Source: Halomonas icarae (GTDB lineage Bacteria; Pseudomonadota; Gammaproteobacteria; Pseudomonadales; Halomonadaceae). Taken from it: DNA of 64,000 nucleotides. The notes under the pieces are model-generated. The model did no database searches and was not told the DNA's origin. It was given only the letters and a program-made list of their open reading frames with translations. The DNA is taken from the NCBI RefSeq assembly GCF_009901955.1, contig NZ_WUTS01000001.1, forward strand, positions 2,828,172-2,892,171, read 5' to 3'. Positions within the stretch are counted from its first letter, which is position 1. Every line of letters starts with the position of its first letter. The translations under genes were made by a program, and so were the position numbers. Of the stretch, positions 1-64,000 are shown piece after piece.

Positions 1-971
1 GCCCGCCACGCCACCTGCTGATCATCACATCGCCTACCGGTGCGGCGATTCGCGACGTACTGGCGGTGCTTGCCGCACGCTGGCCCATGGTGAACGTGAC
101 GCTGATTCCAGTGGCGGTACAGGGGCGCGAGGCGGTGCCGACAATGATCTCGGCGCTAGGATTACTCAATCGCCAAGCGAATCTCGCCCCGGACCGCGAC
201 GTCATCCTCCTCACCCGGGGCGGCGGCAGCCTTGAGGACCTGTGGGCCTTCAACGACGAGCACCTGGCCCGGGCGATCTTCCATTCGCGACTGCCGATCA
301 TGTCGGCGGTGGGCCACGAGGTGGATGCGACCCTTGCCGACTTTGCCGCCGATGCACGCGCCCCCACCCCCTCTGCGGGAGCGGCACGACTGGTGCCGGA
401 TCGCCACGATCTCGGCCACCGTCTGGCGATGCTCCAGGCTCGCCTGATGCGCGCGATCCAGTCTCGCCTCGATGGCGAGGGTCAGCGCCTGGATCACCAG
501 CGGGCGCGACTGCGTCATCCTGGCGAGAAGCTGCAGCACCGGCGCCAGGCGCTGGCACAACTGACCGGACGACTGACGCGAGCCCTTCAGGCGCGCCTGA
601 CCGAGGCCAGCCGGCACCAGGCCCAACTGCAGCGCCGCCTGACGGCACACCCGCCCGGCCGCCAACTGGCACTGGCCGAACGCCGCCTCGAGACGGCAAG
701 CCAGCGTCTGAGCATCGCGGCACCGCGGGTGCTGGCGCGTCATCGCGAGCGTCTGACAGCAGTCGCCAGGGAGCTGCATGCCGTCAGTCCCCTGGCGGTG
801 TTGGGCCGTGGCTATGCGATACTCGAGGATGAACAGGCGCGCGTGGTACGACGAGCCGACGACGCCGCCCCCGGCGACCGTCTGTCCGCCCGCCTGGGGG
901 ATGGACGCCTGACACTCGAGGTACTTCCTTATGACGCCGATATTCCGACCGGCAAGCGGTCGAACCGATAG
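1..971 (+). CDS. xseA: Exodeoxyribonuclease VII large subunit, 3' part (5' end outside window)
   Basis: This is the large subunit of exonuclease VII, which degrades single-stranded DNA to oligonucleotides together with XseB. The open frame runs in from the left edge (codon phase from base 3), so about 130 N-terminal residues, including the OB-fold, are missing compared with the usual ~450. The visible part starts in the catalytic domain (ITSPTGAAIRDV). It contains the family signatures RGGGSLEDLW and SAVGHEVD, then the charged Arg/Gln-rich helical region and the usual C-terminal GRGYAI segment. A GTG at base 66 is only an internal valine. No clear terminator follows; the peroxiredoxin gene starts 142 nt downstream. 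Confidence 0.97.
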   Translation, partial: PPRHLLIITSPTGAAIRDVLAVLAARWPMVNVTLIPVAVQGREAVPTMISALGLLNRQANLAPDRDVILLTRGGGSLEDLWAFNDEHLARAIFHSRLPIMSAVGHEVDATLADFAADARAPTPSAGAARLVPDRHDLGHRLAMLQARLMRAIQSRLDGEGQRLDHQRARLRHPGEKLQHRRQALAQLTGRLTRALQARLTEASRHQAQLQRRLTAHPPGRQLALAERRLETASQRLSIAAPRVLARHRERLTAVARELHAVSPLAVLGRGYAILEDEQARVVRRADDAAPGDRLSARLGDGRLTLEVLPYDADIPTGKRSNR

Positions 972-1067
972 CGCAGAAAGCTCACGCCCCTGCGCTATCT
1001 AAGCTTAGTCGCAAGTCGTCTTGACGTTCCGGGCCAGATGCCGTTTCGTCGACTGTTCTTGCGACAC

Positions 1068-1084
1068 TCCCGCCATGGGCGGGA
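1068..1084. promoter_or_regulatory. Short perfect hairpin in the leader of the peroxiredoxin gene
   Basis: TCCCGCC and GGCGGGA form a 7-bp perfect inverted repeat around a 3-base loop, 29 nt upstream of the peroxiredoxin start codon. It could be an operator or an mRNA leader hairpin. There is no T-run, so a terminator for xseA is less likely. Function is unknown. Confidence 0.3.
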
Positions 1085-1113
1085 CTTCATCAGCATGTAT
1101 AAAGGAGTCACAC

Positions 1114-1770
1114 ATGTCTCTGCGCATCAATGACCTCGTACCGGACTTCGAGGCCGACACCAGCCAGGGTGCCATTCGCTTCCACGAGTGGCTGGACGGC
1201 AAATGGGCCATCCTGTTCTCCCACCCCAAGGACTTTACCCCGGTCTGCACCACCGAGTTCGGCGCCGTGGCCAAGCTCAGAGATGAGTGGGAAAAGCGCG
1301 ATACCAAGGTCATCGGCATCTCGGTGGATGGCGTGGAGGAGCACAAGGGCTGGATCAAGGACATCGAGAGCTTTGCCAGCAGCGATGTCGGCTTCCCGAT
1401 CATCGCCGACGAGGACCTCAAGGTCGCCAAACTGTTCGACATGCTGCCCGCCGAGGCTTACCTGCCCGATGGCCGGACTCCCGCCGACAGCGCCACGGTC
1501 CGCTCGGTGTTCATCATCGGTCCGGACAAGCAGCTCAAGCTCTCCATGACCTACCCGATGAACGTCGGTCGCAACTTCGCCGAGGTACTGCGTGCCCTGG
1601 ATGCCCTGCAGACAGCCAACGGCAAGGGCGTCGCCACCCCGGCGGACTGGACCGTGGGCGAAGACGTGATCATTCCCCCGACGGTCTCCGACGAGGATGC
1701 CAAGGCCAAGTTCGGCGAGTTCGAGACCGTCTTCCCCTACCTGCGTCGCACCAAGCTTCCCCAGCAGTAA
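1114..1770 (+). CDS. lsfA: 1-Cys peroxiredoxin (Prx6/LsfA type)
   Basis: A cytosolic thiol peroxidase of 218 residues that reduces hydrogen peroxide and organic hydroperoxides. The peroxidatic cysteine is Cys45 in the PVCTTE motif, and it is the only cysteine in the protein, which identifies the 1-Cys Prx6 subgroup. The long C-terminal region (about residues 150-218) is typical of that group. The start was chosen at the ATG preceded by AAAGGAG (1101-1107); the open frame extends upstream but without a ribosome site. The N-terminus resembles Pseudomonas LsfA. The gene is monocistronic, between xseA and the convergent glrR. Resolving thiols must come from elsewhere, such as glutathione or another reductant. 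Confidence 0.93.
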   Translation: MSLRINDLVPDFEADTSQGAIRFHEWLDGKWAILFSHPKDFTPVCTTEFGAVAKLRDEWEKRDTKVIGISVDGVEEHKGWIKDIESFASSDVGFPIIADEDLKVAKLFDMLPAEAYLPDGRTPADSATVRSVFIIGPDKQLKLSMTYPMNVGRNFAEVLRALDALQTANGKGVATPADWTVGEDVIIPPTVSDEDAKAKFGEFETVFPYLRRTKLPQQ

Positions 1771-1794
1771 GCGGAGCACGATGCGATCCCCTGG

Positions 1795-1814
1795 CCCCCG
1801 CCACATGGCGGGGG
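1795..1814. terminator. Hairpin between convergent lsfA and glrR
   Basis: CCCCCGCC and GGCGGGGG form an 8-bp GC stem around ACAT in the 63-nt gap between two convergent genes. No proper T-run follows on either strand, so it is a weak or Rho-assisted bidirectional terminator candidate. Confidence 0.5.
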
Positions 1815-1833
1815 ACAGTCGTTTCGTGAGCCC

Positions 1834-3249
<1,416 letters not shown>

Positions 3250-3262
3250 ATCGAGGCCTCCA

Positions 3263-3832
3263 TCACTCTTCGTTCTGCTGTCGCAGGTTGATACTTCGTT
3301 CGATGGCGGTCAGCGCCTCGAGCTTCTCCGTCAGGGCGGCCTTCTCCCCCTCCAGGGCGGTGATCCGGGCCTCGCTATCCAGCTGGGAGGAGTGCGCGGC
3401 ATTCAGTCGCCCAAGCATGGCGCGGCGACGCTCCAGCTCGTTGAGCCAGTAGCGTAGCAGCGGCTGCAGGGTCACAGGCGCGGCACCCAGGTCGGCCTTG
3501 TAAAGCTCCGAGGCAAGCACCCACTGCCGGTGGTTCCCCCATGAGAGCGCCACGGCGCGGGCCAGGCGTTGCTCCGCCTCCTCACCTTCCAGGCGCTTGA
3601 GCATGGCATCACGCCAGGTGCGATCACCGCGCTGCGACGCCAGCCCGAAGTCGACCCACTCCCTCAGCAGGCACGCCTCGTTGGTGAAGCTCGGCAGTTC
3701 GGAGCGGCAGTGGGCGGCAGACTCCACGACACTGGTCGGCTCGGCGGAGTGCTCCATCAGCCCCTGCGACAGACTCTCGCAACCGACCAACCAGGTGGCC
3801 AGTAGACAGGTCAACAGGGGACGCAGCGTCAT
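3263..3832 (-). CDS. qseG: QseG/YfhG-like lipoprotein of the GlrK/GlrR system
   Basis: A 189-residue predicted lipoprotein between glrK and glrR. The signal peptide ends in the lipobox LVGC (cysteine near residue 17). A C-terminal coiled coil (about 150-185, rich in Glu/Leu/Ala) follows a helical middle region. In enterobacteria QseG is an outer-membrane lipoprotein that activates the kinase GlrK through its periplasmic domain; sequence conservation is low, so the name rests mainly on locus and lipobox. The start was set at the ATG with AAGGAG upstream; a longer frame exists to 3889 but overlaps glrK. The gene begins 4 nt after the glrK stop, indicating co-translation. Confidence 0.8.
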   Translation of the reverse strand: MTLRPLLTCLLATWLVGCESLSQGLMEHSAEPTSVVESAAHCRSELPSFTNEACLLREWVDFGLASQRGDRTWRDAMLKRLEGEEAEQRLARAVALSWGNHRQWVLASELYKADLGAAPVTLQPLLRYWLNELERRRAMLGRLNAAHSSQLDSEARITALEGEKAALTEKLEALTAIERSINLRQQNEE

Positions 3833-3836
3833 CACA

Positions 3837-5381
3837 TCAGCTCCTTGCTTGTGGGTCTGCCAATTCGGCAGGCGTGTCAGTAGGATCACCCCTCGAGGGG
3901 GCAGTGTGCGGCAGCGTCAAGCGGAAGCAGACTGCCAGGCGTGGATCTGTCACCAGCGCCAACTCGCCCTGCTGCAGGCGGGCGCAATCCGCCGCTACCG
4001 AGAGTCCGATGCCGGAGCCCTTGAGCGGCCCCTTGCGACGCGTGCCGCCCTGATAGAAGGCCTCAAACAACCGCGGGCGATCCGCCTCGGCGATGGGTTC
4101 GCCGCTATTGGCCACTTCCAACTCAAGACGACCTCGACGCTGTCGAGCCCGGATCTCCAGCACACCTCCGTCCTCACCATAGGCGATGGCGTTGGAGACC
4201 AGATTATCGAGGATATGCTCAGTCGCGGCACGATCCAGTGGCCACACCACCGGGCCATTGAAGCCCTCGACCCGCATCCCCTTGTTGGCCAGCGCTAGAC
4301 GGTGCTTGGCCAGCACTTCGTGCAGCAGGGTGGCAACGTCGAGCCGCTCAATCTTCACTCGGCGGTTCTGCTGCAGCAGATTGTAGTCGAGCAGCTGCTC
4401 GATCAGCCGCTGCAGCTCGCGGCCGCTGCCATCGATCAGCTCGAGAATCTCCTGCTGCTGTGGGGTCAGCTTCCCGGCCACTCCGTCGCCCAGCAGCGCA
4501 GACCCTTCACGCACGCTGGCCAGCGGGGTCTTGAGTTCATGAGACATATGGCGCAGGAAGCGCTGCTTTTCTGCCTCAAGCTCATCGAGACGCGAGGCGA
4601 GCCAGTCGAGGCGTTCATCCAGCTGAATCAACTCGGCGGGGCCCTGTACCGGGCGGGGTGGCGCATCACGGGAACCACTGCCGATCCCCAGGATACGGCG
4701 TTCCAGCTGGCGCACCGGACGAATGATTAGCCATGAGAACAGCAGCATCAGCACCAGGCTGGCCGACACCAGAGCACCGGTCTGCCACCACAGCTGTCTC
4801 TGTACCCCTCGCGCCCCTTCACGAATCGCATCAATGCGCGTATCGATGCGCTGATTGGTGGCCTGGCGCAGCGCTTCGGTATGCTCAGCGAGTGCCGGGA
4901 AAGCCTCGAGCCGATCCTTGAACGCGGCCAGCTCCAGGCCGGGCAGATCGCTCAAGCGCTCGAGAAGCGCCTCCAGCTCCACCATGACAGGAGCTTCCGG
5001 CAGCAGCTCCTGCTGCCGACCCAGCAGTTGACGATACTCCTCGAGCCGGGCGGCATAGATCTCCAGCAGGCTCTCCTGTTCCAGAACGGCATACTGCCGA
5101 GCACTACGCTCCATCTCCAGGGCCAATACCCCCAGGGTCCGGGCGCGCCGCGTCTCCTCCACCGCCTGGCGTGCGCTGATGTCGGCCAAACGGGTGAGCT
5201 CGGAGAGGGCCTGACCCGCCTGGAACATCAGCACGCCCAACGGCAGCATCACCACCACGAAGGCGATCAGCACGAGTTGCAGCAGGGAGCGGGGGCGCCA
5301 GCGACGGGCGACTCGGGTGGCCATGTCCAGCGTTCTTTGCAGATAACCAAGGGGCGGGGTGGCGGATGGGGTTGCCATCAT
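3837..5381 (-). CDS. glrK: Sensor histidine kinase GlrK (QseE)
   Basis: Membrane histidine kinase that phosphorylates GlrR, 514 residues. There are two membrane segments (about 33-56 and 200-220) around a helical periplasmic domain, a HAMP-like linker, and a dimerisation/phosphotransfer domain with phospho-acceptor His281 in HMSHELKTP. The ATPase domain has the N box (NLVSNAIAYGEDGG) and G box (GSGIGLSVA). The start has two tandem ATG codons with a weak AAGG site. A strong minus-strand intrinsic terminator sits 86 nt upstream, so glrK probably has its own weak promoter or depends on read-through from the upstream RNA transcript. Confidence 0.95.
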   Translation of the reverse strand: MMATPSATPPLGYLQRTLDMATRVARRWRPRSLLQLVLIAFVVVMLPLGVLMFQAGQALSELTRLADISARQAVEETRRARTLGVLALEMERSARQYAVLEQESLLEIYAARLEEYRQLLGRQQELLPEAPVMVELEALLERLSDLPGLELAAFKDRLEAFPALAEHTEALRQATNQRIDTRIDAIREGARGVQRQLWWQTGALVSASLVLMLLFSWLIIRPVRQLERRILGIGSGSRDAPPRPVQGPAELIQLDERLDWLASRLDELEAEKQRFLRHMSHELKTPLASVREGSALLGDGVAGKLTPQQQEILELIDGSGRELQRLIEQLLDYNLLQQNRRVKIERLDVATLLHEVLAKHRLALANKGMRVEGFNGPVVWPLDRAATEHILDNLVSNAIAYGEDGGVLEIRARQRRGRLELEVANSGEPIAEADRPRLFEAFYQGGTRRKGPLKGSGIGLSVAADCARLQQGELALVTDPRLAVCFRLTLPHTAPSRGDPTDTPAELADPQARS

Positions 5382-5436
5382 GTCGAACCTTCAGGATACC
5401 AGAGTTTGCCTGGGCGCCGTGCCCTCTAGATCGCGG

Positions 5437-5474
5437 CATGCGAGCGGTAAAAAACATGCGAGTGGTAAAAAAAA
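5437..5474. repeat. 18-bp tandem duplication next to the ncRNA terminator
   Basis: Two nearly identical copies of CATGCGAGYGGTAAAAAA lie head to tail (5437-5454 and 5455-5474); the second has two more A. On the minus strand this gives two successive U-tracts, the first being that of the terminator at 5467-5491. The duplication is visible directly; an effect on glrK expression is speculative. Confidence 0.75.
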
Positions 5475-5491
5475 GGCCGGCAGAGCCGGCC
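5467..5491 (-). terminator. Intrinsic terminator of the argA-glrK intergenic RNA
   Basis: On the minus strand a 7-bp GC stem (GGCCGGC/GCCGGCC, 3-base loop) is followed by eight T. It ends a transcript that begins upstream of glrK rather than reading into it, which is the main evidence for a separate RNA gene here. Confidence 0.85.
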
Positions 5492-5947
5492 CAAGTACGC
5501 AGGGAACTGAAGGGTCTGGAAGGATCACCGGTGGCGGCCTGGTCCAGCCAACGCCCACCCTTCCAAACGGGCCGGGGAAGGCCCTCGAAGCCATGGGCGA
5601 GCCATCTGCCACCAGGGGCTGGCCCTCCTCATGCGGATGGCAAGCCATCGAGGGCCGACCATCCCGCTTCGTTTCTGGCGGTGTCGCCCGGCTTGGTCGT
5701 AACCAATGTGGCCGCGGCGCCACTGCGCGATTCTATCCCCCGCAAGGGGGAGAGGCATCCATGCCGGGGCATCCTTGCCCTTGGGTACACATCCCTGACC
5801 ATGTCGGTACCCGTCTCATCGCAACCTAAGTCACACATCGCTAGGAGCAGACGTTGATCGCTTTGGAGGCGAGGCACAGGGCAGTGTCGTTCCGCCCCCG
5901 CCGCGATCGAAATGGCTCGAGCCGTAATGAACCACTCCCGTCGCTCA
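5467..5947 (-). ncRNA. Candidate sigma-54/GlrR-controlled small RNA at the glmY position, with CsrA-type motifs
   Basis: About 480 nt of structured, GC-rich sequence with no convincing reading frame on the minus strand. It is bounded by a sigma-54 promoter (predicted start near 5947) and a strong intrinsic terminator. Three consecutive hairpins expose GGA in their loops: 5783-5812 (loop with CAGGGATGT, close to the CsrA consensus ACARGGATGT), 5767-5780 (stem GGGCA/TGCCC, loop AGGA) and 5754-5765 (stem GGCA/TGCC, loop TGGA). Further GGA sites occur at about 5735, 5662, 5627, 5567 and 5541. Total GGA number is near chance for this GC content, but four GGATG (about 0.5 expected by my estimate) and the loop placement suggest CsrA binding. 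Enterobacteria carry glmY at this position. It could instead be a GlmY-like or unrelated regulatory RNA; its 5' end is uncertain. Confidence 0.6.
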
Positions 5948-5957
5948 CTTCACATAT

Positions 5958-5974
5958 TGCGAACTTCGTGCCAA
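5958..5974 (-). promoter_or_regulatory. Sigma-54 (-24/-12) promoter
   Basis: The minus strand reads TTGGCACGAAGTTCGCA. TGGCACG matches the -24 consensus exactly and TCGC differs by one base from TTGC at -12, with the required GG-N10-GC spacing. It points at the ncRNA, with the start expected near 5947. GlrR, encoded next door, is a sigma-54 activator. Confidence 0.75.
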
Positions 5975-5993
5975 AATTAAATAAATAGCTAAA

Positions 5994-6006
5994 ATTCAAT
6001 TACTTA
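5994..6006. promoter_or_regulatory. IHF-like site
   Basis: ATTCAA-TTAC-TTA matches the IHF consensus WATCAA-N4-TTR with one mismatch, in an AT-rich stretch between the sigma-54 promoter and the GlrR boxes. That is where DNA bending would bring the activator to the promoter. Confidence 0.45.
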
Positions 6007-6070
6007 CATACGCGCCTTTACTCAGGATGTGTTACAACCCGGGCGGCGGGGAGGCTTGCGACCGGGATTA

Positions 6071-6088
6071 TGTCGCAAGAAAAAGACA
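6071..6088. promoter_or_regulatory. GlrR box 1 (perfect match)
   Basis: TGTC-N10-GACA, an exact match to the operator known for enterobacterial GlrR at glmY. Its centre lies about 130 bp upstream of the predicted sigma-54 transcription start. It also overlaps a 7-bp inverted repeat TTGCGAC/GTCGCAA. Confidence 0.75.
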
Positions 6089-6135
6089 CAAGCGGAGAGG
6101 ATCTCTAAACAGTCATACTTATCAATAGCTTAGAG

Positions 6136-6153
6136 AGTCGCCAAACCGCGACG
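6136..6153. promoter_or_regulatory. GlrR box 2 (core match)
   Basis: AGTC-N10-GACG keeps the core GTC-N10-GAC of the GlrR operator with both outer bases changed. It lies 65 bp upstream of box 1. Confidence 0.5.
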
Positions 6154-6166
6154 ACCGCACAGGAGG

Positions 6167-6184
6167 TGACACCTCACGGCGACA
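6167..6184. promoter_or_regulatory. GlrR box 3 (one mismatch)
   Basis: TGAC-N10-GACA, one mismatch to TGTC-N10-GACA, 31 bp (about three helical turns) upstream of box 2. With boxes 1 and 2 it gives a three-site array, as described for E. coli glmY. Confidence 0.55.
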
Positions 6185-6248
6185 GGACATGGCTTGCCAC
6201 ATCGTTGCAAATGGCAGGCGAGATCGTTGCGATAACACGCCGGCATGC

Positions 6249-7562
6249 TCAGCCGAGTGACTTGATCAGCACCTTGGACTTGCGGGCATGGTTATAGGTG
6301 TCCCGGCGCAACGGAGGCAGCGCCTCGAGGTCGGCCAGGCGAAAGCCGTGCTCGAAGAACCAGTGAGTGGTGTGGGTGCTGAGGGCAAACAATGCAGACA
6401 GCCCCTGCCGCCGGGCACATCGCTCGAGCTCAGCGAGCAGTAGCTCGCCGCGAGCACCGCCACGATAGTCATCGTGAACCGCCACGCAGGCCAGCTCGCC
6501 CATCTCGGCATCATCGAACCGATGCAGGGCGGCACAGCCGATGATCATGCCGTCGCGCTCGATCACCAGATAATCGTCGATCTCGTGCTCCAGCCGTTCA
6601 CGGGAGCGAGGCACCAGCATGCCGCGCTGCTCCAGCGGTTCGAGCAGCTCCAGCAGGCCACCGATATCCGCCAGCTCCGCCGAGCGCAGCTGCTCGTAAC
6701 GATGCCGGGTGATCATGGTGCCGACCCCGTCGCGGGTGAAGAGCTCGCCAAGCAGGGCATCATGGTCATGCCACGAGAGCAGGTGCGTACGCGCCACCCC
6801 GTGACGGGCGGCCTGGCAGGCGGCCTCCAGATGACGTGCAAGCTCGCTGCCGGGGGGAGCCTGATTCAGCAGCGGCCCGGCCTCGGCGGGCGTCAGCTGA
6901 CGCTGCAGCTGACCACTGGCATCGCAGAGGCCACTGGCCTCGCCGAGCAGGATCAACTTGTCGGCCGACAGCGCCATGGCAGCATGCTGGGCCACATCCG
7001 AGGCGTCGAGGTCGAAGACCTCTCCGGTGCTGGAGAAGCCCAGTGGAGGCAGCACCACCAGCGCTCCCTGCTCCAGCAACCCCTCGATGGCCTGGGTACG
7101 CACCCGACGCACCTCTCCGCTATGATCGAAGTCGACTCCCTCCCGCACCCCAAGCGGCTTGGCCATCACCAGGTTGCCGGAGATCGCGGAGAGCTCCACG
7201 CCATGCATCGGCGTATTGGGCAGGCCCAGCGAGAAGCGCGCCTCCAGCCATAGCAGCTGCTCGGCGGCCACACGCTCGATGCAGGCCATCACCTCACCCT
7301 CGGCAACACAGCGTCCCTGATGCTGGCCCGGCGTGATCCCTGCCGCATCCAGAGCCTGGCGTACCTGAGGACGAATGCCGAACACCACCACCAGCCGTAC
7401 CCCCAGGGTATGCAGTAGCGCCAGATCCTGGATCAACTGCTCACCACGCCCCCGCGCCATCGCCTCGCCTTCGATCAGAATGACGAAGGTTCGTCCGCGA
7501 TGAGCATTGATATAGGGCGAGGAGTTGCGAAACCAGTCGACGAAGGGGAAGCGTTTATCCAA
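6249..7562 (-). CDS. argA: N-acetylglutamate synthase (amino-acid N-acetyltransferase)
   Basis: First enzyme of arginine synthesis: acetyl-CoA plus glutamate to N-acetylglutamate, usually feedback-inhibited by arginine. The 437 residues carry an N-terminal amino-acid-kinase-like regulatory domain (starting WFRNSSPYINAHRGRTFVI) and a C-terminal GNAT acetyltransferase domain (from about 290, with CVAVHDDYRGGARGE). The length fits E. coli ArgA (443). The open frame continues upstream into pit, but family alignment starts here; the best initiator is TTG with GGAG 8 nt upstream, giving MDKRFPFVDW. It is separated from pit by a terminator, so it has its own promoter. The sigma-54/GlrR control region begins shortly after its stop. 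Confidence 0.93.
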   Translation of the reverse strand: MDKRFPFVDWFRNSSPYINAHRGRTFVILIEGEAMARGRGEQLIQDLALLHTLGVRLVVVFGIRPQVRQALDAAGITPGQHQGRCVAEGEVMACIERVAAEQLLWLEARFSLGLPNTPMHGVELSAISGNLVMAKPLGVREGVDFDHSGEVRRVRTQAIEGLLEQGALVVLPPLGFSSTGEVFDLDASDVAQHAAMALSADKLILLGEASGLCDASGQLQRQLTPAEAGPLLNQAPPGSELARHLEAACQAARHGVARTHLLSWHDHDALLGELFTRDGVGTMITRHRYEQLRSAELADIGGLLELLEPLEQRGMLVPRSRERLEHEIDDYLVIERDGMIIGCAALHRFDDAEMGELACVAVHDDYRGGARGELLLAELERCARRQGLSALFALSTHTTHWFFEHGFRLADLEALPPLRRDTYNHARKSKVLIKSLG

Positions 7563-7625
7563 GAGCCGCTCTCCGGCTGCGGGTGATCGAAAGGAGGGTC
7601 CACGACTATAGCAGAGCAACGGAAA

Positions 7626-7653
7626 CGGCGGCACCACTAACGTGGTGCCGCCG
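7626..7653 (-). terminator. Terminator downstream of pit
   Basis: A 12-bp perfect stem (CGGCGGCACCAC/GTGGTGCCGCCG) with a 4-base loop, followed on the minus strand by TTTCC. It sits between the pit stop and the argA start. The symmetry may also stop leftward-running antisense transcription. Confidence 0.75.
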
Positions 7654-7711
7654 CTCGGGGCTCCGTGCAGAGGATGGCCTGGGGCTCGTGGCCCCCGCCC
7701 CCCCATATGAG

Positions 7712-8977
7712 CTAGCCGAACATGCCCTTGAACATGAAGAAGAACAGGATGGCCAGCCCCGCACCGGCAGGCAGGGTGATCAGCCACGACATCGCGATGG
7801 TACCGATCACGCGCAGGTTGAGGGCCGCCATGCCGCGGGCCAGGCCAACACCCAGCACGGCCCCCACCAGGGTGTGGGTCGTGGAGATCGGTAGGCCGGT
7901 ACCCGACGCCAGCACCACGGTGACAGCGGCGGCCAGGGTAGCCGCGAAGCCACGGCTGGGCGTGAGCTCGGTGATGCCGGTACCGACGGTGGCAATCACC
8001 TTATGCCCATAGGTGACCAGGCCGACAACGATACCGCCGCCGCCCAGCACCAGCACCCACCAGGGCACCAGGGCGGCCCCCTCGATCTCGCCGCCGCTAT
8101 TTACCACGCCGATTACCGCCGCCAGGGGACCCACCGCGTTGGCCACATCATTCGAGCCATGGGCGAAGGCCATGGCACAGGCGGTGAAGATCATCAGCAC
8201 TCCGAACACCCGCTCGACTCCGCTGAAGCCAAAATGATCGGTCTTGCGACTACTGGCCTGCACCCGCCGCTCCATAAGAACGCCCATTACGGCAAACAGC
8301 AGGCCGGCGAGTATCGCCAACAGCAGGCTGGTGCCGAAGTTAAGATCCAGACCAACATGCTTGAGCCCCTTGGTCAGAGTCACCATGGTGACCGAAAAGC
8401 CCACCAGGAAGACGTACATCGGTACGTAACGCTTGGCGGCGGCGAAGGGGTCGCGGGCCTCGAAGATCAGATGCTGTACCGATTTAAACAGGGTAAAGGC
8501 GATGGTGCCGGCGAGCAGCGGCGAGACGATCCAGCTGGCAGCGATCTTGCCGACACTGCCCCAGTCCACCGCCGCGGCTCCCAGGCCAGCCACGGAGAAG
8601 CCGACGATGGCACCGACGATGGAGTGAGTGGTGGAGACCGGCCAGCCCTTCAGGGAGGCGATCAATAGCCAGGTAGCGGCCGCCAGCAGCGCTGCCAGCA
8701 TGCCATAGACCAGCAGCTGCGGGTCACTCTGGAGAAGCTCGGGGTCAATGATCCCTTTGCGAATCGTATTGGTCACTTCGCCGCCGGCTAACCAGGCGCC
8801 GAGAAACTCGAAGATGACGGCGATCAGGATCGCCTGCTTGATGGTGATGGCGCGAGAGCCCACCGAGGTGCCCATGGCGTTGGCGACATCGTTGGCCCCC
8901 ACCCCCCAGGCCATAAAAAAGCCAAATAGGCAGGCCAGGATGATGAAGATCTCGCCGTGCTGCGCAATGATCGACAT
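7712..8977 (-). CDS. pit: Inorganic phosphate transporter, Pit family
   Basis: Inner-membrane low-affinity phosphate (metal-phosphate):proton or sodium symporter of 421 residues. It has the duplicated Pit signature, GANDVANA near residue 28 and GSNDVANA in the second half, each in a hydrophobic repeat, and about ten membrane segments. The start has a purine-rich GAGGGGA site about 9 nt upstream. It lies 74 nt downstream of a DUF47 gene on the same strand, a common pairing in which the DUF47 protein acts as partner or regulator of the transporter. Confidence 0.95.
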   Translation of the reverse strand: MSIIAQHGEIFIILACLFGFFMAWGVGANDVANAMGTSVGSRAITIKQAILIAVIFEFLGAWLAGGEVTNTIRKGIIDPELLQSDPQLLVYGMLAALLAAATWLLIASLKGWPVSTTHSIVGAIVGFSVAGLGAAAVDWGSVGKIAASWIVSPLLAGTIAFTLFKSVQHLIFEARDPFAAAKRYVPMYVFLVGFSVTMVTLTKGLKHVGLDLNFGTSLLLAILAGLLFAVMGVLMERRVQASSRKTDHFGFSGVERVFGVLMIFTACAMAFAHGSNDVANAVGPLAAVIGVVNSGGEIEGAALVPWWVLVLGGGGIVVGLVTYGHKVIATVGTGITELTPSRGFAATLAAAVTVVLASGTGLPISTTHTLVGAVLGVGLARGMAALNLRVIGTIAMSWLITLPAGAGLAILFFFMFKGMFG

Positions 8978-9021
8978 GAGGATACGTCCCCTCGTTACGG
9001 TCGTTTGATAGCATGTTCACA

Positions 9022-9046
9022 ACGGCCCTGGCAGTGCCAGGGCCGT
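9022..9046. terminator. 12-bp hairpin between the DUF47 gene and pit
   Basis: ACGGCCCTGGCA and TGCCAGGGCCGT are perfect complements around one base. The structure lies just past the DUF47 stop and before the pit start. With only TTGTG following on the minus strand it may attenuate or stabilise the mRNA rather than fully terminate it. Confidence 0.5.
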
Positions 9047-9051
9047 GGCAC

Positions 9052-9732
9052 TCAGTTGGCAGTCATGATCTGCAGGCGGCTTCCCACACGCTCGGCACGA
9101 TCGGAGAGCTGACCGACCCAGTCGATGATGGTGTAGAGGAACATGACATCGACCGGGGGCAGACGATCCTCGAGACCGAACAGCTGACGGCGAATGGCGA
9201 CCTGCTGGGCATCGGCCTGATGCTCCAGGCGGTCCAGCTCACGAATCAGTTTCTGCATCACATCGCTGACGTTTCGCCCGAAGCCGGAGTCAAGTAGATC
9301 CCTGAGCTCCTCCAGGGCGTGACGTGCCTGGGCCACGCAAGCCACAGCGGTATGCATGTAGTCGCGCATCGGCTGGGCCAGCTCCTCGGGCACCTGCATG
9401 CGCCTGCCGAGCATGATGCCGGTGATATCGCGAACCTTGTTGGCGATCTTGTCCTGCACGCTGATCAAGTCGAGCAGATCCGAGCGCGACACTGGCAGGA
9501 ACATGGTGTTGGGAAGATTCAGACGCAGCTCGGTCTTGAGCTCATCGGCCTCGTGCTCGAGGCGAGTCACCGTTTCGCGGTGAGCAGCGGCCGCCTCCCA
9601 GTCACCCACGAGGGTCGCTTCGAAGAAAGGCAGCAGCTGGTCGGCGCACTCGCTCGTCTTGACGATATGGGTCAGCAACGGCTCGAATGGCGAACGACCG
9701 AACATCGCGGAGAAGGGGTTGGATGTCACCAT
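9052..9732 (-). CDS. DUF47 (TIGR00153-type) PhoU-like phosphate transport accessory protein
   Basis: An all-helical 226-residue cytosolic protein of the PhoU-like DUF47 family. It shows the typical N-terminal FGRSPFEPL segment, a repeated helical-bundle pattern with metal-binding acidic/His residues (RLEHEADELK and ELDRLEHQADAQ), and the conserved end (DWVGQLSDRAERVG). Members are usually paired with Pit transporters and are thought to modulate them. Here the gene is directly upstream of pit. The ATG has only a weak ribosome site, and the second codon is GTG. Confidence 0.93.
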   Translation of the reverse strand: MVTSNPFSAMFGRSPFEPLLTHIVKTSECADQLLPFFEATLVGDWEAAAAHRETVTRLEHEADELKTELRLNLPNTMFLPVSRSDLLDLISVQDKIANKVRDITGIMLGRRMQVPEELAQPMRDYMHTAVACVAQARHALEELRDLLDSGFGRNVSDVMQKLIRELDRLEHQADAQQVAIRRQLFGLEDRLPPVDVMFLYTIIDWVGQLSDRAERVGSRLQIMTAN

Positions 9733-9844
9733 AGGGCATCTCGAAACCTTGAAAATGGCGGCGACAGTATAGTGACCCCTGCCGCCATCGTCATGGACTA
9801 TTCATCCAATTTGCGAATCCCCACCTGATCGAGGCTGTCGACGC

Positions 9845-10711
9845 ATGAGTCAAGAGATCGAACTGAAACTCGCCCTGGGCCCCGAAGGCCCCGACGCCCT
9901 GCGTCGTCATCCCCTGCTGAATGAGTCTTCATCAAGTGCCACCCTCCTCGGCAACACCTACTTCGACACTGCCAGGGGTGAGCTCGAGGCGGCACGCATG
10001 GCGCTGCGCCTGCGTCGGGTCGACGGCCGCCTGCTGCAGACGGTAAAGACCCGCGGCGAGGGCAGCGGCGGCCTGTCACGACGCGGCGAGTGGGAGTGGC
10101 GAGTTCCGGGGCCGGGACTCGATCTGGCCGGTCTGGAGGGGCTGCCACCGGCCGAACTGGGCAAGGACGTGCTGACGCGACTGGAGGCACGTTTTACCAC
10201 GGACTTCCGCCGCGAAACCTGGCACCTCGAGCATCGCGGGGCCCGTATCGAGCTAGCCCTGGATGAGGGTGAGATCTCGGCGGCGTGTCGTCATGTCGCA
10301 ATTCGTGAGCTGGAGCTGGAGCTCGTGGAGGGCGAGCCGGCGGCGCTATGGTCGCTGGCCGAGACGCTGGCCGAGCATGTGGCGCTGCGCCCCTCGGATA
10401 CCAGCAAGGCGGCTCGCGGCGGAGCACTGCTGACGGGCGAATGGCGGCTCCCCCCGGGCGACTCACCGTCTTCGTGGCTGCACCGCGCCGTGGTGGCACT
10501 GGATGCTCACACCGATAGCGGCCATGGCGCCTGGCGAGAAGCGGCAGCCGACGCCTTTCGCCAACTCGCAGACCTGGGCGACACTCCTACGAGAGAGGCA
10601 GCACATTCACTTGCGAGGGCCCTGACAAACGAAGCCTGGTTGACGCCCTCTAACGGCCGATGCCTGTTGTGGCTAGCGCACCGTCTGTCGGGCCGGATAC
10701 GCCTGGCCTGA
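9845..10711 (+). CDS. CYTH-domain protein (triphosphatase-like) with short C-terminal extension
   Basis: A 288-residue protein opening with the CYTH signature EIELKL and the expected NTYFDT, LRLR, KTRG and (near 150) ELELELVEGE motifs of the triphosphate tunnel fold. Such proteins (YgiF-type) hydrolyse inorganic triphosphate. In YgiF a ~200-residue CHAD domain follows; here only about 90 helical residues remain after residue 200, so the CHAD part is short or degenerate. It is divergent from the DUF47 gene and immediately precedes an ion channel gene. The start ATG has a GAGG about 9 nt upstream. Confidence 0.85.
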   Translation: MSQEIELKLALGPEGPDALRRHPLLNESSSSATLLGNTYFDTARGELEAARMALRLRRVDGRLLQTVKTRGEGSGGLSRRGEWEWRVPGPGLDLAGLEGLPPAELGKDVLTRLEARFTTDFRRETWHLEHRGARIELALDEGEISAACRHVAIRELELELVEGEPAALWSLAETLAEHVALRPSDTSKAARGGALLTGEWRLPPGDSPSSWLHRAVVALDAHTDSGHGAWREAAADAFRQLADLGDTPTREAAHSLARALTNEAWLTPSNGRCLLWLAHRLSGRIRLA

Positions 10712-10734
10712 TCTCAATCACAAGGAAACCGTCC

Positions 10735-11673
10735 GTGAACTACCTCCCCAAACCCGCCGGCGCGGGCCTGCGCACTCGGGTCTTCCAGGTTATCTTCGAG
10801 TCCGACACCCCGCTGGCCAAGGGCTTCGATATCGCCCTGATCGTGGCGATACTCGCCAGCGTGCTGGTGGTGATGCTGGAGAGCATCGAGAGCCTTCGTG
10901 CCGACTACGGCACCCTGTTCTTCTGGCTGGAGTGGGGGTTCACCATCACCTTCACCGTGGAACTGGCGGTGCGCCTCTATTGCCTGGAGCGCCCCCTGCA
11001 GTACCTCAGGAGCTTCTACGGCATGGTCGACCTGATCGCCATCCTGCCCACCTGGCTGGCACTGATTGTCCCCGGGACCCAGACGCTGGTGATGGTGCGT
11101 CTGTTACGCACCCTGCGCATCTTCCGGGTTCTGCGGCTGATGGAGTTCGTCGGCGAGGGACGCCTGCTGATAGGGGCGCTGAAACGCAGCAGTCATCAGA
11201 TCTTTCTGTTCCTGTTTACCGTCTTCATGCTGGTCTCGATCTTTGCCTCGATCGTCTACCTGATCGAGCCCGCCTCGGCCGGCTTCACCAGCATCCCCAC
11301 GGCAATCTACTGGGCCATCGTCACCCTGACCACGGTGGGCTTCGGCGATATCGTGCCGGTGACCCCTCTGGGTCAGGCGATCTCGGTAATGGTGATGCTG
11401 ATCGGCTACTCGATCATCGCCGTGCCCACCGGAGTCTTCTCCGCCGAGGTGATCCGCTCGATCCGCGCCGACCGCTACTCCGACGAGGCATGCCCGGGGT
11501 GCGGCCATGACCGCCACGAGCAGCGCGCCAAGTACTGCCTGCTGTGCGGCACCTGGCTCGACGAGGACACCCCCGACCCGCAGCTCTCCGAGGAGGAGCA
11601 GGAGGCCTGGTGGGAGGAGCATGGCGGCAAGGAGGAGGATGGCGACACCGACAAGGCGCCGCCGTCGGGCTGA
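10735..11673 (+). CDS. Voltage-gated-type potassium channel with C-terminal zinc-ribbon-like tail
   Basis: An inner-membrane six-helix cation channel of 312 residues. S4 carries regularly spaced arginines (VRLLRTLRIFRVLRLMEF, about 121-138), and the pore has the K+-type filter TTVGFGD (199-205). After S6, a cytosolic tail has two CxxC pairs (Cys253/256 and Cys268/271) that look like a zinc ribbon, then an acidic end rich in Glu and Trp. The start is the GTG at 10735 with AAGGA 8 nt upstream; the longer frame would overlap the CYTH gene. Physiological role unknown; membrane potential or potassium homeostasis is likely. Confidence 0.9.
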   Translation: MNYLPKPAGAGLRTRVFQVIFESDTPLAKGFDIALIVAILASVLVVMLESIESLRADYGTLFFWLEWGFTITFTVELAVRLYCLERPLQYLRSFYGMVDLIAILPTWLALIVPGTQTLVMVRLLRTLRIFRVLRLMEFVGEGRLLIGALKRSSHQIFLFLFTVFMLVSIFASIVYLIEPASAGFTSIPTAIYWAIVTLTTVGFGDIVPVTPLGQAISVMVMLIGYSIIAVPTGVFSAEVIRSIRADRYSDEACPGCGHDRHEQRAKYCLLCGTWLDEDTPDPQLSEEEQEAWWEEHGGKEEDGDTDKAPPSG

Positions 11674-11683
11674 GCCGTCGAGG

Positions 11684-12307
11684 TCAGTCGCGGAAGGGAG
11701 CGACGTCGCCTCGACCCTCGCGCAGGACCACCGGCGGAAGCTCGCGCAGGTCCACCACGCTGGTAGGCTCCAGATGACAGGCGCCACCGTCGATGATCAG
11801 ATCGAGGTCGGCGCTGAAGCGCTCACGAATCTCTTCGGCATCGGTCATCGGCAGCTCCTCGCCCACCGGGATCAGGGTGACGCTCATCAGCGGCTCGCCG
11901 AGTGCTTCGAGAAGGGCGTAGGTAATGGCATGGTTCGGTACGCGGACCCCGATGGAGCGACGCTTGGGGTGCAGCAGCAGCCGCGGCACCTCGGTGGTCG
12001 CATTGAGGATAAAGGTGTAGGCACCAGGGGTATGCGCTTTGAGCAGGCGAAAGACGGCGTTGTCCACCTTGGCATAGGTACCGATCTCGGAGAGGTCGGA
12101 ACACACCAGGGTAAAGTTGTGCTTGTCATCCAGGGCACGCAGCCGCTTGATCCTGTCGATGGCCTTCTTCTCGCCCAGGTGGCAGCCCAAGGCGTAGCCC
12201 GAGTCGGTGGGATAGGCCACCACACCGCCGGAACGGATGATGCCGATCGCCTGCTCGACCAGGCGCTTCTGGGGGTTTTCGGGGTGAATCTGGAAGAACT
12301 GGCTCAT
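11684..12307 (-). CDS. yciO: YciO/Sua5-YrdC family protein
   Basis: A 207-residue member of the Sua5/YciO/YrdC threonylcarbamoyl-AMP synthase superfamily. It matches E. coli YciO in length and motif order (SGGVVAYPTDSGYALGC, DDKHNFTLVC, KRRSIGVRVPNH). True TsaC makes threonylcarbamoyl-adenylate for tRNA t6A; YciO's own role is less clear and may be limited to that chemistry. The start is ATG with AGGAG 8 nt upstream. It follows rnm by 2 nt, so the two are translated together; the rnm-yciO pairing is also found in enterobacteria. Confidence 0.92.
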   Translation of the reverse strand: MSQFFQIHPENPQKRLVEQAIGIIRSGGVVAYPTDSGYALGCHLGEKKAIDRIKRLRALDDKHNFTLVCSDLSEIGTYAKVDNAVFRLLKAHTPGAYTFILNATTEVPRLLLHPKRRSIGVRVPNHAITYALLEALGEPLMSVTLIPVGEELPMTDAEEIRERFSADLDLIIDGGACHLEPTSVVDLRELPPVVLREGRGDVAPFRD

Positions 12308-12309
12308 GG

Positions 12310-13215
12310 TCACGCTCCTGAATTGAACCGCGGCGCCAGCCGCGGATGGGTCCATACCGGCAGCGTGGCGGTGCGCGGCACCAGGCTCATGCTGCCCGGC
12401 GCCAGGTGGCCGCCGGAGAAGTGAAAGTCGCTGCCCAGCGAGGCATAGAGCCCGCGCTCCTGGAGCTGACGCGACAGGTCGCGGGTCACATCGGGATTCT
12501 GGAAGCCACTGACCAGCTCGGCGGCCTGGCCGCCGGCGACCCTGAAGTCGTCGAGCAGCAGGCCACGCTTGCGCCGCGTGAGGGAGTAGCGAAGGGGATG
12601 CGCCAGCACCGCCACGCCCCCCGCCGAAAGCACCCAGCCCACCGCCTCAGCCATATCCGGCCATAGCGCCTTGACATCACCCGGCTTGCCGGCCCCCAGG
12701 TATTTCTTGAAGGCGGTCGCGACGTCGGGCACCACGCCCGCCGCTACCAGCGCGCGGGCGAAGTCGGGACGGCCCAGGGGGCGCTCGCTACCGGCCTGCT
12801 CCCGTGCCCGGGCAAGGGCATCATCGAGACCAATTTTTTCCATGCGGGAGGCGATGGTCCTGGCGCGCTTCACGCGAGCCACGGCCTGGGCCTCGAGCCC
12901 CTCGACCAGCGCCCCCTTCACGCCCTCGGGCAGCAGGCCTACCACATGGATGCCGATGCCGCGCCACTGGGTGGAGAGCTCGGTACCGGGAATCAGTACG
13001 AGGCCCTCGTGGCGGGCCGCCTCGGCCGCCTCTGCCACACCGTCCAGGGTGTCATGGTCGGTCAGCGCCATGTGCGTCAGACCCTGGGCGGCGCAGAGCG
13101 CCACCAGATCCATGGGGGACAGGGCTCCATCCGAGGCGGTGGAGTGCATATGTAGGTCGATGCTGAGCGGCGCGGGGTCGCCCTCGAAGCGCAGGGGAAG
13201 TGGAGACATTGGCAT
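12310..13215 (-). CDS. rnm: PHP-domain 5'-3' exoribonuclease RNase AM (YciV)
   Basis: A 301-residue PHP-fold phosphoesterase with metal-binding motifs DLHMHSTASDG near the N-terminus and LTDHDTLDG, plus later His/Asp ligands (VLAHPLRYS, GSDFHFSGG). E. coli YciV (Rnm) trims RNA 5' ends, including rRNA and 3',5'-pAp-type substrates. The start may be the first ATG (13215) or the in-frame ATG at 13209; neither has a strong ribosome site. It is divergent from yciI and co-transcribed with yciO. Confidence 0.9.
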   Translation of the reverse strand: MPMSPLPLRFEGDPAPLSIDLHMHSTASDGALSPMDLVALCAAQGLTHMALTDHDTLDGVAEAAEAARHEGLVLIPGTELSTQWRGIGIHVVGLLPEGVKGALVEGLEAQAVARVKRARTIASRMEKIGLDDALARAREQAGSERPLGRPDFARALVAAGVVPDVATAFKKYLGAGKPGDVKALWPDMAEAVGWVLSAGGVAVLAHPLRYSLTRRKRGLLLDDFRVAGGQAAELVSGFQNPDVTRDLSRQLQERGLYASLGSDFHFSGGHLAPGSMSLVPRTATLPVWTHPRLAPRFNSGA

Positions 13216-13325
13216 GACGCCGATCGGCGACTTTGTCAGAATGGTCTATCATGGTGCGCCTCTGGCCAATGCCGGTCAATGGCGCCACTACCCGACCCTG
13301 CCGCCCCATAGAAGGAAGCCAGCCA

Positions 13326-13625
13326 ATGCTCTACGCGATCATCAGTGAAGATGTGGACAACAGCCTGGAGCGCCGTCTCGCCGCCCGCCCCGATCATCTG
13401 GCGCGCCTGGAGGCGCTACGTGACGAGGGTCGCCTGGTCCTGGCGGGTCCCCACCCGGCGGTCGACAGCGAAGACCCGGGCGAGGCCGGCTTCTCCGGCA
13501 GCCTGGTGGTCGCCGAGTTCGACAGCCTCAAGGCGGCCCAGGCCTGGGCCGATGCCGATCCCTATGTGATCGCCGGCGTCTACGCCAGGGTGGCGGTGAA
13601 GCCTTTCAAGAAGGTTCTCCCCTGA
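13326..13625 (+). CDS. yciI: YciI-like small protein
   Basis: A 99-residue YciI-family ferredoxin-like-fold protein. It has the typical N-terminus [10 protein letters not shown], a His in the ARPDHLARL region and the conserved aspartate in the DPY motif near residue 78. Family members bind an acidic ligand and some have dehalogenase-like or dehydratase-like activity; the E. coli function is unknown. The start is ATG with AAGGA upstream. It neighbours rnm and yciO, as in enterobacteria. Confidence 0.92.
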
Positions 13626-13782
13626 AGAAGGCTTTCTGAACCAGCCAACTTATCAACAGCCGGTTTTTACACAATCACTGTGGACAACCCTGTTGAAACG
13701 CCGCGGATGCCTGTCGCCAGCCCCCTGATACCGGCTCCGCGGCGCAATCGATCAAATATTGAACACGCCTCCGGAGCTTCCC

Positions 13783-15798
13783 GTGACTGCCGCCCCCGAT
13801 GGCCTGCCGCCTCTCGCCGCTCTCGATAACGCCTGTCTCGACTGGCGAAACGACGCAAGCGGCGAGGCAGCCCCTCACTCTTCCGCCTTCGACGATGTCT
13901 ACTTCTCTCGCCATGATGGACGCGCCGAGACCGAACATGTCTTCGTCGCCGGCAATCGCCTGACGGAGCGCTTCAGGGAGTGGCAGGAGCCGCGCCCCTT
14001 CGTGATTGGCGAAACCGGCTTCGGTACCGGGCTCAACATGCTGTGTGCCTGGGCCTGCTTCGATGCCCACGCGGCGCCGGAGGCTCGACTGCATCTGGTG
14101 TCCACCGAGAAGTTCCCACTCGACCGCGCCGATCTGGCCCGGGCGCTGGCCGCCTGGCCCGATCTGGCAAGGCGCAGCGAGAGCCTGGTGGCGCAGTGGC
14201 CCGAGCCGGTGACCGGCGTGCACCGGCTCTGGCTCGATGAGCGCGTCACCCTCGACCTGCACCTGGGCGATGCCGCCGAGCGGCTGTCACTGCTCGACGG
14301 CCGGGTCGACGCCTGGTTCCTGGATGGCTTCGCCCCGGCGAAGAACCCCGAGATGTGGCAGCCGGCACTGTTCCAGGCGATGGCGGCTCGCTCCCGACCA
14401 GGGGCTACCTTTGCCACCTTCAGCTGCGCCGGCGTGGTCAAGCGCGGCCTGGCGGCGGCCGGCTTCACCTGGCACAAGTCACCGGGCTTCGGGCGCAAGC
14501 GAGAGATGCTCTACGGAGAGATCGCCGAGCCCCCCCTCGATGAACGCCGGCGACAGACTCCCTGGTTCACCCCACCGGCGCCCCGGCCACCTCGCCATGT
14601 CGCGATCATCGGTGCCGGCATCGCCGGCGCCAGCGCCGCCGCCGCCCTGGCCAGGCGCGGCATCGCCGTGACCCTGATCGACCGCCTCGAGCGTGCCGAC
14701 CTGGAAGCCACCCATCTGCAGGGCGCGCTCTACGTCAAGCTGGCTGCCGACACCAATCGGCAGAGCCGTATCTACCTGGCCGGGCTGCTGCATAGCCGCC
14801 GCTGGCTGGCCTGGCTCGACCCGCGGCAGTCGCTATGGCGGAAGAGCGGCGTGCTGCAGCTGGCCCTGAACGACAAGGAGCAGGCGCGCCAGACGCGTTT
14901 CCTGGCCAACCACCCCCTACCGGAGAGCGTGGTGAGAGGGGTGGACGCCGCGGGAGCCAGCGCCGCCGCCGGCGTCAGGGTCGATGCCCCGGCCCTGGAC
15001 TACCCCAATGCCGCCTGGGTCAGACCCATGGAGCTCTGCATACGACTGGCGGAAACGTCGGGTGTCAGTTTCCTTCGGGGAGAGGTCACGGCACTGCGGC
15101 GACTGGAAACCGGCTGGAGACTGGAGATGCGCGACGGCGAGCCCATCGAGGCCGACCAGGTCATCGTCGCCGGCGCTGCGGAAACCGTCGCCTTCGAGCA
15201 GACCACCCCTCTCCCCCTGCAGCCGGTTCGCGGGCAGCTCAGCCAGCTCGAGCTACCCTCGGGGGCACCCAGGCTGGGGCGTGTGGTCTGCGCCGGAGGC
15301 TATGTGCCCCCGGCAGCGGATGGCGTGCTCAACATCGGCGCCACCTTCGCTCCTGACGATACCGACACGACACCTCGCGAGGGCGACCATCGCGCCAACC
15401 TGGAGGAGCTGGAGCGTGGCCTGCCCCACTTCGTCGCCGCCCTGCGCGACGCCGGCACCGACCTCTCCCCGGAGCGGCTCCGTGCCCTGGTGGGGGTGCG
15501 TGCGGCGAGCCCGGACAAGACCCCCTACTGCGGCCCAGTGCCCGACGCCGATGCCTGGCGGGAGGAGTATGCAGTATTGGCCAAGGACGCCACCCGCATT
15601 CCCGAGGCACTCGGACGGCACCATGCGGGGCTCTGGATCAGCACCGCCCACGGCTCTCGCGGCCTGGCCAGTGCCCCGCTATGTGCCGAGCTACTGGCCT
15701 CGCGGATCTGCGACGAGCCACTACCCCTGGAGCAGCCGCTGGCGGACCATCTACATCCCGGCCGGCGCCTGATACGCGACCTGATTCGTGGAAAGTGA
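13783..15798 (+). CDS. mnmC: Bifunctional tRNA wobble-uridine methyltransferase/oxidase MnmC
   Basis: Completes the mnm5s2U modification at tRNA wobble U34. The C-terminal FAD oxidase (FAD-binding GAGIAGASAAA about residues 277-287) removes the carboxymethyl group and the N-terminal SAM methyltransferase (about 1-245, with GETGFGTGLN and the LDGFAPAKNPEMW signature) methylates the product. The length of 671 is normal for the fused enzyme. The GTG at 13783 is preferred because GGAG lies 6 nt upstream; a TTG eight codons earlier is the alternative. Convergent with the yheU-ligA cluster. Confidence 0.95.
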   Translation: MTAAPDGLPPLAALDNACLDWRNDASGEAAPHSSAFDDVYFSRHDGRAETEHVFVAGNRLTERFREWQEPRPFVIGETGFGTGLNMLCAWACFDAHAAPEARLHLVSTEKFPLDRADLARALAAWPDLARRSESLVAQWPEPVTGVHRLWLDERVTLDLHLGDAAERLSLLDGRVDAWFLDGFAPAKNPEMWQPALFQAMAARSRPGATFATFSCAGVVKRGLAAAGFTWHKSPGFGRKREMLYGEIAEPPLDERRRQTPWFTPPAPRPPRHVAIIGAGIAGASAAAALARRGIAVTLIDRLERADLEATHLQGALYVKLAADTNRQSRIYLAGLLHSRRWLAWLDPRQSLWRKSGVLQLALNDKEQARQTRFLANHPLPESVVRGVDAAGASAAAGVRVDAPALDYPNAAWVRPMELCIRLAETSGVSFLRGEVTALRRLETGWRLEMRDGEPIEADQVIVAGAAETVAFEQTTPLPLQPVRGQLSQLELPSGAPRLGRVVCAGGYVPPAADGVLNIGATFAPDDTDTTPREGDHRANLEELERGLPHFVAALRDAGTDLSPERLRALVGVRAASPDKTPYCGPVPDADAWREEYAVLAKDATRIPEALGRHHAGLWISTAHGSRGLASAPLCAELLASRICDEPLPLEQPLADHLHPGRRLIRDLIRGK

Positions 15799-15821
15799 TC
15801 GCCCATCCTCTTGGACGCCGG

Positions 15822-15853
15822 GGGCCTCGCAAGGCCCTCGCCGATGGAGGGCC
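15822..15853. terminator. Overlapping hairpins between convergent mnmC and yheU
   Basis: GGGCCT/AGGCCC (15822-15837) and GGCCCTC/GAGGGCC (15833-15853) overlap, so they are mutually exclusive. They occupy the short gap between convergent genes. No T-run is present. Confidence 0.4.
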
Positions 15854-15870
15854 GCACCTAGAGTCGGAGA

Positions 15871-18224
<2,354 letters not shown>

Positions 18225-18280
18225 CTATCGCAGGGCCTCAGCTCGCGAGGCGGAAATGATCGCCTAGCTTACCAAAGCAA

Positions 18281-18312
18281 CAACCCTCGTGGGGCCTACC
18301 TCACGAGGGTTG
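18281..18312 (-). terminator. Stem-loop between zipA and ligA
   Basis: An 11-bp perfect stem (CAACCCTCGTG/CACGAGGGTTG) with a 10-base loop follows the zipA stop and is trailed by a mixed T-rich TTGCTTTGG. It is a terminator or attenuator between two genes that are otherwise in the same direction. Confidence 0.65.
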
Positions 18313-18344
18313 TCTTTGGGTTGTGCGGCGAGCGCCCAACGGCA

Positions 18345-19760
18345 TTAATTCACCTGATAGCGATGCAGGCGGTTGCGGCGCACGAAGTCCTGAACACGCT
18401 GTCGAGCGAACTCCACCGTCTGGGCGGTCATCACGCTCTGGTGTTCGTCCTTCAGCTCGCCGCCCAGGTGTCGCACGATGACCATGGCGGTCTCGACCAT
18501 CGCCTCGAAGGCGGCACCGCTGTCCTCGGCTCCCGGCAGCGGCATCAGCAACGTGATGCCCGGCGTGCGGAAATCATCGATCGCCTCAATGGGGAAGGTC
18601 CCGGGCTTGACCACATTGACCATGGAGAACTGCAGACGGCTCTCGGGGTCCTCGGTCTCGAAGCGATGGAAGATGCCCATCTCGCGATCGTAGCGCAGGC
18701 CACAGGCAAGCATCAGATCGAGTAGAGCGGTTCCGGAGAACCCCTCCTCGTCACGGGCCATGACCGAGATGACGATAATCTCCTCGGACTGGCTGAGCGT
18801 CAGTCGGGCATGTTCCGCACTCACATCGTGGCGTAGCGCCTTTTCCAGCACCGGATGGACACGTACCTTGTCGCTGTGGCGGGGTGCCTCGAAGGCCTTC
18901 TCCTCGGCGGATACCGCCGCCGCTTCGTTTGCTTCCGCTTCGGACGCCAGGCGACGGCGCTCGGCACCACGGGCAGATTCCGCTTCGGCCTGGGCCTGAC
19001 GCTTGCGTTCGGCCTCATCGGCCAGCTTGCGTGCCTTCTCTTCCTTGCGCTCCTCCTCACGTCGCGCCCTGTCCACACGCTTCTGCTCACGGCGCTCGGC
19101 CAGATTCTTCTGCAGCGAAGCACCGAAGCGCTGAACCGAGCTCCCCATGCGCTTCGAACCGCTCTTCAGGGAGTCACCCATGCCGTCGAAATCCACCAGG
19201 CGATAGTGCTCATCTTCGTCGACACTGTCATGATCCTGTGGGTCGGCAACCAGCGGCTCGGTAGAACGATGCGAAGGGCCAAACTCTGCCCTCCCCTCAT
19301 CGGACGCAGGCGCAGAAACGTCCTGGGACGTGTCATCCAACGAGGCAAGCGTTGGTTCAAGACGCTCCTCCGCATGAAAATCACCCTGTGTGGCGAAACT
19401 GCTGGCTGGCGACGTCATCGGCTCGGCAGACTCTGACGCGGCCTCTCCCTCCCGAGAGGTAGAGGCCTTCCAGCTGGAAAGCACCCGCGATGGACCAGGA
19501 TGTTCCTGGCGCTCCAACTTGGGTTTGGGCTGCACATGGCCGTAGTCTGCAGGTCTGACGACCCGCGCCCCTCCATTGGGCAATTCCCAGTTAACCTCGG
19601 CCTTGCGGGCCGCTTCGTCGGGGTCGGTGCCAAGGGCGTCCTCCGCCACCTCATCGAGGCGTGGGGTTCGTCGTTGACGCTGCAGACGCCGCACTCCATC
19701 CACCACGATAAGGGTTACCAACGCCAACCCCAGGATGATCAGCCACTCTCTAAGTTCCAT
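18345..19760 (-). CDS. zipA: Cell division protein ZipA
   Basis: Bitopic inner-membrane protein that tethers FtsZ and helps assemble the septal ring. A single N-terminal membrane helix (about 6-22) is followed by a long variable linker and a C-terminal ZipA domain (about 330-471) that binds the FtsZ tail. The linker here is unusually long (the protein has 471 residues, E. coli 328). It contains a highly charged stretch (about 220-290, many Arg/Glu/Ala and two RREEERKEEKAR-like blocks) that should form an extended single helix or coiled coil. The 225-nt gap upstream from smc includes AT-rich sequence with a TTGACA (minus strand, 19852-19857) that may belong to a promoter. Confidence 0.95.
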   Translation of the reverse strand: MELREWLIILGLALVTLIVVDGVRRLQRQRRTPRLDEVAEDALGTDPDEAARKAEVNWELPNGGARVVRPADYGHVQPKPKLERQEHPGPSRVLSSWKASTSREGEAASESAEPMTSPASSFATQGDFHAEERLEPTLASLDDTSQDVSAPASDEGRAEFGPSHRSTEPLVADPQDHDSVDEDEHYRLVDFDGMGDSLKSGSKRMGSSVQRFGASLQKNLAERREQKRVDRARREEERKEEKARKLADEAERKRQAQAEAESARGAERRRLASEAEANEAAAVSAEEKAFEAPRHSDKVRVHPVLEKALRHDVSAEHARLTLSQSEEIIVISVMARDEEGFSGTALLDLMLACGLRYDREMGIFHRFETEDPESRLQFSMVNVVKPGTFPIEAIDDFRTPGITLLMPLPGAEDSGAAFEAMVETAMVIVRHLGGELKDEHQSVMTAQTVEFARQRVQDFVRRNRLHRYQVN

Positions 19761-19985
19761 GGATCGTCAGCCTTTCGCTAGGGCGCCATGCCAGATGCGT
19801 GTTTGTCACCAGCATAGCGCGATTGCCGAAAAAGGAGCTAATTTTTTTATTTGTCAAGCATCGGTGATCTATCAAGACAAGCTTGACTCGCCCCTTGCAA
19901 TCGCCCTTCGATAATTCCCCTGCTTCCATGCACTGCAACATATAATCTTTCCTTGTTACCCCTTTTCGACGCTTCCTTCAAGCGT

Positions 19986-22900
19986 TCAAGCCTCGGCCAG
20001 CGCCGCGGCTTCCTCGACATCCACCGCGACCAATCGTGACACCCCCGGCTCCTGCATCGTCACTCCCATCAACCTCTCGCCGGCCTCCATGGCGATCTTG
20101 TTGTGGGTGATATAGATGAACTGCACGCTCTCGGACATCTCCTTCACCAACCGGGCATAGCGCCCCACATTCGCATCATCCAGTGGGGCGTCCACCTCGT
20201 CGAGCATACAGAAGGGGGCAGGATTGAGCTGGAAGATGGAGAAGACCAGCGACAGGGCCGTCAACGCCTTTTCGCCACCCGAGAGCAGATGAATAGTGCT
20301 GTTCTTCTTGCCCGGGGGCCGCGCCATGATCGCCACTCCCGTCTCCAGCAAATCCTCACCGGTCAGCGTCAACCATGCGGTCCCGCCACCGAAGACTCTG
20401 GGAAAAAGCGATTGCAGCCCCGTATTGACCCGTTCGAAGGTATCACGGAAACGACTGCGGGTTTCCTGGTCGATGCGCCGAATGGCGCGATCGAGGGTCT
20501 CCAGCGCTTCGCTCAGCTCGGCGTGCTGCGCCTCCAGATAGTCGCGGCGCTCGGCCTGCTGGTCATACTCCTCGATGGCCGCCAGGTTGATGGCACCCAG
20601 GCGACGAATGCGCTCGGCAAGCTGCTCCAGGCGTGCCTGCCAGGCGGATTCGGTGGCGGCGGGGTCCAGCGTCTCGGACAGCTGGCGCTCGTCATGCCCC
20701 AGCTCCCGCAGCTGTTCATCCTGCCCCTCGGCCTTGAGACGCAGCGCCTGAACCTGCATGCGCGACTCCTGCAGGCGCTCGCGGATACCCTCCAGTGCCC
20801 GCTCGTGGGACTGGCGTGCCTGCTCGTCCTCGCGCAGCCGCTCGACCAGCTCGGCGGCACGCGCGCGCACCGCATTGAGACTACGCTCCTCGCGCTCACG
20901 CCGGTCGAGCAGCTCCTCCAGGCGCTCACGGCGCTCCTCCTCCGGCTCGCTGAGCAGCTCGCGCTTCTCTTCCAGCTCCGCGAGGCGCTCCTGGAGTCGC
21001 TGACGGCTCTCGCCGGCACGCTCCCGTTGCTCGGCCAGGCCGGCTCGCTCGGCCACCAGGCGTTCCTGCTCCAGTGCCAGACGCTGCAACTGCTCGGCCA
21101 GGGGGCGCTGCTGCGCGCGCAGGCTACCCAACCGCTCGCGTGCCGCCTGACGCTCTCTCTCCAGCCGCTCACGGTGATCGGCGCCGGCCTCCAGACGCTC
21201 CATGGCGGCCTGCCACTGCTCGCGCACCTCGTCGATGGCCAGGCGGGCCTCTTCGCGTGACTCCCCCAGACCGGCGAGCTCCTCCGCCAACTCTGCGAAG
21301 CGTCCCTGCAGATGCTCCAGCCGACTGCTCAGGCCACTATCCTGGACGGCGAGCTGCTGATAGCGTCGCTCGAGGTCACGCTCCGCCTGGCGACACGCCT
21401 CGAGGTCGGCCTCGGTTCTCTCGGCGCGCTCATTGGCCAATGTCAGGCTTGCCTCATGATCGGCCAGGCGTGCCTCGACCCGGTCGAGCGCCTCGCGGAC
21501 CTCTCCCTGTCGACGCCGGCTCACCAGCAGGGCATCCGGGCCATCACCACTGACGCGCTGACGCGCCCAGCCACGGCCCAGCCACAGACCATCGGCGGTG
21601 ATCAGGCTCTCCCCTGGCCCCAGCTCATCACGTCGACTCCAGGCCTCATCGCGACTTTCGACACAGCACACCGCCGCCAGCCACTGGGCGGCAGCCCCGG
21701 CACCCTCAACCTTGGCGGCCAGGTTCTCTGATGCGACCCGGGGCTCATTCGCGTCGATCAGCCCAAGCTCCCCCGGTGTGGTCACCAGGGCCTCGAGGCG
21801 CCCCTCAAGGGGGGCGACCCGGGCGCGCAGCCAGGGGGCCAACACCCAGGAGACGGCCGCCTCCCAGCCGGGGGCCACCGTGAGGCACTCGCCAAGACGC
21901 GGCGCCTCTCCAAGGCCATGTTCGGCGAGATGCGCCTCCAGGGCGTCATCGTGGTCGGCCAGCCCTGCCTCGATCAGCGCCTCCAGCGAGGCCAGCTCAC
22001 CGGCCAGCTCGCTACGCGCCTGGCGCTCCTCCTCTCGCCCGGCTTCTGCGGCGCGCGATGCCTCACGGGCCAAGTCTCGGGCTTCGGCGAGGGCCTCGCG
22101 ACGCCCTTCGAGAGCCTCGCGCTCGAGCTCGATCTCGGCCAGCTGTTCGGCGATTTCACCGCGCTGGGCAGTCAACGCCTGGAGATCGGGCAGCTCCTGC
22201 TGCTGCTGGCGGCGTCGCATCAGGTCGGCATCGAGCCCCTCCAGACGCGATTCCAGCCCGCGCAGGCGATCCTGGCAACGCTCGGCGTCTCGACTCTGTT
22301 CGCGCCAGCGCTCGCCGAACGCCTCCCAGGCGCTGTCGGCCTCCTCCGCTTCGGGCTCGGCCTCCTCCAGTGCGGCTTCGAGCTCCTCGAGACGTTCGGC
22401 GAGCTCCTCCCTTTCGGGAACAAGGGTCGCCAGGCGCTCATCCAGGCTGACCAGGCGCTCGCCATCGTTCTCGCCGAGGCGGTCGAGGTCGGCAAGCTCA
22501 CGACGCCCCGCCTCGAGGTCACGGGCCAGCTGCGCATCACGGGTACGGCCATGCTCCAGATCCTGTTCCAGGCGAGCAATGGCGGTGGTGGTCTCGAAGA
22601 ATCGCGACTGTTCGGCGTCGAGTTCGGAAGCGAGGCGATCGTGGTCGGCCCGCGCCTCTTCCAGGCGGTTCTCGCACTGGCGCAACCCCAGCACCTCGCG
22701 CTCCACGGCGGTCTCGAGCTCGGCGACGCGGCTCTCCTCCTCGCCCTGGCTGGCCCGCAAAGCCCGTGCCCGCAGCAGGGCCAGCTCGCCCTTGACGCGA
22801 TGTTCGTCATTCTTGAGCTGCTGGTAGCGGCGCGCCGCCTCGGCCTGACGCTTCAGGCGCTCGAGCTGCTTGTCGAGCTCCTCCCGGATATCCTCGAGAC

Positions 22901-23477
22901 GCTCGAGGTTATCCTGGGTGCGGCGCATGCGGTTCTCGGTCTCGCGGCGCCGCTCCTTGTATTTGGAGATGCCTGCCGCTTCCTCGAGGGTGGCGCGCAG
23001 CTCCTCGGGGCGCGCCTCGATCAGCCGTGAAATCATGCCCTGGCCGATGATCGCGTAGGAGCGTGGACCGAGCCCGGTCCCCAGGAAGAGGTCGGCAATA
23101 TCCCGACGACGGCACTTCTGGCCGTTGAAGAAATAGCTCGACTGTCCTTCGCGAGTCACCTGGCGCCTAACCGCGATCTCGGCATACTGGGCATAGGGGC
23201 CACCCATGGCACCGTCACGATTATCGAAATGCAGCTCAATGGCGGCCTGCCCCACCGGCTTGCGGCCGGTGGAGCCGTTGAAGATGACATCGGCCATCGA
23301 CTCGCCGCGTAGAGTCTTGGCCGACGACTCGCCCATTACCCAGCGCACGGCGTCGATGATATTGGACTTGCCGCAGCCATTGGGCCCGACGATGGCGGTC
23401 ATGTTGCTGTCGAAGGGGACCGTGACCGGATCGACAAAGGACTTGAAGCCCACCAGGCGTATCGATGTCAAACGCAT
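19986..23477 (-). CDS. smc: Chromosome segregation ATPase SMC
   Basis: Condensin subunit that organises the chromosome with ScpA and ScpB. The 1163 residues show an N-terminal head with Walker A GPNGCGKS (31-38), two long coiled coils, a central hinge (about 500-650) and a C-terminal head with the ABC signature LLSGGEKALTAL and Walker B FCMLDEVDAPLDDANV. The size is standard. Enterobacteria use MukBEF instead, so this places the organism near Pseudomonas/Oceanospirillales. It starts 19 nt after ccmI, so it can be read from the ccm operon. Confidence 0.98.
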   Translation of the reverse strand: MRLTSIRLVGFKSFVDPVTVPFDSNMTAIVGPNGCGKSNIIDAVRWVMGESSAKTLRGESMADVIFNGSTGRKPVGQAAIELHFDNRDGAMGGPYAQYAEIAVRRQVTREGQSSYFFNGQKCRRRDIADLFLGTGLGPRSYAIIGQGMISRLIEARPEELRATLEEAAGISKYKERRRETENRMRRTQDNLERLEDIREELDKQLERLKRQAEAARRYQQLKNDEHRVKGELALLRARALRASQGEEESRVAELETAVEREVLGLRQCENRLEEARADHDRLASELDAEQSRFFETTTAIARLEQDLEHGRTRDAQLARDLEAGRRELADLDRLGENDGERLVSLDERLATLVPEREELAERLEELEAALEEAEPEAEEADSAWEAFGERWREQSRDAERCQDRLRGLESRLEGLDADLMRRRQQQQELPDLQALTAQRGEIAEQLAEIELEREALEGRREALAEARDLAREASRAAEAGREEERQARSELAGELASLEALIEAGLADHDDALEAHLAEHGLGEAPRLGECLTVAPGWEAAVSWVLAPWLRARVAPLEGRLEALVTTPGELGLIDANEPRVASENLAAKVEGAGAAAQWLAAVCCVESRDEAWSRRDELGPGESLITADGLWLGRGWARQRVSGDGPDALLVSRRRQGEVREALDRVEARLADHEASLTLANERAERTEADLEACRQAERDLERRYQQLAVQDSGLSSRLEHLQGRFAELAEELAGLGESREEARLAIDEVREQWQAAMERLEAGADHRERLERERQAARERLGSLRAQQRPLAEQLQRLALEQERLVAERAGLAEQRERAGESRQRLQERLAELEEKRELLSEPEEERRERLEELLDRREREERSLNAVRARAAELVERLREDEQARQSHERALEGIRERLQESRMQVQALRLKAEGQDEQLRELGHDERQLSETLDPAATESAWQARLEQLAERIRRLGAINLAAIEEYDQQAERRDYLEAQHAELSEALETLDRAIRRIDQETRSRFRDTFERVNTGLQSLFPRVFGGGTAWLTLTGEDLLETGVAIMARPPGKKNSTIHLLSGGEKALTALSLVFSIFQLNPAPFCMLDEVDAPLDDANVGRYARLVKEMSESVQFIYITHNKIAMEAGERLMGVTMQEPGVSRLVAVDVEEAAALAEA

Positions 23478-23496
23478 CGTCGGCTACCCCACCGGC

Positions 23497-24747
23497 TCAT
23501 TCGACGACGCGATCGATCACGACCTCGACCGGCTCGCCGTCGGTCTCCCCCACGGCCACGTCGGTACGCTCGCCGAACATGTCCCCGGCCTGAGGCGTGG
23601 CCTGCCCACTCGACGAGACACGAACCACCAGTCGCGCTTCATCCACCTGGGCGAGATTGGCCTGGGGCGACATGGCATGGCGGCGATCGAGCACCAGCTC
23701 GGTCGGCAGCTCGCCCAGTGTCAGTCGTGCCACAGCCAGTGGCGGCAGTTCACCGGCCATGTCTCGGGCCACCACGAACACCGGGGTCGTGTCGTCGAGA
23801 CGGCCAGCGAGCTCGTCATCCAGGCGAACCCGGGCGAGGATGCCCGGACCCTGCGGCTCGGTGTCGGCCAGCGGATCATCCTCGGGGGCCTGACCGAGGC
23901 GCTGCTGGGCGATCTGGATACCCTGGCGCAGGGCCTCGCCGGTAGCGGGGTCGTTCATGCCGGCGATGGCGCGTCGCCAGTTGTTGATGGCTTCCTGGTA
24001 GGCACCACGGTCGAAGGCCTCGATCCCCAGCAGGCCAAGCACCGTGGGTTGGCTGGCATTGAGTGCCAGGGTCTCGTCGACCAGTGACTGAACACGGTCG
24101 GTCAACTGGCGGCCAGCGACGAAGAATTCGATCTGGGCCAGCTGTGCCAGCAGCGCGGGCTGGCGACCCTCGATCTCGATCAGTCGCTCCAGGGCATCGA
24201 TGGCCTGCTGGCCCTGGCCGCCATCCCGATAGAGGGGAAAGAGCATGCCCCAGACATTGGGGTTGTCCGGCTGGCGTGCGGCCTGCTCCTCGAGGCGTTC
24301 GATTAGCATCTGTGCCGAGCCCTCGGGGTGAGTCATGACCTCCTCCTGCACCGCGAGCAACGCCAGATCGCCCTCGGCACCCTGCCGCTGATACCAGAGC
24401 GCACTGGCCACCACGACACCCAGCATCACCAACGGAACTGCCAAGCGCCCGGCGGCCGACGGCTTGAGCGGAGCGCGCTTTAGGCGCTCGGTATCCTCGA
24501 GGAGGCCACGCTCGAGTGCCAGGCGATCCTCCTGGTAGCTCGCCTCGTCGGTATCGCCACGCTCCAGAGCCGCATCCAGGGACGCCAGGCGGCGCTGGTA
24601 GATGGCCACGTTCTGGTCGGCCGAGCGATCGTTGACCTCATGATCGCGCTGGGCATCGTGCAGCGCGCGAGCTCGCTTCAGCGGCGCTACCAGCAGCCAA
24701 AGGGCCGGTAGCAACAACAAGGCAAAGGCGATCCACAGCAGAGTCAT
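23497..24747 (-). CDS. ccmI: Cytochrome c biogenesis protein CcmI (CycH)
   Basis: Membrane-anchored apocytochrome c chaperone, 416 residues. Two N-terminal membrane helices (residues 2-22 and about 95-115) are followed by a periplasmic TPR region (about 150-300) and a C-terminal strand-rich domain (FVVARDMAGELPPLAVARL-like), matching the CcmI layout. The start ATG overlaps the ccmH stop (ATGA), which rules out the longer upstream frame. It presents the apocytochrome C-terminus to the CcmF/H haem-ligation complex. Confidence 0.93.
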   Translation of the reverse strand: MTLLWIAFALLLLPALWLLVAPLKRARALHDAQRDHEVNDRSADQNVAIYQRRLASLDAALERGDTDEASYQEDRLALERGLLEDTERLKRAPLKPSAAGRLAVPLVMLGVVVASALWYQRQGAEGDLALLAVQEEVMTHPEGSAQMLIERLEEQAARQPDNPNVWGMLFPLYRDGGQGQQAIDALERLIEIEGRQPALLAQLAQIEFFVAGRQLTDRVQSLVDETLALNASQPTVLGLLGIEAFDRGAYQEAINNWRRAIAGMNDPATGEALRQGIQIAQQRLGQAPEDDPLADTEPQGPGILARVRLDDELAGRLDDTTPVFVVARDMAGELPPLAVARLTLGELPTELVLDRRHAMSPQANLAQVDEARLVVRVSSSGQATPQAGDMFGERTDVAVGETDGEPVEVVIDRVVE

Positions 24748-25229
24748 TCGGTTCTCTCGCGGTTGGTCAGGGCATCCAGGCGGGCGCGCTCCTCGGCTGA
24801 GAGCGCCCTGTTGGAGGCGTTGCGACGGGCGCGCACCAGCAGACCCACCAGCACCAGGCCAAGCAGACCCAGAACTACGGGCAGGCCCCACAACAGGAAG
24901 GTGCGGCCCTCGAGGCGCGGGTTATAGAGCACATAGTCTCCGAAGCGCTCCACCATATGGTTCCGGATCTCGATATCGGCCCGCCCATCCATCAACAGCT
25001 GGTAGACGCGATCGCGCATATCACCGGCGACCGGGGCATCGGAATCATTAATGGCCTGATTCTGACAGGTCGGGCAGCGCAGGGAGGCGGTGATATCGCG
25101 ATAACGTTTCTCGAGTACCGGGTCGTCGAACTCGCGCACCTCGATGGCGGCAGCCTGCGCTAGCCCGGCCATCAACAGCAAGAACAGGCCGGCCACCAAA
25201 ATCAGCGGATCTCGTCGCATCAACGCCAT
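24744..25229 (-). CDS. ccmH: Cytochrome c maturation protein CcmH
   Basis: Periplasm-facing thiol-disulfide component of the haem lyase, 161 residues. It has a signal peptide (cut near AQA), the LRCPTCQ motif with Cys52 and Cys55 that keeps apocytochrome cysteines reduced, and one C-terminal membrane helix (about 113-133). It corresponds to the short, CcmL-like half of the fused E. coli CcmH; the TPR part is the separate ccmI. The first ATG has GGAGG 7 nt upstream. Overlaps ccmG by 10 nt. Confidence 0.96.
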   Translation of the reverse strand: MALMRRDPLILVAGLFLLLMAGLAQAAAIEVREFDDPVLEKRYRDITASLRCPTCQNQAINDSDAPVAGDMRDRVYQLLMDGRADIEIRNHMVERFGDYVLYNPRLEGRTFLLWGLPVVLGLLGLVLVGLLVRARRNASNRALSAEERARLDALTNRERTE

Positions 25230-25753
25230 TGCTCCACCTCCGGAAGGATCGTCTCGGCAACATCGTTGGGCGCGATGTAGCCGGTGTGGTGATAGCGAAT
25301 CACCCCGTCACCGTCCACCAGGAAGGTTTCGGGGGCGCCATAGACGCCGAGCTCGAAGGCCAGCTTGTTTTCGGGATCGAAGATATTGACCTCGAAAGGG
25401 TCACCGAACTCCTCCAGAAAGCCCAGCGCCTTCTCCCGGGTATCCTTCCAGCTGACGCCCACCAGGCGTATGTCATGGCGCTCGGCGAGATCGAGCAGCT
25501 GAGGCATCTCGCGCTTGCATTCGGGGCACCACTCCCCCCAGACGTTGACCAGGGTCAGTTCGCCGGTGGTCAACAAGTCGCGGTTGACCCGTCGCTCGGG
25601 CGCCTTGAGGGTCGCCAGATCGAACTCGGGAAAGTCGCGCGCCATCAACGCCGACTCGCGATGGAAGGGGTTCAGGGAGAGCCCCTGGTAGAGGAACACC
25701 GCCAGGGCCAGGAAGCCGGCGAGCGGCAGCAGCAGAAGCAGACGACGATTCAT
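25220..25753 (-). CDS. ccmG: Thiol:disulfide interchange protein CcmG/DsbE
   Basis: Membrane-anchored periplasmic thioredoxin-like protein of 177 residues that reduces apocytochrome c or CcmH. It has an N-terminal signal anchor (about 4-23) and the active site Trp75-Cys76-Pro-Glu-Cys79 in a GEWCPEC context. The characteristic cis-proline region (VYGAPETFLVD) is present. ATG with GGAGG 8 nt upstream; overlaps the ccmF stop by 3 nt. Confidence 0.97.
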   Translation of the reverse strand: MNRRLLLLLPLAGFLALAVFLYQGLSLNPFHRESALMARDFPEFDLATLKAPERRVNRDLLTTGELTLVNVWGEWCPECKREMPQLLDLAERHDIRLVGVSWKDTREKALGFLEEFGDPFEVNIFDPENKLAFELGVYGAPETFLVDGDGVIRYHHTGYIAPNDVAETILPEVEQWR

Positions 25754-27756
25754 GCATTGGCCTCCCGCCGGGTCGTGCCGAGCGCCCGGGACTCGGGGTC
25801 GGGCGCGGTAGCCAATCGGCGATAGCGCTTGTCGGCCACCGCCAGCACACCTCCGAAGGCCATCAGCAGCCCTCCCAGCCACAGCCAGCGAACAAAGGGC
25901 TTGTACTGCACCCTCAGTGCCCAGCTACCGTCTCCCAGGTCCTCGCCCATGGCCACGTAGAGGTCACGCAAAAAGCCGGGGCGCAGCGCCACCTGGGACA
26001 TCGGCATGCGTGTCGCCAGATAGAGACGCTTCTCGGGATTCATCGTGAAGCTGCGGCGGCTGTCACCCCGCTGTACCGAGATGTTCGCTCGGTCGGCCAC
26101 GAAGTTGGCTCCCTCACGATGGGAGAGCTCGTTCATGATGAAGGTGTAGCCCGCCACCTCGACGCTGTCGCCCGGCGCCATGCGCACGTTCTGCTCGATG
26201 CTGTAGTTGGAGACCACCGCCACTCCGACGATGCTCACCGCGACACCCAGGTGGCCAAGCTGCATGCCCCAGTAGGCCAGTGACAGCTTCTTCAGCCCGG
26301 CCCCCACGGAGCTTGCGTTACGGGTCTTCTCGAAGAGGTCACGCAGCATCGGCAGCACGATCCATAGCGCCGCCACCAGGCCCAGGGCAACCGCCGGGCT
26401 CCACCGCTCGGCAAACAGCAGCGGCAGTGTTACCCCCAGCACCACAGCACCCACGGCGGCGAGCCATAGCCGCCTGACCAGCAGGCGAACCGGCGTCTGC
26501 TTCCAGCGCGCTACCGGCCCCAGCCCCATAAACAGCGCCAGCACCAGCGTAAGCGGTACGAAGAGTGCATTGAAATAGGGAGGGCCGACGCTGATCTTGC
26601 CCAGGTCCAGGGCGTCGAGCAGCAGCGGATAAACGGTGCCCATCAGTACGGTGATCGTCATGATCACCAGCAGGATGTTGTTGATCAGCAGCAGGGCATC
26701 CCGGGAGAGCCAGGTGAAGCCCACCTTGTGGCCGACTCGCGGCGCCCGCAGCGCGAACACCAGCAACGACAGGCCCACGGTGATGCCCAGCAACATCAGG
26801 ATGAACTGACCACGGGTGGGGTCATTGGCGAAGGCATGCACCGAGGTGAGCACCCCAGAACGCACCAGGAAGGTGCCCAATAGCGACAGCGAGAAGGTGA
26901 AAATCGCCAGCAGCAGGGTCCAGCTCTTGAAGACGCCACGCTTCTCGGTCACCGCCAGCGAGTGCATCAGCGCCGTGCCGGTCAGCCAGGGCAGTAGCGA
27001 GGCGTTCTCTACCGGATCCCAGAACCACCAACCGCCCCAGCCCAGCTCGTAGTAGGCCCACCAGCTGCCCAGGGCGATGCCCACGGTCAGGAAGGCCCAG
27101 GCGAGGTTGGTCCAGGGGCGGGCCCAGCGTGCCCAGGCGGCATCCAGACGCCCCCCCAGCAGGGCGGCAATGGCGAAGGCAAAGACCACCGAGAAGCCCA
27201 CATAGCCCATGTAGAGCATTGGCGGGTGCATGATCAGACCAATATCCTGAAGCAGCGGATTGAGGTCGGCACCATCGGCCGGAACGCCGGGTAATAGCCT
27301 TTCGAAGGGATTCGAGGTGATCAGCACGAAGGCCAGAAAGCCCATGCCGACCAGGCCCAGCACCCCCAGCACCCGCGCCATCATATCGCGGGGCAGTTCG
27401 CGTGAGAAACGCGCGGCGAAATAGCCCCAGGCCGCCAACATCAGGCTCCACAGCAATACCGAGCCCTCATGGTTGCCCCATACGGCGCTGAGCTTGTAGT
27501 ACCAGGGCAGCATGGAGTTGGAGTTGTTGGCCACGTTGGTCACGCTGAAGTCATCCAGCATGTAGCTGGCCGTCAGGCAGGCGTAGGCGATGGCCACGAA
27601 CAGCAGCTGTCCGGCCGCCATGGGCCGGGCATAGGCCATCCATAACGGGCGGCGAGTGGCCGCACCCGCCAATGGCAACACACCCTGCACGGTGGCCATC
27701 AGCATGGCGATCACCAGGGCATAGTGGCCGATCTCGGGGATCATCAGAATCTGCAT
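25750..27756 (-). CDS. ccmF: Haem lyase subunit CcmF
   Basis: Large polytopic inner-membrane protein (668 residues, about 15 membrane segments) that with CcmH attaches haem to apocytochrome c. It has the tryptophan-rich WWD domain (WGGWWFWDPVENASLLPWL) and flanking conserved histidines for haem. The first ATG has GGAG 5 nt upstream; an alternative ATG lies four codons later. Only 14 nt separates it from ccmE. Confidence 0.98.
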   Translation of the reverse strand: MQILMIPEIGHYALVIAMLMATVQGVLPLAGAATRRPLWMAYARPMAAGQLLFVAIAYACLTASYMLDDFSVTNVANNSNSMLPWYYKLSAVWGNHEGSVLLWSLMLAAWGYFAARFSRELPRDMMARVLGVLGLVGMGFLAFVLITSNPFERLLPGVPADGADLNPLLQDIGLIMHPPMLYMGYVGFSVVFAFAIAALLGGRLDAAWARWARPWTNLAWAFLTVGIALGSWWAYYELGWGGWWFWDPVENASLLPWLTGTALMHSLAVTEKRGVFKSWTLLLAIFTFSLSLLGTFLVRSGVLTSVHAFANDPTRGQFILMLLGITVGLSLLVFALRAPRVGHKVGFTWLSRDALLLINNILLVIMTITVLMGTVYPLLLDALDLGKISVGPPYFNALFVPLTLVLALFMGLGPVARWKQTPVRLLVRRLWLAAVGAVVLGVTLPLLFAERWSPAVALGLVAALWIVLPMLRDLFEKTRNASSVGAGLKKLSLAYWGMQLGHLGVAVSIVGVAVVSNYSIEQNVRMAPGDSVEVAGYTFIMNELSHREGANFVADRANISVQRGDSRRSFTMNPEKRLYLATRMPMSQVALRPGFLRDLYVAMGEDLGDGSWALRVQYKPFVRWLWLGGLLMAFGGVLAVADKRYRRLATAPDPESRALGTTRREANA

Positions 27757-27770
27757 GGGGTCTCCGCTCG

Positions 27771-28274
27771 TTACTGGCTAGCGCCTTGCTGCTTGGCGTC
27801 CATACGCGCACCCACTTCGGCGGCCTTGGCCTGGTAGTCCTCCGGCGAGTAGCCGGCCTCTTCCAGGGCCTGGGCCACCTCGGGGGGCATATAGTTCTCG
27901 TCGTGGCGCGCCAGCACCTGGTCTGCGCGCAGCCACCCTTCGGGCTGCAGCTCACCGACCACCACCACCCCCTGCCCCTCGCGAAACAGGTCGGGAAGAA
28001 TACCGCTATATCGAACCTCGAGATCATCGACATAGTCGGTCACCATGAACTCGACGTCGAGGCTCTCAGGATCCCGGGCCACGGTGCCCTCCTTGACCAT
28101 GCCACCGGCGCGAATCTGACGCTCGAAGGGCGCATCTCCAGCGGCGATCTGGACCGGGCTGAAAAACAGGTTGATATTGCTGCGCAGGGCATAGAGGGTC
28201 AGCCCCACGGCGATGGCCGCCAGTGCGATCAACCCCAGCGACAGATAGAGTTTCTGTCTGCGTTTAGGCCTCAT
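27771..28274 (-). CDS. ccmE: Periplasmic haem chaperone CcmE
   Basis: Accepts haem from CcmABCD and delivers it to CcmF. The 167 residues comprise an N-terminal anchor helix (about 10-30), a beta-barrel OB domain, and the haem-binding His124 with Tyr128 in the LARHDENYMPP motif. The rest is a flexible charged C-terminus. The true start is the ATG overlapping ccmD by 11 nt. Confidence 0.97.
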   Translation of the reverse strand: MRPKRRQKLYLSLGLIALAAIAVGLTLYALRSNINLFFSPVQIAAGDAPFERQIRAGGMVKEGTVARDPESLDVEFMVTDYVDDLEVRYSGILPDLFREGQGVVVVGELQPEGWLRADQVLARHDENYMPPEVAQALEEAGYSPEDYQAKAAEVGARMDAKQQGASQ

Positions 28275-28482
28275 GGCGTTCTCCCCCCGTTCGGTGTGAA
28301 GTCTGGTTTGTCGCGGCCTGACGGCGACGGCGACGCTGGAGCAAGCGCAGCAGTCGGCGGCGCTCCGCCCTGGCGTGCAGCACAATGCCGATCAGCAGGG
28401 CACCGGTCACGCCCCAGCTGGCCCATACATAGGGGGCATGCCCCCCCATCGCGAGAAAGTCCTGGAAGGAATCGAAAGCCAT
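28264..28482 (-). CDS. ccmD: Haem exporter protein CcmD
   Basis: A 72-residue single-span membrane protein that helps release holo-CcmE from CcmC. It has the typical FxxFxxMGGHxxYVW entry into the membrane helix (about 12-36) and a strongly basic cytoplasmic tail. The start is the ATG sharing a base with the ccmC stop (TGATG); the longer frame has no support. Confidence 0.93.
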   Translation of the reverse strand: MAFDSFQDFLAMGGHAPYVWASWGVTGALLIGIVLHARAERRRLLRLLQRRRRRQAATNQTSHRTGGERHEA

Positions 28483-29231
28483 CAGCCCTGGTCTCCGGCG
28501 AGTTCGCGCACCCAACGCTTGTTCGATTCACGACGCAAAATCTCGCTGCGCGTGCGCATCAGGGTGACGGCGATAAAGAAACAGTAGAACCCCAGTACCA
28601 TGATCAGCAGCGGCGCCCACATCTCCACCGGCATCGCCGGACGCGAGGTCACGCTGAAGGTGGCCGGCTGGTGCAGGGTGTACCACCAGTCCACCGAGTA
28701 CTTGATGATCGGGATATTGATCACCCCGACCATGGCCAGCACCGAGGCCGCCCGCGAGCCGCTGTCACGACTGGAGAAGGCGCCACGCAGAGCGATGACG
28801 CCCAGGTAGAGGAACAACAGGATCAGCATCGAGGTCAGGCGTGCGTCCCACATCCACCAGGTCCCCCAGGTGGGCACGCCCCACACCGCCCCGGAGAACA
28901 GCGCGATAAAGGTCATGGAGGCCCCCAGCGGCGCCATCATCGCCGCCGCCATGTCGGCGACCTTGATCTTCCAGACCATGAAGATCAGCCCCGCTACCGC
29001 CATGCTGACGAAGATCGACTGGGCGAGGAAGGCCGCCGGCACATGCACGTAGATGATGCGGAAGCTGTTACCCTGCTGATAGTCCTGAGGAGCGAAGACC
29101 AGCCCCCAGACGCTGCCTGCCAGGAGTAATATCACGGCGGCGGTCCAGAACCACGGCATCAGGCGTGCACTGATGCCGTAGAACCATTTGGGCGAACCAA
29201 GCTTGTGAATAAAGGACCAGATCTTGCCCAT
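28482..29231 (-). CDS. ccmC: Haem exporter permease CcmC
   Basis: Six-helix inner-membrane haem-handling protein, 249 residues. It has the WWD motif ([13 protein letters not shown]) and conserved histidines (YVHVP, TLHQP) that bind haem for transfer to CcmE. Standard length. Weak ribosome site. Confidence 0.97.
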
Positions 29232-29255
29232 TGATTGCGTCTCTCGCTTGAACGT

Positions 29256-29993
29256 TCAACCGTTGATGCTGATGCGCAGCGATGCCGCGATCGCCCAGGG
29301 AGCCAGCATCAGTGACAGGGCCAGCAGGGCCCCCAGGATCGCCAGATGCGCCGCGGCGCCATCCCCCATGATTGCCGCTTGTACCGCTCCGGCACCGAAG
29401 ATCAGCACCGGGATATAGAGTGGCAGCACCAGCAGTGACAGCAGCACCCCACCACGTGACAACCCCACGGTGAGTGCCGCGCCGATGGCGCCGATAAGAC
29501 TCAGGCTGGCAGTGCCCAGGGCCAGGGAAAAAGCCAGAATCAGATAGCTCCCTGACGGCAGCGCCAGCATGATGCCCAGCAGTGGTGCCATCAGCGCCAG
29601 GGGCAGGCCGGTCAGCAGCCAGTGCACCGCCACCTTGGCGAGCCCCAGCATGGCCAGCGGCTGCGGGGTCAGCAACAGCTGCTCGAGGGAGCCATCCTCG
29701 TAATCGCTGCGAAACAGACTGTCCAGTGACAACAGTGCCGCCAGCAGCGCCGCCACCCACAGCAGCCCGGGGGCGATGGTCGCCAACAACTCCGGGTCCG
29801 GCGAGATGCCGATCGGAAACAGCGTAATCACCAGGGCGAAGAACACCAGCGGGTTGAGTACCTCGCTACGCCGACGCATCAGCAGGGTCAGATCACGCTT
29901 GAGTGTTGCCCAGACTGCGACCAGCAGACCGCCGCGAGGTTCCCCGTCGCTGCCTTGACGCCCCTCGCTCATACGCGTGTCAATGCTCGGCAT
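29256..29993 (-). CDS. ccmB: Haem exporter permease CcmB
   Basis: A 245-residue inner-membrane permease of the CcmAB ABC unit with about six membrane helices. It has the family segment LLALLSLDSLFRSDYEDGSLEQLLLTP. Three starts are possible; the ATG at 29993 is best because GGAGG lies 5 nt upstream. The ATG at 29972 has none. It overlaps ccmA by 14 nt. Confidence 0.94.
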   Translation of the reverse strand: MPSIDTRMSEGRQGSDGEPRGGLLVAVWATLKRDLTLLMRRRSEVLNPLVFFALVITLFPIGISPDPELLATIAPGLLWVAALLAALLSLDSLFRSDYEDGSLEQLLLTPQPLAMLGLAKVAVHWLLTGLPLALMAPLLGIMLALPSGSYLILAFSLALGTASLSLIGAIGAALTVGLSRGGVLLSLLVLPLYIPVLIFGAGAVQAAIMGDGAAAHLAILGALLALSLMLAPWAIAASLRISING

Positions 29994-30624
29994 CCTGTCC
30001 TCCCCGACCGAGACGAATATGCCGCAGCTGATGTGAAGCCTTGAGTTCATGGTGGGTGGTCACCAACACACACCCGCCCGAGCGGGCATGTGTCACCAGG
30101 CGAGCCTCCAGCGCCTCGACGCCTTCGCGATCGATGGCGGTGAAGGGTTCATCGAGTACCCATAGTGGCCGCGGCGTCAGTTCCAGTCGGGCCAGCGCCA
30201 CCCGGCGCTGCTGACCGGCAGAGAGCTGACCTGCGGGAAGATCCTCGAAGCCAGCCAGCCCCACCGCCTCCAGGGCCGCCAGTCGCGTTGGCTCCTGAAC
30301 CGGCTCACCGGCCAGCGCCTGATACCAGGCGAGATTCTCCAGCGGCGTCAGGGCCGCCTTCACACCTGGGGCATGGCCCAGATAGAGCAGATTCTCGAGG
30401 AAGGCCTGGCGCGCTTGGCGCATCGGACGCTCGTTCCAGAACAGCTCACCCTGATAGTCGGCGAGCTGCCCGGAGAGGATCTTGAGCAGGGTGGTCTTGC
30501 CGCTGCCGTTGGGGCCCTCAACGCGCACGATCTCGCCCCCTCGAATATCGAGGTCGAGGTCCTTGAACAGCCACCGGTCATCCCGTTCACAGGCCAGGTC
30601 ACTAGCTTGCAGGCGCAGGGTCAA
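29980..30624 (-). CDS. ccmA: ATP-binding protein CcmA
   Basis: ATPase of the CcmABCD complex that frees haem-loaded CcmE. The 214 residues have Walker A GPNGSGKT (37-44), signature LSAGQQRRVALARL and Walker B LWVLDEPFTAID. The start is TTG with GGAG 6 nt upstream, and no upstream ATG fits. First gene of the ccm operon, divergent from the SOS-controlled autoprotease gene across 190 nt. Confidence 0.96.
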   Translation of the reverse strand: MTLRLQASDLACERDDRWLFKDLDLDIRGGEIVRVEGPNGSGKTTLLKILSGQLADYQGELFWNERPMRQARQAFLENLLYLGHAPGVKAALTPLENLAWYQALAGEPVQEPTRLAALEAVGLAGFEDLPAGQLSAGQQRRVALARLELTPRPLWVLDEPFTAIDREGVEALEARLVTHARSGGCVLVTTHHELKASHQLRHIRLGRGGQDAEH

Positions 30625-30751
30625 GACACACTCCGGTGGATGGGTAGTTTGGCCCGAGACTCTACACGTAAAGCCCTTTTCCTGCCAGAGAGGGGTACCG
30701 CGTCGGCCGGTCGCAGTTGACGTGCATCAAGCGCATCGTCGATTACTCACC

Positions 30752-30779
30752 TTGCCAGATTTGGCGTCCCTGCTATGCT
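30752..30779 (+). promoter_or_regulatory. Sigma-70 promoter of the S24 autoprotease gene
   Basis: TTGCCA (30752-30757), a 16-bp spacer and TATGCT (30774-30779). The expected start is near 30786, immediately before the SOS operator. Confidence 0.65.
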
Positions 30780-30788
30780 CTCTAAACA

Positions 30789-30804
30789 CTGTATGTTTCA
30801 ACAG
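30789..30804. promoter_or_regulatory. LexA operator (SOS box)
   Basis: CTG-TATGTTTCAA-CAG fits the CTG-N10-CAG SOS-box consensus, including the TAT after CTG. It lies just downstream of the predicted start site, a repressing position. Its right end overlaps the ribosome site of the next gene. Confidence 0.8.
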
Positions 30805-30814
30805 GAGGTATGCC

Positions 30815-31309
30815 ATGTTCGAGGCCAGCACGCGGTACATGATACGTCACCCCAACCGGCGCCTCGCCGAGGCGTGGTCGCCCTGCCCTCTTCCCGGCGA
30901 TCCCCAGGACGCACTCGAGGAAATGGTCGACATCCCCCTGCTGGGCAGCATCGCGGCGGGGATGCCTATCGAGGCCTGCCCCAGCGTCAGCCATATTCGC
31001 GTTCCTCGTCGCATGGTGCGTCGCAACACCTACGCCCTACGGGTGTGTGGCGACTCCATGATCGATTGCAACATCTTCGATGGAGATGTGATCATTATCG
31101 AACAGTGCGAAAGCGCGGAGAATGGCGAGACCGCGGTGGTAATGATCAATGGCCAGGAGGTCACCCTGAAGAAGCTCTATATCGAAAAGTCCGGCGTGCG
31201 TCTGCAACCCGCCAACCGGCAGATGGCCCCCATTTTCCTGAAGAACAGCGATATCCAGGTGCTGGGGATGGTGATGGGCGTGGTACGTCAGGGCGAGCTG
31301 GCCGCCTGA
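30815..31309 (+). CDS. SOS-regulated S24 autoprotease (LexA/UmuD fold, no DNA-binding domain)
   Basis: A 164-residue protein whose C-terminal part (about 40-164) is a LexA/UmuD-type peptidase S24 domain. A likely self-cleavage site is Ala48-Gly49 in SIAAGMP; catalytic Ser81 lies in GDSM and Lys119 in EVTLKK. The N-terminal ~40 residues are too short and lack the LexA winged helix, so this is not a LexA repressor. It resembles UmuD in layout but no umuC follows; yigZ does. AGGAGG lies 7 nt upstream of the ATG. With the SOS box this predicts DNA-damage induction and RecA-stimulated self-cleavage. The role is unknown: polymerase accessory, LexA partner or decoy are possibilities. Confidence 0.85.
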   Translation: MFEASTRYMIRHPNRRLAEAWSPCPLPGDPQDALEEMVDIPLLGSIAAGMPIEACPSVSHIRVPRRMVRRNTYALRVCGDSMIDCNIFDGDVIIIEQCESAENGETAVVMINGQEVTLKKLYIEKSGVRLQPANRQMAPIFLKNSDIQVLGMVMGVVRQGELAA

Positions 31310-31929
31310 TGCGTTACCCGGTACCCGATCTGCCCCCCGGCGAATGGCAGGAGAGCGAACTGGAGGTGGAGAGGAGCCGCTTTATCACCTGGCTCTGCCA
31401 TGCCCCGACCATCGCCGACTTCGAGGCGCTGCTGGAGCAGGCGCGCGAGCGCCACCCCAGCGCCAGCCACCACTGCACCGCCTTTATCGCCGGACCTCCC
31501 GGTGAGCAGGCGGCCATTGGCTTCTCCGATGATGGCGAACCCGGCGGAACCGCCGGGCGCCCCATGTTTCAGGTGCTCGAGGGCTCCGGGCTGGGTCAGG
31601 CGGGCTGCGTGGTCATTCGCTACTTCGGCGGCACCAAGCTAGGCACCGGCGGACTGGCCCGAGCCTACGCCCAGGCCGTCTCCCAGGCACTGGAGGTGCT
31701 GCCCCGTCGCGAGGTGGTCGAGCGCACCTCCCTGAGGCTCCGGGTCGACTTCTCGGGCGAGGCCGAGGCGCGCGGCTGGCTGAGCGAGCGCCGGACCCCG
31801 GTGGAAGAGGCCGATTACGCCGCCGATGGTGTCTGGCTGACCGTTGGCTGGCCAAGCGATGTCGAGGTCGACCTGAGTCCGCTGGCCTCGCGGCTGCGTG
31901 GCAACCTCGAAATTCTCGCCGACGATTAG
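31309..31929 (+). CDS. yigZ: YigZ/IMPACT family protein
   Basis: A 206-residue UPF0029 (IMPACT/YigZ) protein with the signature motifs EVERSRFITW, GFSDDGEPGGTAGRPM and RYFGGTKLGTGGL. Bacterial members are thought to bind nucleic acid or ribosomes, but the function is not settled. The ATG shares a base with the stop of the autoprotease (TGATG), so it is translationally coupled and should also be SOS-induced. Confidence 0.93.
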   Translation: MRYPVPDLPPGEWQESELEVERSRFITWLCHAPTIADFEALLEQARERHPSASHHCTAFIAGPPGEQAAIGFSDDGEPGGTAGRPMFQVLEGSGLGQAGCVVIRYFGGTKLGTGGLARAYAQAVSQALEVLPRREVVERTSLRLRVDFSGEAEARGWLSERRTPVEEADYAADGVWLTVGWPSDVEVDLSPLASRLRGNLEILADD

Positions 31930-31971
31930 TCAAGACTCGGAAAGGCATGCAGAAAGGCATCCGAAAAAAAG

Positions 31972-31993
31972 AAAGGCGCCCGCAGGCGCCTTT
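31972..31993. terminator. Bidirectional terminator between yigZ and oadB
   Basis: AAAGGCGCC and GGCGCCTTT form a 9-bp stem around CGCA. On the minus strand it is followed by TTTCTTTTTTT, so it is a strong terminator for oadGAB. On the plus strand it gives a weaker stop for yigZ. Confidence 0.85.
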
Positions 31994-32016
31994 CACTCGC
32001 ATGGCCGATGCCATCA

Positions 32017-33339
32017 TCAGCCGAGGTACTTGATCATCACCCCCGCGGCCACCGCCGAGCCGATCACCCCGGCCACATTGGGCCCCATGGCATGCATCAG
32101 CAGGAAGTTGTGCGGGTTGGCCTCGAGCCCCACCTTGTTGGAGACCCGGGCCGCCATCGGTACCGCCGAGACACCCGCCGAGCCGATCAACGGGTTGATC
32201 GGTACACGGCTGACCACGTTCAGCAGCTTGGCCATCAGCACGCCGGCGCAGGTGCCGATTCCGAAGGCCACGATGCCCAGGGCCAGGATCCCGAGTGTCT
32301 CCACGGCCAGGAAACTGTCGGCCATCAGCTTGGAGCCCACCGAGAGGCCCAGAATGATGGTGACAATATTGATCAGGGCATTCTGTGCCGTGTCCGAGAG
32401 GCGCTCCACTACCCCGCACTCGCGCATCAGGTTGCCGAAGCAGAACATCCCCAGCAGCGGCGCCGCATCGGGCAGGAAGAAGGCGACCAGCAGCAGGATG
32501 GCGATGGGGAAGGCGATCTTCTCGCGCTTCGACACCGGCCGCAGCTGGGTCATGGTGATCTCGCGCTCCTTCTGGCTGGTCAGCAGCCGCATGATCGGCG
32601 GCTGGATCAGCGGCACCAGCGCCATGTAGGCGTAGGCCGCCACGGCGATCGCCCCCAGCAGCTCCGGGGCCAGCACGCTCGACACATAGATCGAGGTGGG
32701 GCCGTCGGCGCCACCGATGATGCCGATGGCGGCGGCCTGGTTGAGCGAGAAATCCATCACCCCCAGCGACGAGAGCCCCACCGCCCCGAACAGGGTGGCG
32801 AAGATGCCGAACTGCGCGGCCGCCCCCAGGAAAAGGGTACGCGGATTGGCCAGCAGCGGCCCAAAGTCGGTCATCGCCCCCACGCCCATGAAGATGATCA
32901 ACGGAGCGATACCGGAGGCGATGGCAACCTTGTAGAAGCTGTAGAGCATGCCGTCACCGTAGCCGACGCTGGCTGCCACATCGCGACCCGCGCGCAGCGC
33001 ATCCGCCGTGGCCTCCTCCTCGACCACCCCCTTGAGGAGCTCGCGCCACGCCTCGACGCTCGCCTGAGGGTCGAGGGCCACCCCGAGGGCCCCGGCGATC
33101 CGCTCCAGCACCGCCGGTTTGGCCACCTCGATGGCCTGGTCCAGCGCCGACAGCGCCAGGCCCGCCTCGGGAATATTGGCCAGAATGCCACCGAAGCCGA
33201 TCGGTACCAGCAGCAGCGGCTCGAACTTCTTGGCGATGGCCAGATAGAGCAGCAACATGCCGACCAGAATCATCACGGCCTGGCCCGGGGTCAGGTTATA
33301 GACCCCCGAGCCGTACCAGAGTGTCAGTAGTTTCTCCAT
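32017..33339 (-). CDS. oadB: Sodium-pumping oxaloacetate decarboxylase, beta subunit
   Basis: Membrane carboxybiotin decarboxylase that couples decarboxylation to Na+ export. The 440 residues have about nine membrane helices and the conserved segments [44 protein letters not shown] and [18 protein letters not shown], with the aspartate of the GGADGP region used in Na+ transport. It follows oadA by 10 nt and is the last gene of the operon. Contributes to a sodium-motive force. Confidence 0.97.
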
Positions 33340-33349
33340 GACGGGTCCC

Positions 33350-35206
33350 TTAGAGCTCGATCAGCACGTCACCGACGGCGACGCTGTCGCCCTCGCCGAC
33401 CTTGACGGCGGAAACGGTGCCGGCGCTCGAGGCACGCACCTCGGTCTCCATCTTCATCGCCTCGAGGATGATCACCACATCACCCTCGGCGACGCTGTCA
33501 CCCTCACGCACGTTGACCTTGAAGATATTGCCGGCCAGGGGGGCACTGATCGTCTCGCCGGGCGACGCTTCGCCGGGCGACGCTTCGCCGCTCGCAACAG
33601 GGGCAGAGGCGGCGGCAGCCGGTGCGGCCTGCTCCTGAATGGCGCCGACCTCGCCGCCTTCGGCGACCTCGACCACGTAGGCCTTGCCGTTGACCTTGAC
33701 GGTGTAGGTCTCTGGGCCGGAAACCGGCGCCTTGGCCCCTGCCCCGCCCTGCTGTGAAGCGGCCGGCAGGTTGGCACTGGCACCGGGGCTCTCACTGCCT
33801 GGTGCCTGAGGGGTCGGTTCGAAGGCGTCGGGGTTATCGCGGTTGGCGAGGAACTTCAGGCCGATCTGGGGGAAGAGCGCATAGGTCAGCACGTCGTCGA
33901 TCTCGCGCTCGCCTTCGGCCAGGCGGATGCCGTCGGCCTTGGCCTTCTCCTTGAGCTCGGCGGCCAGCCTGTCCATCTCGGGGCTCAGGTTGTCGGCCGG
34001 GCGGCAGGTGATCGGCTCGCCTCCCTCCAGGACGCGCGCCTGCAGCTCCTTGTTGAACGGCGCCGGGGCGGCACCATACTCACCCTTGAGCAGCGCCTGG
34101 ACCTCCTTGGAGATCGACTTGTAACGCTCCCCCATCATCACGTTCATCACCGCCTGGGTGCCGACGATCTGGGAGGTGGGGGTGACCAGCGGGATGAAGC
34201 CCAGGTCCTCGCGCACGCGCGGGATCTCCTGGAGGACGTCGTCGAGCTTGTCGCCGGCCCCCTGCTCCTTGAGCTGCCCCTCCATGTTGGTCAGCATGCC
34301 GCCCGGCACCTGGGCGATCAGGATGCGTGAATCGATGCCCTTCAGCGAACCCTCGAAGGCGGCGTACTTCTTGCGCACCTCGCGGAAGTAAGCGGCGATC
34401 TCCTCGAGCAGTTCGAGGTCCAGGCCGGTATCACGCTCGCTGCCCTGGAGAATGGCCACCACGGACTCGGTGGGGCTGTGACCATAGGTCATGGACATCG
34501 AGGAGATGGCGGTATCGACGTTGTCGATGCCCGCCTCGGCGGCCTTGATGGCGGTAGCGGTGGACATGCCGGTGGTGGCATGACACTGCATGTGGATGGG
34601 AAGATCCACGGCCTTCTTGAGCCTGGAGACCAGTTCATAGGCATCGTAGGGCTTGAGTAGCCCCGCCATGTCCTTGATGCAGAGCGAGTCTGCCCCCATG
34701 TCGGCGATGGTCTTGCCGAGCTCCACCCAGCCATCCAGGGTGTGCACCGGGCTCACGGTGTAGGAGAGCGTGCCCTGGGCATGACCCTCGACCTTGCGCA
34801 CCGCCTGAATGGCACGCTCCAGGTTGCGCGGATCGTTCATGGCATCGAAGACCCGGAAGACATCGACGCCATTGGTCCTGGCGCGCTCGACGAAGCGATC
34901 CACCACATCGTCGGCGTAATGGCGATAACCAAGCAGGTTCTGGCCACGCAGCAGCATCTGCTGGGGAGTATTGGGCATGGCGGCCTTCAACGCCCGTATC
35001 CGCTCCCACGGATCCTCGCCGAGATAGCGGATACAGGCGTCGAAGGTGGCCCCGCCCCAGGATTCCAGCGACCAGAAGCCGACACGGTCGAGCTTCTCGG
35101 CGATGGGAAGCATGTCATCCAGACGCATGCGGGTAGCAAACAGCGACTGGTGGGCGTCGCGCAGGACGACATCGGTGATGCCCAGCGGGCGAGCGTTGTC
35201 AGTCAT
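33350..35206 (-). CDS. oadA: Oxaloacetate decarboxylase, alpha subunit (biotin-carrying)
   Basis: Cytosolic carboxyltransferase with attached biotin, 618 residues. The N-terminal HMG-CoA-lyase-like barrel has [11 protein letters not shown] and the metal ligands in MQCHATTG. After the conserved carboxylase domain comes a Pro/Ala/Gly linker containing a duplicated GEASP unit (two 15-bp copies near 33558-33587). A biotinyl domain follows, with Lys585 in EAMKMET. It passes CO2 from oxaloacetate to biotin; OadB releases it. A pyruvate carboxylase subunit B role is possible in other contexts, but oadG and oadB flank it here. Confidence 0.96.
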
Positions 35207-35263
35207 GGGGAGACCTTGGAGTTGTGGTTGGTGGTGGTAGGAAAGACACCGGAGAAGGAGGGG

Positions 35264-35521
35264 TCAGCGACGGTGGCGGCGACGATAGCGATGCACCGCG
35301 GCAGAAATCGCCACCATGACATCATCGTCCTGACTCGCCTGAGAGGCTGCGCGGCCACGTGTCGGCGACACCGCCGGCGTCACGGGCTCGGGGAAGAAGC
35401 GACCGATAAACTTCGACATCAGGGTGGTCACAATGACTAGCAAGGTAAGAAAAACAAAAACAAAGCCCATGCCCAGGGCCATGAGGGAAAGTCCCTCCTC
35501 CAGAAGCTGCGTATCCTGCAT
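35264..35521 (-). CDS. oadG: Oxaloacetate decarboxylase, gamma subunit
   Basis: An 85-residue small membrane subunit with one N-terminal helix (about 9-31) and a cytosolic tail ending in a His/Arg-rich stretch (VHRYRRRHRR) that would hold the Zn2+ or contact OadA. It starts at the ATG with GGAGG 7 nt upstream; the longer frame overlaps dusC's control region. First gene of oadGAB, 118 nt from the divergent dusC. Confidence 0.9.
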   Translation of the reverse strand: MQDTQLLEEGLSLMALGMGFVFVFLTLLVIVTTLMSKFIGRFFPEPVTPAVSPTRGRAASQASQDDDVMVAISAAVHRYRRRHRR

Positions 35522-35639
35522 TGGGCGCCTCCCGTATGAATCATTCGCCACCACCGGCGCGGTTACGCCATGCTGGGTGGCTTGCGTAGAATCTGCAATG
35601 CTATAACCTGCCAGATTGTCGACAAATTGCAATGGGGTC

Positions 35640-36683
35640 ATGGTGGAAGTCAGCGTTGTTAATTTACTACAAGATACTCCCGGACGTCTCGGTCTGGCCC
35701 CCATGGAGGGCGTCATCGATGCCCACACCCGGGCCCTGCTGACTCAGCAGCCGGGCTTCGACTGGGTGGTCACCGAGTTTGTGCGCGTGGTCGATACCCG
35801 CCTGCCGCCACGGGTCTTCTACAAGCACTGTCCCGAACTGCAGCACTCCCCCCGGACGACCCCCTCAGGCGTACCGGTCCAGCTGCAGCTGCTTGGCTCC
35901 GACCCCAAGGCCCTGGCCGCCAACGCCGTCCAGGCACTGCGCCTCGGCGCCATTGGCATCGATCTCAACTTCGGCTGTCCAGCCAAGCTCGTCAATCGTC
36001 ATGATGGTGGCGCCTCGCTGCTGCGCGACCCGCGGCGCGTGCATGCCGCGGTTGCCGCCGTCCACGAAGCGGTCGGCCACCGCATCCCGGTGACCGCCAA
36101 GATTCGCCTGGGATACGCCGACCGCCGCCTGGCACTGGCCTGCGGGCGCGCCGCCCAGGCCGGCGGCGCTCGGCACCTGGTGGTGCACGGCCGCACCCGT
36201 GAAGAGGGCTATCGCCCACCGGCTCATTGGGAGTGGATCGGCCGCATACGACGCGACCTTTCCATCCCGGTGATCGCCAATGGCGATATCTGGACTCTCG
36301 AGGACTACTGGAAGGCGCGTACGCTCTCCGGCTGTCGACATGTCATGCTTGGACGTGGCGTCCTGGCCGACCCCTGGCTGGCGGCCCGCATTCGCCACTG
36401 GCATCTCACCGGTGAGCGGCTGGCAGCCACGCCCTGGGCGGCGCGGGCAGAGATCCTGCACGAGTTCGCCACCCTCAAGCGCAAGACCCTTCCCGAACGC
36501 ATCGTGGCCTCGCTGATCAAGCAGTGGCTCAATCATATGCGCCGGGCAGACGCCGAGGCGGCTCGCCGCTTCCAGCGAGTCAAGCGGCTTACCCTGCTCG
36601 ACGAGCTACTGGCGGGCCTGCAGGCAGACAGTGCGCAGTCAGCCAGTCCTCCTCCGAGCCTGGCAGGCGCGGCGGCGGGGTAA
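35640..36683 (+). CDS. dusC: tRNA-dihydrouridine(16) synthase DusC
   Basis: FMN enzyme that reduces uridine 16 in the tRNA D-loop. The 347-residue TIM barrel opens with LGLAPMEGV. It has the catalytic cysteine in LNFGCPAKLVN, the phosphate-binding VHGRTREEGY and the IANGDIW segment. The C-terminal helical tRNA-binding domain contains IKQWLNHMRR. E. coli DusC has 315 residues; here both ends are slightly longer. The start was set at the ATG (35640); a TTG eight codons upstream is less likely. A 21-bp tandem repeat array follows the gene. Confidence 0.94.
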   Translation: MVEVSVVNLLQDTPGRLGLAPMEGVIDAHTRALLTQQPGFDWVVTEFVRVVDTRLPPRVFYKHCPELQHSPRTTPSGVPVQLQLLGSDPKALAANAVQALRLGAIGIDLNFGCPAKLVNRHDGGASLLRDPRRVHAAVAAVHEAVGHRIPVTAKIRLGYADRRLALACGRAAQAGGARHLVVHGRTREEGYRPPAHWEWIGRIRRDLSIPVIANGDIWTLEDYWKARTLSGCRHVMLGRGVLADPWLAARIRHWHLTGERLAATPWAARAEILHEFATLKRKTLPERIVASLIKQWLNHMRRADAEAARRFQRVKRLTLLDELLAGLQADSAQSASPPPSLAGAAAG

Positions 36684-36719
36684 GCTGACGCCACTGCAGG
36701 ATAGACAGACACTATTCTC

Positions 36720-36845
36720 AGGAAAGAACGGCATTAACCGAGGAAAGAAAGGTACTATCGCAGTAAAGAAAGGCACTATCGCAGGAAAGAAAGACACTAG
36801 GGCAGGAAAGAAAGACACTGGGGCAGGCAAAAAAAGAGGCGCACG
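36720..36845. repeat. 21-bp tandem repeat array (about six units) after dusC
   Basis: Units start at 36720, 36741, 36762, 36783, 36804 and (degenerate) 36825, with the common pattern AGGAAAGAAAGRYACTAKSGC. The inner four are most alike and the outer two have drifted. One frame of the plus strand reads a 7-residue Lys-rich repeat (such as KKGTIAG), but it has no ribosome site and its start lies within dusC, so coding is doubtful. Confidence 0.9.
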
Positions 36846-36866
36846 TCGCAATGGCGACGGCGCCTC
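36829..36866 (-). terminator. Second terminator downstream of the tRNA pair
   Basis: On the minus strand GAGGCGC/GCGCCTC plus CGTCGC/GCGACG make a 13-bp stem with one bulge and a 4-base loop, followed by seven T. It backs up the terminator at 36930-36967. Confidence 0.85.
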
Positions 36867-36929
36867 AAACGATCGCGGAACCGGTGCCCACGCTGGGTAC
36901 GACCGGTCCGGCTAGCGAGAAAACATCAC

Positions 36930-36967
36930 GAACAAAACAGAAGACCCGCCCTGCGAGAGGACGGGTC
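36930..36967 (-). terminator. Terminator immediately after tRNA-Arg
   Basis: On the minus strand GACCCG...CGGGTC (36943-36967) with a small inner stem is followed by the T-rich TTCTGTTTTGTTC. It lies 7 nt beyond the tRNA-Arg 3' end. Confidence 0.75.
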
Positions 36968-36973
36968 GGTATC

Positions 36974-37050
36974 TGGCGCGCCCGGGAGGATTCGAACCTC
37001 CGACCACCTGATTCGTAGTCAGGTACTCTATCCAGCTGAGCTACGGGCGC
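36974..37050 (-). tRNA. tRNA-Arg (anticodon ACG)
   Basis: A 77-nt tRNA with encoded CCA. The acceptor GCGCCCG/CGGGCGC, a D-stem with AGCTCAGCTGGATAGAG, anticodon loop CTACGAA (ACG, read as ICG) and TPsiC arm with GTTCGAATC all fold correctly. It is transcribed with tRNA-Ser 21 nt upstream. Confidence 0.98.
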
Positions 37051-37071
37051 TGATGCTTCACGGTATCGTTA

Positions 37072-37164
37072 TGGCGGAGAGGGAGGGATTCGAACCCTCG
37101 AAGAGGCTATAAACCCCTTACTCCCTTAGCAGGGGAGCGCCTTCAGCCACTCGGCCACCTCTCC
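37072..37164 (-). tRNA. tRNA-Ser (anticodon GCT)
   Basis: A 93-nt class II tRNA with encoded CCA: acceptor GGAGAGG/CCTCTCC, anticodon loop CTGCTAA (GCT, for AGC/AGU), a long variable arm and TPsiC GTTCGAATC. It is first in the two-tRNA transcript. Confidence 0.98.
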
Positions 37165-37181
37165 CTAACGACACGGCGCAT

Positions 37182-37210
37182 ATCTTACCGTTTCCGAAGG
37201 GGTTTGTCCA
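37182..37210 (-). promoter_or_regulatory. Promoter of the tRNA-Ser/tRNA-Arg transcript
   Basis: On the minus strand TGGACA, a 17-bp spacer and TAAGAT, then a GC-rich discriminator (GCGCCG), about 18 nt before the tRNA. The discriminator suggests growth-rate/ppGpp control. Confidence 0.65.
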
Positions 37211-37247
37211 GCACCCCGGCGGTTTTTTTATTAACCGCCCCTGCGCA

Positions 37248-37445
37248 CTACACGTCGTGGTCAGAACCTTCCTCGTCGCTCCTCTCACGCTGAATGCGCT
37301 GGTAGATCTCTTCGCGATGGACTGCCACATCCTTCGGTGCATTCACACCGATACGGACCTGGTTACCCTTCACGCCCAACACCGTCACGGTGATGTCATC
37401 ACCGATCATCAGGGTCTCGCCGACACGGCGGGTCAGGATGAGCAT
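37248..37445 (-). CDS. csrA: Carbon storage regulator CsrA (RsmA)
   Basis: Dimeric RNA-binding regulator, 65 residues, that binds GGA in mRNA leaders and is sequestered by CsrB/RsmZ RNAs. The full motif set is present: [10 protein letters not shown] with Leu4 and Arg6, and Arg44 in VHREEIY, the residues that contact GGA. The start is the ATG with AAGGAG 8 nt upstream, itself a possible self-binding site. It lies between lysC and the tRNA genes, a common gammaproteobacterial arrangement (alaS-lysC-csrA). Two candidate CsrA-sequestering RNAs are in this same window. Confidence 0.98.
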
Positions 37446-37652
37446 GGCTGATCTCCTTCTCAGACTTGTTCTCTGGCTGGCAACGGGGTGCTGGCCGACG
37501 GCATCACGCCGTCTCAGTATGTGGCAGAACGCCTTCCATGACCAACACGGCGGCCCATGAAACACCAGGCCCCCGTTGAAGGGAAGCCCCACCGCGAGAT
37601 GCAGCGGACCTCCCTACCAGCGTAGAAGGGAATCTGCCCCCGAGGGGTCGAC

Positions 37653-38906
37653 TTATTCCTTGTTCTCGATATCGGCCTTGTCAAGGCCGAAGGCCTTGTG
37701 CAGGGCGCGGACGGCGAGCTCCATCTGCTTCTCGTCGATCACCACGGAGATCTTGATCTCGGAGGTCGAGACCATGCGGATATTGATGCTCTCCTCGGCA
37801 AGCACGCGGAACATCTTGGAAGCCACACCGGCATGCGAGCGCATGCCAACGCCCACCAGCGAGACCTTGGCGATATTGTCGTCGCTCTTGACCTCACCCT
37901 CGCCCAGGTCGGGCAGCACCTGCTCATTGAGGATCTTGAGGGTCTGCTTGTAGTCCCCCTTGGCCACGGTAAAGGTGAAGTCGGTGTAGTCGCCAGCCGG
38001 AGCCACGTTCTGCACGATCATGTCGACTTCGATATTGGCGCCGGCGATGGGCCCGAGAATGCGCGACGCCACGCCCGGCACGTCCGGGGTATTGAGCAGC
38101 GTCAGCTTGGCCTCGTTGGCAGTGAAGGCGATACCGGAGATCAGTGGTTCTTCCATGGAGTCCTCTTCTTGGTCGGAGTCTGCAACGATCAGGGTGCCGG
38201 GGCCATCCTGGAAACTGGACAGCACGCGCAGCGGAACATTGTACTTGCCGGCGAATTCGACGGCGCGAATCTGCAGCACCTTGGAGCCGAGGCTGGCCAG
38301 CTCCAGCATCTCCTCGACGGTGATGCGCTCGAGACGCTGGGCCTTGCTGCAGACGCGGGGGTCGGTGGTGTAGACACCGTCGACATCGGTATAGATCTGG
38401 CACTCATCGGCCTTCAGCGCCGCGGCCAGGGCCACACCGGTGGTGTCGGAGCCGCCACGACCGAGGGTGGTGATATTGCCCTCCTCGTCGACGCCCTGGA
38501 AACCCGCCACCACGACCACCTGACCATCATCCAGATCGGCCTGCAGCTCATCGGTCTCGATGCGCTGGATCCGCGCCTTGGTGTGGGCGCTGTCGGTCTG
38601 GATGCCCACCTGTGAGCCGGTATAGGAGGTCGCCGGCACCCCCAGCTTGTGCAGGGCCATGGCCAGCAGCGAGATGGTGACCTGCTCACCGGTGGAGACC
38701 AGCATGTCCATCTCTCGCGGAGTGGGCTCGTCATTGATCTCGTTGGCCATGCCGATCAGGCGATTGGTCTCGCCACTCATCGCCGACACCACCACCACGA
38801 CCTGGTGGCCGTTGTCACGGAAGCCCTTGACCTTCTCGGCCACGGCCTTGATGCGCTCCACGGAGCCCACCGAGGTACCGCCGAATTTCTGTACGTATAG
38901 TGCCAT
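37653..38906 (-). CDS. lysC: Aspartate kinase
   Basis: First step of the lysine/threonine/methionine pathway; in halophiles it also feeds ectoine synthesis. The 417 residues start with the kinase signature KFGGTSVG, contain SDTTGVALAAAL and the YTDVDGVYTTDPR substrate loop, and end with two ACT domains for feedback control by lysine/threonine. The monofunctional length is like Pseudomonas LysC. GAGGG lies rather far (about 11 nt) from the ATG. It is between alaS and csrA. Confidence 0.96.
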   Translation of the reverse strand: MALYVQKFGGTSVGSVERIKAVAEKVKGFRDNGHQVVVVVSAMSGETNRLIGMANEINDEPTPREMDMLVSTGEQVTISLLAMALHKLGVPATSYTGSQVGIQTDSAHTKARIQRIETDELQADLDDGQVVVVAGFQGVDEEGNITTLGRGGSDTTGVALAAALKADECQIYTDVDGVYTTDPRVCSKAQRLERITVEEMLELASLGSKVLQIRAVEFAGKYNVPLRVLSSFQDGPGTLIVADSDQEEDSMEEPLISGIAFTANEAKLTLLNTPDVPGVASRILGPIAGANIEVDMIVQNVAPAGDYTDFTFTVAKGDYKQTLKILNEQVLPDLGEGEVKSDDNIAKVSLVGVGMRSHAGVASKMFRVLAEESINIRMVSTSEIKISVVIDEKQMELAVRALHKAFGLDKADIENKE

Positions 38907-38970
38907 CTGCAATTTTCCCTCGTGCGTCGGGCGCGAGCGCCCGGGTGAGTGAAAGGTGACTCCTTGCGAA

Positions 38971-39001
38971 CAGGGCCGGCGCCTCACGGCAACCGGCCCT
39001 G
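38971..39001 (-). terminator. Stem-loop after alaS
   Basis: CAGGGCCGG and CCGGCCCTG form a 9-bp stem with a 13-base loop just past the alaS stop, followed by TTCGC on the minus strand. Probably a partial terminator before lysC. Confidence 0.5.
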
Positions 39002-39008
39002 TCAGATC

Positions 39009-41621
39009 CTATTTCAGGCGCTCTTCGACCCAGGCGGCGACACCCTCCAGGGCACCCGGCAGGGCGGCGACGTCGCTGCCGCCCGCCTGGGCCATATCGG
39101 CTCGCCCACCGCCCTTGCCGCCCACCTGGCCGGCCACGTGATTGACCAGCTCGCCGGCCTTGATGCGACCGGTGAGGTCGTCGGTGACCCCGGCGATCAG
39201 GCTCACCTTGCCGGCAGCCTCATCGCCCACTCCCAGCACGATGATGCCGGAGCCGAGCTTGTTCTTGAGCTGGTCGAGCATGCCACGCAGCTCCTTGCCG
39301 GAGACGCCCTCGAGGGACCGGGCCAGGACCTTGACCCCGGCCACCTCGCTCGCCTCGGCAATCAGGTCGCTGCCGGCGGCGCTGGCCAGCTTGGCCTTGA
39401 GTCGCTCGAGCTCCTTCTCCAGGCCACGATTGCGCTCCACCAGTGACGCCACGCGCTCCTCGACCTGCTCGGGCTTGGCCTTGAGCCGTTCGCCGATGCG
39501 GTTGAGCCGGGCCTCCTGCTCATGGAACCAGGACAGCGCCCCTTCGCCGGTGATCGCCTCGATGCGGCGCACGCCGGAGGCAATGCCCTGCTCGCTGACA
39601 ATATGGAAGCAGCCGATATCGCCGCTGCGCGCCACATGGGTGCCGCCGCACAGCTCGATGGAGAAATCGTCGGCACCGATGGTCAGCACCCGTACGCTGT
39701 CGGCGTACTTGGCCTCGAAGAGCGCCGCTGCTCCCCTGGCCTTGGCCTCGTCAAGGGTCATCTGTTCGACACGGGTCGGGGCATTGGCCAGGATCTGCTC
39801 GTTGACCAGACGCTCCACCTCGGCAAGCTGGTCGGCGGTTACCGGCTCGAAATGGCTGAAATCGAAGCGCAGGCGCTCTGGAGTGACCAGAGACCCCTTC
39901 TGGGCCACATGATCGCCCAGCACCATACGCAGCGCCTTGTGCATCAGGTGGGTGGCGGAGTGGTTTCGTACCGTGGCGGTGCGCAGGCCGGCATCCACCA
40001 CCGGGCGCACCCTGTCTCCCAGGGCCAGCGCGCCCTCGAGCAGCACGCCGTGGTGCAGGTGGTGGTCGCCCTGCTTCTGGGTATCCTCCACCAGGAAGCG
40101 ACCACCGCCGTCGAGATGCAGATAGCCGGTATCGCCCACCTGGCCGCCGGACTCGCCATAGAAGGGGGTACGATCCAGCACCACCACCGCCTTGTGCTCC
40201 GGGGTGAGCCGCTCCAGGGCATTGCCCTCGCGGTCGGCCAGCGCGCTGACGGTGGCGTGATCCTCGAGACGCTCGTAACCGGTAAAGGCGGTCTCGCCCT
40301 CCAGCTCCAGGGTGCCGCCATAGTCGGCGCCGAACTGGCTGGCCGCTCGGGCACGCTCGCGCTGGGCCGTAAGCGCTCGTTCGAAACCAACCTCATCGAG
40401 GGTCACGCCACGCTCGCGACAGACATCGGCGGTCAGGTCGTAGGGGAAGCCATAGGTGTCATACAGCTTGAAAACCGTCTCGCCGGGCAGCACCTCACCG
40501 TCGAGACCGGCCAGCGCCTCCTCGAGCAGGCCCATGCCATGTTCCAGGGTGCGGGCGAACTGCTCCTCCTCCTTGAGCAGCACCCGCTCGATCTGGGGGC
40601 GCGCCTCACGCAGCTCGGGATAGGCCTCGCCCATCTCGGCATCCAGTGAGCCCACCAGCTGGTGGAAGAAGTTACCCTGGGCGCCCAGCTTGTGGCCGTG
40701 GCGGATGGCGCGCCGAATGATACGTCGCAGCACATAGCCCCGCCCCTCATTGGAGGGCAGCACGCCGTCGGCGATCAGGAAGGCGCAGGAGCGGATATGA
40801 TCGGCGATTACCCGCAGCGAGGGGTTGCGGGTATCCGCATGTCCGGTATGTTGCGCCGCCGCTGCCAGCAGGTTCTGAAACAGGTCGATCTCGTAGTTGG
40901 AGTGCACTCCCTGCATCACCGCGGCGATGCGTTCCAGCCCCATGCCGGTATCGATGGAGGGCTTGGGCAGCGGGTGCATGTTGCCCTCGGCATCGCGGTC
41001 GAACTGCATGAACACCAGGTTCCAGATCTCGATATAGCGATCGCCATCCTCCTCGGGGCTACCGGGAGGGCCACCCCACACCTCGGGACCGTGATCGAAG
41101 AAGATCTCGGAGCTCGGCCCACAGGGACCGGTGTCACCCATCTGCCAGAAGTTGTCTTCGTCGAGCCTGGAGAAGCGCTCGGGGTCGATCCCGACCTCCT
41201 CCTTCCAGATGCGCTCGGCCTCGTCATCGCTGACGTGCACCGTGACCCACAGCTTCTCCTTCGGCAGCCCCAGAGTCTCGGTCAGGAACTCCCAGGCGAA
41301 GCGGATGGCATCACGCTTGAAGTAGTCGCCGAAGCTGAAGTTGCCCAGCATCTCGAAGAAGGTGTGATGGCGAGCGGTATAGCCGACGTTATCGAGGTCG
41401 TTGTGCTTGCCCCCGGCACGCACACAGCGCTGGGAGGATGTCGCGCGCACATAGGGGCGCGGATCGCGACCCAGAAAGACGTCCTTGAAGGGCACCATGC
41501 CCGCATTGGTGAACAGCAGGGTCGGGTCGTTGCCGGGAACCAGAGAGCTGGAAGGCACGACGCTGTGGCCGTGCGCCTCGAAGTAACTCAGAAAGGCCTG
41601 TCTGATGTCTGCGCTTTTCAT
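39009..41621 (-). CDS. alaS: Alanyl-tRNA synthetase
   Basis: Charges tRNA-Ala, 870 residues. The domain order is catalytic class II domain (N-terminal, [14 protein letters not shown] and the RTTSQ-like [16 protein letters not shown]), tRNA-binding middle, editing domain with [12 protein letters not shown] and [13 protein letters not shown], and a C-terminal Ala-rich oligomerisation domain. The start ATG follows a 120-nt leader from a promoter at 41751-41779. Confidence 0.98.
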
Positions 41622-41750
41622 GGGGTATCCGTGGCGATGAACGGGAGGACCCGGCGGGCGACGCTGGCTCGAGACGGGCACCGCGACGTGCCTGAACAGG
41701 GCACATCGCACTACCACGGGATGCCACCCGGGGCGTTCGCAAAGGGAGTC

Positions 41751-41779
41751 ATTATAGCGCAGTCGTCAAGGGACTGAAG
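41751..41779 (-). promoter_or_regulatory. alaS promoter
   Basis: On the minus strand a perfect -10 TATAAT (41756-41751), a 17-bp spacer and a weak -35 CTTCAG. The expected start near 41744 gives a leader of about 120 nt. Confidence 0.6.
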
Positions 41780-41826
41780 GGGCAGCCGCGTCGGCGGCGA
41801 AGGAACGGGTGCACAGCTAGCCTGAG

Positions 41827-42303
41827 CTAGGCATCGTCAGGGTCAGCACTCCAGGCGTGGGTCAGGGCGTAGCGCACCTGGTCGAAGTCGAAGCCGCGTC
41901 CCGCCAGAAAGCGCTCGCGGCGGGCGCGCTCCCGCGGGGAGTCACCGGGACCGGGGAAGCGCCGCGAGAGTGTCTCACAGGCCAGGGCCTGCCAGTCCAC
42001 CTCACCCGCCGCGAAGGCCTCTCGCACCTCCTCCGGATCGAGGCCACGACGCTCCATCTCCAGGCGAATCTTCACGGGCCCCTGCCCACGGAAGAGGCGC
42101 GAGCGCAGGAAGCTCTCGGCGAAACGGGTATCCGACTGCAACCCCTGTGCGGCAAGCTCGTCGAGACACTCGCCGATGTCTGCCTGCGAATGCCCCTTGG
42201 CCGCCAACCGCTCTGCCAGCTCGGCGCGAGAGTATTCGCGGCGAGCCAGCAGGCGGAGCGCATCGTCTCGGGGCGTGGAGTCACCTGCGCTGCGCTCGAA
42301 CAT
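41827..42303 (-). CDS. recX: RecA regulator RecX
   Basis: A 158-residue all-helical inhibitor of RecA filament growth with three-helix repeats and RecX motifs (ALRLLARREYSRAELAERL, DTRFAESFLRSR, GPVKIRLEMERRGL). It begins 3 nt after the recA stop, so it is produced from the SOS-controlled recA transcript. Confidence 0.96.
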   Translation of the reverse strand: MFERSAGDSTPRDDALRLLARREYSRAELAERLAAKGHSQADIGECLDELAAQGLQSDTRFAESFLRSRLFRGQGPVKIRLEMERRGLDPEEVREAFAAGEVDWQALACETLSRRFPGPGDSPRERARRERFLAGRGFDFDQVRYALTHAWSADPDDA

Positions 42304-42306
42304 GGC

Positions 42307-43374
42307 TTACAGCAGATCGCTGCCCTGATCGCCATCGGCCGACAGGGCGGCCTCATTGCCCTCTTCCTTGGCGGGCTCTGCCGTGGCAAGCAGTTGAGCA
42401 CGAATCTGGCTCTCGATCTCCTCCATCACCGCCGGATTATCCTCGAGGAACTGGGCGGCATTGGCCTTGCCCTGGCCAATCTTGTTGCCCTGATAGCTGT
42501 ACCATGCACCGGCCTTGTCGACCAGCTTGCACTGCACGCCCAGGTCGACCACCTCCCCGGCATGGTAGATCCCCTTGCCATAGAGGATCTGGAACTCGGC
42601 CTGGCGGAACGGTGGCGCCACCTTGTTCTTGACCACCTTGACCCGGGTCTCGTTGCCGGTCACCTCGTCGCCCTGCTTGACCGAGCCGGTACGCCGGATA
42701 TCCAGACGCACACTGGAGTAGAACTTGAGCGCATTGCCGCCGGTGGTGGTCTCGGGGCTACCGAACATCACGCCGATCTTCATGCGGATCTGGTTGATGA
42801 ACACCACCATGCAGTTGGCATTCTTGATATTCCCGGTGATCTTGCGCAACGCCTGGGACATCAGGCGCGCCTGCAGACCGACATGGGAGTCGCCCATCTC
42901 GCCCTCGATCTCGGCGCGCGGGGTCAGCGCCGCCACCGAGTCGATGATGATCACGTCGACACCACCGGAGCGCACCAGCATGTCGCAGATTTCAAGGGCC
43001 TGCTCGCCGGTATCGGGCTGGGAAACCAGCAGGTCATCCAGATTGACGCCCAGCTTTTCGGCATAGCTGGGGTCCAGGGCATGCTCGGCGTCGATAAAGG
43101 CGCAGGTCTTGCCCTGCTTCTGTGCCTGGGCGATCACCGAGAGCGTCAGGGTGGTCTTGCCCGAGGACTCCGGGCCGAAGATCTCGACAACCCGACCCAG
43201 CGGCAGACCGCCGATGCCGAGGGCGATATCCAGCCCCAGCGAACCGGTAGAGACCGAGGGCATCACCACCCGCGGCGCATCACCCAGGCGCATCACGGTC
43301 CCCTTGCCGAACTGGCGGTCGATCTGGGATAGGGCGGCGTCCAGCGCCTTGGAGCGATTGTCTTCCTGAGCCAT
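42307..43374 (-). CDS. recA: Recombinase RecA
   Basis: Strand-exchange ATPase and co-protease for LexA-fold proteins, 355 residues. It has Walker A GPESSGKT (67-74), the KAFxDAEHALD-type segment, loop L2 with [15 protein letters not shown], and an acidic C-terminus. ATG with GAGGAG 8 nt upstream. A strong SOS box lies 30 nt before the start. It is the expected activator of the S24 autoprotease at 30815. Confidence 0.99.
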
Positions 43375-43403
43375 CACGGATCTCCTCAATCTGGGTCTCT
43401 TCA

Positions 43404-43423
43404 TACTGTATGACTGAACAGTA
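43404..43423. promoter_or_regulatory. LexA operator (SOS box) of recA
   Basis: TACTGTATGACTGAACAGTA matches the 20-bp SOS consensus: perfect TACTG/CAGTA ends and CTG-N10-CAG core. It lies just upstream of recA on the minus strand. Confidence 0.95.
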
Positions 43424-43479
43424 TTATGGGGAAAAATGGCGCACTCGGCCAGCGAAAGTTTTCCAGGGCGCCCATGGAC

Positions 43480-43992
43480 TCAGCGCTCCTCAAGACGTTG
43501 CACCACGCCGACCAGCGCCTCGCGCACCGCCTGCTCGCGAACGGCTCGGCGATCGCCAGGATAGCGGTAGCATTCGGCCTCGGCCCCCTTGCCGTCGCCC
43601 CAGGCCAGCCATACGGTACCTACCGGCTTGTCGGCGCTGCCACCGCCCGGCCCGGCCACGCCACTGACCGCCACGCCGAGATCGGCACCGCTGTCACGGC
43701 AGGCCCCCATCACCATCGCTTCCACCGTCTCACGGCTCACGGCACCGTGCTGGTCGAGCAGCGCCTCAGGCACCCCGAGAAGACGGACCTTGGCCGCATT
43801 GGAGTAGGTCACATAGCCGGTCTCGAAGTAGTCGGAGCTGCCGGCGACCGAGGTGACCACGCTGGCCACGCCACCACCGGTGCAGGACTCCGCACAGGTG
43901 AGGGTGACCCCCTTTTCGCGACACAGTCGACCCAGGCGCTCGGCCAGGGTAGCGAGGTCGAGATTGGCAAGGCTCGCGGCTGAGTGGGACAT
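43480..43992 (-). CDS. pncC: Nicotinamide-nucleotide amidohydrolase PncC (CinA C-terminal type)
   Basis: Converts NMN to NaMN for NAD recycling, 170 residues. It is the stand-alone CinA C-terminal domain with the signature TCAESCTGGG and the GVAGPGGG and KPVGTVWLAW motifs. ATG with AGGAG 9 nt upstream. It is upstream of recA on the same strand, as in Pseudomonas, and divergent from mutS. Confidence 0.95.
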   Translation of the reverse strand: MSHSAASLANLDLATLAERLGRLCREKGVTLTCAESCTGGGVASVVTSVAGSSDYFETGYVTYSNAAKVRLLGVPEALLDQHGAVSRETVEAMVMGACRDSGADLGVAVSGVAGPGGGSADKPVGTVWLAWGDGKGAEAECYRYPGDRRAVREQAVREALVGVVQRLEER

Positions 43993-44167
43993 GCTGAAGA
44001 CTCCTGCTCGGTGGATCGAAGGCAAGCCTGACGAGGCGAGACCATCTGCGTAGAATACTGCCTTTGCCGCGGGGTTGCAGGCACCGCCACCCTGTGTGCG
44101 TCTCTGCCGACCGCTCAACGAGACCATCGACAAGACCTTCTACAAGATCAGGAGCCCAGCAATCGCC

Positions 44168-46747
44168 ATGTCCCAGGCCAGCACCCAGCATACGCCGATG
44201 ATGGCCCAGTACCTGAAGATCAAGCGCGAGCATCCCGAGGTGCTGCTCTTCTATCGCATGGGTGACTTCTACGAGCTATTCTTCGACGATGCCAGGCGCG
44301 CCGCGGCACTGCTCGACATTACCCTGACCCAACGCGGCCAGTCTGCCGGCCAGCCGATTCCCATGGCCGGGATCCCCTACCATAGCGCCGAGGGCTACCT
44401 GGCGCGCCTGGTGGCCGCCGGCGAATCGGTGGCGATCTGTGAGCAGATCGGCGACCCCGCCACCAGCAAGGGGCCGGTAGAGCGGCGCGTGGTACGCATT
44501 GTCACCCCCGGCACCCTGTATGACGAGGCGCTGCTCGATGCTCGCCGCGACAACCTGCTGGTGGCTGTGCATGCCACCGCCGAGCGTATCGGCCTGGCCT
44601 GGCTGGAGCTCTCCAGTGGACGCTTCAGCGTGCTGGAGGTGGAGGGTGAGAGCGAACTGCTCGCCGAGCTCCAGCGTCTCGACCCGGCCGAGCTGCTGGT
44701 GGCCGAGGGTCTGAATCTGCCGCCGGCCCTGGAGGAGCGTCGGGGGCTGCGTCGCCAGAGCGACTGGCTGTTCGACCCGGAGAGCGCGACCCGTCTGCTC
44801 TGCGACCAGTTCGGCGTCCAGGATCTGCGTGGCTTCGGCTGCGCGCACCTCTCCGCGGCCATCACCGCCGCCGGCGTGCTGGTGGAGTACGCCCGAGATA
44901 CCCAGCGCTCGCGCTTGCCCCATGTCACCGCCATCGGCGTGGAGAGCCGCGACGACGCCGTGGTCATCGATGCCGCCAGCCGTCGCAATCTGGAGATCGA
45001 CACCAACCTCGCCGGCAGCGGCGACAACACCCTGGCGAGCGTGCTCGACACCACCGCCACCGCCATGGGATCACGCCTGCTCAAGCGCTGGCTCAACCGT
45101 CCACTGCGTGACCGCGAGCGTGTCCAGGCTCGCCAGTCCGCCGTGACGCTGCTGCTGGAGGCGGATGGCTTCGTGGCACTCGGCGACTCGCTCAAGGCGA
45201 TCGGCGATGTGGAGCGCATCCTCGCCCGGGTGGCCCTCTTCAGCGCCCGCCCGCGTGATCTGGCCCGGCTACGTGACGCCTTCAATGCCCTGCCCGACCT
45301 CGAGGCCCGGCTCGCCGACTTCCCCGAGGGCTCCACCCTGGACGAGCTGAAGCACCATATTCGGCCCTACCCCGAGCTCGCCGACACCCTGAATCGCGCC
45401 CTGGTGGAGAACCCCCCGGTGGTGATCCGCGACGGCGGGGTGATCGCCGAGGGCTTCGATGCCGAGCTCGACGAGCACCGCGGCCTCGCCGAACACGCCG
45501 GCGATTACCTGGTGAGACTGGAGACCCGGGAGCGCGAACGCACCGGCCTGCCCGGCCTCAAGGTCGGCTACAACCGGGTGCACGGCTATTTCATCGAGAT
45601 CCCCAGGGCACAAGCCAAGGATGCTCCGGCGGACTATGTCCGTCGTCAGACCCTGAAGAATGCCGAACGCTTTATCATTCCCGAGCTCAAGGAGTTCGAG
45701 GACAAGGCCCTGTCGGCGAAGTCCCGCGCCCTGGCACGCGAGAAGCTGCTCTACGAGGGGCTGCTCGAGACCCTGAACAGCGAACTCGACACCCTTCAGG
45801 CCAGCGCCCGGGCCCTGGCGACGCTTGATGTGCTGTGCGCCTTCGCCGAGCGCGCCCATGCGCTGGAATTCGTGCGCCCACACCTTGCCGAGGCCCCGGG
45901 CATCACCATTCATGGCGGCCGCCACCCGGTGGTGGAGCGGGTCAGCGACGCTCCCTTCGTACCCAATGACCTGATCATGGAAGAGGGTCGCCGCATGCTG
46001 GTGATCACCGGCCCCAATATGGGTGGCAAGTCGACCTATATGCGCCAGGCCGCGCTGATCGTGCTGCTCGCCCACACCGGCAGTTTCGTGCCTGCCAGCG
46101 CGGCCGACATCGGCCCGGTGGATCGCATCTTCACCCGCATCGGTTCATCGGACGATTTGGCCGGTGGCCGCTCCACCTTTATGGTGGAGATGACCGAAAC
46201 CGCCAGCATCCTGCACAACGCCACCGATCACAGCCTGGTGCTGATGGATGAGATCGGTCGCGGCACCAGCACCTTCGACGGCCTCTCCCTGGCCTGGGCC
46301 AGCGCCGAGCACCTGACCCGCACCCGTGCCTTTACACTGTTCGCCACCCACTACTTCGAGATGACCGCCCTGGCCGAGCAGGCCGAGGGGGTGGCCAACG
46401 TGCACCTGACCGCGGCGGAACACAAGGATGGCATCGTCTTCATGCACCGGGTTGAGGAAGGCCCCGCCAGTCAGAGCTACGGCCTGCAGGTGGCTCAGCT
46501 GGCCGGTGTTCCCCAGGGGGTGATCGCCCGGGCCCGAGAGAAGCTTGCCCAGCTCGAGCAGCAGGAGGTCGACCAGGGCAGTCGGACCCGACTGGCTGGC
46601 ACAGACGATGCTCAGACACCGCTGCAGAGCGACCTCTTCGCCAGCCCGCCACACCCGATGGTGGAAGAGCTCGACGGGCTTGCCCTCGATGACCTGACGC
46701 CACGCCAGGCGCTCGAGATGCTCTACCGCTGGCGCGAGATACGATGA
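44168..46747 (+). CDS. mutS: DNA mismatch repair protein MutS
   Basis: Mismatch-recognition ATPase, 859 residues. It has the FYELF mismatch-contact motif near residue 36 (after MMAQYLKIK), connector and lever domains, Walker A GPNMGGKS (615-622), and Walker B with [14 protein letters not shown]. The C-terminal tetramerisation segment is present. The start was chosen by homology (MSQAS...HTPMM); AGGAG is 13 nt away, which is long. Confidence 0.98.
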
Positions 46748-46815
46748 GGCCATTGCCGATGCCGACGGCACCTTCGCTCGAGGGGGCGCCACCTCCGGAT
46801 CGGCCAGGCCTTTGC

Positions 46816-46845
46816 TTGCGACGGTCAGGCAGCGGCGACTAGAAT
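46816..46845 (+). promoter_or_regulatory. Candidate fdxA promoter
   Basis: TTGCGA, an 18-bp spacer and TAGAAT, giving a leader of about 110 nt that contains an unusually AT-rich stretch (46880-46908). Confidence 0.4.
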
Positions 46846-46963
46846 GGACGAATCCCCGGACTCCTTAGAATAAGAGGCCTGGTTTTTATTACTTTTTAAT
46901 ATTTACATAGGTCGGGACCCGCCACGACAGCGCGAGCCAGGCCATGAGGGAGGAAAAAGCGGC

Positions 46964-47287
46964 ATGACATTCGTCGTCACCGAGAACTGCATCAAGTGCA
47001 AATACACAGACTGCGTCGAAGTATGTCCCGTGGACTGCTTCTACGAGGGCCCCAACTTCCTGGTGATCCACCCCGACGAGTGCATCGACTGCGCCCTGTG
47101 CGAGCCGGAGTGTCCCGCCGAGGCGATCTTCTCGGAGGATGAGCTACCCGAGGGTCAGGAGGCGTTCATCGAGCTCAATGCCGAGCTTGCCGAGGTATGG
47201 CCCAATATCAGCGAGAAGCAGGACCCGCTGCCCGACGCCGAGGAGTGGGATGGCAAGCCGGGCAAGCTGGAGCAGCTGGAACGCTGA
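46964..47287 (+). CDS. fdxA: 7Fe ferredoxin FdxA
   Basis: A 107-residue [3Fe-4S][4Fe-4S] ferredoxin of the Azotobacter FdI type. The N-terminal Cys9, Cys17 and Cys21 spacing and the later [12 protein letters not shown] motif carry the two clusters; the acidic tail is typical. GGAGG precedes the ATG. The mutS-fdxA order and the adjacent CsrB/RsmZ-like RNA reproduce the Pseudomonas locus. Confidence 0.97.
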
Positions 47288-47343
47288 ACCGCACTCGCTT
47301 ACTGCCGCGGCTTCAGTCGGCAGGAAGCGATCAGCGAGGCACC

Positions 47344-47391
47344 AGATACAGCAGCGCCGACCGCCACAAGGCGGTCGGCGCTGCTGTATCT
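47344..47391 (+). terminator. Long 22-bp hairpin downstream of fdxA
   Basis: Two perfectly complementary 22-nt arms (AGATACAGCAGCGCCGACCG... at 47344-47365 and its complement at 47370-47391) flank ACAA. It lies about 55 nt past the fdxA stop. The stem is much longer than needed for termination and lacks a T-run, so it might be an RNase III site or mRNA stabiliser. It separates fdxA from the convergent ncRNA. Confidence 0.7.
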
Positions 47392-47429
47392 ATCCGGTGA
47401 GTGGCGAGACAACGATAACGCCACGCAAG

Positions 47430-47453
47430 AAAAAAGGCGGCCCAGGGGCCGCC
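47430..47453 (-). terminator. Intrinsic terminator of the CsrB/RsmZ-like RNA
   Basis: On the minus strand GGCGGCCC/GGGCCGCC is followed by six T (TTTTTTCTT). It ends the GGA-rich RNA. Confidence 0.9.
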
Positions 47454-47645
47454 CGCTCCAAGCCACTCCATGAGCGACTCCTTCCGCTCAGACTCCCGTG
47501 ATGACATCCCTGCCCGGAAACAGCATCCTGCCGTACCGGGCGCATCACCTGACTACATCCCATTGCATCCTGCCGAGGCTACATCCCGTGGGCCCCTGTG
47601 CTGCGTGGCTGATTGTCTCAGAATTGCGCCACGGCACAATCTGAC
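47430..47645 (-). ncRNA. rsmZ: CsrB/RsmZ-type CsrA-sequestering small RNA
   Basis: About 200 nt on the minus strand between eno and fdxA with about ten GGA motifs, five of them GGATG (ACGGGATGT, GCAGGATGC, ATGGGATGT, GCAGGATGC, GCAGGGATGT). By my estimate chance would give about three GGA and well under one GGATG. Several sit in hairpin loops, for example 47471-47490 (stem TGAGCG/CGCTCA with AGGA in the loop). It ends in a clear terminator. RNAs of this kind titrate CsrA/RsmA, here encoded at 37248. The position beside fdxA is that of rsmZ in Pseudomonas. Transcription is expected to depend on GacA, but I did not find a convincing GacA upstream box; the 5' end is approximate. Confidence 0.88.
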
Positions 47646-47730
47646 ATAAACGACGACATATCTAACGCCGGCACGCTCGACCGGCATGCAGACAGGAAAC
47701 TTATCTTTTTATTTTCAACAAGATAAAACA

Positions 47731-47757
47731 AAGGCCGGCACCCTGGGTGCCGGCCTT
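47731..47757 (-). terminator. eno terminator
   Basis: On the minus strand a 12-bp stem (AAGGCCGGCACC/GGTGCCGGCCTT, 3-base loop) followed by TGTTTTATCTT. It closes the pyrG-kdsA-eno transcript before the ncRNA. Confidence 0.88.
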
Positions 47758-47813
47758 CTCATTCAAATGGCGTCAATCACGACGCCACCTTGTCAGCAAT
47801 CTCCTACACGCCA

Positions 47814-51785
<3,972 letters not shown>

Positions 51786-51853
51786 TCAATAGCCAATCCC
51801 TGACGCCCGAAGCCCTGGGGTCTGCTTGTAGCTCGGCGCTTGTAGCTCGAGGC

Positions 51854-53476
<1,623 letters not shown>

Positions 53477-53495
<19 letters not shown>

Positions 53496-56400
53496 GACTG
53501 GGCCAACAGGCTCTTCAGGCTCGCCGCCTTGGGCTTCACCAGCCAGAAGTTGCGGACAAAGTCACTGAAGTCCTCGAGAATGGCGTGACCGCGGGCCGAG
53601 TCGGTCTCGAGGACAAACTCCTCGATGACCTCGCGCAGGTGACGCCGATGGGCTTCCATGGCCTCGGTATTGATTCGGTGGATCTCCACCAGCTCGTGGT
53701 TGACCTTGTCGACGAAGCTGCGGTCCTCGTCGAGCACGTAGGCGAAGCCACCGGTCATGCCCGCACCGAAGTTGTCCCCGCTCTCACCGAGCACGGCCAC
53801 CAGCCCGCCGGTCATGTACTCACAGCCATGGTCGCCGAGGCCCTCGACCACCGCATGGACACCGGAGTTGCGCACGGCAAAACGCTCACCGGCGGTGCCC
53901 GCCGCAAACAGCTTGCCGCCGGTGGCTCCATACAGGCAGGTATTGCCGATGATGGCCGTCCTGTGACTCTCGAAGCGACTGCCACGGGGCGGCGTGATCA
54001 CCACCTTGCCACCGTTCATGCCCTTGCCGACGTAGTCGTTGGCGTCACCTTCCAGATAGAGGTTGAGTCCGCGGGCATTCCATACGCCGAAGCTCTGGCC
54101 AGCCACCCCGGTAAAGCGTGCGGTGACAGGTGCCTCCGCAAGGCCCGCCTCGCCGTAACGCTTGGCGATCACCCCCGAGGCAAGCGCCCCCACGCTGCGA
54201 TCGCAGTTGGTAATGGTGAAGGTGAACTCACCACCACTGCCGTGCGCGATGGCTTCCTCCAGCGCCGCCAATACTTCCTGGTTCTTGGCACCCGGGTCGT
54301 GAGGCACGTTGCGGTTCACCTTGCAGAACTGCGGCGCATCCGCCGGCACATGATCGTTACCGAGCAGTGGCGTCAGATCCAGCTTGCGCTGGGAGGCGGT
54401 CGCGCCCTCGATCACCTCGAGCAGGTCGGTACGGCCGATCAGGTCGGTCAGCCTGGCCACGCCCAGCATGGCCATCAGCTCGCGCACCTCCTCGGCGATA
54501 AAGCGGAAGTAATGCTTGACCATATCCACGGTGCCTCGGAAGTGCTCGTCACGCAGATAGTCGTCCTGGGTGGCCACGCCGGTGGCACAGTTGTTGAGAT
54601 GACAGATGCGCAGGTACTTGCAACCCAGTGCCACCATGGGCGCGGTACCAAACCCGAAGCTCTCGGCGCCAAGGATCGCCGCCTTCACCACATCGAGGCC
54701 GGTCTTGAGGCCGCCGTCGGTCTGCAGACGAATCTTGTCGCGCAGACCATTGATACGCAGCGCCTGATGCACCTCGGGCAGCCCCAGCTCCCAGGGGGAA
54801 CCGGCGTGCTTGATGGAGGTAATCGGGCTCGCCGCCGTCCCGCCGTCATAGCCCGAGACGGTGATCAGGTCGGCATAGGCCTTGGCAACCCCTGTGGCGA
54901 TGGTGCCGATACCGGGCTCGGAGACCAGCTTCACCGACACCTGGGCGTCAGGGTTGACCTGCTTGAGGTCGAATATCAGCTGCGCCAGGTCCTCGATCGA
55001 GTAGATATCGTGATGCGGCGGGGGCGAGATCAGGGTCACCCCGGGTACCGCATAGCGCAGCCGTGCGATCAACTCGTTGACCTTGCCGCCAGGTAGCTGG
55101 CCGCCCTCGCCGGGCTTGGCGCCCTGGGCCACCTTGATCTGCAGTACCTCGGCGTTGACCAGGTAGGCCGGGGTAACGCCGAAGCGCCCCGAAGCGATCT
55201 GCTTGATCTTGGAGGAACGAATCGTGCCATAGCGCGCCGGATCCTCGCCCCCCTCGCCGGAGTTGGAGCGCCCGCCGGACTCGTTCATGGCCTGGGCAAG
55301 CGCCTCGTGGGCTTCGGGCGAGAGTGCCCCCAATGACATGCCGGCGCTGTCGAAACGCGGCAGCAGTGCCTCGACCGGCTCGACCTCCGAGAGCGGCAAC
55401 GGCTCTGCTACCGGCTTCAGTCTAAGCAGGTCGCGCAGAGTGGCAGGAGAGCGCTCGTTGACCAGTGCGGCGAAGCACTTCCACTTGGCGTAACTCCCCT
55501 CCTGTACCGCCTCCTGAAGTGACTTGACCACGTCGGGATTGAAGGCGTGGTATTCGTGACCGTGCACATACTTGAACAACCCTCCCTGGCTGATGCCCTT
55601 GCGTGGAACCCAGGCATCGCGGGCAAGCAGCTCCTGCTGGAGCTGCAGCTCGGCAAAACCGGCGCCCTGAATGCGCGAGGCCATGCCCGGAAAGCATAGC
55701 GCCATCACCTCATCGTCGAGTCCAACCGCTTCGAACAGCTGGGAGCCGCGATAGGAGGCGAGGGTCGAGATCCCCATCTTGGAGAGAATCTTGAACAGCC
55801 CCTTCTGCAGACCCTTGCGGTAGTTCTCACGGGCATCGGCGGGATTACCGACCAGCTCACCGGTGCGATGCATGTCGGCCATCACCTGGTAGGCGAGCCA
55901 GGGAAAGACGGCGGTGGCCCCCACCCCGAACAGCACCGCCATCTGGTGGGCGTCGCGGGCATAACCGGTCTCTACCACGATGTTGCAGCGCGGGCGCAAC
56001 GACAGCCGCCCCAGATGGTGGTGCACGGCACCAACGGCCAGGGCCGCATGAATTGGCAGCTCGCCCTTCTCGAGGCCGGCATCGGTAAGCACCAGAATCA
56101 CCTTGCCCGCCTTGACCGCCTCCGTGGCCTGACGGCACAGCTCACTCAGGGCGGCCTGCAGGCCGTGGTGTTCGGGGTCATAGGCCATGCGCAGCCGATG
56201 ACTGGCATAGGCCGCATCCTCCTGCTCCACCAGGGCGGTGAACTTGCGCGGCGAGAGGATTGGCGTCGTCAGGATGATGCGATGGGCATGCTCGGGAGTC
56301 GCCTTGAAGACGTTGCGCTCGGCACCGATACAGGTCTCCAGCGACATCACGATCGCCTCGCGCAGCGGGTCGATGGCCGGATTGGTGACCTGAGCGAACT

Positions 56401-57928
56401 TCTGGCGAAAATAGTCGCTGAGCAGACGCGGCCTGGCGGAAAGCACCGCCATGGGGGTATCGTCGCCCATGGAGCCTACCGCCTCCTGGCCGCTCTCGCC
56501 CAGCGGACGCAGCAGGAGGTCCCGCTCCTCGAAACTGACCTGGAACATCTTCTGGGCCACGGCCAGGCCATCGGCGTCCATGTTATGGAAGCTGGCCAGC
56601 TCGGTGAGCGACGACTCCAGATATTGCGCCTCTTCCTTGAGCCAGCGCTTGTAGGGATAGGCCGACTTCAGCCGGGCATCGATATCCTCGGTATGCAGCA
56701 CCTCGCCGGTCACGGTGTCGACGGCCAGCACCTGCCCCGGTCCCACGCGCCCCTTGGCCACCACATCCTCCGGCGCATAGTCGTAGGTGCCGATCTCCGA
56801 GGCCAGGGTGATAAAGCCGTTCTTGGTGATCACCCAGCGCGCCGGTCTCAGGCCGTTACGGTCGAGCATGCAGAGTGCCTGGCGCCCGTCGGTCATCACC
56901 ACGCCGGCGGGGCCATCCCAGGGCTCCACATGCATGGAATTGTATTCATAGAAGGCGCGCAGCTCGGGATCCATCAACTCGACGTTCTGCCAGGCCGGCG
57001 GCACCATCATGCGCACCGCACGGTGCAGCCCCATGCCCCCCATCAGCAGCACCTCGAGCATGTTGTCCATGCTCGAGGAGTCGGAACCCACGGTGTTGAC
57101 GATCTCGTCGAGCTCGGCAATGTCGGGAAGCCGCTCGCAGACGAAATTCTCCTTGCGTGAATTGGCCCAGCCGCGATTGGCCTCGATGGTATTGATCTCG
57201 CCGTTATGGGCCAGCAGACGGAACGGCTGCGCCAGCGGCCAGCGTGGCGCGGTGTTGGTGGAGAAGCGCTGATGGAAGACGCAGATGGCGGTCTCCAGGC
57301 GCTCGTCACCCAGGTCCCGATAGAAGGCCGGCAGGTCCACCGGCATCACCAGCCCCTTGTAGGAGATCACCCTCTCGGAGAGCGAGCAGACGTAGAACGC
57401 CTCCTCATCGCGTAGCGACTGCTCGGCCAGGCGACGAGCCATGAACAGGTCGACCTCGAAGCGCTCGGCGCTGCCGTTTCTGCCCGGCTCCACGAACAGA
57501 TGGCGAATACGCGGCAGGCACTCCAGCGCCATGGGGCCACACACCGAAGCATCCACCGGCACCTCACGCCAGCCACGAATCACCAGGCCGCGGGCGCGTA
57601 GCTCGCCCTCGAGCACCTCGGCAGCATGCTCGGCGCGGGCATCGTCATCGGGCAGGAACACCGCCCCCACCGCATAACGCTCGCCCAGGGCGGTGCCCAG
57701 CGCCTCCTCGGCCACTTCACGCATGAAGGTGTCGGGCAACTGCAGCAGCAGGCCGCAACCGTCGCCGGTCTTGCCGTCGGCGGCAATACCACCGCGATGC
57801 GTCATGCAGGTGAGAGATTCGATGGCGGTGCGCAGCAGCTCATGGCTGGCACGCCCCTCCATATGGGCGATCAGGCCGAACCCGCAGTTGTCGCGGAACT
57901 CGCCGGGCTGATATAGACCACTGTTCAT
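53477..57928 (-). CDS. gltB: Glutamate synthase (NADPH), large subunit
   Basis: Makes two glutamates from glutamine and 2-oxoglutarate. The 1483 residues contain an N-terminal Ntn amidotransferase, with nucleophile Cys15 (after a short cleavable propeptide) in [11 protein letters not shown] central linker domain follows, then an FMN/3Fe-4S synthase barrel ([10 protein letters not shown]; cluster cysteines in [12 protein letters not shown]) and the C-terminal beta-helix. The C-terminus ends inside a 22-bp repeat. It is transcribed with gltD. Confidence 0.98.
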
Positions 57929-58387
57929 AGGCGCGCCTCGATGAAATGGGTTTTTTCTTGCAGTAACCCCATGCTATATTCAAAGGTTTTTATCTCATGA
58001 TGCCAGGCGAGTGCCTCGCACCGACCTGCGCGGAAAAGGTGCGCCCAGAATAGCCAGCCGCCACACTGCAGCGCAATACCGGCGACCTCTCCTTACTCAA
58101 AAACCACCGACAAATCCGTGTGTTGCCTTTCAGGCTCGCTAAAAAAAACCCCACCGCTCAGTCACTTGCAATCACCATAAACGGAAAACAAACGAAACGA
58201 ATCCCGCATTAGACTTTTGTCTAAACAGAGCCATATCACCCATGCCAATAGCGCATACTCCATGCCAATCAATGGCTACCACCTCCTCCGGAGCCGCCTA
58301 CTCAGCAGCATAGACGAGGAACGCCCGCACCAAGGTGGCGCGGGCGTTCCGGTCAAAAGAGGTAGCGATCAAAAGAGAAAGACGAGG
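57929..58387. other. Intergenic region between aroB and gltB (459 nt, no gene seen)
   Basis: A long, relatively AT-rich gap for this genome, between gltB and the end of aroB. It should hold the gltB promoter; I see AT-rich stretches and a TATAGC-like -10 on the minus strand (57973-57979) but no full consensus pair. A 6-bp inverted repeat TTAGAC-TTTT-GTCTAA lies at 58209-58224. Short frames exist but lack ribosome sites. No RNA gene was recognised. Confidence 0.6.
58318..58350 (-). terminator. Stem-loop after aroB
   Basis: GGAACGCCCGC and GCGGGCGTTCC form an 11-bp stem with an 11-base loop 38 nt past the aroB stop. No T-run follows on the minus strand, so strength is uncertain. Confidence 0.55.
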
Positions 58388-59494
58388 TCAGCCGCGAGGA
58401 AACTGCTCCAGCAACTCCACCAGAAGCGCTTCCGGGGTGGCGTCATACACACAGGCATCGCCCATGGCACGCAGCAGCACCAGGCGCAGGCGACTGTCGA
58501 CGTTCTTCTTGTCGAGACGCATGCGCGACAGGAAGTCATCAACACCCATTCCGGCCGGGGCATCCAGCGGCAACCCCGCCAGCCGCAGGATCACCCGCAA
58601 CCGCTCGACATCACGCACCGAGAGCCAGCCCAGTCGCGCCGAAAGCTCGGCGGCCATCAGCATCCCGGCACCCACCGCCTCGCCGTGCAGCCAATCGCCA
58701 TAGCCCTGATGCGCCTCGATGGCATGACCGAAGGTATGCCCAAGATTGAGCAGCGCCCGCACCCCCTGCTCGGTCTCATCCTCGGCGACGATCTCCGCCT
58801 TGAGCGCACAGCTGCGCTGGATGGCGCCTGCCAGGGCGTCGGGTTCCAGCTCGCGCAATGCGGGCAGCGACCGCTCCAGCCAGGCGAGGAAGTCCGCATC
58901 GCGAATCAGGCCATACTTGATCACCTCGGCCAGCCCGGCGGAAAGCTCGCGGGGCGGCAGGGTGTCCAGGGTATCGGTATCGATCAACACCCCTCGCGGC
59001 TGCCAGAAGGCGCCGACCATGTTCTTGCCCAGCGGGTGGTTGATTCCGGTCTTGCCACCCACCGATGAGTCCACCTGGGCCAGCAGGGTGGTCGGCACCT
59101 GGATAAAGGCCACGCCACGCTGATAGCAGGCCGCGGCGAAGCCCACCATGTCACCGACCACCCCACCCCCCAGGGCCACCAGGGTACAGCGCCGATTGAA
59201 GCCCGCCTCGAGCAGCGCATCCCAGATGCGCGAGACATGCTCTAGGTTCTTGGTGGCCTCGCCATCCGGCAGCACCAGCTCGCGCACCTCCACGCCCTCG
59301 GGCAGAGCGGCGCGGCAGCGCTCAAGGTAGAGTGGCGCCACCGTCTCGTTGGTGACGATCATCGCCTGCTGTCCGGCCAGCCAGGGGGCCAGGACACCGG
59401 GCTCATTGAGCAGGCCGGGGCCGATATGAATGGGGTAGCTGCGACTGCCCAGCGCCACCTCGAGGGTGTGCGGGCCGGAAGGGGTCTGGGTCAT
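58388..59494 (-). CDS. aroB: 3-dehydroquinate synthase
   Basis: Second shikimate-pathway enzyme, 368 residues, NAD+ and Zn2+ dependent. It has [13 protein letters not shown], the [19 protein letters not shown] signature, [10 protein letters not shown], and histidine ligands in [12 protein letters not shown]. It starts 3 nt after the aroK stop. Last gene of pilNOPQ-aroKB, a conserved gammaproteobacterial arrangement. Confidence 0.98.
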
Positions 59495-59497
59495 GGT

Positions 59498-60040
59498 TCA
59501 GGCCTTGGCTTGCAGAGGGTCGACCAGCCGCGTCAAGCGGCGGACGATATCGTTGACCACCGAGCGCGGACCACGCCGATCGGTGCGTACCGTCAGGTCG
59601 GCGGTGGCACGGTAGAGGGGGTCACGCTCACCGAACATCTGGCGCAGCACCGCCTCCTTGTCGGGGCGCTGCAACAACGGACGATTGCGATCCTTGGCGG
59701 TTCGCCTGAGCTGCTGCTCCACGGTGGTGAAGAGGTAGATGACGGTGCCACGCTCACGCAGCATGCGACGATTCTCCTCGCGTAGTACCGCACCCCCGCC
59801 GGTGGCGATCACCACCCCCTCGCGGTGGGTCAGCTCGTCGATCATCAAGGTCTCGCGATCGCGAAAGCCACCCTCACCCTCGACGTCGAAGATCCACGGG
59901 ATATCGGCACCGCAACGGTCCTGGATCTCATGGTCGGTATCCAGGAAGTCGCGAGAAAGCTCGGCCGCCAGGAGGCGGCCGATGGTGCTCTTGCCGGCCC
60001 CCATGGGGCCGATCAGTATCAGGTTGGGTAGTGCCAGCAT
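59498..60040 (-). CDS. aroK: Shikimate kinase I
   Basis: Phosphorylates shikimate, 180 residues. Walker A GPMGAGKS (11-18), the shikimate-binding DTDHEI and GFRDRE motifs and GGGAVLR are present. Its ATG shares a base with the pilQ stop, so translation is coupled to the pilus operon. Confidence 0.97.
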
Positions 60041-62199
60041 CAGCGAAGGGCCACACCGTCATCCAGGATTCGTGGGGTAATGAACACCAGCAACTCTACC
60101 TTGTCATCGCTCTGTTGGGTATAGCGGAACAGGTTGCCGAGCACCGGAATATCCCCCAGGAAGGGCGTCTTGATAAAGTTTTCCAGCTCTTCGGTCTGCA
60201 GGATCCCCCCCAACACCACGGTCTCGCCATTATCCACCAGCACCTGGGTCTCGATCTCGTTCTTGTTGATCGGCGGCTCCTCGCCAGGGTTGAACTCCCC
60301 GAAGGTGTCGTTGGTGATCGCCACATCCATGATGATGCGATTATCCGGGGTGATCTGCGGCGTCACCTCCAGGGAGAGCACCGCTTCCTTGAACTCCACC
60401 GCCGAGGCGCCACTGGCCGATGCCTCGCGGTAGGCACGCTCCTGCCCCTGCTTGATCACCGCGGTACTCTGATTGGCGGTAATCACCCGTGGCTGGGAGA
60501 TCGTATAGCTCTTGCCATCGCTTTCCAGCGCTCTCAGCTCGAGGTCGAGCAGAATATCACCAGACAAATACCCGAAGCTAAATGCTGAGACAGGGTTTGC
60601 ACTACCTAGGTCAACAGTTAGCCCACCCCGACTAAATAGATCAGGTGCATCGTTTTCAATCTGAACAACCCCATCCGTGACTGTTGTTGTCGTACTGCCT
60701 TGCAACTGCTCACCGCCTGAGTAGCGACGCCCACCATCACCAATATAAGGATTTCCTGTTGATGCACCTCGCGTATTAAAACGCCCACTGCTAGTTGATG
60801 ACGCCCCCCAGTTCACGCCTAGCTCCCGAGCAGCACTATTGCTAGCAATGACGATACGCGCCTCGATCTGTACCTGGCGCACCGCCACATCGAGACGCTC
60901 AAGCGTATCCATGATCGTGCTGATCTGCTCGGCGGTATCTTGAATCAGCAGGGTATTGGTACGCGGATCCACCGCCACCTTCCCGCGCTCGGTCAACAGG
61001 CCGAAACCATCCTGCCCCCGCAGCAGCGCGGCGATATCATTCGCCTTGGCGTAATTGACCTGAATATATTCGGTCTCCAGCGGCGCCAGAACCTCCAGCT
61101 GCTCGCGGGTCTCGAGCTCCAGCTGCTCGCGCTGGGCCAGCTCGGCGGCCGGAGCCACCACGATCACATTGCCCTCCTGGCGGCTGGCCAGACCATGACT
61201 CTTGAGCACCAGGTCCAGCGCCTGATCCCAGGGCACATCCTCGAGATTGAGGGTCACGCGACCCTGCACGCTATCGCTTGCGACCAGGTTGAGACCGGTG
61301 AAGTCGGCGATGATCGCCAGCACCGAGCGCACCTCGATATCCTGGAAATTGAGGGTAATCCGCTTGCCGGTGTAGGGAAACTGCTCGCGCACCCGCCGCT
61401 CCTGCTGCTGGCGGGTAACCGGCTGGGCCTCGATGGTCAGCTGGCGGCCGCTCTGGGTAGAGACCATGGCATAGTCTCCACTTCCCTGAATATTCAGGAC
61501 GACACCGTTGCGCCCCACCTGCGGCGTCACCCGCTGCAGCGGGGTGTCGAAGTCGCTGACATCGTAGACCTGGTCCAGCGAGGCGGGCAGATCGACCCCC
61601 ATCAGCTCGGCGGTGATCCGGTTGCGACCGGTCTCGCGCACCCGGGCATCGATGCCGGCACGATCGAAGGTGACCACCAGCCGGCCGGCACCATCGTTAC
61701 CACGACGAAAGTCGATATCTTCGACGCTTGGTCCGCGACTGACCGGCTGGCGGGAGGACGATGCGGGCTCAGCCGTCGACGCGTCGGTAGTCGACGCCAC
61801 GCCGGTATCGGCGGCACCGCCACCAATGGCCAGGCGCAAGCGGTTGCCCTGCTCTCGGGTGTTGTAGGGCAGCGGCCCCTCGAGATCGAATACCAGACGG
61901 GTCCTCGAGCCCGCCTCCAGGGCGGTAACCCGCTGCACCCCGCCAATACCCAGGGAGTAGCTGCGACGATCGAGGCGGTTATCGGTCTCCATCAGATCGA
62001 TGGTCAGCCGTGCAGGATCGTCAATGCGATAACCACGCACCTCGGGAACCAGGCCGGAAAACTCAAGATCGACCTCAAGCTCACCGCTGGATCCTTGCCG
62101 AAAATCGAGCTCTTCGAGCGTCGACGCGGCCATAGCAGCCCCCGAGACCGCCAACATGGCGAGCAGCGCCACGGTACGCTTGATAATGTGTGCTTGCAT
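60040..62199 (-). CDS. pilQ: Type IV pilus secretin PilQ
   Basis: Outer-membrane secretin through which the type IV pilus emerges, 719 residues. It has a signal peptide (cut after about residue 25), two AMIN domains (about 28-270), an STN/N0 domain, N1 domains and a C-terminal secretin domain with [19 protein letters not shown] and the [22 protein letters not shown] end. Residues about 447-548 are encoded by a ~300-bp stretch of lower GC and different codon use. The start has a GGGAA site 8 nt upstream. Confidence 0.97.
60555..60860 (-). other. Low-GC, codon-atypical segment inside pilQ
   Basis: By hand count, 60541-60840 is 51% GC, while 61081-61200 in the same gene is about 70%. On the coding strand it is full of codons rare in neighbours (CTA, TCA, ACA, AGT, GGT, AAT, TTT, GCA). 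It encodes a Gly/Ser/Thr-rich stretch (including STSSGRF and STTTTV) in the gate-proximal part of the secretin domain. This pattern suggests a recombined-in allele segment. Confidence 0.75.
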
Positions 62200-62295
62200 G
62201 GCTGGTTCCCTTCCCCCTGCTTGACGTTGCTCCCCGGGAGCAATGATAAACTGCTGCGCTGTTCGCACTTGTTATTGACTGCCGAGCCTGCTGAG

Positions 62296-62832
62296 CTAGC
62301 CGCTCTGCTGGCCGTTGAGCTCGAGCCGCGTGGTGCGCTCGACCCAACCACCACGCCCGGTTGGCACGATCTCGATCAACTGTACCGTTGATGAGGTGAT
62401 ACTGACGATACGACCGAAATCGCTCCCCATATGGTTGCCCACCCGCAGCCGGTGAACCTGGCCATCCGGTGCATGCACCAGCGCGGAGGGCTGACCACCC
62501 TCGGTCAGGGTGCCTACCAGACGTAGCTCCCCGAGGCTATAGGCCTCCAGCGCTTCCCGCTCACGGCCCAGATCGGGCGCCAGGTCGGTGGCAACCTGAG
62601 TCTGCTGCTCCTCCTCGGGCATGCGCGGCACAAAGGGGCTGCGCAGATCGGCATATGTGTAGGGCACTGCTTCGAAATCGGGTATCTCCGGTAGCTCGAT
62701 CTCCGGTGCGGGGGCGGGATTGTTACGAATCTCGGCCAACTCGCGGTCGAGACTGGTCAGCTGCGGATCGGCACAGCCGACGACCAACAACAGGACTGCA
62801 CTCCCTGCGACTACTCTCTGCCCGGCCCTCAT
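62296..62832 (-). CDS. pilP: Type IV pilus assembly lipoprotein PilP
   Basis: A 178-residue inner-membrane lipoprotein linking PilN/PilO to PilQ. The signal peptide ends in the lipobox VVGC (Cys20). An unstructured Pro/Glu-rich region follows, then a beta domain (about 95-165: LGELRLVGTL, VHRLRVGNHMG) that binds PilQ N0. The ATG overlaps the pilO stop by 4 nt. A 96-nt gap with no distinct feature separates it from pilQ. Confidence 0.95.
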   Translation of the reverse strand: MRAGQRVVAGSAVLLLVVGCADPQLTSLDRELAEIRNNPAPAPEIELPEIPDFEAVPYTYADLRSPFVPRMPEEEQQTQVATDLAPDLGREREALEAYSLGELRLVGTLTEGGQPSALVHAPDGQVHRLRVGNHMGSDFGRIVSITSSTVQLIEIVPTGRGGWVERTTRLELNGQQSG

Positions 62833-63452
62833 GAGTCGCCCTCCGCGTCTTTCCGATAGCTGTAAGTTCGCGCCACCAGGGCAAGCCGCAGGTTGTGACC
62901 GTTATCCCCCTCCGGTGACAACGTCATGTCATGCAGGGTAACAATGCGTGGCAGGCCGGCGACGCCGGCCAGGAAGGCGGCGATACGGTGATAGTCGCCA
63001 CGCACCTGAATATCGAAAGGCTGCACGACATAGTGTTCCTGGGCCGCCGTGCCACGCAGACGGATGTAGTCGATCGTCAGCTGGTTGTCGAGGGCAGTCT
63101 CGGTGATATTGTCGAGCAGGGCCGGAATCTCCGCACCACTGGGCAACATCTCGCGCAGTTCGTCCATGCGCACCTCGAGAGCCTCCACCTGCTCACGAAG
63201 AGGCTCAAGCCTGGCGGCCAGCGCCGCCTTGGTTCTGAAGGCGCGAATCAACTGTGGCTCTTCGGCCCTGACCTGCTCGAGCTGTGCTTTGGCTGGCGCA
63301 GCCAGATACCAGTGCATGGCGAAGAAAGTCACACCCAGCGTCAACAGACAGAGCAGCAGCTGCAATGACCAGGGCCACACCCCGGCCTCCTTGATATCGA
63401 GCTCGCGCCAGTCCAGCTCGCGCAGCCGACGCATCTCGGCATTGAGGTTCAT
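62829..63452 (-). CDS. pilO: Type IV pilus inner-membrane protein PilO
   Basis: A 207-residue bitopic protein: short cytosolic N-terminus with the DWRELDIKEAGVWP motif, a membrane helix (about 28-48), a coiled coil (about 55-105) and a ferredoxin-like periplasmic core. It forms the alignment subcomplex with PilN and PilP. The ATG overlaps the pilN stop by 4 nt. Confidence 0.96.
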   Translation of the reverse strand: MNLNAEMRRLRELDWRELDIKEAGVWPWSLQLLLCLLTLGVTFFAMHWYLAAPAKAQLEQVRAEEPQLIRAFRTKAALAARLEPLREQVEALEVRMDELREMLPSGAEIPALLDNITETALDNQLTIDYIRLRGTAAQEHYVVQPFDIQVRGDYHRIAAFLAGVAGLPRIVTLHDMTLSPEGDNGHNLRLALVARTYSYRKDAEGDS

Positions 63453-64000
63453 GGCCTCTCCTCCTCGGTTCCGCCGGATGACTTTTCCGCGTGCGTTGCG
63501 GGCATGCGCTGACTCATGCTGAGACTGAAGCTTCTACGCTCCCCGCCGCCCTCGGCTTCGACTCCCGATAGCACCGGCTCGGTAAAGGAGGCTGCCGCCC
63601 CCAGCCGGCGCAGCTGATCCGACACCTGGCCGTTATCCTCGGCTCGCCCGGAGAGGCGCAGACCGTCATCCTGTCGGCTGAACTGGGTGTAATGCACTCC
63701 CTCCTCGAGACTGGTGATCAGATCGCTCATCACGTGAACCGTCTGGCTGCGCCCGTTCTGCAGCTCGGTAAAGACGCCAACCTTCTCGATCACCTGATCA
63801 CGAACCGTCTCCAGGTCGCCGACCTCTCTGATCGATGAGTCAAACTGACGAGTCTGGGTCTCGATATAGGCATTGCGCTGACGCTGAACCTCGACTTGCT
63901 GCTGATAGAACCAGGTCATGGCATAGCCTCCAGCAATTCCCAGCAGCGCCGCCCCCCCCAGTGCCACATAGAAGCGCTTGCTGCGCCGCGCCCGCTTCTC
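63449..64000 (-). CDS. pilN: Type IV pilus inner-membrane protein PilN, 5' end outside window
   Basis: Bitopic partner of PilO and, through its cytosolic N-terminus, of PilM. The open frame continues to the right edge (reading EKRARRSKRFYV before the membrane helix). The start, with the usual NLLPWR motif, lies just outside; about 10-15 residues are missing. Visible are the membrane helix, coiled coil, a ferredoxin-like domain and a polar tail longer than usual. The GTG at 63967 is internal. Confidence 0.93.
   Translation of the reverse strand, partial: EKRARRSKRFYVALGGAALLGIAGGYAMTWFYQQQVEVQRQRNAYIETQTRQFDSSIREVGDLETVRDQVIEKVGVFTELQNGRSQTVHVMSDLITSLEEGVHYTQFSRQDDGLRLSGRAEDNGQVSDQLRRLGAAASFTEPVLSGVEAEGGGERRSFSLSMSQRMPATHAEKSSGGTEEERP

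Follow-up and report, generated by a model that had tools for sequence, protein, structure and literature searches.

The window analysed here is a stretch of 64,000 nucleotides (64 kb) from the Halomonas icarae genome. It carries a short gene, called the solo S24 gene here, whose product resembles the C-terminal domain of LexA and lacks the HTH domain, and the yigZ gene follows it directly. The features of the locus, together with the SOS box of recA that served as a reference, are listed below.

30752–30779, plus strand: promoter-like site, with a −35 element TTGCCA (30752–30757), a 16-nt spacer, a −10 element TATGCT (30774–30779) and a TG before the −10
30789–30804, no strand: LexA-type SOS box CTGTATGTTTCAACAG, just 3' of the −10 element and overlapping the first Shine-Dalgarno bases
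30803–30808, plus strand: Shine-Dalgarno sequence AGGAGG, 6 nt 5' of the ATG, read directly from the sequence
30815–31309, plus strand: solo S24 gene (P0001), 164 aa, encoding a protein that resembles the LexA CTD, has self-cleavage residues and lacks an HTH
30815–30958, plus strand: N-terminal arm, residues 1–48, predicted to be released by cleavage; residues 1–31 have low confidence in the structure model and are probably mobile
30956–30961, plus strand: predicted cleavage site Ala48-Gly49, invariant in 38/38
31055–31057, plus strand: codon of the catalytic Ser81 (assigned by sequence), invariant in 38/38
31169–31171, plus strand: codon of the catalytic Lys119 (assigned by sequence), invariant in 38/38
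31309–31929, plus strand: yigZ (IMPACT/UPF0029 family), 206 aa, PF01205 with E 1.5e-32
43406–43421, no strand: SOS box CTGTATGACTGAACAG of recA (42307–43404, minus strand), the reference in the same window

The S24 domain (PF00717, E 1.1e-28) comprises residues 41–154 of the solo protein. No HTH family was found at E ≤ 1 in the Pfam search, and the second row at this threshold was Beta_helix alone, a weak match under its cut-off. Residues Ala48, Gly49, Ser81 and Lys119 are unchanged across all 38 solo sequences that were aligned (P0001 and 37 of 80 named loci, with script-called frames and six dropped). The original prediction of a 164-residue protein with an Ala48-Gly49 site, a Ser81/Lys119 dyad and no HTH is thus confirmed. 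The AlphaFold2 model has a mean pLDDT of 75.2, with residues 1–31 below 50. The comparison with UmuD and LexA that had been proposed showed that, among solved structures, the C-terminal domains of LexA match best (Z 14.6, 2.5 Å, 117–119 residues), above UmuD' at Z 10.4. The Raf1 C-terminal domain and signal peptidase also appeared as look-alikes; they rank below the LexA group and were taken as sharing the fold only. Self-cleavage stimulated by RecA is predicted for the solo protein from its residues and fold.

Family relations and distribution

The same genome encodes a full LexA in a lexA-dinB operon and, on a small contig, an adjacent UmuD and UmuC. It also encodes a helicase-like protein of 635 aa that ends in an S24 domain (L004; G000:C20:9751-10158). 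The plan of the solo protein had been described as UmuD-like without an adjacent umuC, and this holds, with yigZ following instead. The suggestion that it might stand in for an absent UmuD of some polymerase V encoded elsewhere found no support; this role is ruled out in this genome because its umuC has its own umuD. The solo protein could also have been a fragment of a longer LexA. We reject this, since a full LexA lies elsewhere in the genome and the relatives have stop-to-stop frames of 155–171 aa, which leave no room for an HTH; no longer LexA form of the protein was seen among them.

A tree was built from 79 S24 domains. Its solo proteins, 31 and a further six from the genus g11, form one clade with support of 100/98. 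The 19 UmuD rows form a separate clade (100/100) with the solo protein outside it, and LexA falls into two groups, one of which is next to the solo clade; the tree is built on few alignment columns and its root is not known. The NCBIfam lexA model (TIGR00498) accepts the solo protein at 115.1 bits vs a cut-off of 110.95, although the match covers only model positions 79–201 of 203. The UmuD model PRK10276 gives 66.3 bits vs a cut-off of 110. Because the lexA cut-off is passed, automatic annotation may name the solo protein LexA.

Family f1 is taken here to be the Halomonadaceae, in part because its best named UmuC hits are Halomonas plasmids (48–53% identity). Within f1, the solo gene is present in 139/151 genomes; the other 12 were counted as lacking it by best E-values, and two of these are less than 90% complete. 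The f1 census below covers 136 of the 139 carriers, own genome included, with G030, G045 and G079 left out. A search of the order (E ≤ 1e-19) added 14 intact copies in family f15, two stop-interrupted copies being left out. The class search found the gene, among 369 genomes, in 28 that lie outside f1 and come from 15 families (E ≤ 1.4e-40, 51–62% identity); its weaker matches include full LexA proteins. At the phylum level (E ≤ 1e-30), nine further genomes of 398 carry it, all from family f246. A scan of named sequences gave 471 relatives, and the best 80, mostly MAGs, include Thiohalophilus, Thioalkalivibrio, Thiohalomonas, Chromatiales, Ectothiorhodospiraceae, Mariprofundaceae and MAGs labelled Zetaproteobacteria. 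The family is thus scattered over Gammaproteobacteria and genomes labelled Zetaproteobacteria. A phage or plasmid origin was considered and rejected: matches were found in 122 phage and 4373 plasmid records, every one below 60% identity. Judged by sequence, the solo protein is a widely conserved family of its own.

Control region, yigZ and the g11 copies

A single promoter-like site was found across positions 30600–32100, and shuffled sequences average 0.1. The box CTGTATGTTTCAACAG starts 10 nt past this site, so that LexA, if bound there, would sit over the transcription start. The window has two copies of the pattern CTGT-N8-ACAG where 0.6 are expected, one at the solo S24 gene and one upstream of recA. 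The strict form, CTGTAT-N6-ACAG, has four sites in the 3.5-Mb genome, and the reversed-pattern control has one. Three belong to recA, umuDC and the solo S24 gene, and the fourth is an unassigned site, L101 (G000:C1:1842813), near the frame of a LysR-type regulator. The CTG-N10-CAG box claimed for the start region of the gene is therefore borne out, and it is of the same kind as the box of recA. No perfect box was found upstream of the genome's own lexA, where a near-match was read by eye; LexA is for this reason no more than the presumed reader of the box.

Among relatives, 76/136 f1 genomes, own included, have CTGT-N8-[AC]CAG within 600 bp upstream of the catalytic region. The same pattern was found in 0/136 downstream windows (up to 600 bp) and in 36/2720 shuffled windows. 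These controls, together with the genome and window counts, rule out a chance box. The 76 boxes represent 30 distinct 16-mers. In loci L005-L098 the box lies 11 to 235 bp from the start, the starts of relatives being chosen by script. Within f1 the box is nearly all-or-none by genus: it is present in 24/24 genomes of the window's genus, 21/24 of g11, 3/5 of g5 and 28/28 of twelve other genera, and in 0/55 of g2, g4, g8, g10, g16 and g20 together, all of which have the S24-yigZ pair. The recA gene of the box-less genera retains CTG-N10-CAG in 7/8 genomes tested (16/19 over all tested), the exception being G007 of g8, where none was seen. The difference therefore sits at the solo S24 gene, and an altered LexA motif as the cause of box loss in the six genera is unsupported. 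In the boxed lineages, LexA probably binds the box and the solo gene would be induced by damage, as far as sequence can tell.

Outside f1 the picture varies. All 14 f15 copies have a CTG-N10-CAG box of the CTGT type near the start, and a strong CTG-N10-CAG box is present in four of the 80 named loci. A different box, the direct repeat GTTC-N7-GTTC, was considered for the wider class; it precedes 7/11 second-group LexA genes, yet it was found upstream of the solo gene in 1/59 cases, the same as in the downstream control (1/59). Most of the wider class is without either LexA-type box, so damage induction is not a trait of the family. A TTA-N11-TAA dyad was observed upstream of 15/47 class-level solo genes, vs 2.6 expected in shuffles.

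The yigZ product matches PRK11568 and TIGR00257, both under their cut-offs. The claimed TGATG overlap is confirmed at 31309, where the A of the S24 TGA is the A of the yigZ ATG. When conservation of the pair in relatives was checked, yigZ was found adjoining the solo gene on the same strand in 133/136 f1 genomes (the exceptions are G022, G078 and G091), with the one-base overlap in 88/136 (80 outside g11 and eight in g11). Where the pair is apart, in G022 and G078, the box stays at the S24 gene and no CTGT-type box was seen upstream of yigZ. Among 11 genomes with no S24 gene, none has a CTGT-type box within 300 bp of yigZ; in one genome that has yigZ and no S24 gene, G026, such a box lies 650 bp away. 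The proposed SOS link of yigZ thus stands in part: the pair is kept in f1, yet it is the S24 gene that the box accompanies, and in six paired genera 0/55 genomes have one. SOS control of yigZ, where present, would run through read-through from the S24 gene. The pair lies about 11 kb from recA in the window, and 9–22 kb from it in 13 of the 14 f1 genomes with both on one contig (own genome counted among the 14, G022 the exception). In one other genome recA matches in pieces (G004:C22, 74090-74872, 74991-75170 and 41735-42358), perhaps an interrupted copy and a second one.

The tight pairing raises the question of whether YigZ is the working partner in a translation or stress task, with the S24 fold as a scaffold. 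Adjacency in 133/136 genomes and the overlap in 88/136, kept even after the loss of cleavage described below, would fit such a partnership. Outside f1 the pairing breaks down. No yigZ match was found at the solo-gene loci of 14/14 f15 copies or of 13 class-level copies, and the 80 named loci (best 80 of 471) have one match, about 2.5 kb from the solo gene. Moreover, yigZ was found in 0/5 f15 genomes tested, despite the solo gene and its box. We consider a YigZ partnership highly improbable.

The genus g11 differs from all other f1 members. The cleavage site is missing in 24/24 copies and the serine is replaced in 24/24 (18 Arg, five Ala, one Asp). The lysine is kept in 15 by script, and the C-terminal strand is kept. 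The box remains in 21/24 and yigZ in 24/24; three genomes of the 24 have neither a strict box nor the cleavage site. Outside g11, site and serine are present in 112/112 copies (110 called by script, with L063 and L333 read by eye), so within f1 the loss is confined to this one genus. In the S24 tree, the f1 solo clade includes the six g11 copies, whose branch is 1.4 changes per site long. Pseudogene decay of these copies is rejected by dN/dS values of 0.018–0.208 in the printed pairs (17 of 24 loci, saturated pairs left out); other genera range from 0.010 to 0.503. The UmuD of two g11 genomes retains its serine motif.

Six genera thus have cleavage and no box, and g11 has the box and no cleavage. 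The simplest account is that box and cleavage both supply the short domain in damaged cells. Against this account stand the three g11 genomes with neither feature, and most of the wider class, where the cleavage residues occur with no LexA-type box. The g11 loss is one event, so the contrast has few independent cases, and the g11 copy might have a changed function instead of being a locked active form.

Candidate partners and a proposed role

RecA is present in 19/19 genomes tested. UmuC (E ≤ 1e-30) was detected in 19/56 carriers (12/14 in f1, 0/14 in f15 and 7/28 at class level), leaving 37/56 in which it was not. A match to the Y-family model PF00817 was found in 53/56 carriers; of the three with none, two (G623 and G739) are 98–99% complete, and the matches are merely weak in 11/14 f15 genomes. 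The LexA DNA-binding domain (PF01726) had no match in 19/59 carriers, seven of them 98–100% complete, with the caution that two genuine divergent LexA proteins scored just 1e-6 to 1e-7 and that four archaeal controls were also matched. All three kinds of absence may be misses in divergent or incomplete genomes. As UmuC, Y-family polymerases and LexA each went undetected in some carriers, none is an obligate partner by these tests. UmuC cannot be the target in all carriers. The target is probably neither a Y-family polymerase, LexA nor YigZ, and our best guess is RecA filaments or the replicase or its clamp.

These counts bear on the idea that the solo protein serves UmuC, DinB or ImuB in trans, as an ordinary UmuD would. 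Some PF00817 match in 53/56 carriers is compatible with it, as is one genome, G574, that has umuC with no umuD in the fetched locus and the solo gene elsewhere. This locus (L251) is in a complete one-contig genome that has no LexA DNA-binding match, and it is the one case in which the solo protein could serve UmuC in trans. In the other 18 of the 19 umuC-bearing genomes, umuD lies beside umuC (divergently in G712). With UmuC absent in 37/56 carriers, no PF00817 match in G623 and G739, and a solo protein that falls outside the UmuD clade and scores 66.3 vs 110 bits, we regard a role in trans as improbable.

A second alternative is a modulator of the SOS response, in which the domain would form mixed dimers with LexA (or UmuD) through the S24 dimer interface and weaken or tune the repressor, giving SOS feedback. 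The LexA-like fold and C-terminal strand would permit it, and a cleavage-dead copy could still dimerise. In two f148 genomes the solo gene is the divergent neighbour of lexA, which also suits such a role. Set against this are the 19/59 carriers with no PF01726 match, to which the cautions on that model apply, and the UmuC match in 0/14 f15 genomes. Mixed dimers appear unlikely. The two divergent pairs are L153 and L150 (G623 and G739), and L153 has GTTC-N7-GTTC, a motif known from Alphaproteobacteria, within the region that the two genes share, 60 bp ahead of where the solo gene starts. Their LexA proteins belong to the second LexA group (L259-L266, L278, L150, L153), which has these direct repeats upstream in 7/11 cases and, at least in G611, G646, G653 and G658, a PF00817 gene as its neighbour.

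The protein could instead be a decoy or timer on RecA filaments. Induced by SOS, it would be a rival substrate to LexA at the coprotease site, slowing the response or bringing it to an end. The full set of cleavage residues outside g11, the SOS-type box in many genera and RecA in 19/19 genomes tested are all as expected of a decoy, and the non-cleavable g11 form could act as a lasting blocker. A decoy leaves unexplained why the domain is conserved in lineages with no visible SOS box, and the g11 copies have a C-terminal strand but no longer the cleavage loop and serine. We judge a decoy to be distinctly unlikely.

We favor, tentatively and at somewhat short of even confidence, a switch of the UmuD kind, in which the C-terminal domain acts as the effector once freed, and in which transcription, cleavage or both provide the dependence on damage. 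LexA would repress the solo gene, and yigZ by read-through, and the SOS response would raise both. The full-length protein would carry a mobile N-terminal arm, and RecA filaments would bring about its cleavage at Ala48-Gly49. The working form would be the S24 domain released in this way, which is probably dimeric. Transcription and cleavage would then be two gates on one product, and lineages could have both gates, cleavage only (the six box-less genera) or the box only (g11, whose protein would be born with neither arm nor serine). This switch builds on the anatomy, fold, box, promoter overlap, operon, separate family, purifying selection and loss pattern established above from sequence. Counting against it are the lack of a LexA-type box in most of the wider class, the near-match in place of a perfect box at the genome's own lexA, the variable distance between box and start, and the three g11 genomes with neither strict box nor cleavage site.

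A broader proposal, which we offer as speculative and doubtful, is that the family is a third branch of S24 proteins triggered by RecA, beside the repressors (LexA, CI) and the polymerase managers (UmuD). Once freed, its domain would be an effector of the SOS response with RecA filaments or the replicase as its target, independently of translesion polymerases and LexA. Induction and self-cleavage would be interchangeable gates, with one genus providing a natural pseudoprotease that has the first only.

Accounts of the SOS response usually centre on LexA and UmuD. A distinct family of their self-cleaving type, kept where LexA, UmuC or Y-family polymerases were not found, points to an undescribed task linked to RecA; it appears to be a conserved RecA-type switch with no known client. 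The dead active site of g11 offers a direct test of the purpose of self-cleavage. That the NCBI lexA model accepts a protein lacking a DNA-binding domain is a warning for annotation. We found no description of an HTH-less stand-alone LexA/UmuD family among the matches listed in the open-licence full-text literature, and no paper there naming 'YigZ' together with 'SOS response', absences that carry little weight.

Several known systems resemble the solo protein in part. HumD is a phage homologue of UmuD', a naturally short, arm-less UmuD'-like form. As such it resembles the g11 copies; however, the HumD model (NF051876) has no match to the solo protein at E ≤ 1, and the solo gene is chromosomal. 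The LexA C-terminal domain (TIGR00498, PF00717; PDB IDs: 3k2z, 8s7g) shares its fold, Ala-Gly site and Ser-Lys dyad with the solo protein, but LexA has an HTH DNA-binding domain, and the solo protein has none and forms a separate clade. UmuD and UmuD' (PRK10276; PDB IDs: 1ay9, 8gmt) have in common with it a short arm, an S24 domain, an SOS-type box and the lack of an HTH. UmuD is encoded in an operon with umuC, whereas the solo gene has no umuC beside it and its product falls outside the UmuD clade. UmuDAb of Acinetobacter is, like the solo protein, a UmuD-related S24 protein that has departed from the plain role of a polymerase accessory; its N-terminal domain is reported to be needed for repression (PMC4807011, PMC11332147), and the solo protein has no such domain.
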